Shown: in pieces, positions 1 to 64,000 of the stretch
Layout: each line of letters starts with the position of its first letter
Numbering within the stretch: the stretch's first letter is position 1
NCBI RefSeq assembly: GCF_014898055.3
Contig: NW_023601433.1
Coordinates: 84,887,106 to 84,951,105 of the forward strand
Source: Talpa occidentalis
Lineage: Eukaryota > Chordata > Mammalia > Eulipotyphla > Talpidae
Reading direction: 5' to 3'
Length of the DNA stretch: 64,000 nt
Translations under genes and position numbers: made by a program
The notes under the pieces: generated by a model
Database searches by the model: none
What the model saw: the letters and a program-made list of their open reading frames with translations, nothing else
Told to the model about the DNA's origin: nothing

Positions 1-1094
1 TTTTCTATAACATCTTTTGGGATTATTGGTTTTGAAAATTATAGTAATATAATAAACATTGTCTTTTGGAAATATTACAGATTACCATACATGGGTTATG
101 TATCTTTTATGAATTTTATCACCGTATTATTCCACACAGTAGCATTAGTATATAATGTTTCTCCTGTACTTCTAAGACTTAACAGGGTGAAAATAGTAGA
201 GATAAAATGCAGTCTGAACTTCCTGCTGGATGGTTCTCCTGGGATTTGTTAATACAAGGGAAAATTCTTTCATTTTAGTAGGAAAATATAATAATATGTA
301 ATTGATGGTATGAATCCTTATACTAATATGTTACTATCTTATGTAAGTTTAAGTGTATAAGAGACATACTTTACTCAACCGTGCTAATCAAGTCTCATGA
401 ATTAAACACAGTTAAGGTTATATTGTTTTCTCAGATAAGGAAATAATATTATAGTCTTGGAAGTAACAAGAACATAGACTCTAGGTTCTTTTATAATTCT
501 CTGGAGAATACTAATGTTTTTGTTTTGGTAAGTAATCAACCTAATTAGGTTTGGAATGTGAATTTTGTGTCAGTATTTTAAGGGCATGGTTCAATCTTAG
601 TCTGTTTTTCTAAGTGTTGACTCCTGATTTGGGGTTGCTGTGTACAAGCATGGTTCAGTGATTAGACTGTGACTTGTATGAATTCGTATCCAGAAGTAAG
701 AGTTCCCTCTTTTCTGGTTCTTTCACTTCTGGTTTCCCCTCACTCCACATTTTCCTGCCTGAGGGAAAGATTCTTCTTTGCTTTCTGAAACCAAAAAGAT
801 GGGTTTCTCTTGAGTTATAGGTGCTTTCATTGAGCAGCATTGTGAGCACTGAGGCAAAGCTGTGAGACATAAAAAGAGAGAAATAGAGTTTGAGGATTTT
901 ACTTCTGGGTAGTTTACTTCTCCATGTTTAACTCCCTCTCATAATCCACCTGCTTTTTTTTACTTTCCAAAATCCTGAAGTCGTTGATTTTTACATTTTT
1001 CCCAGAGTTTTTATTTTTAATCAGTGGGAATGATTGGATATACAGGCTTGAACATACTAGGGTTTTTCTTTTTGTATGTGTATAGGAAGCTAGA
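1..1094. other. AT-rich sequence, no gene seen
   Basis: No convincing exon, RNA gene or classified repeat was recognised. The open frames here are short and unlike known proteins. If TMEM116 extends beyond the left edge, this is intron; otherwise it is intergenic. Confidence 0.4.
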
Positions 1095-1545
1095 AGTTAA
1101 TTATTTTTTAATTGTGATGAAATATATATAACACAGAACTTAATGTTTAATCATTAAATTGTGTTAAAAAACACAACATAAAATTTGCCATCTTAACTTT
1201 TCTTAAATATATTTATAGTTCAATGGCATTAAGTACATTCACATTGTTGTTCATTTGTCACCACTATCCTCTGGAAATTTTCTACAGCTTCTACATTACA
1301 ACTCCAGAAAATATTACCATCCCAAACAAAAGTCTGAACCATTAAATATTAACTCTCCATTCTCCTACCTCATATCCACTGTTAACCACTATTCTATTAC
1401 TGTCTCTGTAAATTTGACTACTGTACTTCATTTCAGTAGAATCATATATTTGTCCTTTTGTATCTACTTTCTTTTTGCTTAGCTTAATATCAATGTTCAT
1501 TAATCTTGTAACTGTTTATAACTGTTAATTATATAACTATGATAA
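1095..1545 (-). repeat. Old L1 3'-end fragment
   Basis: The sequence resembles the reverse complement of an ancient mammalian L1 3' region: an AATTGTGATGAAATATATAT-like start, a GTTCAATGGCATTAAGTACA-like box, then a CATTCACATTGTTGTTCATT segment. It is diverged and has no visible target duplication. Confidence 0.65.
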
Positions 1546-2169
1546 TTCTTTTTTTTTCCACAATTTTAAACACTACAGTGTTTAATTTACATATCAAAAA
1601 TTTAACCATTTTCAAACCAAAGATTAACTCTTTAATATAGAAAAACCCTATTTATTTGGCTTAAGGTCTCACTAATACATACATGTTCCAAGTGATTGTT
1701 ACCAATTTTTTCTTAATTTAAAATCATGAGGGACTAGGATGCTGAAATAAATGCCTAAAGCAAATCAAAGATTTAAGACTGAGAGGATCCTGGAGCACTG
1801 AAACCATGTTTATCATAAACTCAATATTCCAGCTCTTACCAAAACTCTTTGTTCTATTTCTCATTTGCCTTTTCACAAAAAGTTACTGGTATAGACAAGT
1901 GAATGACGCATACTTGCCTCACAACATTCAATTTTAGATCACTACAAAATTTCTTAATTTCTATATCCAATTAACAATTTCAAGTCATCTGACACTGTTA
2001 CTATATTCCTCTTGCCTGTAACACCCTTGATATTCCTTTGGAAATCAGATTCAAGCCTTTTCTCTGTAAACTCCTTTGGTAAAACTGTTTCTTGTTACTT
2101 TTCTTAGCACACTAGAACTGACTTGAACTGTTTATTTTCTTAAAAGTTTAAAAGGATAATCAGCTTAAG

Positions 2170-2895
2170 GGAAAAAAAAAAGTCCCAAATCAATGATGAC
2201 TTTTATTATTGCATCTTAAAGATATATCACAAATAGGTCTAAGAAATCATCCATTATCTTGCTGCTCTGTAGCTGGACAACTTAAATCTTATTCATCAGC
2301 TTGCTGAACTGTTCCTTTTTCAGAAACATAGATACCATCCAAAAATTTCCTGATATCCTTGTTTTTAATTGTCGTGGCTTGCTGAATCAAAGCAGCTGAA
2401 TTTGATACAAGTTCAATGTCGTTTTCTTCAAGAATCAACTCATCTTTCTGGGCTTGAGATACTGAACAAGCAACACCTTGTCTCATCCGAACCCTGCGAA
2501 TGTATTTTTCACCCAAGAAATTTTGGATTTCAACAAGAGACCCATTCTCCTGAATAACAACGTTGATAGGGAAGTGAGCATACACAGACCTCATCTTATA
2601 ATGGAAGCCCAGTGTAACACCCTTGATCATGTTCTGTACATGACTACAGATAGTGCAAACAGTAGCCAGTTCCTTTCTATTTCCCCACCATTTGTCAACC
2701 CGGAGCCTCTTCTTTTTCTTCCCAAGCAAACTGAGTTGACATTGATGTAATTGAAGTCCCTCCGCAGGGTGCCTCTGGGGCCCTTCACAATAACAGAGCG
2801 ACCCTTCAGGGATATGTCAACATTTTCTGGAATGTCGACAGTCTGATTGCTGAGAATGGTCTTCATTCTCGCAGTAGATGCGGCAAAGCTGAGAA
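2170..2895 (-). pseudogene. RPL9: RPL9 processed pseudogene (ribosomal protein uL6)
   Basis: The minus strand carries an intronless copy of the whole RPL9 message. Its 5' leader ends in CATCTACTGCGAGA just before the ATG at 2866. The frame opens with [15 protein letters not shown] and the C-terminus is [14 protein letters not shown], with the stop at 2289. A single-base deletion near 2730 shifts the frame, so the first 45 or so codons and the remaining ~146 lie in different frames. A 3'UTR with an AATAAAA signal follows (near 2190-2200). All exons are fused without introns, which marks a retrocopy. Several missense changes are present. I see no clear A-tail on the minus strand (there is a T-run instead) and no obvious target duplication. 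It is not expected to make functional uL6. Confidence 0.93.
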
Positions 2896-3018
2896 TTCTT
2901 TATATATTAAGGATACAGGTCTTTTATCAGAACTAAGATTTTTCTTCCTTTATCAGAACTGTGATTTTTCTTTTTATTCCCTTAACAGCTTCCTTTTAAC
3001 ATAAGAGGCTTTCATTTT

Positions 3019-3192
3019 TTTTAAATATTTTTTAAAGATTGATTTATTTATGCATACAAAAGCTGGGGTGCAGACCAGAGATGCAGGGAGTGAAAGGATT
3101 CACCAGAGACAGTGGGGAGCAGAACAGGCAGATCTACTGAAATACACTGCTGAGGGGAGCAGCAGGCAAGACAGGAGAGGTTTGCTGCCAAC
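3019..3192 (-). repeat. 5'-truncated tRNA-derived SINE, type B
   Basis: The tail and body of the SINE are present, but the tRNA-like head is missing. It is bounded by a perfect 15-bp target duplication AGAGGCTTTCATTTT at 3004-3018 and 3193-3207, so the 5' truncation happened at insertion. Confidence 0.9.
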
Positions 3193-3540
3193 AGAGGCTT
3201 TCATTTTGATGAAGTTCAATTTATCAGCTTGTTCTTTCATTGGGTTTTTAGTTCTCTATCCAGAGTCTTTTTCTAACCCCAAAGTACAGATTTTCTCATG
3301 TTTTCTTTTAGGAGCTTTATAATTTTAGGGTTTACATTTTCATCTTGGTCCAATTTTAGTTAATATTTGTATATGGTGTCATATACGAATGGGTCTAAAT
3401 TCATTTTTTTTACTATTTGCATATATTATTGTTCCAGCACTATGTGTTGAAAAGACTATCCTATTTGCTATACATTGCCTTACACTGCTGTCCAAAAAAA
3501 AAAAAGAAAAAGTTGTGTATGTATGTGTGTTTTTTCAATT

Positions 3541-3802
3541 CATTTTATTTATTTATGCATACAAGAATTGGGGTCTAGTCCAGAAGTAAGAGGGGTGAGA
3601 GGATTCACCAGAGACAGAGTGGGGAGCAGAACCGGTGGATCTACTGAAATACACTGCTGACGGGAGCAGCAGGTGAGACAGGAGAGGTCCACTGTGCCAT
3701 GTGGGTGAACTCCCTGGCTGGCTGAGGATCAAATTTGTGCTGTAGTGGCTGCCAGTAGCTTCATAGTGCTGAGACTTTAACCCCTGCGTCACCAGGAAGC
3801 CC
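3541..3802 (-). repeat. tRNA-derived SINE, type B
   Basis: Full-length but diverged copy, running from an ATTTATTTATGCATACAAGAA tail to a degenerate CACCAGGAAGCCCC head. Confidence 0.85.
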
Positions 3803-3824
3803 CTGTATTAATGTGGTTTTGACC

Positions 3825-4700
3825 TAAAAAATAAAATAGGGAGTTATTTTACTAACAAATGGGCTTATTTGGGAATAGCAGAGGAGTTGCAATTCAGAAC
3901 AAACAAATTATAGCAAAAAGCTGTTGGCAAATCCAGCAATTAGAGGAGAGTCAAATTATTTTATAAGGTAGAAAGAGGACATTTGGAGATGTTTTGAACA
4001 AAAGTCCACTGGTTGAAAAGTGAGTGTTCAGGGTGGTAGTGATGATCTCTCACTGGCTGAATTGCTAGGAATGGGAAAAGTCTAGCATTGATTACTCTTT
4101 TTGTTGATTTCTGTAATTGATGATTCTTCCTATTAATGTTGTAACATCTGATTGAGTAGTAGTATGAGAGTTCCCCCTCTGGGCCTCCTGACTTTATTTC
4201 AAATGAAATTTCTTTTATTCATTTCCCTCTTTTGATCAAGATCTTTCTCTAAAAGCATTGCTGACCAAGAATCAGGTTTTCTGAATTCAGTGACTTTTGT
4301 CTTGCACTACTAGGAGGGACCATCCCTAAGTATTGTGGTGTTATATCTAACATCAGAAGCAAATTGCCCAGATTGGAAACCTATTGAGGCCACATTTGAG
4401 TAACAAGGAGGGGTAAGAGTGACAACTTTCAGGCACTTTCCATGTAACTTGCATATCTTCTCAAGGTTGTGGGCATTGGAGATCATCTCAAAGTGTTGTG
4501 TTAACATCACCTTAATGTGTACATCATAGAAAATAGATGAGTGAATGCAGAAAATAACAGACTGCATTTGGAAGACAGTGTAGGAATAAATATGAAGCAA
4601 TAGCTGATGAACTCTTTGCAAAAAATAGCAAAACAGCATTGCTATCTAAAATAACTATTTGGAACCAAATGTTTTATCTAGTAACATGACCTGAAAGGTT
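3825..4700 (-). mobile_element. Possible continuation of decayed endogenous retrovirus
   Basis: Long sequence without genes that looks retroviral in composition and lies in line with the minus-strand provirus at 8260-11615. A 109-residue minus-strand frame at 4310-4639 has no hallmark motif that I can assign. The assignment rests mainly on position. Confidence 0.3.
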
Positions 4701-5046
4701 GTAAATTCAAAGAGCATGAATTTGGATAAGAATTCAGTCAGTTAATAATCTAGATGAAAGAAAGACTTTTGTGAAAACTAAACCTTCTAACCCTTCAAGA
4801 AGCAAGTGAAAAGATTAATTATAGGATCATAATGAGGCTGTTTCCAAAAGGCCATAATCAAAAGAAAGGTTTCCTTTTCACAAGGGATTGAGTAATAAGG
4901 ACAAGGACATTGTCTTTTTATGAAAATGGTGAGAAATAGTATTCAGGCCTTGTATCATGGGATATCTTGGGAAAGTCATCTTATCAGATATCATCTACTT
5001 CAGTGTTCAGACTGCCAGACGTTGTGCATGTGTAGTTAGTTTGGTT

Positions 5047-5322
5047 CTTTTTTTTTTTTTAAAGATTTATTTATTTATAAATACAAGAGCTGGGGTACAC
5101 GCCAGAGATGTGGAGGGTGAGGATTCACCAGAGATAAAGTAGGGAACAGAACAGGCAGGCTGACTGAAATACACTGCTGAGGGGAGCAGCAGGAGAGACA
5201 GGAGAGGTCTGCTTCGCCATGTGGGTTTCTCCCTGGCCAGCCGGGAATCGAACTCAAGCTGCAGAGGCTGCGGATTGCTTCACAGTGCGGTGCTTAACTC
5301 CTTGCGCCACCAGGGAGGCCCC
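5047..5322 (-). repeat. tRNA-derived SINE, type B
   Basis: Full-length copy with a T-rich tail and a CCACCAGGGAGGCCC head. Imperfect flanking duplications AGTTTGGTTCTTTT / AGTTTGGCTCTTTT support retroposition. Confidence 0.9.
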
Positions 5323-5329
5323 AGAGTTT

Positions 5330-6960
5330 GGCTCTTTTTTAGATGTGACTTGCAAATCTCAGGGTTTGTTTTCTAGAGTTTAATGGCACAGGGTTGGTTA
5401 GTAGTACCTAACGGGCCGTTCCTGTGCAGTTGAAGAGAGTCTTTCTGGAGATGTCTTTTCCAATAGATTAAATCTATAGGTGCAAGGTATAATGTTTAAG
5501 GCCTTCATCTCCCAGGAGTATGCTGGGAGATTGTTCTGCCAAGACATGGTTATCTTTAATAGAAGCAGTTACATCTTTGCAACATTGAATTGTATCTCTT
5601 TTTATTAACTATGACTCAAAAGAAGCAGGGCCAAGTACATTGTACATCATGTGACTATCTCAAAAGGTGAGTTTATGAGTTACAAGGGAAATGAATCTGA
5701 GATTCAGTAGGATCAACAGCAAACTTTTGGCCACAGTATTCACAGGGTTTCTACAGATTTTGTCAGTTGAGTCTTAACTAGTGCTGTTAGTGCAGTTGAC
5801 TAACCCTGAAAATGGTAAGCACAATGACAATGTTGCAAAACTGGCCAAACAGCACAGATTAGTTGAAGCACCTAACTGGTAAAATGGTTTCCCCAATTAG
5901 TGTGAAGTTTGAGACGGGCTTTACCAGATAGAGATCACCTTTTGTAACAGAATTTCATCCACAGAAGAAGCAGGGAAAAACTGGTTGGGGGAAAATATAC
6001 AAACCATGACTAAATCATATTGAGAACTAAGATTTCATTTTGGGGACCCTTTCCCTGATCTGACAGGCTGAAAAAAAGTTCAGAGCCACTGCACAGACTA
6101 ACAGAACTGGCTGGCCTTGTTCTGTGAAGAAGTCATGCAGAAAATGTCATATGCCTGTGAGGAAGTTATATCAACAACCTATTGACGTCTGTTGCTGACC
6201 AGAAGACAGTTACAGGAAGATCAAGACAATGAGTACTCAACCAAGACTCTCATAAGCAGAGTTAGGGTAATGTTTAACTACTCTGATGTCTAGCCTCCCT
6301 TGATGTAGAGACAATAGTTCTAACCTAGAAAAAATGGAAACATTTGACACTTCAAAACCTGTGAATGAAAACCAGAAAACTTTATCAAAAATTGATGGTT
6401 TTTGATTACTGTAATTTTTGACATAAGAAAACAATTATTTCCATCTTTCCTAGGTTTCTATTTCAAACTTGTGACTGGCAGAGTAGTTCTTGCAGTAAAC
6501 CTGTCAGACTTTGTGGGTTCAGACCCTCACTTTGATTGTTGATAAACTCTATCACTAATCACTGGGATCGTTATTTCAGCCTACAATACTTATAGCTACA
6601 AGACAGGGATGCTGTGTAAAATCCAATTACCAGAGTTTGAATGGTCCATGAGATAATTCCAAGTATTCTAGTGCAGTGGAAATGGGTTTTTCTAGATTGT
6701 ATTTTGGGCAGGTTGGACAGTGAAGTAGACATTTTTGTGGCCTTATTAATATTTTTTTTTCACCGATATTGGTTCATGGAGATTATTTTGTCAGCAGAAT
6801 AGTGGTTTAATGTATGCATGGTGGTAAGTAATGGGAATCTTAGAATTTCTGCTAAGTCTAGATTATTGTTTGGCCAAACCAGAGTTCTTTTTTAATGTGC
6901 TAATAGTTGTTTGATTTCCAATATTGTTTTTCCTTTACTGGAAATATTTGTTGAGCATCT
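5330..6960 (-). mobile_element. Possible continuation of decayed endogenous retrovirus
   Basis: No gene was recognised. Position and composition suggest the 3' part of the minus-strand provirus whose pol lies at 8260-11615. All frames are short and broken, and no diagnostic integrase or envelope motif was found, so this remains inference. Confidence 0.35.
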
Positions 6961-6961
6961 T

Positions 6962-7259
6962 TTTTTTTTTTTTAATAGAGGCGTGTTTTTATTTATTTTT
7001 ATTTATTTGCTTGTTTGTTTGTTTATACATGCACTGGGTACAGTCAGAAGCGCGGGAGGGTGAGAGAATTCACCAGAGCCAGAGCGGGGAGCAGAGCAGG
7101 CAGAAGGACTGAAGTACACTGCTGAGGGGAGCAGCGGGCAGCAGGAGAGGTCCACGCGCCATGCGGGACCCTCCTTTGGTGGCCGGGGAGCACCGCGCCG
7201 CAGAGGCTGCGGGCAGCTCTGCAACCCAGCGCTCAACCGCTGCGCCACCGGGGAGGCCC
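6962..7259 (-). repeat. tRNA-derived SINE, type A with extended tail
   Basis: Full-length, GC-rich young-looking copy with matching flanks TGTTGAGCATCTTT on both sides. Past its (TAAACAAA)n tail, read on the minus strand, it carries an extra CACGCCTCTATTA block before the final A-run. Two other copies in this window share this extension. Confidence 0.93.
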
Positions 7260-7500
7260 TTGTTGAGCATCTTTAACCAATTTTTCCAAGTTATCATCTA
7301 GGAAAATATCCTTTTGGACTATGGGAGAAGGTTGGCTATTCGTTTTTCTTGAGAACAGGATTTTTTTATGGAAGTAATCAGTGAGGTGGTTTCATTTAGC
7401 TTGTAGGGAGTGAAGTTTGGATTTCCATGGGTCTTAATAATAGTCAAGGCAGTTAGCAAGAACATGATGTCTAATAAAATTTTCACATAAAGCCATTTTT

Positions 7501-7746
7501 ATGCATACAAGAACTATGATGTAGACCATAGGTGCAGGTGGTTGAGAAGTTTCACTAGAGATAGAGTGGGGAGCAGAACAGGGAGATCAACTGAAATACT
7601 CTGCTGAGGGGAGCAGCGGGCAAGGTCAGAGAAGTCTGCTGTGCCATGTGGGTCAGGTCCCTGGCTGGGGATCAAACTCATGCCACGTTGGCTGGTGAAA
7701 GCTTGATAATGCTGAGACTTCAACTCCTGCGCCACCAGTGAGGCCC
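7501..7746 (-). repeat. tRNA-derived SINE, type B
   Basis: Diverged copy between duplications TCACATAAAGCCATTTTT and TCACATAAGGCCATTTTT. It is inserted in the probable provirus. Confidence 0.9.
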
Positions 7747-7803
7747 TCACATAAGGCCATTTTTAATATTTTTTCCATAGAGACAAGGAAATCTTGCTGT
7801 TTC

Positions 7804-8250
7804 TGTTAGGGGGAAAGGATGTCCTGAGCAAACTCCATATAGGCTTTGTGGATGCCACCCCTACTCCATCAAGACACCGGGAACTACAAATCCCATGATC
7901 CCCAAAGGGAAATTGTGATGACCTAAGGGCAGAGTTAAGCAGCCATTTTCTCTGTTTGTAAATAAAAACCAGCCATGTTAGTGGGGGTGGGGAGTTCTTG
8001 GCTTGTGAGCTTTGCCAGGCAGGTTTGGTCTCGGCTGGTCATTTGGGATTCCAGGTTGGCAGAACGGGTAGGATGCATTTAAGAATTTATCTCCCTCTTT
8101 CCTCCCTGAGTTGTACATTTCCTCAATTCCCTTTCCCTTGTGCATAAACCTTTGTTAACCTTTTGTGAATGCCTGCAGTGTACGTTTTAAGCGCGCAGAT
8201 GAGGACCCATAGTCAGGCAACCCATTTAAGAGCGAGGTTGCCCTGTAACA
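7804..8250 (+). mobile_element. Solo LTR-like element
   Basis: A 447-bp unit begins TGTTAGGGGG and ends CCCTGTAACA, giving the TGTTA/TAACA inverted termini of a retroviral LTR. Inside are a purine-rich start, an ATAAAAACC box near 7960-7970 and a CATAAACC poly(A)-like box near 8143. No internal retroviral region in the same orientation adjoins it, so it looks like a solo LTR, possibly within older retroviral sequence. No clean target duplication was found. Confidence 0.65.
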
Positions 8251-8592
8251 TTTAAATAACATACCAAAGTCATGGGCTACTCCAGAGCATACCAGTTATA
8301 AGTATAAATGTTTGCAGTTTTCCCTTCCTAAAGTACAAGCCCAAGTAAGAGCACATAATTCAGCTTGTTGGGTCAAAGGCAAAGGTGCTGCTTAAAACTA
8401 CTTCAGCAGGTGTTAAAATAGGATACCATCCAGCATGGTATTTACCATTTTCATCCTTTAAATAAGGATCACCAATAAACTAGGAAAAAATCTACATTAA
8501 CTAGAGAAGTTTACTTTAAACTCTCATGAGGAATAAAAGATGTTCTATCAAAACTTAAGTGACTGAGGGGTTTTGTCAATGAAGCAAGGAAT

Positions 8593-8656
8593 AACAGCAG
8601 TGTTAAGGCTATTATAGCAATAAAGAGTTAGGAGAGGAGCAGTTAATAAAATAATT
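8593..8656 (+). repeat. 64-bp direct repeat, copy 1
   Basis: This segment recurs at 10451-10514 with only two mismatches. Both copies start AACAGCAGTG and end TAATAAAATAATT. They lie 1.86 kb apart within the decayed provirus. Confidence 0.9.
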
Positions 8657-9289
8657 TCATAGGAAGTAAAGCAACTGGACTGAAAAATTTGAGCCTGGTA
8701 GGAATGAAGGAGGACTTCTGCATAGTGTACAAAATGGCTAAAGGGGATCTCATCATTATTTCTTCAGTGGCCTCAAAAGGGCAGTGGCAGAAATGACTAA
8801 GTGACAAGGAAGCGTCCTTATGCTATAAAACCCAGTTACTGGCTAAAATACCTATAGGTTGATGATGAACGTCATGTTTCTGGGATGAGTACTCCAGGGG
8901 CACTCACTTTCTGTTCACATACAAAAAAGGAAAAAGAATGTGATGACTAGGAAGTTCAAGGGTATAGAGCTCGATTAAGCTGTTTTCAGGACTCCTAATG
9001 ATATATCATTTTGATTCTCTCAAGTAATAAGATCAGGTTTGTTGTTTTCTAGTAAGATGACTGGGCCACATGAGAGAATATTGGAATCCAGGTGTGACAG
9101 TAATTAGCTAGTCAAGAAAGCCTTGTAAATGGTTTAGGTTTGGGAAGGTTCAGGATGCCATAAGGCTGTCTGGATCCAAACGTAATCTTTGTTCTGAGAT
9201 AAGGTGCTCCAAATATCAAACCTGAGTTTGAGCAAACTGCAGTCTTTCTTTGGAGACCTTAGGGCAAATCATTTTATGTTTTCTTTTTA

Positions 9290-9562
9290 TTTTTTAAAGA
9301 TTTATTTATTTATGCATACAAGAACTGGGCTGTAGGCCAGAGGTGCAGGGGGGTGAGAGGGTGACAGTGAGGGGATTCACCAGAGACAGAGTGGGGAGCA
9401 GAACAGGCAGATCTACTGAAATACACTGCTGAGGGGAGCAGCAGGCCAGACAGGAAAGGTCTGCTGTGCCATGTGTGTCAGCTCCCTGGCCTGGGATCGA
9501 TCTCATGCTATAGATAGCTTTATAGTGCTGAGACTCAACCCCTTGCGCCACCAGGGAGACCA
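9290..9562 (-). repeat. tRNA-derived SINE, type B
   Basis: Full-length copy inside the endogenous retrovirus. A short GGGTGAGAGGGTGACAGTGA expansion is present in its body. Flanks GGCAAATCATTTTA / GGCCAAATATTTTA resemble a diverged target duplication. Confidence 0.88.
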
Positions 9563-10103
9563 GGGGCCAAATATTTTAGCAGGTAGATGCTGTCTTCCTG
9601 TGAAGAGGTCTAAGAAGGGCAGAGAAGCAAGTCAACTTGTAACACAGTATGGCCTGTAGATAACTTTATATAATTTAAATCAGCCTTTGAGATTTGTGGA
9701 AGGTAAGAAGGACTCTCTGTGAATCCCTGGGATATTAACTGTCCTAGTATATTACTGTTTTTTTTTTCCCCCCAAATGAAGGCAAAAAGATATTGGCTGG
9801 TGTCATCAACTGGAACGCTAAAGAATGCATTGTATAGGTTTACTCTAGTGAAAATTTTGCTTTCATTGGGAATGGATATCAATAGCATTTGAGGGTTAGG
9901 AACAAGAGTGCTGAGAGAATGTGTTATTTACTGTTTGGAGGTCCTAGACAAGCTTCCATTCCTGGCCTGGGTTTTCTTGCAGCTATTATAAGGGTATAAT
10001 AGGGACTGCTAAAGGAGTTAATGAGGCCCTGAGTCTTGTGATCCTGTATAAGGTCTTAAGATCTTGAAGGGCGTCTTCATTTATAGAATACTGATTAATT
10101 CTT

Positions 10104-10374
10104 TTTTTTTTTTTTAAGATTTATTTATTTATCTATACAAGAACCGGGGTACAGTCAGAAGCACGGGAGGGTAAGAGAATTCACCAGAGCCAGAGTGGGG
10201 AATAGAACAGACAGACCGACGAAATACACTGCTGAGGGGAGCAGTGGGCACGGCAGGAGAGGTCTGCGCACCATGTGGGACCCTCGCTGGCAGCCAGGGA
10301 TTGAACCGGCGCTGCAGAGGCTGCGGGCAGCTTCGCAGCCCAGCACTCAACCGCTGCGCCACCACGAGAGGCCC
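10104..10374 (-). repeat. tRNA-derived SINE, type A-like
   Basis: Full-length copy inside the retrovirus, flanked by ATACTGATTAATTCT on both sides. Confidence 0.92.
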
Positions 10375-10450
10375 GATACTGATTAATTCTGGGGAGAGGT
10401 TTTGGGAATTCTGCCAGTATCAGTTGAAGATTTTGCCCATTAAAAGGGTG

Positions 10451-10514
10451 AACAGCAGTGCTAAGGCTATTACAGCAATAAAGAGTTAGGAGAGGAGCAG
10501 TTAATAAAATAATT
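10451..10514 (+). repeat. 64-bp direct repeat, copy 2
   Basis: Partner of 8593-8656, with two mismatches over 64 bp. The AT-rich palindromic tract begins at its end. Confidence 0.9.
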
Positions 10515-10628
10515 ATTATAATAAATAATTATAATGATTATATATTATAATACCATATATACTATATTATTATAATTATATTATATTATGTAATAATACA
10601 TTATATAATTATTATAATAAATAATAAA
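10509..10628. repeat. AT-rich imperfect palindromic repeat
   Basis: About 120 bp of nearly pure A/T made of ATTATAATAAATAATTATA-like units in both orientations, able to form cruciforms. It directly follows the second copy of a 64-bp direct repeat (10451-10514). Confidence 0.75.
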
Positions 10629-11699
10629 ATAACTGACCCAACAGGGACAAATAACCAGTGTCCCCAGAATAAGTTATAATGTCTTCCAAAATGGAGCACA
10701 TAAAGGATGTCAGAGGGTCATTTCATGGGTCCAGTTGGCTATTTTGATAGCTACTGTCAAATTCTACAATAGAATTACTTCCCCATTTTGAGAAAATGAA
10801 GTCCCAGAATGGTACTTTTCTAAGAAGTCTCAACCTCATAAATGAATATGAGAAGAAGAAGTAAGGAGAAAAGGATAGGTGTTTCTTAAAGGGCCTAAAG
10901 AGAAGGAAATAGGTTCAAATATAGTAACCTGTTGAGTTTTTTTTAAAGAGAATTCCACTATTTGAACTGTGTTAGCACTCAGAGGCAGAGCTGCTTGGTA
11001 GCAGTTTCGTTGAGCATTGAGAGAGTGTGACTCCTGTGTCAGTAAGGACACACGGAAACTCATTCTCAGTCTGGAGGCTTGTCTCACCAAGCTGATAGAA
11101 ATACAGGAGTGGGAAGAGCTGGGAGTTTCTGATCAGTTCAAAGGAAAGGGAAAATTTGGCAAGAAAATTATTGTGTAGAAGATTAGGTGGTGCAGAAGGA
11201 GGACGATGACTCTAAAGGTGCATAGAAATATCAGAGCCATTTTTTCTTTTTTTGTTTACCGTAGTTAATTTGCAAAGTATATTGCAGAGGAGCAATATTA
11301 GGGTCCTGAAATGTTGGGAGGCCTCAGAATAGGTATCCCATTGGGTTTCACCTGTTTTAGAGCCATTGACTGACCAACTAAATTTTGAGAAAAGTAAGTT
11401 TGGGAAGATTGAAAGTTCATCAGTGGACATTGATGTTCTAAATTATTTTCAGTTAAGTCAGTCTGTTTGGTTAGAAATATGCCCGATGGACCAGTTTTTA
11501 AACATGAAAACCAACTGGAGACCCTGAAAGAGTGGGGTGCTTAAAGCATTTGAATGACTGGGATCCCATTTCTGTGAGGTTTTTCTCTAAGAATAAAAGA
11601 AAATTTTCCTAAATAACCTGTTGGGTTGTTGGGAAAGTCATGACGAAATTTTTCAATGTTTTTCAAAGGTCATTTATTTATATAAAGAACAAAGATCAA

Positions 11700-12990
11700 T
11701 CAATGATATATTACCCATTTTGTTCGATAACCTTTTGCCATCTTTCAGTACACTTCATGATTCCTCGTTCATAGAAGGACCTATCTTTATCAGTGAAAAA
11801 CTGTACAAGGTGCTGATTTACAGCCTCATCTGATTGAACATTATACCATACAAGGTGTTTTGAAGAGAGCAAAACAAGTAGAAGTCTGACAGTGCACGGT
11901 CAGGCGAGTGTGGTGTATGTGGCAGCACGTCCCATCCAAGCTTCAGTAATTTTTGATGGATGATCAGACTTGTGTGTGGTCTCACGTTGTGATGGAACAC
12001 AACTCCTTTACAATTAATGAGCTCTGGACATTTCTGGATGATGGATTCATTCAAACTTTCCAATTGCCAACAGTACACATTCAGATTGATTGTTTGGTTC
12101 CTTGGTAAGAGCTTGCAAAACACGACACCCTTTAAAATCCCACCTCACGGAGAGCATTGCTTCCTCTGATGAACATCTGCGTTCAGTGTCGTCTGAGGCA
12201 GATCCTCATGTCGGGACCAAGGCTGTTTGCGCACCACATTGTTGTAAGCAATCCACTTCTCGTCACCATTATCAGTTGCTTAAAAAAGGATCATTTTTGG
12301 GCCCCCCCTGGTGGCGCAGTGGTTGAGCCCTGGGCTGCGAAGATGCCCGCAGCCTCTGCAGTGCCGGTTCGATCCCCGGCGCGCAGACCTCTCCTGCCGC
12401 CCGCTGCTCCCCTCAAAGCAGTGTATTTCGTCAGTCTGCCTGTTCTGTTTCCCGCTCTGGCTCTGGTGCGTTCTCTCACCCTCCCGCACTTCTGACTGTA
12501 CCCAGTGCTTGTATAAATAAATAAATAAACAAACAAACAAACAAATAAATACATAAATCTTAAATAAAAAAGGATCATTTTCCTTATGTTATTGAGCATT
12601 CCACAGGATGTTTATACACGCCATCAAATGAACTTCTTTGATTTCATGAAGATCCCAAACATTGAGCTTGCTTACGTATCCCAGTTTTTTCAGGTGGTTG
12701 TGAACGCTTGAATGATGTATGTTCAATGTTTCTGCTATTTCTGGTGTCCTGTAATATGAGTTTGACTCAATTACTGCCTTGATTTTGCCTTCATCAACCT
12801 CAGTGGGCCTCCCTGACCAAGGAGCATTGTTGACATCAAAATCACCAGCATGGATTTTTGTGAACCATCGTTGGCACTGACGTTCTTGTAGAGCATTGTA
12901 ACCGTAAACTTTATGCAACTTTCATGAGCTTGACGCGCGTTTTTCCCTTTATGAAAGTAAAACAGTAAAATATGGTGAAAATGCAGTTTA
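11700..12990 (-). pseudogene. Mariner transposase pseudogene
   Basis: Remnant of a DD34D transposase of about 340 residues. The N-terminal portion reads KGKNARQAHESC, then QRWFTKIHAGDFDVNNAPWS, then a second helix-turn-helix region ending near VHLMACINIL. A SINE splits it. The C-terminal portion runs from NGDEKWIAYNN through VVFHHNVRPH to SPDRALSDFYLF. The Asp to His change in the middle catalytic position and at least two frame breaks make it non-functional. Confidence 0.88.
12298..12566 (+). repeat. tRNA-derived SINE, type A, inside mariner
   Basis: Full-length copy from GGGCCCCCCCTGGTGGCGC to ATAAATCTTAAATAAA, flanked by AAAAGGATCATTTT on both sides. It interrupts the mariner transposase, so it inserted after the transposon did. 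Confidence 0.94.
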
Positions 12991-13199
12991 GTTTTTCATC
13001 TTCAATTTGTAAAAGCTCCATAATGCAACCAAATCTCTTATTTTTTTGGAATGAATCTATAGCTGCCAACTGTCCAATGGCTACAATAACATAGATGAGA
13101 ATGACTCTAATACTTCCAAAAATGAGCTAGTGCCATCTGTTGCAAAAATGTGTCATGACTTTTCTGACAACCCAGTAGTTTCAAAGGAAGTGTGCCAAA

Positions 13200-14470
13200 T
13201 AAGTGTTCAGAAGGAAAAAATAAATGAATGTTCAATTTGGAGAGATATGTCAGCTTAACAATATTTAGTCTTCCAAGCTATGAGCAGGGGATATTTTGGT
13301 TATTTGCTTAAGGTCTTCTTAAATATTTTTCTGCAATATTTTGTACTCCTCCATGAATAAGTGTTTCACATGTCTTGTCAGATTTTTACAGAAGTTTTTT
13401 AAATATTTTTAATGTTATTGAAAATATTTTTAAACTTTGAATTTCCAATTTGTGTCAGTATGAAAAGTCAAAGATTTTTATGTTGATCTTTTATCCCACC
13501 ACTTAGCTATATTCATTAGTGTTAACATCTCTTTTGTAAATTCTATTGGCATTTCTATGTGGCTCATCAGATTGTCTGCAAATAAAAGTTTTACTCTTTC
13601 CTTTCCAATTTGGATGCCTTTTATCCTCCCTTTCTCTTTTAAGTTCTTTTTTTTTAAACAATCTTTCATTTATTTTTTCAAAGATTTATTTATTTATTTA
13701 TACAAGCACTGGGTACAGTCAGAAGCGCGGGAGGGTGAGAGAATTCACCAGAGCCAGAGTGGGGAGCAGAGCAGGCAGAAGGACCGAAGTACACTGCTGA
13801 GGGGAGCAGTGGGTGGGAGGAGAGGTCTGCGCTCCATGTGGGACCCTCCGCCGGTGGCCGGGGAGCAGCCTGGGATTGAACCGGCGCTGCAGAGGCTGCG
13901 GGCAGCTTCGCAACCCAGTGCTCAACTGCTGCGCCACCAGGGAGGCCCTCTTTTAAGTTCTTAACTTGAAAAAATTCCCTACTATTCCTCATTTGATAAA
14001 AAGGTTTTTTGTTGTTAGATTTTTTTTTTTTAATTCAGGAATGGACATTGTATTTCTTTCCAAATGCTTTTCTTTGCATCTATTGAAATGTTCACTCATT
14101 TTTATTTTATAGTACTTTAACATGATGAATTACATTGACTTACTTTCAAATGTTAAAATAATTCTGTGATAAATTTCATTTGGTTATGCTGTATTATTCT
14201 TTTCGTATATTTTTTTGCTTTGATTTGCTAAAACTTCATTACGAATTGTTTCATCTATGTTCATGAAGTATTTTTGTAATTTTTTTCTTGTCATACTTTT
14301 GTCTGGTTTTGATAACTTGGTAATGCTAGCTTATAGAATGAATTGGCAAGTGTCCCTCCTCTTCAGTTTTATGTTGGAATTTGTATAGTGTTACTTTATT
14401 TCTTCCTTAAGTGTTTGATAGAATTCATCTGTGAAGCAATTTGGGCTTGATATTTACTTTCTAGAACGTT
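13200..14470 (-). repeat. Old L1 ORF2 fragment
   Basis: Reads as the reverse complement of a decayed L1 reverse-transcriptase region. The same element continues at 14690-15225, 16010-16215 and 16780-17590, interrupted by later insertions. No open frame survives. Confidence 0.6.
13652..13947 (-). repeat. tRNA-derived SINE, type A
   Basis: Full-length, little-diverged copy in the old L1. CTCTTTTAAGTTCTT flanks it on both sides. Confidence 0.93.
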
Positions 14471-14471
14471 C

Positions 14472-14688
14472 TTACAAAGGGTCAGATAAAACCAACTCAA
14501 TAGAAATCTGACAGAAGAATTGATGCTATAGGAGCAAAAGTGGGAGGAGGTGCGCAAAGTGGGGAAGAGGCACAATGGGCCGTGGTGGAGGACTATGGGT
14601 GCCTTGGGGGTAGGGTGATCCTATACCTCTAACTCATATATAGTGTTGTAAACCAATGTCACTGCAATAAAAAGTTTTTTAAAAGGAG
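14472..14688 (+). repeat. Short retroposed insert with L1-like 3' end
   Basis: An insertion splits the old L1. It is purine-rich, then reads TTGTAAACCAATGTCACTGC and AATAAAAAGTTTTTTAAAA, which resembles a 5'-truncated L1 3'UTR. No clear target duplication was found, so the class is tentative. Confidence 0.45.
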
Positions 14689-14689
14689 A

Positions 14690-15225
14690 TTTTTAAACTG
14701 TGATTTTAATTTCTTTAATAGATGTGGGACTATCTCTTTTATAAGTGGCTTAAGTAATTTGGTTATTTAGAGAACTTGTCCATTTCATTTAAATTGCCAA
14801 ATTAATTGGCATAAGTTTCTTTAGCCCTTATTATCTTTTTGATACTTTATAATCTCTAGCTATGGTTACCTCTCTCATTCCTTATAGTGGCAATTTGTAT
14901 ATTTTCCCTAATCATCTAGCTGGAAATTTATTGTCTTTATTGATCTTCTCAATGAATCAGTTTTTGGTTGCATTGATTTTCTCAATTGTTTTTGTTTCTT
15001 TCATTTCCAATTTAGCTTTTGTTATTTCCTATATTCTGCTTACTTTGTATTGAATTTAATCTTCTAGTTTCTTAAATTGGAAATTGATGGTGTTGATTTG
15101 AGATGTTTCATTAAGAGTAACAAAATTTCAACTAGTATTACCTGCACACTACAAAGGACAGCACTTACTACAGGGAAGTTTGTGGGTTTAATAGACAAAC
15201 TGTCTTATGGGTTATTAAACCTTAG
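14690..15225 (-). repeat. Old L1 ORF2 fragment, continued
   Basis: Continuation of the decayed minus-strand L1 beyond the insert at 14472-14688. It stops at the SINE cluster beginning near 15228. Confidence 0.55.
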
Positions 15226-15227
15226 AC

Positions 15228-15655
15228 TTTTTTTTTTTTTTTTTTTTTTTTTGCATAGAAGAACTGGGGCGTACGCCTGCTGCTCCCCTCATCAGTGTAC
15301 TTCATCACTCTGCCTGTTCTGCTCCCCGCTCTGGCTCTGGTGAATTTTCTCACCCTCCCGCGCTTCTGACTGTACCCATTGCTTCTATAAATAAATAAAT
15401 AAATCTTAAAAAAAAAAAAAAAAAAGAAAAAAAAGAACTGGGGCATAGGCCAGAGGTGCTGGTGTGAGAAGATTCATCAGTGACAGAGTGGGGAGCAGAA
15501 CAGGCAGATCTACTGAAATACACTGCTGAGGGGTACAGCAGGCAAGACTGGAGAGATCTGCTGCGCCATGTGGGTCATCTCCCTGGGCTAGATGGAACTC
15601 GGGCCATAGAGGTGATAGCATTGAGATTTAGCCCATAGGCCTCCAGGGAGACCAC
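15228..15655 (-). repeat. tRNA-derived SINE, type B (outer, interrupted)
   Basis: A type B copy is split by a type A insertion at 15278-15433. Its 3' tail lies at 15228-15277 and its body resumes at 15434. The head near 15650 is degraded (CTCCAGGGAGACC). Confidence 0.88.
15278..15433 (+). repeat. 5'-truncated tRNA-derived SINE, type A (inner)
   Basis: Starts abruptly at TGCTGCTCCCC and ends in an A-run. An 18-bp duplication beginning AGAACTGGGGC flanks it (15260-15277 and 15434-15451). It inserted into an older SINE in opposite orientation, which leaves a snap-back inverted pair. Confidence 0.92.
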
Positions 15656-15689
15656 AAAATATTTCTTCTTTTCAAAAATAATTGACTGT

Positions 15690-16004
15690 GGGGCCTCCCC
15701 GGTGGCGCAGCGGTTGAGCGCTGGGTTGCGAAGCTGCGCGCGGCCTCTGCGGCGCCGGTTCGATCCCCGGCTGCTCCCCGGCCACCAGAGGAGGGTCCCA
15801 CATGGCGCGCAGACCTCTCCTGCCGCCCGCTGCTCCCCTCAGCAGTGTGCTTCGGTCCTTCTGCCTGCTCTGCTCCCCGCTCTGGCTCTGGTGAATTCTC
15901 TCACCCTCCCGCGCTTCTGACTGTACCCAGTGCATGTATAAACAAAACAAACAAACAAACCAGCAAACAAATAAATAAAGCATGCCTCTATAAAAAAAAA
16001 AAAA
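15690..16004 (+). repeat. tRNA-derived SINE, type A with extended tail
   Basis: One of the best-preserved copies, flanked by AAAATAATTGACTGTG on both sides. After (AAAC)n(AAAT)n it carries a GCATGCCTCTATA block before the terminal A-run. This block is shared with the copies at 6962-7259 and 22740-23070. Confidence 0.95.
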
Positions 16005-16009
16005 AAAAA

Positions 16010-16215
16010 TAATTGACTGTGCTATAAATTGCCCTGTAACAATTGCATTGGCAGTGTCCCAAATATAATTAGCATAGATTTTATTATGTTTTATTTTCAT
16101 TTTTTTTTTTAGTTCACACTTTCTGATTATCCCTTTGATCTTTAGTTCCTAAGTTATTTAGAAGTATGTTGTTAGTTTCCAAACACTTGGGGATTTTCCA
16201 TGGGTATTTCTGCTG
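16010..16215 (-). repeat. Old L1 ORF2 fragment, continued
   Basis: Further part of the decayed minus-strand L1, broken off near 16215 by an unclassified insertion. Confidence 0.5.
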
Positions 16216-16216
16216 T

Positions 16217-16775
16217 TGAAATTGTTGCTTTAGTCCCAAGCCTTTTGATGGTAGTGTGGTGCTCACTTGAGCAATCATTAGTCATGAGATACACAGACAT
16301 ATCCCCCCTATTTATGGCTGGGCCAACTCTTGTGGTACTTATGATCACAGAAGGGACTTCAATAAGAAATCAGCAAAGAATTTTGAGAAACATGGTTTGT
16401 TAGAACTCACAGGTTCTAGAGGATACACAGCATGCCAAATTGCCATACACTGAGGGTGTAGTGAGCATGGACCTGTAGCTCTTCCATTATTGGGGCTGAA
16501 AGGGAACTGGGATTCCAAGGGTTCACTCTTTATTGTCTAATTTAAATGTAAGAGTGGGAACTAGGGCGAGGAAATGGAGAAATAGTCACTCAATAGTCAC
16601 TTAATCTGGATTACTCTGACTTTCTGAATAAAGGACATACGTGGGTAGGAATGTCCTAAGTCCTCATCTGGTTGTCTTACTAGTAGCTGTATCATGCAGC
16701 TGGCAATGTGTTTATTTGAGATGGATGTCTTGAAATGGATGCCTCAGCAATCAAAAACCTTTAGGTCAGGTATTT
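16217..16775. mobile_element. Unclassified insertion in old L1
   Basis: About 560 bp unlike L1 separates two parts of the same decayed L1 that would otherwise be nearly continuous. It contains an AATAAA at about 16627-16632. An LTR or DNA-transposon remnant is possible, but no terminal repeats were identified. Confidence 0.4.
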
Positions 16776-16779
16776 TAAA

Positions 16780-17590
16780 AAAATGTAATTTAATTCCAGT
16801 GTGATCAGAAAACATACTTTGTTCGACTTGAATCCTTTAAAATTTTTTTTAAGATTTATTTATTTATTTATACAAGCACTGGGTGCAGTCAGAAGCACAG
16901 GAGGGTGAGAGAATTCACCAGAGCCAGAGCAGAGAACAGAACAGGCAGACTGATGAAATATACTGCTGAGGGGAGCAGTGGGCACGGCAGAAGAGGTCTG
17001 CACGCCATGTGGGACCCTCACTGGTGGCCTGGGATCGAACTGGTGCTGCAGAGGCTGCGGGCATCTTTGCAGCCCAGGGCTCAACCACTGCGCCACCAGG
17101 GGAGGCCCTTGAATCCTTTAAAATTACAAAAATTTATTTAATAGCTCCAAATATAATCCATCTTGATATATGTTCTGTATGCAGTTAAGAAGAATGTGTG
17201 TTCTGCTGATGTCAGATGGAATGTTCTATAAATGTTGATGATGTCAAGGTGATTGATAATGCTGCTCAAGTCTTCTAAATTCATGATAATTTTTTTGTTT
17301 ACTTCCTGAATTCATTATTAATTAAGAGATAGTGATAAATTTGACAGTAATTGTAGATTTGTATATTTCTCCTTACAGTTCCATTAGTTTCCACTTCACA
17401 TTTTGAAGTTATAAGAGGCATAAGAAATGGAATTTTTCTTTCCTATTAAGTGAGCCAGCTGTCTTTGTGAAATGACATTCTTATGATTGATAACATTCTT
17501 ACTCTAAAATTTCCTTTTTCTGATATTTAAATAGCCATTTCATGTTTCTTTTAATTATTGCTAGCATGTTAAATCTTTTTACTTCCTTTT
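16780..17590 (-). repeat. Old L1 ORF2 fragment, continued
   Basis: The decayed L1 resumes with an AATTTAATTCCAGTGTGATC stretch typical of L1 reverse-complement coding sequence, and it is interrupted by the SINE at 16846-17107. Confidence 0.6.
16846..17107 (-). repeat. tRNA-derived SINE, type A
   Basis: Full-length copy in the old L1, with CTTGAATCCTTTAAAATT on both sides. Confidence 0.94.
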
Positions 17591-17603
17591 AAATTGTATT
17601 TTT

Positions 17604-17864
17604 TTCTATTTGTTTATTTATTTTATTTTTTAAATATTTATTTATTTATACAAGCACTGGGTACAGTCAGAAGCGCGGGAGGGTGAGAGAATTCACCAGA
17701 GCCAGAGCGGGGAGCAGAGCAGGCAGAAGGACTGAAGTACACTCCTGAGGGGAGCAGCGGGTGGCAGGAGAGGTCTGTGCGCCATGTGGGACCCTCCTCT
17801 GGTGGTCGGAGAGCAGCCGGGGATCGAACCGGTGCTGCAGAGGCTAAGGGCAGCCTTGCAACCC
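17604..17864 (-). repeat. 5'-truncated tRNA-derived SINE, type A
   Basis: Ends within the tRNA-like head (GGCAGCCTTGCAACCCA). TTAAATTGTATTTTT flanks both sides. Confidence 0.92.
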
Positions 17865-17889
17865 ATTAAATTGTATTTTTATGTTTAAA

Positions 17890-18300
17890 GAACGTTTTGT
17901 TTTTAATTGAGGTAGCATTGGCTTACAATACTGTATGTAATTCAAAAGCTTGGTGTCACACCTCTTCAGGTGTATGTCACCACATCACATCCACACCAAG
18001 GCACACTCAGCCCTCTACCATATAGCCCATTGTGCCTCTAGTTCCCTCTTTGCTTTTCTCCCTCCCTTCCCCATCTTATGGCCTCAATTTCATTCAGATT
18101 TCTAGGGTTTTTTATTGGTTACATTTTTTCTGACTCTTTGTTTTGTTTCTCTATATTCCACATAAAAGTGAAATGATCGTGTATTTATCTTTCTTCTTCT
18201 GACTTACTTTATGTAGCATCAACCCCTCCAGTTCCATTCATGTTGTCACAAATGGCAAGATTTTATCTTTGTTTATAGCTAAATAGTATTCTGTTGTATA
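17890..18300 (-). repeat. L1 3'-end fragment
   Basis: Reverse complement of an L1 3'UTR and ORF2 terminus: AATTGAGGTAGCATTGGCTT, a C/T-rich middle, then a CCAGTTCCATTCATGTTGTC box. It abuts a second L1 3' end at about 18301. Confidence 0.7.
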
Positions 18301-18870
18301 TGTATACCACTTTTTAAAATTTTATATATTTTTACATCATTTTTCATTTTTGCATAATTATATGCATTTTTATCTTGGTTATAGTCCCCATACAATTCCA
18401 ACTCCCTTTGTTTTGATCCTACTCCCTTCTCCCACTCACCCTCCCTCCCCCCATAGTGTGTCTCTGGTTTATAGTTGCTTGTTGATTTTGATTTTTACCT
18501 TATTATAATTAGTATTTTTTCTGGTCCCTTATTTAGGTTTTCTAAATTCCTGCTATGAGTGAGACCATCCGTATACCATATTTTTTTAATCCACTCATTT
18601 TTCTTTGGGCACTTAGGTTGATTCCATAATTTGGCTTTTGTAAAAACTGCTGAAAAGAACATGGAGAACCTAATATCCCTTCAAATTAGTGTTTTTGTAT
18701 TCTTCATGTAGTTGCCTAGAAGTGGAATTGCTGGATCACATGGTAGATCTATTTTTAATATTTTGAGGACCCTCCATATTGTTTTCCATAGGGGCTGGAG
18801 CAGTCTACAATTCAATTTTGACAGTAACTTCTCAGAGTTAGCATAGAACCCACAGGTCAAGGGTTTAGTA
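18301..18870 (-). repeat. L1 3'-end fragment (second)
   Basis: Another reverse-oriented L1 3' end, starting TTTTACATCATTTTTCATTT. It is the same subfamily as the element at 52195-53610, judging from long shared stretches in the 3'UTR. Confidence 0.75.
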
Positions 18871-18872
18871 CC

Positions 18873-19475
18873 ACAAAACTGCACTTCACGTATGTTGCCA
18901 GTTGCAATAAGTGGGTCCCCAGATTACTTATATGTTTATCTGACATGGCTACAAATTGGAAATTCTTATGACCTCCTCTTTAGGTTCAAGAATTGCAATA
19001 ATGGGTCCCAAAACTCAGGGAAATACTTGCTTGTATTTACCAGTTTATTACAAAGGTACATAGGGTAAGATCTGAGAGTGTCCTGAGTACCAGAGCTTCT
19101 GTCCCATGGAGTTGGGCTGTGCCACTCTTCTGGTACATGAATTTTGTTTACCAATTCAGAAGATCTTTGAATCTCATAGTTCAGAGATTTTGGGGGAGGG
19201 TTTCATCATGTAGTCATGATCAGTTATTAATTAGCTCAATCTCTGGCCCCTCTCCATATCATGAGGACTGGGCTGATAATTCCAAGCCTTGAATTATGGC
19301 TTGATGTATCTAGTGGCCAGCCCCATTCTGAAGCTATCCACCAAGAATTGCCTAATAGAACAAAAGATGCTCTATCATCCAGAAAATTCCAGAGGGGTTA
19401 TAGGAGCTTTGTGTCAGAAACCAGTAGCAGAAACCAAATTTATATTTCTTACTATGTAATAAAAGCAAACCTAAA
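18873..19475. mobile_element. LTR-like retroviral remnant
   Basis: Non-coding block with the features of an old mammalian LTR: a TTTACCAGTTTATTACAAAG box, a middle rich in AGCTTCTGTCCCATGGAGTT, and an end AAATTTATATTTCTTACTAT. I recognise the style but cannot name the family. Confidence 0.5.
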
Positions 19476-19479
19476 CCTT

Positions 19480-20585
19480 ACTCTTTTCTCTGTTACTGGA
19501 GCATTATGTTACCTAGTTTAAAACACTGTTTATAGACCTGGAAACCAACACCGAAATACATGCTTTCCTTTAAAATGGAACATTTTCACTTTTAATTTTT
19601 TCTATATGAAAAAATTTGGTATGTATAACTTGTAAAATTATATAAGTACCCTATAAAGTTAGAATATTAAGAGGGGTATGCAAATAAAAGGTAAAAGTTC
19701 ACTTTCCTTTTCTATCTCTGGCTTTCACAGTTTGGTCAGTTTAGATTAAATGTCTTTACTTTTCAAAATTCTCCTCTAAATGGTTCTTGAGGAAAAAGCT
19801 GGGAGTGGGAGGAGAAAGGACATTCCTTGTTTTCATAAGCAGATGAAGAGACCAGTGATTTTCCAAGAGTCACAGTAAAGAAAGAGAACCCGTCATCCGA
19901 TCTAAACAAACAAGATACCCAAATTTCTGAATCTAGATTTCTAGTTTCTTTCTTTGATCATGAAAACCTTTACAGAAAAGATCTTTTGAAAACTGGTCCC
20001 AACATATTCAGAAAATACTTAACTAGTCCTTAATCACGGGAGCCATCCAATAACTGCTACACACACTTTGATTTTAGGAAAATAAAGATAATAGATTTCA
20101 TGAACCTGAGCTTCTCAAAAGTATATAAAGTAGTCGAGATGATAAATTTATAATTAATCACTTCTACGTGATTTTAAAGAATGGTAATGTTAATCACAAT
20201 TGTCAAAGTTAAGAACAGTCAAGAAAGATCAAATTTAGAAAGTTTATGTAACTAGTGGTGGGATAGATGAATCATTCAAATATAGTTTCTGGTTCCCTCT
20301 ACTGGGATAAAATGAAATTACTATTGCTTCTTAAGGTTTATGTTTCCTTTGCAGAGAATGTCTCTAACTGACAGCAAGAGGAAAGTAAAGGACAAGAGAA
20401 TCAGATCGATGAATAAAACCATGCTCCCTGGAGTGTCTTATCTGTGTGTCACAGAGGGCACACTGGTGCTGGGAGGCAGGGGAGACTGTTGACCAGAGGA
20501 CTGGTGTGCAGTCATGTCAGGATTCACATTTACTCTATGTCATTGTCCACTTTGTTTGTTTTCGGTTGTTTTGTTTTTGTTTTTT
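19480..20585. other. No recognisable gene or repeat
   Basis: Moderately AT-rich sequence in the presumed TMEM116 intron or upstream region. A CTTTGCAG acceptor-like site near 20345-20355 precedes an open stretch, but the translation resembles nothing I know. Confidence 0.4.
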
Positions 20586-21540
20586 TTTTTTTTTGGTTAT
20601 ATACGTAGGAGTGTAATTGTTGAATTTTATACAACGCTTGGTGCTTGTGTCATTAGCTCAGTGACAGACTGCACATAAATAGTGGAGCCGATAAGAGTGT
20701 ACTCGACAGCCTAGGTATTTAGTAGGCTATATATCTAGTTTCATATAATTATACCCTGTGGTATTCATAAACCTGTGAAATTGCCGAACAAGAGGTTTTC
20801 AAAATGTATTCCAGTTATTAAGCAATTCATGACTGTGGTAATACTGTGTTTAACTGTTTGGGAAAGCACCAAACTGTTTTTCCATTTGTGTTTGGATCAG
20901 CAATGTACAGGCGTTCTGATTTCCCCACATTGTGTCTGACAGTCATTTTGAAAGATTTTTTTAAAAAAAAACTGCAGCCATTCTTGTAGTTTGGAAATGG
21001 AACCTTATTGTGGTTTTGATCTGTATTCTAATGATTTGTGATATTGAACATCTTTCCCTGTGTTTGTTGCCACTTGTGTGTATCTTCTTTGGAGAAATGT
21101 CTATTCAAGTACTTTACTCACTTTTAATTGGGTTGCTTCTCTTTAGATTCTTGAGTTGTAAGAGTTTTTATGTATTCTGAATAATAAGCCCATACCAGAC
21201 ATGATTTGCAAATATTTCTCCCATTCTTTAGGTTGCTTTTTCATTTTCTTGATAATGTACTTTGACAAATTTTTAAAACTTATTGAGATACAATTCATAG
21301 AACAAAATTAACCATTTTAAATGTAAAGTGAAATAGTTGAGTGGCATTTTGTACATTCATAATGTAGTACAGCTATCATATCTGTCTAGTTCCAAAACAT
21401 TTCTATCATTCCCAAGTAAAGTTCCTTACTCATTAAGCAGTATTTCCCAACTCCCCAACCCATATACTTTGTATTAATAGAATCACTCAATATGTGACCT
21501 TTTGTGTCTCACTTAGTGTGCTTTTCATTGTTTTAACTTT
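20586..21540 (-). repeat. Old L1 3'-end region
   Basis: Reverse-complement L1 ORF2 C-terminal and 3'UTR sequence, with a GGTTATATACGTAGGAGTGT box at the start and a TATTGAGATACAATTCATAG box at 21281-21300. No frame remains. Confidence 0.6.
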
Positions 21541-21910
21541 TTTAACTTTTTTTTGAGATAACATTGATTTACAACACTCTCTGATTCTGTGGCACAGGCT
21601 CATACCTCTTCAGATGTACGCTGCCACACCACACCCACCCCGTGGTGCCTGTAGTCCTCCTCAGTGGGCTGCTGAAACCCCACCTTCACCCCCACTGCTT
21701 TGCTCTGCACCCTCCTGTTGCTGAGATTTGGGGGCAAATAACTAAGACCTTTTGGGAACAGGACCTCTATAATAGGGCTGGAAGGTTGTGTGCAAGGTTA
21801 TTTTGCTGGCTGTAAGTGGGGTCTCCAAAACCAGAATATAACCAAGATGAAAATGCACACATTGCACAAAAATGAAAAATGATGTAAAAATATATAAAAT
21901 AAAATAAAAT
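21541..21910. repeat. L1 3'-end fragments in opposite orientations
   Basis: A reverse L1 3' end (GAGATAACATTGATTTACAA at its start) lies at about 21550-21730. A forward L1 3' end lies at about 21810-21910, ending AATGAAAAATGATGTAAAAA. Confidence 0.55.
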
Positions 21911-22366
21911 ATTTAAAAAATGGGAAAAATTTGAAGGTGTTTGTAGACAAGGGGTGTGCTTATGTTTGCACACTTCAAGAATATAGTGACTCCTTGTGGC
22001 AAACCAAATAAACTAGAGTAATCTGGGGAACAGTAACATGTTCCCATGGAAACTAGCATGATTCACACCAAATTCCAAAGCAACCTTCCTGCTATGTGTG
22101 TATAACATAGGATACACATGATACTTTACCCCTCGAGGACTTCAACAGATTGAAAAGCAGTACATAAAAGTGGACTTACTCCCTTGTTAAAGAAATTTTA
22201 GTTGCCTTGACCTTCCCAAAAGGTGCACTTTGTCTCCTCAACTCACCAAAAATTTGAATTTCCTGCTTGGATTTCCTCCTACTGCACTCACTTTTTACAG
22301 CTAGTGATCTAGGACACTTGTTATGCTCAAGATGCTTGTTTTTCTACTTTCAAAGATTATTGTTCT

Positions 22367-22636
22367 GGGGCCTTCGCGGTGGCGCAGGTGGTTGAGTGCT
22401 GCACTGTGAAGCTGTCTGCAGCCTCTGCAGCACAGGTTCGATCCCAGCCGGCCGGTGAGGGTCCCACATGGCGCAGCAGACCTCTCCTGTTGCGCCCGCT
22501 GCTCCCCTCAGCAGTGTATTTCATCAGTCTGTCCTGTTCCCCGCTGTGTCTCTGGTGAATCCTCTCACCCTCTCACACATCTGGCCTGTACCCCGGTTCT
22601 TATATAAATAAATAAATCTTAAAAAAAAAACCAAAA
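22367..22636 (+). repeat. tRNA-derived SINE, type B
   Basis: Full-length copy with TCAAAGATTATTGTTCT on both sides. The tRNA-like head retains the B-box GGTTCGATCCC. Confidence 0.94.
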
Positions 22637-22739
22637 AATCAAAGATTATTGTTCTTTTTGGATTGCTTCCCAGTGTTTGAAAAGTGTTTTAATATACTTT
22701 GTTTAGATTTTAGTTTTTTAAGCTGGAGGGAAACTTTTT

Positions 22740-23070
22740 TTTTTTTAATAGTTTTTTATTTTTTTTTATTATTTTTTTTAAGAGGCATGTTTTTATTTAT
22801 TTATTTGTTTGTTTGTTTTTGTTTATACATGCACTGGGTACAGTCAGAAGTGCGGGAGGGCGAGAGAGTTCACCAGAGCCAGAGGGGGGAACAGAACAGG
22901 CAGAAGGAGCGAAGTACACTACTGAGGGGAGCAGCGGGCGGCAGGAGAGTCTGCGCGCCATGTGGGACCCTCCTCTGGTGGCTGGGGAGCAGCCGGGGAT
23001 CGAACCGGCGCCGCAGAGGCCGCGGGCAGCTCGCAACCCAGCGCTCAACCACTGCGCCACCGGGGATGCC
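22740..23070 (-). repeat. tRNA-derived SINE, type A with extended tail
   Basis: Full-length copy with CTGGAGGGAAACTTTTTTT on both sides. On the minus strand its tail ends in ACATGCCTCTTAA followed by a long A-rich run, the extension shared with two other copies. It inserted into the tail of the neighbouring type B copy. Confidence 0.93.
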
Positions 23071-23330
23071 CTGGAGGGAAACTTTTTTTTAAGATTTATT
23101 TATTTATGCATACAAGAACTGGGGTACAGGCCAGAGGTGAAGGGGATGATGAGGATTCACCAGAGACAGAGTGGGAAACAGAACAGGCAGATTGACTGAA
23201 ATACACTCCTGAGGGGAGCAGTGGGGGAGACAGGAGAGGTCTGCTGTGCCGTGTGGCTCAAACTTGTGCTGCAATGGCTGCAGATAGCTTCATAGTGCTG
23301 CAACTTGGTCCTTTGTGCCATCAGGCAGCC
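23071..23330 (-). repeat. tRNA-derived SINE, type B
   Basis: Diverged copy with a degenerate head (GCCATCAGGCAGCC). Its T-rich tail was the target of the SINE at 22740-23070. Confidence 0.87.
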
Positions 23331-23809
23331 TTTATTTCATCAAAGGTACTACAGAAATTCCTTCCTTGAATTTTGTCCTGCTGGTTCCTTGCTATATTGT
23401 CAGTGCTTTGATGCGTTTAAAGAAATAAAAATGTTTTATTTAACATGTTTGATTCTTTTGAATGGAAAATTTGGTTCAAATAACCTAGGCTAGCAGAAAT
23501 GAAAATCCTTATGATCTTTTCAATTAAGAAATAAAATAGAAAAAGTTTCTATAGTATCTTCATAAAAATGAAAAAGCTGAGTGAGAGGAGGTGGGTAATG
23601 CTGCTGTTCTTCAGAATATTTAAAAGGATAAAATAAGCAAACAGGCATATTTAGGCCTGGATAGAATTCTTGATTTGATCCAGTTTTTCATGGTATGGAT
23701 AGTTAAGCTACTTATAGACCAATAGGTAGGATTCTTATTGTAGAAAAAAACAGTACGTTGAAGGAAATGCAGTTATGATGATTTGTTTTGATTTTTTTTT
23801 TTTACCTAG

Positions 23810-36458
<12,649 letters not shown>

Positions 36459-36712
36459 TCATTCCACCCAAGTGGATTGGGAAAGCGTCAGGGAACTTAA
36501 TGGTAGATCTTAAGTCTAACCATGCCTTAGACTATGAAGTGAAAGGAAGTATAGTGCCATGGTTAGTTGCTGTTTTAGTGAATTGTACTGTATCTCTCCA
36601 TTATTTTTAGATTTACAAAGTTTTTGTTCAGGAAGATGAAGCCACTTTTTATCCAAGAAATAGACTTTTTACCTCAATGAATATTAGATTTGTCTAAGTT
36701 TCACCTACAAAA

Positions 36713-36718
36713 AATAAA
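36713..36718 (+). terminator. TMEM116: Candidate poly(A) signal of TMEM116
   Basis: AATAAA lies 255 bp after the TMEM116 stop codon, in AT-rich sequence. It is the closest canonical signal and a plausible 3' end. Confidence 0.6.
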
Positions 36719-36719
36719 T

Positions 36720-38129
36720 TTCAGGTTATTATTTAATATGTGCTGCTATTTCTAGGCTCTCTACTCCATGTGTACTGAGGAATTAGGTAGCATACAACAG
36801 CTCACTCATATCTTGCCATTGCTATCTATTATTCCCTCTGAGGCCAGGCAAATAAAGTCCTGGGTTTCCGTTCTTTGAGAAGTTTTAGAAATTCAGAAGA
36901 AGCAAGAATAACTATTTAGAAGTGACAGTATTATCCTTAAACATATCACATCCTAGTCTCTTATATGTTCCATTCTGTTCTAGAAATTGACATTAAGGAC
37001 AATCCTGCTTTACAAATTTAAGGCTAATCTTTGGCAGTAATGTAGAGAATAATAAGATTTAAGAAAAATCATGACTAAATCATCAACAATCAAAAAACTC
37101 TCAACTGTCATTTACAAGCCAAGTCCATTGTAGGTTTCATTGACATAGAATTAGGTTAAACTATATGAACTTGCCCCATTTTTTGTAGGTTAAAAATTAT
37201 CTAATGTCATCAGTTTTACATGGTTCAACCTAATAGTGCATGCTAAATATAGAGTAAATAAATTAACAAGTGAATGAATGACTAATAAGTAGCATTTGAC
37301 CCTTTTGCTAAAGCAAATATCTCAGACCACAGAGCTTCGTTCATAGGTAGGCACCTACCTCTTTAATCATACCTACCTCTTTAATCACATAACAAGTGAT
37401 GTTTGGTCTCTCCAGTTACGTTATGATCCATGTCAATCTAAGGCCAGCGTGTCAGATACTATAATGCCAAAAAATAGAGGAAAGCCAAATGGACAGAGTA
37501 ACAATCTGGAGTGATAATCAACGAAAACATCTGGAACTAATATCAGATGCTTCTCACATGATAATCCGAAGGCAAAAATCTTAAGACTAGAGAAAATTGA
37601 TAGATTATGAAGGATTACACAAAATAATAAAAAAATAAATTTCAGAGATCTTCTGAAGGAGCTCTCTATAGAGAGATGTTATAGACATTAATGATAGTTC
37701 TTTAGGTTTTAGACTAAGATTCAGTTCAACTATGGGGAGCAACCTGGCCTGGTTCTGTCAGGAATAACATCTTTTAATTGCTCTAAAAACTGGAAATATG
37801 ATTTCTTGATAGCACAGAATAACAAAGCTTGCTTCACTTAGGGAGCTACTTTAACTTCTTTTAATTTAAAAACTAATAATCATTCAACATAAGAAAGACA
37901 GAAGGAAGCAAGAACTTCTGTTTCCATAGAACTTGAGGCACACCAGCACTAAGGAGTCTAATTCTTAGAAAGTCCTTTCAGTATCACTTCTTATTTGGCT
38001 TTATTATCAGAAAGAAGGTGAATATCAAATGTTTCCCTGATGAATTATTTGCATTGACACTGGTCTTAGATTGTCTGTGGATGTAAGAATGAGAAATAGG
38101 AATGAGATAGGAATAAAAGGGTAGTCAAG
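36720..38129. other. Intergenic sequence, no gene seen
   Basis: Lies between the TMEM116 3' end and the ADAM relic. AT-rich. A small tandem repeat containing CTACCTCTTTAATCA occurs near 37360-37390. No open frame of note. Confidence 0.45.
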
Positions 38130-39595
38130 ACCTGGATGAATATCACCAGCTTTTCATCACATTGAGAGTCAGAGGGACATGTGTAGCTGGGCCATTGTTA
38201 AAAAATGACCCCCAATGGTCAAATTTACGTGAAGGAATGGCATAACTATAGACACAGTGGCAATTCTTTTTTTTGTTTTGTTTTAAGAACTGGGGTACAA
38301 GCCAGAGTTGCGGGAGATGAAAGGATTCACCGGAGACAGAGTGGAGAACAGAACATGCAGATAGACTGAAGTGCACTGCTGAGGGGAGCAGCAGGCGAGT
38401 CAGGAGAGGTCTGCCGGGCCATGTGAATAGCTCCTTGGTCACCGGGGATCGAATTTGTGCTTCAGAGGCTGTGGACAGCTTCACAGAGCTGTGCTTAACC
38501 CCTTGCGCTACCAGGGAGGCCCACTCAGTGGCAGTTCTTAATAGTGTAAATACTTCTCCCACGACACTTATTCAGGTTGCGGTCATAATGAAATCAGTGT
38601 ATCTAAAGAGGTTTGATTAATACAGATCTCCTGTGGGCCATCCTTCAGTTCCCCCAATCAGCCCTATGGCATCATAAAACTCTACACTCCAATACCACAT
38701 ATTCTGCATGAGAAACTGGGTAAGTGATGTTTTTCAGTGCATGGGAACCTTTAAATGTTTTTACATCATAGCTTTCCACATTTTACATTGTTGATCTTAC
38801 ACTTGCTGAAGACCTTGAACATTCCTTTAGATACAGTGTCACAGCTTCCAAATCTGCCTTCCTTGGTACTCATGTAATGATAGCAATGTTCCTAGGCAAC
38901 CTTTGTTCCCTGTCTAAAGATTTTGCACATATTTATTCTCCAGGCTTCAGCACCTACCCTGGTAGCAATAACTTATTCTTTGCAAGGTGTGCCATCTTGT
39001 TTGTAGGTATCTGACTGGCATCACTTGGAGGTGCCACAGACACACGGATGTGGTGGCAAGATGTGCTGTCTTTAGAAAATTATGGTTTTTGCAGTATGAT
39101 CCAGATGTACAATCTGAACCTTCTTCAGCCAGTATGAGGGCAGACAACAGTGTCCTTTTGACAGTCAAGGACGCTGCCACAATCACATTCTCCTTTATCC
39201 ATTATCTTATTCTCAACTTTTCAAAGGAGATTTGGAGTTTATGTTTACTAAACAAGCAGTCCCCTCAATGCTTATGCAAGACCCAGTGGAAGCTGCATTG
39301 GCTGAAGCTCATATCGATAGTAATAATTCATGCATAGTACAGAGATTCTGGCCATGGCACTTGTAGGTCAGTGGTCATGTTTCATTTCTAAGTTGCGACC
39401 AAACTCATGAGCCAGGAGAACTGCAAAATGTGGTGTATCTTCATGAGCCAAAGGTCAACACTGGTTGTATTTTTACCAGAGCAATTATTACTGAGATGCA
39501 TTACCCTAGTACTTTCCAAGACTTTGAACAATAATCACATGAGCAAAATCATGCTTCACCCATCTCAAAAGATAGGTCTCCATCATGGTTAATTT
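38130..39595 (-). pseudogene. Decayed ADAM1-like gene relic (third copy)
   Basis: Pieces of an ADAM protein occur in order on the minus strand across shifting frames. They are: VKHDFAHVI (metalloprotease, near 39555); AVLLAHEFGRNLEMKHDH (zinc-site region, near 39400, with the second motif His replaced by Arg); CHGQNLCTMHE; CSFHWVLHKH then GDCLFS; EEGSDCTSGSYCKN (disintegrin, near 39130); SDTYKQDGTPCKE; YCYQG; HCYHYMSTKEGRFGSC (near 38890); INNVKCGKL; YDAIGLIGGTEGWPTGDLY (near 38650); and HWGSFFNNGPATHV near 38200. Each aligns with the same region of the two intact copies. Many stops and frameshifts, and the SINE at 38271-38522, break it. The 5' half is missing, and L1 sequence adjoins at 39596. 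Shared strand and position point to an old ADAM1 duplicate. Confidence 0.85.
38271..38522 (-). repeat. tRNA-derived SINE, type B
   Basis: Inserted within the ADAM relic, with CAGTGGCAATTCTT / CAGTGGCAGTTCTT flanks. Confidence 0.92.
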
Positions 39596-39960
39596 TTTTT
39601 ATGTTTATTCTATTTTATTTTATTAAACTTTTATTTTTTTTACATTGTTGTTCATTTTTGTACAGTCTTTTATTTCTCCCCTCATGTGTCTCCCCGTAAA
39701 TCTCCCACCATCAAGTCACCTGTGAACCATCGCCATAGTCACTTGTGCTCTTTGCTTCTCTGTTTTGACCCCTCTCCTTCTCCGTTCCCTCCCATATGCC
39801 ACAATCTATAGTTTGCCTGCAAGTTTTGTCTTTTTTCTGGCCCTTTGTTTGGTTACCTTATATACCTCCTCTAAGTGAAACCATCCGATATTTTTCTTTT
39901 TTCTTCTCGCTTATTTCACTGAGCATAATCCTATCCAACTCCATTCATGTTGCTGCAAAT
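39596..39960 (-). repeat. L1 3'-end fragment
   Basis: Reverse L1 3'UTR (TTTTTTACATTGTTGTTCAT start) ending at a GTTGCTGCAAAT box. It abuts the 5' limit of the ADAM relic and may have helped remove the relic's 5' half. Confidence 0.8.
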
Positions 39961-40690
39961 GCTTTTCTTTTTTTAAGCCTGATCCATTTGTCCTCTGCTT
40001 GAGATCTGTTCCTTGGATTCTCCTTTGTATCTGTTCCTTTCCATTTGGCTTGACTTTCAGCCATCTTGAACTTTTCCTGGCCAAATATCCTCTTGGCCTC
40101 AAATGATCACAGCTAACATAGTCTTGTGGAAATCAAACTCACTTCCTGCTATATAATCTCTAACAATTATATGAGATGACTGCACTCTGTAGTTTAATCT
40201 TCCTTAGCCTACCACTGTGGTAGTAGGTTTCAGGTGATGGTGTAGTGCCTTTTGATTAATTTAAGTATTTAACTTTCATCTTCCCACCTTAGATCTCTCT
40301 TATGACCTGAGATTTCTGTTAAAAAGATCATTACTCTCTCTTGTAATAGACAACTAATTAAGGTGTCTGTCTGTGTGGAAAGTAAAAAAAGAAGTAATTA
40401 TGAGAAGAAAATACATTTTCATATTCAGAATGTTTTCATATTCCTATCCTGACACATTAGTTGTTATTTATCATACTTCACCCCATTTTACTTTATATAT
40501 TTTTATTGAAGTAACTTTGGTTTACAACTCTATATATGTTTTAGGAATGCAGATTCATACCTTTTTGATGTATGTTACCACAGTATGTCTACTACGACAG
40601 TATCTGTAACATTCCACCACAGTCCAAGTACTTGAAGAACCACTTCCGTGACATCTTTGGTCCATACCCCACTGAAAAATGACAAGATTC
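39961..40690. other. Unassigned sequence
   Basis: I searched for the missing 5' half of the ADAM relic here and found no convincing match. About 40495-40600 resembles a reversed L1 3' end (TTTTTATTGAAGTAACTTTG). Confidence 0.4.
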
Positions 40691-43600
40691 TACTCAAGGA
40701 TGAATTTGAGCCCCCACTTAATATCATACTAAGTGGTATAAAGCTGAGAGCTTCTCTAAGATCAGGAAAAAGACATACATACCCACTTTTGGCACATTTA
40801 TTCAACATAGTATTGAAATCTTAGCCAGACCAGTTAGGCAAAAATAGAAGTCGTACTAAATCATAAAGGAAGAAATAAAACTGTCATTATTTGAAGATGG
40901 CATGGTAATTTATATTAAAAGTCCTAAAGATGGTACCACAATGGTTAGATTAAAAGAATTTACTAAAGTTCCAAAAGGCGAAACTAATACACAAAAATAT
41001 TTTGTGCTACTATACACTAATAACAAACTTCAGAAAGGGAAATTAAGGAAATTGTTGTATCTGTGATTGTATCAAAAAGAATAAAGTGCTTTGCAGTAAT
41101 AAGAGGAAAGTATTAATAAAATACAGACCCACATGAAGAAACAAGAAAGAAACCAAGAAACAACCTAATCTCCATCTCAAAGAACTAGAAAAAGAACAAC
41201 AGAAAACCCCAGAAGTCACTAGAAGAAAGGAAATATTTTAAATTCAAGCAGAAATAAAGGAAGCAGAAGTAAAAAAAAAAAAAAAAGACAATTCAAAAGA
41301 ACAATGAAACTAATAGCTGATTCTTTGAAAATATAAACAAAACAGAAATGTCTAGCCAGGCTCACAAAGAAAAAAAGTGAGAAAACTCAAATACATAGGC
41401 TTACAAATGAAAGAGGAGAAAATACAACAGATACAGCAGAAATCCAGAGGATAATCAGAGATCACTTTGAACATTTATAGGCAGACAAGTTCAACAATCT
41501 AGATGAAATGGACAAATCTTAGAACTATACAATTATCGAAAGCTGAATAAAGAAAAAATAGAAAACTTAAACCAATTACAAAAAGCAAAACTGAAACAAT
41601 AATCAAAACCCTCCCCCAAAACAAAAGCCTAGCACCAGATGGTTTCACACCCGTGCTCTACCAAATACTCAAAGATGAACTAGTGCCTATCCGACAAAAA
41701 CTCTTTCGAAAAATTGAGAAAGCATGAATACTACCAAATACATTTGATGAAGCCAACAGCACACTAACACCAAAACCAAACAAAGACAATACAGAAATGA
41801 AAACTACAGGCCAGTCTCCCTAATGAACACACATGCAGACATCCTACATAAAATTTTAGGAAACCAAATCCAACAGTCCATCAAAAGGATGACACACCTT
41901 GACCAAGTGGGATTTATTCCAAGGACACAAGGATGGTTCAACATCCAAAAATCAATTAATGTAATTCAGCACATCAACAGAAAGAAAAATAAAAACCATA
42001 TGATCATATCAATAGATGCTGAGAAGGCATCTGGTAAAGTTCAGCATCCATTTATGATGAAGGCCCTCGAAATACTCGGGATAAAAGGGACATATCTGAA
42101 CATAATAAAATCCATATATGACAAACCCACAGCTAGCATTCTTAATAGTGAAAATCTTAAAGCCTTCCCTTTAAGACCTAGAATAAGGCACTGTCACCAC
42201 TGCTTTTCAGTCTAATACTGAAGTCCTATCTAGAGCAGTTAGGCAAGGGAAGGACATACGAGGAATTCAAATATGGAAAGAAGTAAAACTATCACTATTT
42301 GCAGGTGATTTAAGATAGGGAACCCTAAAACTCCACAGAAACACTAATGCTAGACCAGTTTAGTAAAGTAGCAGATTCCAAAATCAACACACAAATATCA
42401 GAGTCAGTCTGAAGAAGACAAAATCAAGAAAACCATTCCTTTTACTACTGTACCAAAAAGGAAAAAATTAAATACCCAGTAACAAGCCTAACATGGGAGG
42501 TGAAAGATCTATACAAAGAAAATTACAAAACAATGTGGTAAGAGAAATAGAAGATCCTGATTAACATGATCAACATGGCCATACCACAAAAGCAACTTAC
42601 AGATTCAGTGCAATTCCAATAAAAATCTCAATGGCATTCTTCAAAGAAATTGAACAAATATTGCTGAAATTCGTATGGAATCATTAAAAAAAAAAACACC
42701 CTCGATTAGCAAAGCTGTCTGGATTGAAAGGGGAAGAATAGAGGTATTACACTGCCTCATCTCAAACCTATACTACAAAGCCATAATAGTAATAACATCA
42801 TAGTACCGGAACATAAACATACACACAGACTAATGGAATTGAATTGAAAGCCCAGAAATAAAGTCACACAGAGACAAAGGAGCAAAGAACATGCACTGGA
42901 ACAAGGATTGCCTTTTCAGTAAGTGGTGCTGCGAAAACTGGAACACTACATGCAAAAGAATGAAACGACTATTTTCTTACACCATGCCATACACAAAAAA
43001 CAACTCAAAATGAATAGGAAACATTTATGTAAGACCAGAAACCATAAACTATATAGAAAAACATAAGCAAACATTCCATGACATAAATCTCAGAAACATC
43101 TTTGAGGACTCTTCTCTAGAAGGAAAACATTTGCATTCCACACAACAGATGAAGGAATGATATCAAAGATCTGCAAAGAGCTTACACAACTCAACAAAAA
43201 CAAACAACCCAGTCAAAAAATGGGCAGAAGAACTAAGAAGACACTTCGCCAAAGTGGAAATACAAATGACCAGCAGGTGTATGAAAAAATGTTCAACATC
43301 ATTTAAAATCAGGGAAATGCAGGGCCTCCCTGGTGGCGCAGGTGGTTAAGTGCAGCGATCTGAAGCTGTCCGCAGCCTCTGCAGTGCCAGTTTGATCCCC
43401 GCCGGCCTCGAGCAACCCACATGGTAAGCAGACCTCTCCTAGCTCGCCTTCTGCTCCCCTCAGCAGTGTATTTCATCAGTGCCTTTTCTGTTCCCCGCTC
43501 TGTCTCTAGTGAATCCTCTCACCCTCCCGTGCATCTGGCCTGTACCCCTGTTCTTGTATAAATAAAAATCTTTAAAAAAATAAAATCAGAGAAATGCAAA

Positions 43601-44350
43601 TCAAAACCACAATAAGATACCACTTCACACCAGTTAGAATAGCCCACATTACAAAAATACTGGCAACAACAAATGCTGAGGATGGAGAAAAAGGAACCTT
43701 CTTAAACTGCTGGTGGGAATGCAAAATGGTCCAACCACTATGGAAAGCTATGTGGAGGATGCTCAAACTACTAAAAATGGACCTACCATATGACCCAGGA
43801 ATCCACTCCTAGGAATCTACCCAAAGGAAACAAAAACACTAATTTGAAAGGAAACCTGCACTCTTATATTTATTGCAGCACTATTTAAAATAGCTAAGTT
43901 ATAGAAACAAACTAAATGCCTAGAAAAAGATGAATGGATCAAGAAGATGTGTTATATTTACACAGTGATCTACTACTCAGTGATCAAAAAAGATAAATGC
44001 ATGCTATTTGCAGCAACCTGGATGGAGCTGGAAAGGACTATGCTCAGTGAAATAAGCCAGAAGGAAAAAGTAAAATATTGGATCATTACACTTATAAGTG
44101 GAATATAGGTAAACTAAACAAATGGTCAGGAAAAAGACCACGCTTGCAAGCTGACCATAGATCCAAGACATACAGCAGGGAAGGGAAGAGAGGTCAAAAC
44201 AGGGGAGGGAAGAGCACAAGGGACTGTGTTGATGATTCATGGGTGCTGTGGTGGTGGGAGATTTATAGGGACATCACCATAAATATTTGATTTAGGGGAG
44301 AAATCATGTACAAAAATAAACAGTGATGTAAGAAAATAAATTAATTATTA
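40690..44350 (+). repeat. Long L1 ORF2 and 3'UTR remnant
   Basis: About 3.6 kb of forward L1, possibly two pieces (40690-41100 and 41105-44350). A 130-residue frame at 41823-42215 keeps reverse transcriptase sequence ([20 protein letters not shown] and IISIDAEKA). Other frames are broken. The 3' part, with the ATAAGCCAGAAGG and AATAAACAGTGATGTAAG boxes, runs to about 44350. A SINE interrupts it at 43321-43580. Confidence 0.9.
43321..43580 (+). repeat. tRNA-derived SINE, type B, in L1
   Basis: Full-length copy with AAAATCAGGGAAATGC / AAAATCAGAGAAATGC flanks. Confidence 0.94.
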
Positions 44351-44365
44351 AAGAAGTAAAATGCG

Positions 44366-44637
44366 GGCCTCCCCTGGTGGCGCAGCGGTTGAGCGCTGGC
44401 CTGTGAAGCTGCCTGCAGCCTCTGCAGCACTGGTTCTATCCCCAGCTGCCTGCGAGGGTCTCACATGGTGCGCAGACCTCTCCTGCCACACCCGCTGCTC
44501 CCCTCAGCAGTATATTTTGTCGGTCTGCCTGTTCTGTTCCCCGCTCTGGCTCTGGTGAATTCTCTCACCCTCCTGCACTTCTGACTGTACCCAGTGTTTA
44601 TATAAATAAATAAATAAATAAATCTTTAAAAAAAAAA
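44366..44637 (+). repeat. tRNA-derived SINE, type A
   Basis: Full-length copy. The flanks AAGAAGTAAAATGC and AAGAAACAAAATGC resemble each other. Confidence 0.92.
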
Positions 44638-44639
44638 AG

Positions 44640-45514
44640 AAGAAACAAAATGCTTTGGAATAAATTTATCCAAGGAGGTAAAAGACCTGAAAGCTGAAAA
44701 TTACAAGACATTGTTAAGAGAAATAGAAAATGATGCATGTAATTGGCAAAAAAAATTCCATGCTCATGGGTTGGAAAAATTAATATTGTTAAAATGTAAT
44801 AGTACTCAAAGCCATATACAGTTACAGTACAATCCCTATCAATATTCAGTGACATTTTTCGCAAAAATAAAGCATTCTAAAATGTGTATGGAATGCCAAA
44901 AATGCTGAATAGGCACAAGAGTCTTGAGAAAGAACAACAAAGCTGAAGACATCATACATCCTCCTTTCAAACTATACTACAAAGCTGTATGTCAAAAAGA
45001 TAGTACTGGCATAAAAACAGATGCATAGTTCAGTGGAACAGAATTGTGAGCCCTGAAATAAACCCACACCGATACAATTTACAACAAAAGTGCCAGGAAT
45101 ATATAATGGGAAAAGGATGGTCTCTAGTGAATGCTGGAAAGTGGACAGCCCCAAGCAAAATAATGGAACTAAAGCACTGTCTTACATCATGCATGAAAAT
45201 CAACTCAAAACTAATTAATGACTTATATGTAAGTCCTGAAAACATAAAGCTCCTAGAAAACTGGCAGCAAACCCCTTGACACTGGTCTTGGAATTTTTTT
45301 TTAATTTGACACCAAAGCAAAGGCAACAGAAACAAAACCAAGAAACAAATAGAACTAATCAAATTGAAATTATTCACAGCAAAGGAAATCAACGAAATGA
45401 AAAGGCAGTCTATTGAGTGGGAGGAGATATTTGCAAATTATGTGTGACAAGGGGTTAATATACAAAATATATAAAGAACACAACTAGAAAAAAATCATGA
45501 CTAAAAACACAAGT
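44640..45514 (+). repeat. Older L1 ORF2 fragment
   Basis: Forward decayed L1 (AAGACCTGAAAGCTGAAAAT region onwards). It resumes after the small SINE at 45515-45637 as far as about 45770. Confidence 0.75.
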
Positions 45515-45637
45515 GGGCCTCCCTGATGGCACAGGGAGTAGATCTACCACTCTGTGTCTGGTGAATCCTCTCACCCCCTGTGCCTCTGGCCTATATCCCA
45601 GTTCTTGTATGCATGAACGAGTAAATCTTAAAAAAAT
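45515..45637 (+). repeat. Internally deleted tRNA-derived SINE, type B
   Basis: Head GGGCCTCCCTGATGGCACAG is joined directly to the 3' part. The middle, including the B-box, is missing. Confidence 0.88.
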
Positions 45638-45769
45638 ACAAATATCGGCAGAGGATCTGAATAGACACATCTACAGATAAGAAATACAGATCATCTACAG
45701 GCACAAGAAAAAAATATTCATCAGTTATTATTAAGGAAATGTAAATTAACTACCACCTGCAAAGCTCTG

Positions 45770-46280
45770 TTACCTGTAATTAAAGATATTCCTCTGTTGT
45801 CAGTCAACAAGTTTGTAATGTCAATAAACAAAACAAAACAAAAAGATAAAATACATATACTCAGCACTGTGGTAGGGTAGGAGCCACTATACTGTTATAA
45901 AATCAGTATAAATACAGTTTCTTAACTCTAGGTGATGTTCACCAAACATGAGATTTCTGGAGATATGGAATTCATCACAAGAAAATTAGTGATAAGGAAT
46001 AAGAGAGTTGCTCTAAAAGAAAAAGAAATCTTTTAGGTGAAAGGTGAGTATGGCTACAGGACAGACCTGGAAATAAATTTTAAAAATTGAATATAATATA
46101 TATATGTATATATATCATGTTAAATCTCTGTCATGTTTGGAAAGGTAGATGACTTCACTGCTGGCCTCTTTATCTTGGGACAGTCAGTCTTTTGCCTATG
46201 AAATATAGTCCCTCCGACAGAGCCCCAGAATAAATTGGTCTCAATAACTACACCACATGGAATCTGATAATCTGAATATG
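45770..46280. other. Intergenic sequence
   Basis: No gene was seen. Contains A-rich (AAAAC)n near 45830 and a short (TA)n run near 46090-46115. It lies just beyond the 3' end of the left ADAM1 copy. Confidence 0.45.
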
Positions 46281-46282
46281 GT

Positions 46283-46288
46283 TTTATT
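46283..46288 (-). terminator. Candidate poly(A) signal, left ADAM1
   Basis: AATAAA on the minus strand, about 470 bp after the stop codon. The surrounding sequence resembles that around the signal at 54835-54844 downstream of the right copy. Confidence 0.5.
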
Positions 46289-46756
46289 TATGTTTGGAGT
46301 TAAGAACTCATTTCACGAATGCACATTATAGGGAAAAGTAGAGTAACCGATCACATAAATTTGAATGAAAATCCAAGTGATAGTAATGAATTCAGATACA
46401 TAAAGTATTTTATGTCAAACAGCTTACGTGAAAGATGGCATGTCTCGAAAAATTGACCTGAAATAGAACATTCAAGTCAAAAGATGCATATGAAGAGTTC
46501 AAATGAAATGTGAAAAAACAAACAGCAGTAAAATATTTAATATATTAGATAAATAAAACCTTAATTACTAATGTGAATAGTAGAAGTGGGAGACTCCCTC
46601 CTTCCATGGAATATATTTTTATAGCTTGTATAGACCTAGCAGAGCCATTGAAGCTATCAACTCCCACTTCACCTTTGATTCACTGAACTTCTCATTTCCA
46701 CTTAGTGCCTGAGATGTTTCATATAAACATTTGTCTTCTTCCTCTCACCATTTGTC

Positions 46757-49126
46757 TTAGGTCTCTGGTTCTCCCTCTCCCTCTCCCTCTCCCTCTCCCT
46801 CTCCCTCTTCCTCTCCCTCTCCCTCTCCCTCTCCCTCTCCCTCTCCCTCTGCTGGGGCACCCTCTTCAGGAGCTTCCTCTGCTGGGGCACCCTCTTCTAA
46901 GGGAGTCTTTGGAGGTTCTGCTTCTGGGGGCTTTTCTGTGGGTGCTGAAGGATGTGCTTGTGTACCTTTACAAACAGTGATGATGCAGACAATTGCCAAT
47001 ACTAATAGAATAATAATACCTATAATACCAAGTATGACTGCTGTGTCTAAGAGTCTTTCTTCTTTTTGGATATTCTGGGTGAAGTTTTGACCAAATCCTG
47101 GAGCAGGTGTTTCGTGGATATTTGTAGGGGAACCACTGTCCACACTACCTCCATTTCCTGCAGATTTGCAGTCAGGGGGAGCATATCCAGAGTCACAATG
47201 GCAATGATATAAATTGTTACAGACTCCGTTCCCATTGCATGTATCTATTGGTTCACAGGCAGTTTGGCTCTCATTGTAGTCTGTGCAGGCTGAATTCATG
47301 CAGACTTTATTTGTAGCACAGTAAGTGCCATTGGGCACATCTCCCTCATCAGGGATATCAGTATTGGCATAGGCATCCATACTCCAGCAGAATTCATCTC
47401 CATGAGGAACCTGAATCAGTGTGTGCTGGGGTTTGATTGCTGGTAGTTTTACTACACCAGTGCATATAAGTTTCCCACAAAATAAGTTCTCATCTGAACA
47501 CTTGACATAGGATTGGTTAGCTGCCATGGGACGGCCACAGTTCCCAAACCGGTTCCCTTGGCTGTTCATTGCTGTGTAGCACTCTTGCGGTGCAGACGTT
47601 GCTCTCAAACCATAAATATTTTCACATTGAACATCATGGCTTCTGCATGAACCGTTAATGCAATGGTAAAATGTTTGACACAAACTACCATCTAGCTTAT
47701 AGGTATCATTAGGACATATACTGGAGAAACCACTGCAGTATTCTGGAAGGTCACATTCGCTCAAAGCAGCACGGCAAGTGAGGCCCTCTGGTTCAAATTT
47801 GCAGTTAGTGTTACAACAGGGTCCAGGAATGCATTGTGCTTTTCCCTTAAGCTTACATGTATTTTCACAGCATGGGTCTTGAGCACATTTACTACCACAG
47901 TCACACTGCTCACCTGATTCCAGCACACCATTTCCACACACAGAATCCCTACGCCTGCGGCCTTTGTGCTGAGGCTTGTTAAACAGGCAGGCCCCTTTCT
48001 GTCCGTGGAGGAACTGGTAGTAGTAGTCGGAGCTGCAGTTGCTAAAGCCACTTTCTTTGGTGACATTTTCATGCATGAGGCAAAAGTGCTGGTCCTCACA
48101 GATGCAGGCCGAGTGGTCATGCTCAATACCCAAGTTGTGCCCAAGCTCGTGCACCATGAGTGCAGCAGACAGGAGGGCATCTTCGTGATGGAAGGATTCA
48201 ACAGCTGCCGCAAACTCCCTCGAACAGGCACCACTGAGAAATGCCCGCCCCGTGGCCTCTCCAGGGTGATGCCCGACGATCATGTGGGCGACGTCATGCT
48301 TCACACGAGGGAAGAGCTCCTCTTGTCTCCACCTATTGAAATTCCCGAGTGCAACTGCCAAGTCCTCAGGCACCTCTACGAGGTCGCCCTCGGTCCACAG
48401 CTCCATCCCAGCCAGCACCACCTGTGTGTTAATCCCCCTGGTGAAGCTGTTGGCCAGAGCAATGACGTCCATTACTCTCCGCACCGCCTCGGTGACGTTA
48501 CTGCCCCACGTCTGGAAGCACTGGTTGGTGACCACCACGAACATCTCCACGTACTTGGTGTGTGACCACAGGGAGGACGGCGTGTGCGGGCTGTGAGGCT
48601 TCCTGCTCCTTTGTTGCTGGCTGGCCAGCGCCGACGCTGACGCCGACGCCACTGGGCTGTCTTGGGAAGTGACACTGCAGGAGACTCGCGTTTGCTGTGC
48701 CAGGGTGTACAGCACATGTTGAGACCGTTTTGGAGGCTCCATGGGCTCAATGCCATAGGCTTTCCCCTCCTTAATCAGGATGCCCCTGAGGCCTGAACAG
48801 GTGTTCACAGAAACGAAAGAACCCGGGACGCCTTCTATGTAGCCTTGGTAGTGACAGTCCCGGGAGCTGAAAGGCATTTCTCGCCCCAGGACACCACTGT
48901 GGTAGCTGAAGACCGGAAAGTGACTCACAAAATAATCTCTCTCCACCGTCAGGCGAATCAGCTGCTTCTGGCCCTGCATAGACAGCACATAGGCTGCCTC
49001 TTCCAGCGGGTCTCCCCGCCCCTCCACCGGCAGCATCGTGGGGGTGACTATTTCATAGGGAGAGTCCCGTGCCGATCCCCGGTCACAGTACAAGCTGGGC
49101 AGGAGAATCACTAGCAGTGCCAGCAT
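46757..49126 (-). CDS. ADAM1: ADAM1 (fertilin alpha) left copy, intronless
   Basis: Encodes 789 residues from the first in-frame ATG (49126). Order: signal peptide (MLALLVILLPSLYC); prodomain with SVNTCSGLRG near 107-115; metalloprotease from KYVEMFVVV (191), with zinc site HELGHNLGIEHDH at 326-338; RRRR at 390-393, a furin-type site; disintegrin domain with ECDLPEYC near 457; cysteine-rich domain; EGF-like fold near 626-653; transmembrane segment near 694-718; and a cytoplasmic tail ending in a Glu-Gly repeat (760-786). In mammals fertilin alpha pairs with ADAM2 in the testis, for fertilin assembly and sperm surface protein maturation, and is cleaved before the disintegrin domain. The zinc site is intact, so protease activity is possible. 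The open frame continues 5' to 49357 without another ATG. TMEM116 and MAPKAPK5 flank the cluster. Whether it is ADAM1A or ADAM1B cannot be decided. Confidence 0.92.
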   Translation of the reverse strand: MLALLVILLPSLYCDRGSARDSPYEIVTPTMLPVEGRGDPLEEAAYVLSMQGQKQLIRLTVERDYFVSHFPVFSYHSGVLGREMPFSSRDCHYQGYIEGVPGSFVSVNTCSGLRGILIKEGKAYGIEPMEPPKRSQHVLYTLAQQTRVSCSVTSQDSPVASASASALASQQQRSRKPHSPHTPSSLWSHTKYVEMFVVVTNQCFQTWGSNVTEAVRRVMDVIALANSFTRGINTQVVLAGMELWTEGDLVEVPEDLAVALGNFNRWRQEELFPRVKHDVAHMIVGHHPGEATGRAFLSGACSREFAAAVESFHHEDALLSAALMVHELGHNLGIEHDHSACICEDQHFCLMHENVTKESGFSNCSSDYYYQFLHGQKGACLFNKPQHKGRRRRDSVCGNGVLESGEQCDCGSKCAQDPCCENTCKLKGKAQCIPGPCCNTNCKFEPEGLTCRAALSECDLPEYCSGFSSICPNDTYKLDGSLCQTFYHCINGSCRSHDVQCENIYGLRATSAPQECYTAMNSQGNRFGNCGRPMAANQSYVKCSDENLFCGKLICTGVVKLPAIKPQHTLIQVPHGDEFCWSMDAYANTDIPDEGDVPNGTYCATNKVCMNSACTDYNESQTACEPIDTCNGNGVCNNLYHCHCDSGYAPPDCKSAGNGGSVDSGSPTNIHETPAPGFGQNFTQNIQKEERLLDTAVILGIIGIIILLVLAIVCIITVCKGTQAHPSAPTEKPPEAEPPKTPLEEGAPAEEAPEEGAPAEGEGEGEGEGEGEEEGEGEGEGEGEGEPET
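46772..46849 (-). repeat. Coding hexamer microsatellite
   Basis: (CCCTCT)n on the + strand, about 13 units with one CCTCTT variant, encodes the Glu-Gly run at the end of the left ADAM1 tail. It is probably length-variable. Confidence 0.93.
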
Positions 49127-49308
49127 GATCCCCCACCTGACACAGGCAGGCCGTGGCTCTGGCCCTAAGCTCAGGACCTTTTTTTGCGGAGCCCAAGTCT
49201 GGAACTTTATCTCGGTGTCCTTCAAGGTCTGCTGGGTTTTCTGTGGAGAAGGCAGTGCAGAGGCAGAGTCTGTCACAGAAGCTGCCACTGACAGTCCTGG
49301 TGAGTCAG
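47944..49308. repeat. Homogenised ADAM1 tract, left copy
   Basis: Aligns with 56622-57986 at a constant offset of 8678. By eye there is one difference in 1365 bp (C at 48581, T at 57259; synonymous, Thr). Outside it the two genes diverge sharply on both sides. Confidence 0.95.
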
Positions 49309-50480
49309 CTGATGATACAGGGCCTGCATCTGTCAGCGGTAGCTCTGTCTGGCACACAGACCCTCAGTCCCAAGTTCAGTCCAGATATGTGCGGGCTGGA
49401 AAGGATGGCTCCTGCCTACCTGGGAGGGAAAAGCCTTCTGGCTGTGTCCTTGCTAGTCTTTCTGGTCTCTTCTCTGCTCCCAATAGTGGCCTTGTCTGTG
49501 ACTTGGTTCCACAGCTCCAGCTTCGGTGCTCCTTGACTAAGGCCCTTTTGCCACCACCGAGGATTGTGAACTCTAATGCAAGACCGTACCTGGACAGAGG
49601 AAGCAAAATCTCCCTGCCTTGCTCAACGGTGTCACCGGAACTCCCCTCCCCCACCCTGCATCCTGTTGTCCGTTGCTGAGCTAACTCCAGATGTTCCACC
49701 CAGGGGCTTGGAGATCCTGATGGACACACTCCATTGCCCACATCCCCTCTTCTAAAAGAAGCACAAAGTCCCATCTCTAGTCCATGGAGATCATAGTCCT
49801 GGTGTTCCCTATCCTGCATGGGCCATTATAGTGATATGCACATCTGGCTGGGCAATCTGTTAGATAAGGCTAATGGGCTGGTTGCCCAGTGCCCCAAAGG
49901 AAGACTTGAGTGGGCCTGTGTGATCCATGGGGCCAAGGATGATCCTGTTTTAATATCATCAGAATTCGTTGTCTCAGGTTCTGTTTATAACAGTGTCCAG
50001 TAGTGTCATGGAAGATATTACAGGCCATGGGCACCATTGTTGGTGTCCCCAAACCACAGCCTTCTTGGGATGGTCCTGACATACCAGGATCCTCAGATTA
50101 TGCCTGCTGAAGATTGGGGATCCTAAAAGTCTCCCCTGTATTATGTGATCTCCCTGTCTTCCTTGCCACTCCTGTTTGGCACCTTATGCCCCCAGACCTA
50201 GAAGAGTGCTAGTCCAAGAGCACTTGAACGAGTTGCTTGTTGGCTGAATACATGCTCCCAGGCATGGGATGTCTCACCTGTTGATCATTATTCACTGGCA
50301 TTGCTTTTGCCTGCCCTGAATGGCCTCATGTTCACAAAACTCAACCATGCCAACTAATGGCACAGGTCATGCTCCTGACTCTTTGCCTCCTGTTTCTCTG
50401 AGAAAAACAGTCCAGGAGGGTCTAACTTGCCTGCGGCTACAGTGGATATAAATCATCCCCATCCAGTCTAAGAGCAGTCC
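49127..50480. other. 5' flank of left ADAM1
   Basis: The reading frame stays open from 49126 to 49357, where a GTG and then an upstream TGA occur. Beyond lies GC-richer sequence with no recognised repeat family or CpG island. It probably holds the promoter and any 5' untranslated exon. No TATA box in a convincing position was found. Confidence 0.4.
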
Positions 50481-50914
50481 TTTAACTTGAGCGTGGTGTG
50501 TTCTTCCCTGTCAATTTCTCATGGTTTCCACTCTCCCAATTGCCCCTTCTTTCTCTTCCATCTTAAACATCTCTGTCCTTTGCATTCATTCCCATTATAT
50601 GCAGTGATATCTCACCTTTCTGAAGCCATCCCTTTCAGTCCTCACATCTACAGTCACCAGCCAGTTTTTCCTGTTTTCCTATGAAACTATTTGGGAGGGT
50701 GTATGGACTTTCTGCTCCCATGTGTATCAACAATTCACTAGTTTTTCCCTTTTTTTTTTTTTTGAGAATTCTTTAATTCTGAAAGATAGCATAATGGCAA
50801 AACATATATAAGTCTTCAATGTATTTTTCAGGAAATTGTTAAAAAGAGAACAGCTGAACCTGACAGAAAAGACAAATAGTTTATGGTGTAATTTGTGAGG
50901 TTCCTCCAATAGTT
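50481..50914. other. Unassigned sequence
   Basis: C/T-rich on the + strand with a T-run at 50747-50763. No gene was seen. Confidence 0.35.
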
Positions 50915-51165
50915 AAATTCATAGAGACAGGAAATAGAATGGAGATTACCAGATGCAGGGAAAAGAGTAAAGGGGAATCGATGATCTTTAATGTGTTTGG
51001 AGTTTCATCTGGGGACAATGAAAAAATTCTGGAAATGGGCAGTGGTGATGGTTGTACTCCAGTGAGTGTGGTTGTACTCCAGTAAGAAATGTGACTGAAT
51101 TTTACCTTAAAAGTGGTTAAGAGAGCAAATTTCCATTTAGGTGTATTTTATTGCCACAGAGAAAG
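50915..51165 (+). repeat. Old L1 3'UTR fragment
   Basis: Sequence in the style of ancient L1 3' ends (ATAGAGACAGGAAATAGAAT start, GAAAAAATTCTGGAAATGGG middle). A tandem duplication of GGTTGTACTCCAGTGAGTGT occurs at 51048-51090. Confidence 0.65.
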
Positions 51166-52194
51166 AAGAAACTGTGTGAGATTCACCCTAATCAAGTAAT
51201 CGATTGTTCATGAGTGACTGCCAACACTGAATGGTGGGAGCATCCCATAGACATTCCTCAGAATCCCCCAAATGCAATGGGGAGAGGAGTCAGGAAAAAG
51301 GGGCACTTTGTAAAACCAGCCACACAGTGCAGAGCACTTAGCTTGGAACCCCGAGAGCGCAGACCCCGTTCCCCTGCCTCTGCTTTCCTGCCACATTAAG
51401 CCCCACCACCCTGCTTGTCTGGGGTCTCCACATGCTTAGGATTCACCTAACAGCTCACACATATGTCCCCACTTTCTGTCGCTTTTTCAGAGGAAGTTCA
51501 TTCAAAGAACTGTCCTGACTTTTAGGACACCCAACCTTTCTTCTGATCTGGTAAACCTGAGGGTCAGGCATTAGGAAGGTAACTCAAAATTAAAATAAGA
51601 AAATACAGAACTTACTACTGCTAATTTTTTGTAATATTTGTTGTCAAGCATTGTGAAATCCTAAATAGGTTTTATTGACCTATTCCCGATTACCTACCTG
51701 CCTTTTGGTTTTTAAAGAACGCCACAAAATAGCTGAGCACAATTGCCCCCTACCTAAATCACCATTTCCCTTATATTTGGTAAGGTTTTAAGATTATGTA
51801 ATGCTGCTCGGCTTTTACTAGCATCGCCATGCACATGTGCCCTTAGGAAGACCACCCCTTCTGCTCTCCACTGAAGCTCTTCTCAGCAGAAATCCTCCAC
51901 ATCTTTTTCAGATCTCTAATGACATGATGTATCATAAGGTCTTTGGTTTCCCAGTTTCACCGTTGCTCACAAAACTCTCAGTGGCTACCAACTGGTCGTG
52001 TGTTCCCAAGAGCACTTCCCCTTCCGCCATACAGCATTCTGAGATGTGATAGCACATCCCGGGACCTGGAGACTTACATACACTGAAATCTTGAGTGAGC
52101 ACATTGCTCTGCAGTTTGGTTTTGTGTCACAAAAGTCATGAACATCAGTTTCCTGAAAGCAGAAACCAACCAGGTCTAATCTTCTTTTGTTTGC
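51166..52194. other. Intergenic sequence
   Basis: No gene or named repeat was recognised. It separates old L1 sequence from the L1 at 52195. Confidence 0.4.
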
Positions 52195-53610
52195 TCTTTT
52201 TTTTTTATTTTTTAATTTTTTACATTATTTTTCATTTTTGCACAATGTATGCATTTTCATCTTGGCTGTATTCCCTATACAATGCCCACCCCCCTCATTT
52301 TTACCCTAATCCCTCTTCCCATCCCCGCACCCTGTAGTGTATCTCTGGTTTATAGTTGCTGGTTAATTTTGATTTTTACTTTATTATAATTAGTCTTTTT
52401 CCTGGTCCCTTATTTAGGTTTTCTAAATTCCTGCTATGAGTGAGACCATCCGGTATATTTCTTTTTCTTTCTGGCTTATTTTGCTGAACATGATCCCTTC
52501 CAGCTCTATCCATGTTGCTGCAAATTGCATGACTTTATCTTTTTTGGTTGCTGAGTAATATTCCATTGTGTATGTGTACCACATCTTCTTGATCCAGTCA
52601 TCTATTTTTGTGCATTTGGGTTTTTTCCATAGCTTAGCTATTGTAAATAGTGCTGCTATAAACATAGGGGTGCAGGTGCCCTTTTGAATTAATGATTCTG
52701 TGTCCTTTGGGTAAATACCTATGAGTGGAATTACTGGATCATATGGAAGCTCCATTTTAGCAGATTGAGGAATCTCCACACAGCTTTCCATAGTGGTTGG
52801 ACCAGTTTGCACTCCCACCAGCAGTGCAGGAGTGTTCCTTTTCTTCCACATCCTCGCCAACATTGGTTGTTGCTAGTTTTTTTAATATGTGCCATTCTCA
52901 CTGGTGTAAGATGGTATCTCATTGTAGTTTTGGGGCCTCCCCTGGTGGTGCAGTGGTTGAGCGTTGGGTGGCGAAGCTGCCCGCAGCCTCACAGCGCCGG
53001 TTTGAACCCCGGCCACCGGCGAGGGTCCCACATGGCACAGCAGACCTCTCCTGCCATGCCCGCTGCTCCCCTCAGCAGTGTATCTCATCAATCTGCCTGT
53101 TCTGTTCCCCGCTCTGACTCTGGTGAATTCTCTCACCCTCCCACGCTTCTGACTGTATCCAGTGCTTTTATAAAAAATAAATATATATTTTTTAAAAAAA
53201 TAATTGTAGTTTTGATTTGCATTTCCCTGATTACAAGTGATGCTGAACATTTTTTCAAATGCCCTGTTGGCCATTTGCATTTCCTCTTTGGAGGAGTTCC
53301 TTTTCAGCACTTCTGCCCATTTTTTGACTGGATTATTTACTTTACTTTTGTTGAGTCTTTTCAGCTCTTTGTAGATTCTGGTGATCAGTCCTTTATCATT
53401 AGTGTTGTGTGCAAAAATTTTCTCCCAGTCAGTGGGGTGTCTCTTTGTTTTGGTTACTGTCTCTTTTTCTGTACAGAAGCTCTTTAATTTGATGTAGTCC
53501 CAGCTGTTTCTCTTTGCCATCTCTATCACGGCTTTGGGTGATGAGTCCTTAAAGATGTTGCCGAGGTGTATGTCATGTAGTGTTTCGCATATATTTCCTT
53601 CTATATGTTT
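52195..53610 (-). repeat. L1 3' part, minus strand
   Basis: Reverse L1 3'UTR (TTTTTTACATTATTTTTCAT start) and ORF2 C-terminus. A 146-residue frame at 52423-52863 reads [18 protein letters not shown] and IKKMWYTYTMEYYSATKK. It is relatively intact and shares its 3'UTR type with 18301-18870. A SINE splits it at 52932-53200. Confidence 0.92.
52932..53200 (+). repeat. tRNA-derived SINE, type A, in L1
   Basis: Full-length copy with ATTGTAGTTTTG on both sides. Confidence 0.94.
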
Positions 53611-54156
53611 TATGGTTGGAGGAGGGACTGGGCCAATGGACCTCTGGGGCCTGATGCTCAGGAATGCCCTGAGACCAGGAACGCTCAGCTTGTAGCGACA
53701 CTGTACCTGAGTGAGGTCTCGGTTGTGCTACACCTAGGAGCTAGCAAGAGGCGGCCAGAGAAGTTGCCCTCCAGTTGTAATGTTGGCTCCTTCCATCCTC
53801 GCCTGGTCACTTGCACTGAACACCTGCAAGGAAAGGGCCTCCACACTGAGTAAGACACAAACCTGCCACACCCGATACCAGCTTGTCATTGGGAGAAAGT
53901 CACTTTCCAGGTGGTGACCACACAGTGTGGTGGTTGATGATGGAGGCTTTGTTTCATTAGAGCCATGTTCTGGAAGGAAGGAAGGAAATACAGACTGCCT
54001 TCCCTGTTATTTTTTGTATTGAAGGACATGGCTTGTGTGACAGAGATTGTAGATTGAGTCGTACCTGGGATGTACGACGAGATATAGGTGCCAACCCTTA
54101 CTACTTCTACAGCAAAACTCTGGTCTCTTTTCTTCTCTCATAATAAGGGAGATCTC
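53611..54156. other. Intergenic sequence
   Basis: GC-richer stretch with no recognised gene or repeat. A short (GGAA)n run lies at 53974-53987. Confidence 0.4.
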
Positions 54157-54157
54157 G

Positions 54158-54422
54158 GGCCTCCCCGGTGGCGCAGGGGGTTGAGCGCACCGCTGTGAAG
54201 CTGTCCATAGCCTCTGCAGTGTGGGTTCCATTCCCGGCCGGCCAGGGAGCTACCCACATGGTGCAGCAAAGCTCTCCTGTCTCACCCACTGCTCCCCTCA
54301 GCAGTGGTTTAGGTCCGTCTGCCTGTTGTGCTCCCTGTTCTGTCTCTGGTGAATCCTCTCACCCTCCTGCACCTCTGGCCTGTACCCCAGCTCTTGTATA
54401 AAATAAATAAATCTTAAGAAAA
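54158..54422 (+). repeat. tRNA-derived SINE, type B
   Basis: Full-length copy with ATAATAAGGGAGATCTC / GATAAGGGAGTTCTC flanks. Confidence 0.92.
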
Positions 54423-54834
54423 TAATGATAAGGGAGTTCTCATAATGCAGATGGGAGGATTAAATTAGTTAACACAATGCACATCGCATATTTAGCACAG
54501 TGTCTGGCACAGAATCAACATTATCATTATTATATGACTTGGGACTGTCTTCACAGAGAAATGCTACCACATCCGAAGTATAGTTACCTCTAATCCTATG
54601 AATTGTCGATAGATAAAACACCAATCTTATGTAGAAAATTTTTAAATCTAAAGGAAAAACAAATCCTCAAACATGAATTCAGCATCATGTAAGGCAGCCT
54701 CCTGCCTTGCTTGCCCACCACTTCCCCGTGTACCTGGACCCCAGGTGATCTGACCACTCTGGCAGATGAGCCCCTTCACAAAGCACCCCAAAATAAAGAT
54801 GTCCTGGGTACTGGGCTGCATCTGAAAAAAGCTT

Positions 54835-54844
54835 TTTATTTATT
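54835..54844 (-). terminator. Candidate poly(A) signals, right ADAM1
   Basis: Two overlapping AATAAA boxes on the minus strand, about 530 bp after the stop. Nearby sequence is homologous to that around 46283-46288, which supports a shared ancestral 3' end. Confidence 0.5.
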
Positions 54845-55371
54845 TCATTGCCTCTATTTCATAAGCAGAAACTGTCAGGGCAGTTTCTCAATAGGAATCA
54901 TGAACTGCCTGGGACGAATAATCACTGATAGTAATACGGTGCATATGATACAATAGGAATAGTGTAGATGGAATTTGGTATGCTCTGAAGAGTACTTTCA
55001 GATCAAAAATCCGTCTAATGAAGGAAGACACTGATAGCAATGACCCAGAAGGCAAACTTAAGTAAATTTTTCATGAAATGGAATAGGCAAAACTGTAGAC
55101 TGTTTTATATGTGATTTAATATGTGAATATATAACCTATTATGAAAATGAATATTGAAAGCAAGGGGATCGCTCCTTCCGATTTAGTGTTCCTGTAAACC
55201 GTGTAGTCCAGGCGGAACAACGGAGCCAACAGTTTCCACTTGGCCTTTCTCTGTTTATCTCTCATTCCCCTCAGTGCTTGAGGTATTTCATATATTTGGA
55301 CCTTCCTGCACTACCCTCCTCCTTTGGTTATTCCGGCACTTCACCAGCTACCACCAATAGTGCAGAGGCTC

Positions 55372-58011
55372 TTATGAGGCCACTGGTGCTAGTGGTGCCT
55401 CTGGTGCTTGTGGTGGTGCCTCAGGTGGGGCTTCTGGTGGTGCCTCAGGTGGGGAGCTCTCTGCTGGTGGGGGTGCCTCTCCTGGTTGGGGAGCCTCTGC
55501 TGGTGGGAGAACCTCCCCTGGTGGGGGTGCATCTTTTGATACCCTTTCTTTTTCTTCGCCTTCTGAACCCTCTAGTAGCTCTTTGGAGCTACTGGTCACC
55601 TCGGAGCTTTCCGCTGAGGGGGTTACTGGGCTGTCTACTGAGTCAACTCCAGTCCTTAAGCATAGGAAAATGCATAAAAGATACACTATTACAAAAAGAA
55701 GTGCAGGAATTATGTAAATTGCCAAATGAACATAGTCAATATTTTCTATGCTTTTAAAATTCTTGGTAACATTACTTGTACTTTCACTTTCAGTAGTTGA
55801 CTTGCCAGGAGGGCCGCTGTCCACACTCCCCCCATACCCTCGATGTTTGCAGTCAGGGGGGTGGTAGCCATAGTCACAATGGCAGTGCCTTAAGTTGTTG
55901 CAAATCCCATTCCCATTACACATTGACTCTGGCTCACAGTCATAGTGGAGCACCGTGTGTTCACTGCAGGTGGAATTCACGCAGACTTTGTTAGGAGCAC
56001 AGTGAGTGCCCGCGTGCACCTCTCCGTCATCAGGGATGTCGGTGGTGCCATAGGCGTCCATGCTCCAGCAGAAGTCTTCTTCATGAGGAACCTGGATCAC
56101 TGTATGCTGGGGTTTGATTGGCGGGAGCTGTCTGACTCCAGTGCATATGAGTTTCCCGCAAAATACGTTGTCATCCTGACACTTGACGTAGGGTTGATCA
56201 GCTGCCTTGGGTCGGCCACAGTTGCCAAACCGGTTCCCTTGGCTGTTCATTGCCGTGTAGCACTCCTCTGGGGCAGACCTTGCAGCATTCCCGTATATGT
56301 TCATGCACTGATTGTTAGGGTTCCTGCACTGACCTCCAACACAGTAGTAGACTATGTCACACAAAGTGCCATCTTGCTTATACCTGTTGGCCGGGCACAC
56401 TTCAGAGGTGCCATCACAATACTCTGGGAGGTCACACTCTCCCGAAGCAGGACGGCAGGTGAATCCCTTGCTCCTATAGAGACAATTAACACAGCAGAGT
56501 CCCTGGCTACACAGGGCGTTGGTCCTCAGCTGACACGTGGAGTCGCAACACGGGTGATTGCTACAGTCAGGCCCACAGTCACACTGCTCTCCATCATCCA
56601 GCACACCGTTTCCACAGCGGTAATCCCTACGCCTGCGGCCTTTGTGCTGAGGCTTGTTAAACAGGCAGGCCCCTTTCTGTCCGTGGAGGAACTGGTAGTA
56701 GTAGTCGGAGCTGCAGTTGCTAAAGCCACTTTCTTTGGTGACATTTTCATGCATGAGGCAAAAGTGCTGGTCCTCACAGATGCAGGCCGAGTGGTCATGC
56801 TCAATACCCAAGTTGTGCCCAAGCTCGTGCACCATGAGTGCAGCAGACAGGAGGGCATCTTCGTGATGGAAGGATTCAACAGCTGCCGCAAACTCCCTCG
56901 AACAGGCACCACTGAGAAATGCCCGCCCCGTGGCCTCTCCAGGGTGATGCCCGACGATCATGTGGGCGACGTCATGCTTCACACGAGGGAAGAGCTCCTC
57001 TTGTCTCCACCTATTGAAATTCCCGAGTGCAACTGCCAAGTCCTCAGGCACCTCTACGAGGTCGCCCTCGGTCCACAGCTCCATCCCAGCCAGCACCACC
57101 TGTGTGTTAATCCCCCTGGTGAAGCTGTTGGCCAGAGCAATGACGTCCATTACTCTCCGCACCGCCTCGGTGACGTTACTGCCCCACGTCTGGAAGCACT
57201 GGTTGGTGACCACCACGAACATCTCCACGTACTTGGTGTGTGACCACAGGGAGGACGGTGTGTGCGGGCTGTGAGGCTTCCTGCTCCTTTGTTGCTGGCT
57301 GGCCAGCGCCGACGCTGACGCCGACGCCACTGGGCTGTCTTGGGAAGTGACACTGCAGGAGACTCGCGTTTGCTGTGCCAGGGTGTACAGCACATGTTGA
57401 GACCGTTTTGGAGGCTCCATGGGCTCAATGCCATAGGCTTTCCCCTCCTTAATCAGGATGCCCCTGAGGCCTGAACAGGTGTTCACAGAAACGAAAGAAC
57501 CCGGGACGCCTTCTATGTAGCCTTGGTAGTGACAGTCCCGGGAGCTGAAAGGCATTTCTCGCCCCAGGACACCACTGTGGTAGCTGAAGACCGGAAAGTG
57601 ACTCACAAAATAATCTCTCTCCACCGTCAGGCGAATCAGCTGCTTCTGGCCCTGCATAGACAGCACATAGGCTGCCTCTTCCAGCGGGTCTCCCCGCCCC
57701 TCCACCGGCAGCATCGTGGGGGTGACTATTTCATAGGGAGAGTCCCGTGCCGATCCCCGGTCACAGTACAAGCTGGGCAGGAGAATCACTAGCAGTGCCA
57801 GCATGATCCCCCACCTGACACAGGCAGGCCGTGGCTCTGGCCCTAAGCTCAGGACCTTTTTTTGCGGAGCCCAAGTCTGGAACTTTATCTCGGTGTCCTT
57901 CAAGGTCTGCTGGGTTTTCTGTGGAGAAGGCAGTGCAGAGGCAGAGTCTGTCACAGAAGCTGCCACTGACAGTCCTGGTGAGTCAGTTGATGATGCAGGG
58001 CCTGCGTCCAT
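55372..58011 (-). CDS. ADAM1: ADAM1 (fertilin alpha) right copy, intronless
   Basis: Encodes 879 residues from the ATG at 58011, or 810 from the Met before the signal peptide (57804). Residues 1-394 of the shorter form are identical to the left copy, including HELGHNLGIEHDH and the RRRR site. From the disintegrin domain on it differs: CGNGVLDDGEQCDCG, GECDLPEYCDGTSEVC, a cysteine-rich domain, an EGF-like fold near 629-652, and a transmembrane segment near 690-716. The cytoplasmic tail is rich in Pro, Glu and Ala, with PPEAPPEAPPEAPPQAPEAP-type repeats. The role is as for the left copy: partnering with ADAM2 in testis and sperm. Its upstream ATG at 58011 is absent from the left copy (ACA there), so the start is uncertain. 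Divergent ectodomains in two open copies suggest distinct roles, as for mouse ADAM1a and ADAM1b. Confidence 0.92.
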   Translation of the reverse strand: MDAGPASSTDSPGLSVAASVTDSASALPSPQKTQQTLKDTEIKFQTWAPQKKVLSLGPEPRPACVRWGIMLALLVILLPSLYCDRGSARDSPYEIVTPTMLPVEGRGDPLEEAAYVLSMQGQKQLIRLTVERDYFVSHFPVFSYHSGVLGREMPFSSRDCHYQGYIEGVPGSFVSVNTCSGLRGILIKEGKAYGIEPMEPPKRSQHVLYTLAQQTRVSCSVTSQDSPVASASASALASQQQRSRKPHSPHTPSSLWSHTKYVEMFVVVTNQCFQTWGSNVTEAVRRVMDVIALANSFTRGINTQVVLAGMELWTEGDLVEVPEDLAVALGNFNRWRQEELFPRVKHDVAHMIVGHHPGEATGRAFLSGACSREFAAAVESFHHEDALLSAALMVHELGHNLGIEHDHSACICEDQHFCLMHENVTKESGFSNCSSDYYYQFLHGQKGACLFNKPQHKGRRRRDYRCGNGVLDDGEQCDCGPDCSNHPCCDSTCQLRTNALCSQGLCCVNCLYRSKGFTCRPASGECDLPEYCDGTSEVCPANRYKQDGTLCDIVYYCVGGQCRNPNNQCMNIYGNAARSAPEECYTAMNSQGNRFGNCGRPKAADQPYVKCQDDNVFCGKLICTGVRQLPPIKPQHTVIQVPHEEDFCWSMDAYGTTDIPDDGEVHAGTHCAPNKVCVNSTCSEHTVLHYDCEPESMCNGNGICNNLRHCHCDYGYHPPDCKHRGYGGSVDSGPPGKSTTESESTSNVTKNFKSIENIDYVHLAIYIIPALLFVIVYLLCIFLCLRTGVDSVDSPVTPSAESSEVTSSSKELLEGSEGEEKERVSKDAPPPGEVLPPAEAPQPGEAPPPAESSPPEAPPEAPPEAPPQAPEAPLAPVAS
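55376..55540 (-). repeat. Coding Pro/Glu/Ala repeat region
   Basis: Imperfect repeats of GGTGCCTC and TGGTGGGGGTGC type on the + strand encode the Pro-Glu-Ala tail of the right ADAM1. It differs entirely from the Glu-Gly tail of the left copy. Confidence 0.85.
56622..57986. repeat. Homogenised ADAM1 tract, right copy
   Basis: Partner of 47944-49308. The left edge coincides with the codon after RRRRD. The right edge lies in the N-terminal extension, 5' of the Met that precedes the signal peptide. Confidence 0.95.
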
Positions 58012-58578
58012 CAGCGACAGCTCTCCTTGGCATTCCGAGTCTTAGGGGATCAGTTCCAGATATATGGGACACCGTTGAACTTGACTGATGTCCAGCTATG
58101 TCTTAGGAACTTTGGGCCTGTTTTCTTTTCTCATGTCTCTCTGTCATTTGACTCTCTTACCACTTCCCAGTAACAGCAGCTTTAATGCCTCTTGCCTATG
58201 TTTTCTTTACCCTCACACAGAGACAGTCCAACTAGAAGTCTATGGTGATTGAGTCAGTACTGTAATTCAGTTATCCTTTACTCAGCCCATGCCATACTAC
58301 TATAACCGTTAATCTTTGAAATCCAACATTCTGGAAGGAAGTTGGGGGAGGGAGGGAAAGGCATTCTTTGAGGATCTCTTTAAAGGACAATTTCTGTGTT
58401 GCCCACTGCCTCGTTTCTTCATTTCTGTACTACTCAAGTACTATTTCTCAGGCTGTTATCTTGTCAGTTCAAATATTTTTCCTTTAAATCAAAAAATTAT
58501 GTGATACACGAATTTTCTCCTATTAGCCTTTCTTCATAACAGATTAATTTAGGCATCTTAATATGTGTAATTCTTTTC
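58012..58578. other. 5' flank of right ADAM1
   Basis: Weak similarity to the left copy's flank persists for a few tens of bases (TCCAGATAT box), then is lost. Likely promoter and 5'UTR. No repeat was recognised. Confidence 0.4.
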
Positions 58579-58862
58579 CTTTTTTTGATAATATTTTTAT
58601 TTAACAAATGACTTTTTCTTTTTTTGTGTTGAAGATCTGAGATGTAGGCCAGAGATCCAGGGGCAGGAGTGTGTGAGAGGATTCGCCAGAGACAGAGTGG
58701 GGAGCAGAACGGGGGATCTACTGAAATACACTGCTGAGGGGAGCAGCAGATGAGACAGGAAAGGTCTGCAGCCCCATATGTGGGTCAGCTCCCTGGCCAG
58801 GGATCAAATTCAGGCCTTAGCAGTAATAGTGCTATGACATACCCCTGGGTCACCAGGGAAGC
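58579..58862 (-). repeat. tRNA-derived SINE, type B, diverged
   Basis: Degenerate copy with GTAATTCTTTTC-like flanks. The head is reduced to TCACCAGGGAAGCC. Confidence 0.82.
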
Positions 58863-61700
58863 CTGTAATTCTTTTCACCTAGAAAGTTTTCCAAAATCAT
58901 AAACAAGTGTTCAATCAGCTTTCGCCTAAGATAGATATTATAGGACAATGATTAAAGTTCTATTCCTCTCAATTGCTCCAACATAAGAACTCTGATTAAC
59001 CAGGTGGCTAGTTACCATTTCAATAAGAAAATAAATATGAACTCTACAAGAACTTTTAAAAAATTTTACCTCTGTGTAAAATGGAACTGTAATGCCTATG
59101 GAAGTCCTCACATTTGGCTTTAATATCCATTTCCTAGTACACAAATTTAAAGCCCCATATCCACATTCCTTGCCCAGTTATTGTTCTATGTATTAAGTAA
59201 GACTAAAATGACTCTATATTTTTGTCTTCATAATTTCATAGTAAGTCAAATGTTTATACTTTAGTCTTTAATATAAGAGCTAAGACTACAAATAACATTA
59301 AAAATGGGGAAATGTTCTAATTCAAGTGGGAATGTTATGATACCAGAAATCTCACATATGAGCATGAAAACAGATCAACTCATTAATTATCCCCAATATT
59401 ATTCCTAATACAGGTAAAATTTATCATTAGCATCTAGTGAAATTAATATTGTTGTATCACAAACCCATTTTAAAAACTACAGCAAAAAAGGTGAAATTAT
59501 TTCCAGCTGGAATGCTTTTCTCCTTGTATGATTGCTTTTCTCCTTCTCTTTAGTATGACAAAAGCCACTTGAAATTTTATAATTTGGAAGTTACTACAAA
59601 TTTAAGGGGATTCCCTATAACTGAGCCCAAGCAGGCAGAGCAATTAAGTTATTTGTGGGATAAAAAGAATCAAATCAATAATGAAAGAACACTTCTACTT
59701 CTTAAATAAAAATGACTTAAGAACTAGTTTTCGAGTTCTCAAACTGAAGCATTTTCAATACAGAAACCACACACACACACACACAAATATACAAGATCTA
59801 ATTTCATTTACATTATCTGACTTCTTTAACCAATAATCCAGTAACTCCCTCAACTATTCTCCAGTGAGTATCAATAAAACTCTATAAAAAGGCAGTTCCT
59901 CCTACCTATATATTTCAAACAATTTCTGACAGGTATTCTTTCATACACATACAATACAGTAGAAAGATACAAGTTGTTTTACATCAAGCAGATTTGTAAT
60001 TATGGCAAAGTCTGAAGGTAGCTGAGTGTTAATGGTTTTAGTGAGAATGGGATTAGCAAATCGTGGGAATACTGGAGACCAACCTGCTGCTCAAGAGAAC
60101 TGTTCTTACAGCATCAACTGTGTGCAAACACAGCATTAGAGACAGGCCAGCAGAGACAAGAACGGTTTTGTTTCACTTTCAGTTATGTGCAAATTTTGCT
60201 TAGTAACCTGACCATAATGTAAAAGGAGAATTTGCTATTTGCAACAAAGGAAGTCCACAAACAAAACTCTACTTTGAAGGTCGGTGCTAAATCTTTTGGG
60301 AGCTATTATTTGGTCAAGAAGCTCTGTCCAGGTAGAACCCACTTGTGAGTTACAAGAGATGGAGCACCCTCCAGGGAACTCACAAACTTCCAGCATGCTG
60401 TTGATCTGGACATGTCTGGGACAGCACTCATTGTGGGGGTCAGACTAATTCAGCCTGAAGGGACTGAAACATGGGCAGCTGTCACTCAGAGTAAACGGAA
60501 ATGTCCTTTTGGGTATTAAGACATCTATATGACAAATTCAAGAAGTTAATGGTAGAAAGGGCATGCTAGAAAGTTCCTTTGAAGAAAAAGAAGAGTAACA
60601 AATTTAATCACTGCTTTCCTTTCCCCAGTGAATACTGAACAAACCTTTGCCCTAAGAAAAAAACAAGTGTTTAGCTGTTTCTAGAACAAAAGATTCTAGA
60701 AACAAGTGCAGATTATTTCCTGAAATTGTAAGGGACTTGTGAGACTGCATTTTACTGATATACAGAATTATTTACTTCAACCCTTTAATTCAAATCTCAG
60801 ATAAATTTTCTCATCAGTCAATTGAGAAAATTTGGTTCTCTGCTGCCTAACTCTTTGATTTTGTCATGTTTAAAAGTACTGAATTATCCTTTATAGCGTA
60901 ACTATCCCTTATAGAGGAACCACTTATCCCAAGTAACATTTATCCAATAACTTAAGATAACTGAATCTTATCTGAAAAATTACCTTGAATTACAAATTTT
61001 CCAAGATAAAAGGGTACCAAAGCAATAAGGTAACTCTTAAAAGTAACTGTGTATTTTATCTTACACTCCCATGTCAGTCACACAGATACGGAGCATGCTC
61101 AGCAAAGTGGAGGAGTTAGAAAATAAAGTGAACTTTGTGGGGTCAATTTTGATTGAAGAGACTGTGACAGGAAAAAACTGAATAACTGAGCCTACTGATC
61201 CCTTTGCTTTACTCTCTGAATAGCCTATTAGCTCTTGTATATATCAACACAGGTACCCACCAAAAAGTGCTTTCCAAAAACCTCGTTTACAAATGTGCCC
61301 GTATGTACAATAGAAAACTAGAAAAGTAGTCGGGCTTGTTTTCCCTTGAAAAAGCTAACCCCTGGGCCAAAACCATACTTCTAAAAATGGAGGGTACATT
61401 CGCAAAAGAAATGCAGCCCCAAAGATACCACATGAAACTCAGAAGCATTACAAACAAAAAGGGGCTGCTTTAAGAGAAAAAAAAGACCTTACATGCTAAT
61501 CCAATAGTCCAGTTTTCATGACATGAAAAATTCTCAGAAAAGTCATCCCATAAAAGGGGAACCAGAAAAACAGAGAAAGGAAAAAAGCTGTGGAGCTTGG
61601 TGGGGGTTGCAGGGAAGGGAAAGGACAGAGTGGAGTATCAGGAGAGGGGAAACTGAAGCTGTGGTTAAAAGTAAAAAGAATTACCTCAAAAGAGATCCCT
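58863..61700. other. Repeat-poor sequence downstream of MAPKAPK5
   Basis: About 2.8 kb without a recognisable SINE or L1, unusual for this window. It may include MAPKAPK5 3'UTR or conserved non-coding DNA. A (CA)n microsatellite lies at 59768-59786. Confidence 0.4.
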
Positions 61701-61701
61701 A

Positions 61702-61997
61702 ATCATGCTCAGCGAAATAAGCCAAAAAGAAAAAGAAAAATACCGGATGGTCTCACTCATAGCAGGAATCTAGAAAACTTAAATAAGGGACCAGGAAAAT
61801 GAATAACTATAAGAAAGTGAAAATCAAAATCAACAAAAAACTATGAACCAGAGACACTTTTAGGGGGGCAGGGGCGGGAGGGGAGGGATTGGGGTCAGAA
61901 TGGGGGCGCTGCAATTGTATGGGGAATATAACAATAAAATTTATTATCTAAAAAAAAAAAAAAAAAATATAAAGGAATATTAAAAAAAAAAAAAAAA
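61702..61997 (+). repeat. Short 5'-truncated L1 insertion
   Basis: L1 3'UTR sequence (CTCAGCGAAATAAGCCAAAA start, CAATAAAATTTATTATCT near the end) with an A-run. A TATAAAGGAATATT block and a second A-run follow. AAAGAGATCCCTA flanks the unit on both sides. Confidence 0.9.
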
Positions 61998-62502
61998 GAG
62001 ATCCCTATTAGATTTAAGGAACCATTAATACCATTTAGCAAATGTGAGTCGGGGGAACCACTACCATTTTTCTCTGTGAAATCAGAGAAATGAAAGCTCA
62101 GTTTTCTGCCTTTGACACCAGGGCAGCGGGCATACTGTGAGGCCCAACAGGCAGTGTGCATTAAGGAGCCACAAAGATTTCTTGGCACCAGACTTCATCC
62201 CCAATAGTTCAGAAAGTAAATACACAGGGCAACTGAAACCAGATTCCACAGTACTTGTTTCAACTGTTTTACTAAGAAGAAAAGGTCAAAATAGCTTTAT
62301 GTCTACCACTAGCAAATCATTTTTATTACAAATGAAACAATCTTGCTTGACAGTATCATCTGTCATCTTACACACATGAGTAACACAGTCCTAATCATAT
62401 ATCTCTATGAACTGAGATTTTCTTAAAATGAACTACACTATTAGTAAATCCTGTATCTAAATCTATACAGCATTTTTAAGCACTGTGGAAATGAAATTAT
62501 GA

Positions 62503-62508
62503 TTTATT
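62503..62508 (-). terminator. MAPKAPK5: Possible poly(A) signal of MAPKAPK5
   Basis: AATAAA on the minus strand, 76 bp after the stop. It could serve a short 3'UTR; further signals downstream are possible. Confidence 0.3.
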
Positions 62509-62583
62509 AATTTACATAAAAATTACTTTATACATTAAAGAATAATTTTTCAAAATGTTAAAAAACAAAGTCTGACACTATCA

Positions 62584-62678
62584 TTATTGGGATTCATGGG
62601 ACGTAGTTTGTTCTTCTATCACTTGCTTCACAATTTCTGCCAGTTTTAGTCGATCTACTTTATCTGTGAATCCACGAC
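62584..62678 (-). CDS. MAPKAPK5: MAPKAPK5 last coding exon
   Basis: The minus strand shows a pyrimidine tract (CTCTCTTGTGTTTCAG) and then a 95-bp open exon. It encodes RGFTDKVDRLKLAEIVKQVI then EEQTTSHESQ and a TAA stop. This matches the extreme C-terminus that I recall for MAPKAPK5 (PRAK), a stress-activated Ser/Thr kinase downstream of p38 and the atypical kinases ERK3/ERK4. This exon holds only the tail after the kinase domain. Two bases at its start complete a codon split with the previous exon, which must lie beyond the right edge of the window. Orientation and position next to the ADAM1 copies match the mammalian 12q24 order. Confidence 0.88.
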
Positions 62679-62899
62679 CTGAAACACAAGAGAGAAAAAA
62701 AGTCAGTCTGGGAGATGACAGACTCTTGACAGGAACCAAATAAGGTATGCTAAAGTAGTCAAATTCACCCTTACCAGTGGAGGGACCATCCCCATTACTG
62801 CTGAAAACTAGTTCAGATTTTTCAGATAGCAATTTAGCAGTTCCATTAACCTGGCTATTGGATTAGCATCTAAAATCCAAAGTTCACTACTGTAGCATA

Positions 62900-63345
62900 G
62901 AAGGAAACCACAAAGAGGGATCTTTTTAATATATAAGTCTGACAAAAGGCTTTATCCACAATATATAAAGAACTCCTACACATCTATGAGAAAAATGGGC
63001 AAAAGTATAGGCACTTCCCAAAAGGAGAAATCTAAATGGCCAACATTTAAGATGTGTTTAACTTCATAAGTCACCAGGAAAGGCAAAGTAAAATGATATT
63101 ATAATACCCTACATACTAACCAGAATGACTAAAATTAAAAAGCTAGGCAGTAACAAGTGTTGATGTGGATGTAGAATAACCACAACCCTCAAATACTGCT
63201 GGTAGAAGTAGCCATTGGTACAATTATTACATTTTGAAAACCTGGTGGCAGTGCCTACTAAAGTCAAACAGATAACTATACCCGTGAACTAGCAATTCCA
63301 ATCCTAGACTTATACAAGATGAGTTCATCAAAATATAGCCATTTT
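62900..63345 (+). repeat. Old L1 ORF2 fragment
   Basis: Forward decayed L1 sequence (AATATATAAAGAACTCCTAC and CTGGTAGAAGTAGCCATTGG regions) in the last MAPKAPK5 intron. Confidence 0.7.
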
Positions 63346-63461
63346 ATTTCCTTTTCTATTGGCTGAATTTTTTAAACTAACTCTAGAAAATACCAAAAAA
63401 AACAATGTTAGTTATGAGAAGAATTTAAAAAAGTTTTCATGGAGGCATAATTAACAATCTA

Positions 63462-63732
63462 GGGCCTCCCTGGTGGTGCAGAGGATTGAGCACTGCACTG
63501 TGAAGCTGTCCGCAGCCTCTGCAGCACAGGTTCGATTCCCAGCTGGCCAGGGAGAAACCCACATGGCTTGGCAGACCTCTCCTGCCTCACCCACTGATCC
63601 CCTCAGCAGTGTCTTCAGTCTGTCTGCCTGTTCTGCTCCCTGCTTTCTCTGGTGAATTCTCTTGCCCTCCCATGCCTCTGACCTGTACCCCAGTTCTTAT
63701 ATATATAAATAAATAAATCTTAAAAAAAAAAC
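63462..63732 (+). repeat. tRNA-derived SINE, type B
   Basis: Full-length copy from GGGCCTCCCTGGTGGTGCAG to an ATAAATCTTAAAAA tail. It lies in the MAPKAPK5 intron. Confidence 0.93.
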
Positions 63733-63735
63733 CAC

Positions 63736-64000
63736 AATGCAGCATTATATATGTTTCAGGTGTACAACATAATGATTTGATATTTGTATATATTGCAAAA
63801 TGATCATCACAATGAGTCTAGTCAATATCCATCATCATAGAATATTAACAGAAGTACTATTCTTGTGATAAGAACTTTTAAAATTTGCTCTCTTAGCAAC
63901 TTTCAAATATGCAATACAGTATTATTAACTATCGTCACCATGCTGTATATTCCATCCCCAAAACTTATTTATCTTATACTGGAAATGTGTACATTTTAAC
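63736..64000. repeat. Old L1 3'UTR fragment
   Basis: Sequence in the style of ancient L1 3' regions (ATGTTTCAGGTGTACAACAT box). It runs off the window. Confidence 0.6.

Follow-up and report, generated by a model that had tools for sequence, protein, structure and literature searches.

Tandem ADAM1 genes of Talpa occidentalis share a homogenised first half and keep diverged adhesion halves: probable repeated, domain-limited gene conversion in placental mammals

How can two neighbouring genes be almost the same in their first half and look like old duplicates in their second? This question was raised by two ADAM1 genes found in the window, by which we mean the whole stretch of 64,000 nucleotides of Talpa occidentalis DNA that was analysed (NCBI RefSeq assembly GCF_014898055.3, contig NW_023601433.1, positions 84,887,106 to 84,951,105 of the forward strand). 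A preliminary description of the window had proposed a recent conversion event, or ongoing homogenisation, within an old pair of duplicates.

As listed in Table 1, the two genes, here called gene A and gene B, form a same-strand tandem of uninterrupted ADAM open reading frames (866 and 879 amino acids), which fits an intronless tandem pair. The frame of gene A stays open upstream to at least 49357, with no ATG before 49126, and gene B has an alternative start at 57804 (MLALLV). Pfam families for the prodomain, reprolysin, disintegrin and ADAM cysteine-rich domains matched both proteins. EGF_2 matched gene A only, slightly under the cut-off, and the EGF-like region of gene B gave no EGF_2 match. 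Both proteins showed the domain order of ADAM1 (fertilin alpha), with the transmembrane segment read from the sequence, and their nearest relatives in protein searches were named ADAM1a, ADAM1b or fertilin alpha (best 120 of 210 matches for gene B, best 120 of 222 for gene A). The cytoplasmic tails differed in composition, with acidic Glu-Gly repeats in gene A (46757-47000) and proline-rich repeats in gene B (55372-55700). In trees, Condylura, the star-nosed mole, joined both the C-terminal half (C-half) of gene A and the shared N-terminal half (N-half), each time with support 1.0.

Table 1. Positions of the two ADAM1 genes and of their homogenised and diverged parts in the window
Feature	Position	Strand	Remarks
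Gene A, ADAM1B-type label	46757..49126	-	single-exon CDS, first in-frame ATG (MLALLV, 49126) to stop
Gene B, ADAM1A-type label	55372..58011	-	single-exon CDS; in-frame ATG 58011
Homogenised block, gene A copy	47944..49308	-	14 bp upstream of ancestral start codon through leader, signal peptide, prodomain and metalloprotease to cleavage site
Homogenised block, gene B copy	56622..57986	-	counterpart of gene A block
Sole within-block difference	48581		C, versus T at 57259; sense codon ACG/ACA, both Thr
Ancestral start codon position, gene A	49292..49294	-	CTG
Ancestral start codon position, gene B	57970..57972	-	CTG
Zinc-binding motif HELGHNLGIEHDH, gene A	48113..48151	-	within block
Zinc-binding motif HELGHNLGIEHDH, gene B	56791..56829	-	within block
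RRRRD basic (pro-protein-convertase-like) site, gene A	47945..47959	-	at 3' border
RRRRD basic site, gene B	56623..56637	-	at 3' border
Diverged half, gene A	46757..47943	-	disintegrin, cysteine-rich, EGF, transmembrane, acidic EG-repeat tail (last two read from sequence)
Diverged half, gene B	55372..56621	-	disintegrin, cysteine-rich, EGF-like, transmembrane, proline-rich tail (last two read from sequence)

Elsewhere in the window, a 175-aa frame on the minus strand at 2292-2816 matched Pfam Ribosomal_L6 and has stops just upstream. These features suggest a retrocopied ribosomal protein gene, probably RPL9. A SINE-like repeat of about 290 bp starting GGCCTCCCCGGTGGCGCAG was present in numerous copies, up to 91% alike, at 28660-30240 and many other places, and a LINE-like fragment of a reverse transcriptase frame was found at 41751-42212.

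The two copies of the block differed by 1 mismatch in 1365 bp at a constant offset of 8678, and the mismatch was silent. The offset, both borders and the single synonymous difference that had been claimed were all reproduced to the base. By the Nei-Gojobori method with Jukes-Cantor correction, dS was 0.0031 and dN 0 in the block (1 of 318 synonymous sites changed) versus dS 1.18 and dN 0.29 in the disintegrin-EGF part, a dS ratio of about 380 in the Talpa genome. At the protein level, A and B were 100% identical in the N-half and 60.9% in the C-half. When the 2262 aligned columns were shuffled 20,000 times, the longest run with at most one mismatch was 158, versus the observed 1365. Four-fold sites were G or C at 157/235 positions in the block versus 34/116 in the gene A C-half (p = 4e-11) and 65/114 in the gene B C-half (p = 0.10, not significant). 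The raised GC expected where GC-biased repair has acted on a converted tract was seen in the first comparison and not in the second. If neutral change runs at 2-4e-9 per site per year, the one synonymous change would date the latest homogenisation in Talpa to about 0.4-0.8 million years ago, with a wide error.

The preliminary description had also stated that the genes diverge at once into old duplicates on either side of the block. This held on the 3' side, where the change was abrupt (dS 1.18). The upstream side needs qualifying: only 89 alignable columns, at 65% identity, precede the block, so the status of old duplicate there rests on a short stretch, and upstream of these columns the alignment gave no convincing homology between the copies.

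An artefact of assembly or polishing, by which one N-half was copied over the other, is very improbable. A nucleotide search of the 2.08-Gb assembly found no block copies beyond these two places, both on a single contig extending to 84.95 Mb or more; the sequences flanking the two copies are unlike each other; and the mosaic was also found in database proteins of 20 other species. Additional gene copies were considered as conversion donors and, within the reach of this nucleotide search, rejected, as both places it gave lie inside the window; a strongly diverged third copy may still have acted as a donor.

Within-species ADAM1 pairs were then compared among the best 120 of 210 gene B matches. 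Pairing followed the species names in the database, and eight proteins carrying no species name were not used. The result showed that 25 of 28 pairs, from 21 species including Talpa, were mosaic, with N-halves 85.9-100% and C-halves 48.6-73.0% identical as proteins among the matches listed; most within-species N-half identities were 95-100%. The gene A protein search contributed two new proteins among its best 120 of 222 matches. The three non-mosaic pairs (N-half/C-half identity, Erinaceus 96.9/95.2%, Myotis davidii 95.9/96.0%, Equus asinus 100/100%) are tentatively read as recent duplicates, isoforms or alleles. Perognathus and Thomomys have three ADAM1 copies each, with near-identical N-halves and three different C-halves (P0087, P0092, P0098; P0102, P0108, P0110), and therefore the shared-half pattern reaches beyond pairs. 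These other species were compared as proteins only, and homogenisation at synonymous sites was seen in the Talpa genome alone.

The block dS is compatible with a single recent conversion in the Talpa lineage, the other species being ordinary, but such a history is very unlikely, given the same mosaic in 20 other species among the matches listed and N-half trees that group species by species. Since the same split recurs in many placentals, transfer of the first half from one gene to the other seems to have happened repeatedly. On these protein comparisons, the pattern appears to reflect a repeated, domain-limited process across placental mammals rather than a local one-off event.

Trees were built for the two halves separately, using 14 boreoeutherian species drawn from the 21 mosaic species. 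In the N-half maximum-likelihood tree, the two copies were sister by species in 14/14, and a constraint to orthology was rejected (delta lnL 2530, AU 1.7e-66). In the C-half, the constraint to species pairs was rejected (delta lnL 986, AU 1e-40) and orthology was allowed (delta lnL 10.2, AU 0.26). The expectation that 5' halves, and not 3' halves, cluster within species was thus borne out at the protein level. Only in the N-half were within-species paralogues closer than between-species orthologues, the mark of concerted evolution. Sliding trees (70-column windows, 18 species) located the change: of 18 pairs, 12 were sister in each of the first two windows (starts 70 and 91) and 16-18 in those lying inside residues 111-466; over the border the number dropped to 12 and then 9, and windows starting at 457 or later had 1-3. 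The C-half dS and the rejection of species pairing in the C-half indicated that the duplication is older than the block implies; its exact age is less sure.

The orthology of the C-halves was less simple. With 53 boreoeutherian sequences, a chosen set leaving out Afrotheria, Xenarthra and the three-copy rodents, a tree of all A against all B equalled the free tree (delta lnL 0.55, AU 0.49). The A copies never formed one clade in the free C-half trees. In the free 14-species tree, A and B of bats, Talpa and Euarchontoglires partly clustered by order (joining-node support 46-58), and in another free tree the A copies of bats and ungulates branched on the B side (0.95). Rooting and dating the duplication from the C-half alone was therefore discarded, the free trees having no A clade and orthology being allowed but unproven. 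The labels 1a for gene B and 1b for gene A are consistent with the sequences rather than proven by them, because the free trees lack a single A clade, though the all-A/all-B tree fits equally.

We next looked at the 5' border, which varied more than the 3' border. The core (residues 121-463) was 91-100% identical between copies in 18/18 species, and leader residues 15-69 were 18-100% identical in 17/18 species with both copies comparable, over 11-55 residues. The ancestral start position is M in 52 of 63 other aligned leaders, Condylura included, and the CTG found there is a derived change now common to both Talpa genes. The first ATG of gene A lies at 49126 and that of gene B at 58011, and therefore translation starts may differ between the copies.

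In a tree of 65 typed leaders, each with at least 48 leader residues, a B-linked leader type formed one group (support 0.925). It joins the B genes of Trichechus, Loxodonta, Glossophaga, Artibeus, Otolemur and rodents, and leaves out the A genes of Trichechus, Elephas, Glossophaga, Otolemur, Sciurus and Mesocricetus. Leader type does not track A and B everywhere among these 65: the A genes of Talpa, Condylura, Balaenoptera, Elephantulus and Rhinolophus carry the B-linked leader, and the B genes of Equus, Diceros, Ursus, Mustela, Canis, Eptesicus, Pipistrellus, Myotis, Miniopterus, Macaca, Cebus, Carlito and Bos carry the other type. Because Talpa gene A and Condylura gene A both bear the B-linked leader, at least one older B-to-A transfer probably took place in the Talpa lineage. 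The leader tree suggests that the A/B duplication predates the placental radiation.

Independent recent partial duplications or fusions, with a new C-half joined to a duplicated N-half in each lineage, would likewise yield identical N-halves with different C-halves, and the failure of A to form a clade in free C-half trees agrees with them. Judged from the C-half alone, separate duplications or old C-half conversions may have contributed. As a general account, lineage-wise fusion is nevertheless extremely improbable: species pairing of the C-halves was rejected and A/B orthology was not, the B-linked leader upstream of the core joins Afrotheria, Laurasiatheria and Euarchontoglires, and both ends of the genes look old with a young middle.

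Conservation without conversion was examined with nine between-species comparisons, each of a single gene type. Between Talpa A and Condylura A, N-half identity was 80.4% and C-half identity 80.5%. In the other eight comparisons the N-halves were 81.6-93.0% identical and exceeded the C-halves by 0.7-20.3 points, most for A genes, so the N-half is somewhat more conserved. This excess in 8/9 comparisons, together with the HExGHxxGxxH motif retained in 112/122 aligned proteins, is what strong purifying selection on the N-half would predict. We give next to no weight to purifying selection as the sole cause: it does not hold synonymous sites, which in the Talpa block are almost unchanged; N-halves were 80-93% identical between species (nine comparisons) versus mostly 95-100% within; and the Talpa-Condylura comparison showed no N-half excess. 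Pairs of ADAM1 outside mammals were sought with a skink protein, but among the best 120 of 428 matches none was named ADAM1, the proteins being squamate, with a few turtle or unnamed, and, where named, mostly ADAM20/21-like; they served only as a control. Among 135 within-species pairs of squamate ADAM20/21-like proteins from 15 species, the N-half exceeded the C-half by at most 4.1 points, and the median lay 9 points below.

On its 3' side the border in Talpa was sharp, the identity stopping one base past the codon for D of RRRRD. A basic motif between the protease and disintegrin domains was present in 109/122 aligned proteins. Change points were fitted in 36 mosaic pairs, made up of the 25 within-species pairs and 11 close-relative pairs chosen by C-half type, with the three non-mosaic pairs omitted. 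In this fit, which presumes one drop from high to low identity and covers only pairs already seen or picked as mosaic, all 36 change points fell at gene B residues 459-549: 10 at or before 463 (the D of RRRRD), 20 at 464-491 and 6 further on, with support intervals down to 455. The 3' border in these pairs thus lies at the cleavage-site region or at most 86 residues past it.

According to the accessible part of PMC3141649, pig ADAM-1 seems to shed its propeptide and protease domains, probably through a cut at the conserved convertase site, and of the two mouse proteins ADAM1A stays in the ER while ADAM1B is found on the sperm surface. In the same source the pro-domain is listed as one of the most different regions of pig 1a and 1b, whereas the N-halves of warthog B and pig A were 96.9% identical in our comparison; the leader may explain part of this discrepancy.

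Homology-limited conversion alone, with no role for functional selection in the border, has more in its favour than the alternatives above. In this account the likeness of the N-half would sustain itself and the C-half would have diverged early. Sequences that differ as much as the C-halves should seldom convert each other. The 5' border is gradual and variable among species, as the leader identities showed, and the 3' border ranges over residues 459-549. Passive erosion should, however, trim the 3' side of the block in some lineages, and the change point was at 459 or later in 36/36 pairs, with none eroded into the protease half. On balance we regard homology limitation by itself as unlikely, at an appreciable probability.

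Taken together, the contrast in dS and the within-species clustering of N-halves support a picture of old duplicates that were recently converted or are still being homogenised, and it is very probable that old tandem intronless ADAM1 duplicates have had their first half repeatedly overwritten by interlocus gene conversion, the adhesion half being spared. In this mechanism, conversion would overwrite the N-half, in Talpa a stretch that begins near the start codon and ends at the convertase cleavage site, and would leave aside the C-half, which would be retained on the protein after cleavage and bears the adhesion domains. Selection would weed out conversion tracts running far into the C-half, since the mature proteins differ in function. 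The C-half would by now be too diverged to seed conversion, and the border would therefore be self-reinforcing.

We also propose, tentatively and at somewhat less than an even chance, that across placentals the two ADAM1 genes have an N-terminal cassette in common and each a C-terminal head of its own, kept so by selection with the cleavage site as boundary. The N-halves would be held alike perhaps since a single partner, ADAM2 or a testis chaperone, has to accept both, and conversion in the intronless pair would do the job of a shared exon in a spliced gene.

Both elements of this process, domain-limited conversion and long-term conversion of a tandem pair, are already known. The clustered protocadherins, like ADAM1, show domain-limited conversion in cell-surface adhesion genes; as described in the accessible part of PMC4978886, EC4-6 are more prone to conversion and the specificity domains EC2-3 are spared. 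They differ in having many genes, variable exons and a graded dS ratio of about 2-5 in the table rows of that source, whereas ADAM1 is an intronless set of two (sometimes three) genes with one sharp step near the cleavage site and the far higher ratio given above. The Hsp70 genes HSPA1A and HSPA1B are, like ADAM1, a placental tandem pair kept alike within species by conversion, from a duplication dated to possibly more than 100 million years in the portion available of PMC5865164; its stress-inducible copies are described there as almost identical, whereas in ADAM1 this is true of the first half only.

ADAM1A and ADAM1B as described in the accessible text of PMC3849967 are, as here, two tandem copies with differing localisation. 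In Mus, that text reports positive selection on the Adam1b adhesion domain and purifying selection on the Adam1a adhesion domain; the adhesion domain was the part sequenced and aligned, and the term "gene conversion" is absent from the same text. The available part of PMC4550289 reports that strict orthology does not hold between the Adam1 copies of mammals and those of chicken, and it makes no mention of gene conversion. Within the accessible portions of the open-access literature, we found no report linking ADAM1 or fertilin alpha to gene conversion or concerted evolution. Older papers on monkey and human fertilin alpha (Biochem J) or on the mapping of mouse Adam1a/1b may have noted the alike N-halves, and we claim no priority for the ADAM1 case.

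If the pattern is true at the DNA level, ADAM1 would show with unusual clarity how conversion can respect a protein-processing boundary, perhaps from a time earlier than the placental radiation, and would help to explain why ADAM1 orthology is hard to draw. Analyses of dN/dS and trees of ADAM1A and ADAM1B would then have to handle the two halves separately. The pair would also pose a general question that can be tested, namely whether the borders of conversion are set by sequence divergence or by selection against mixed functions.
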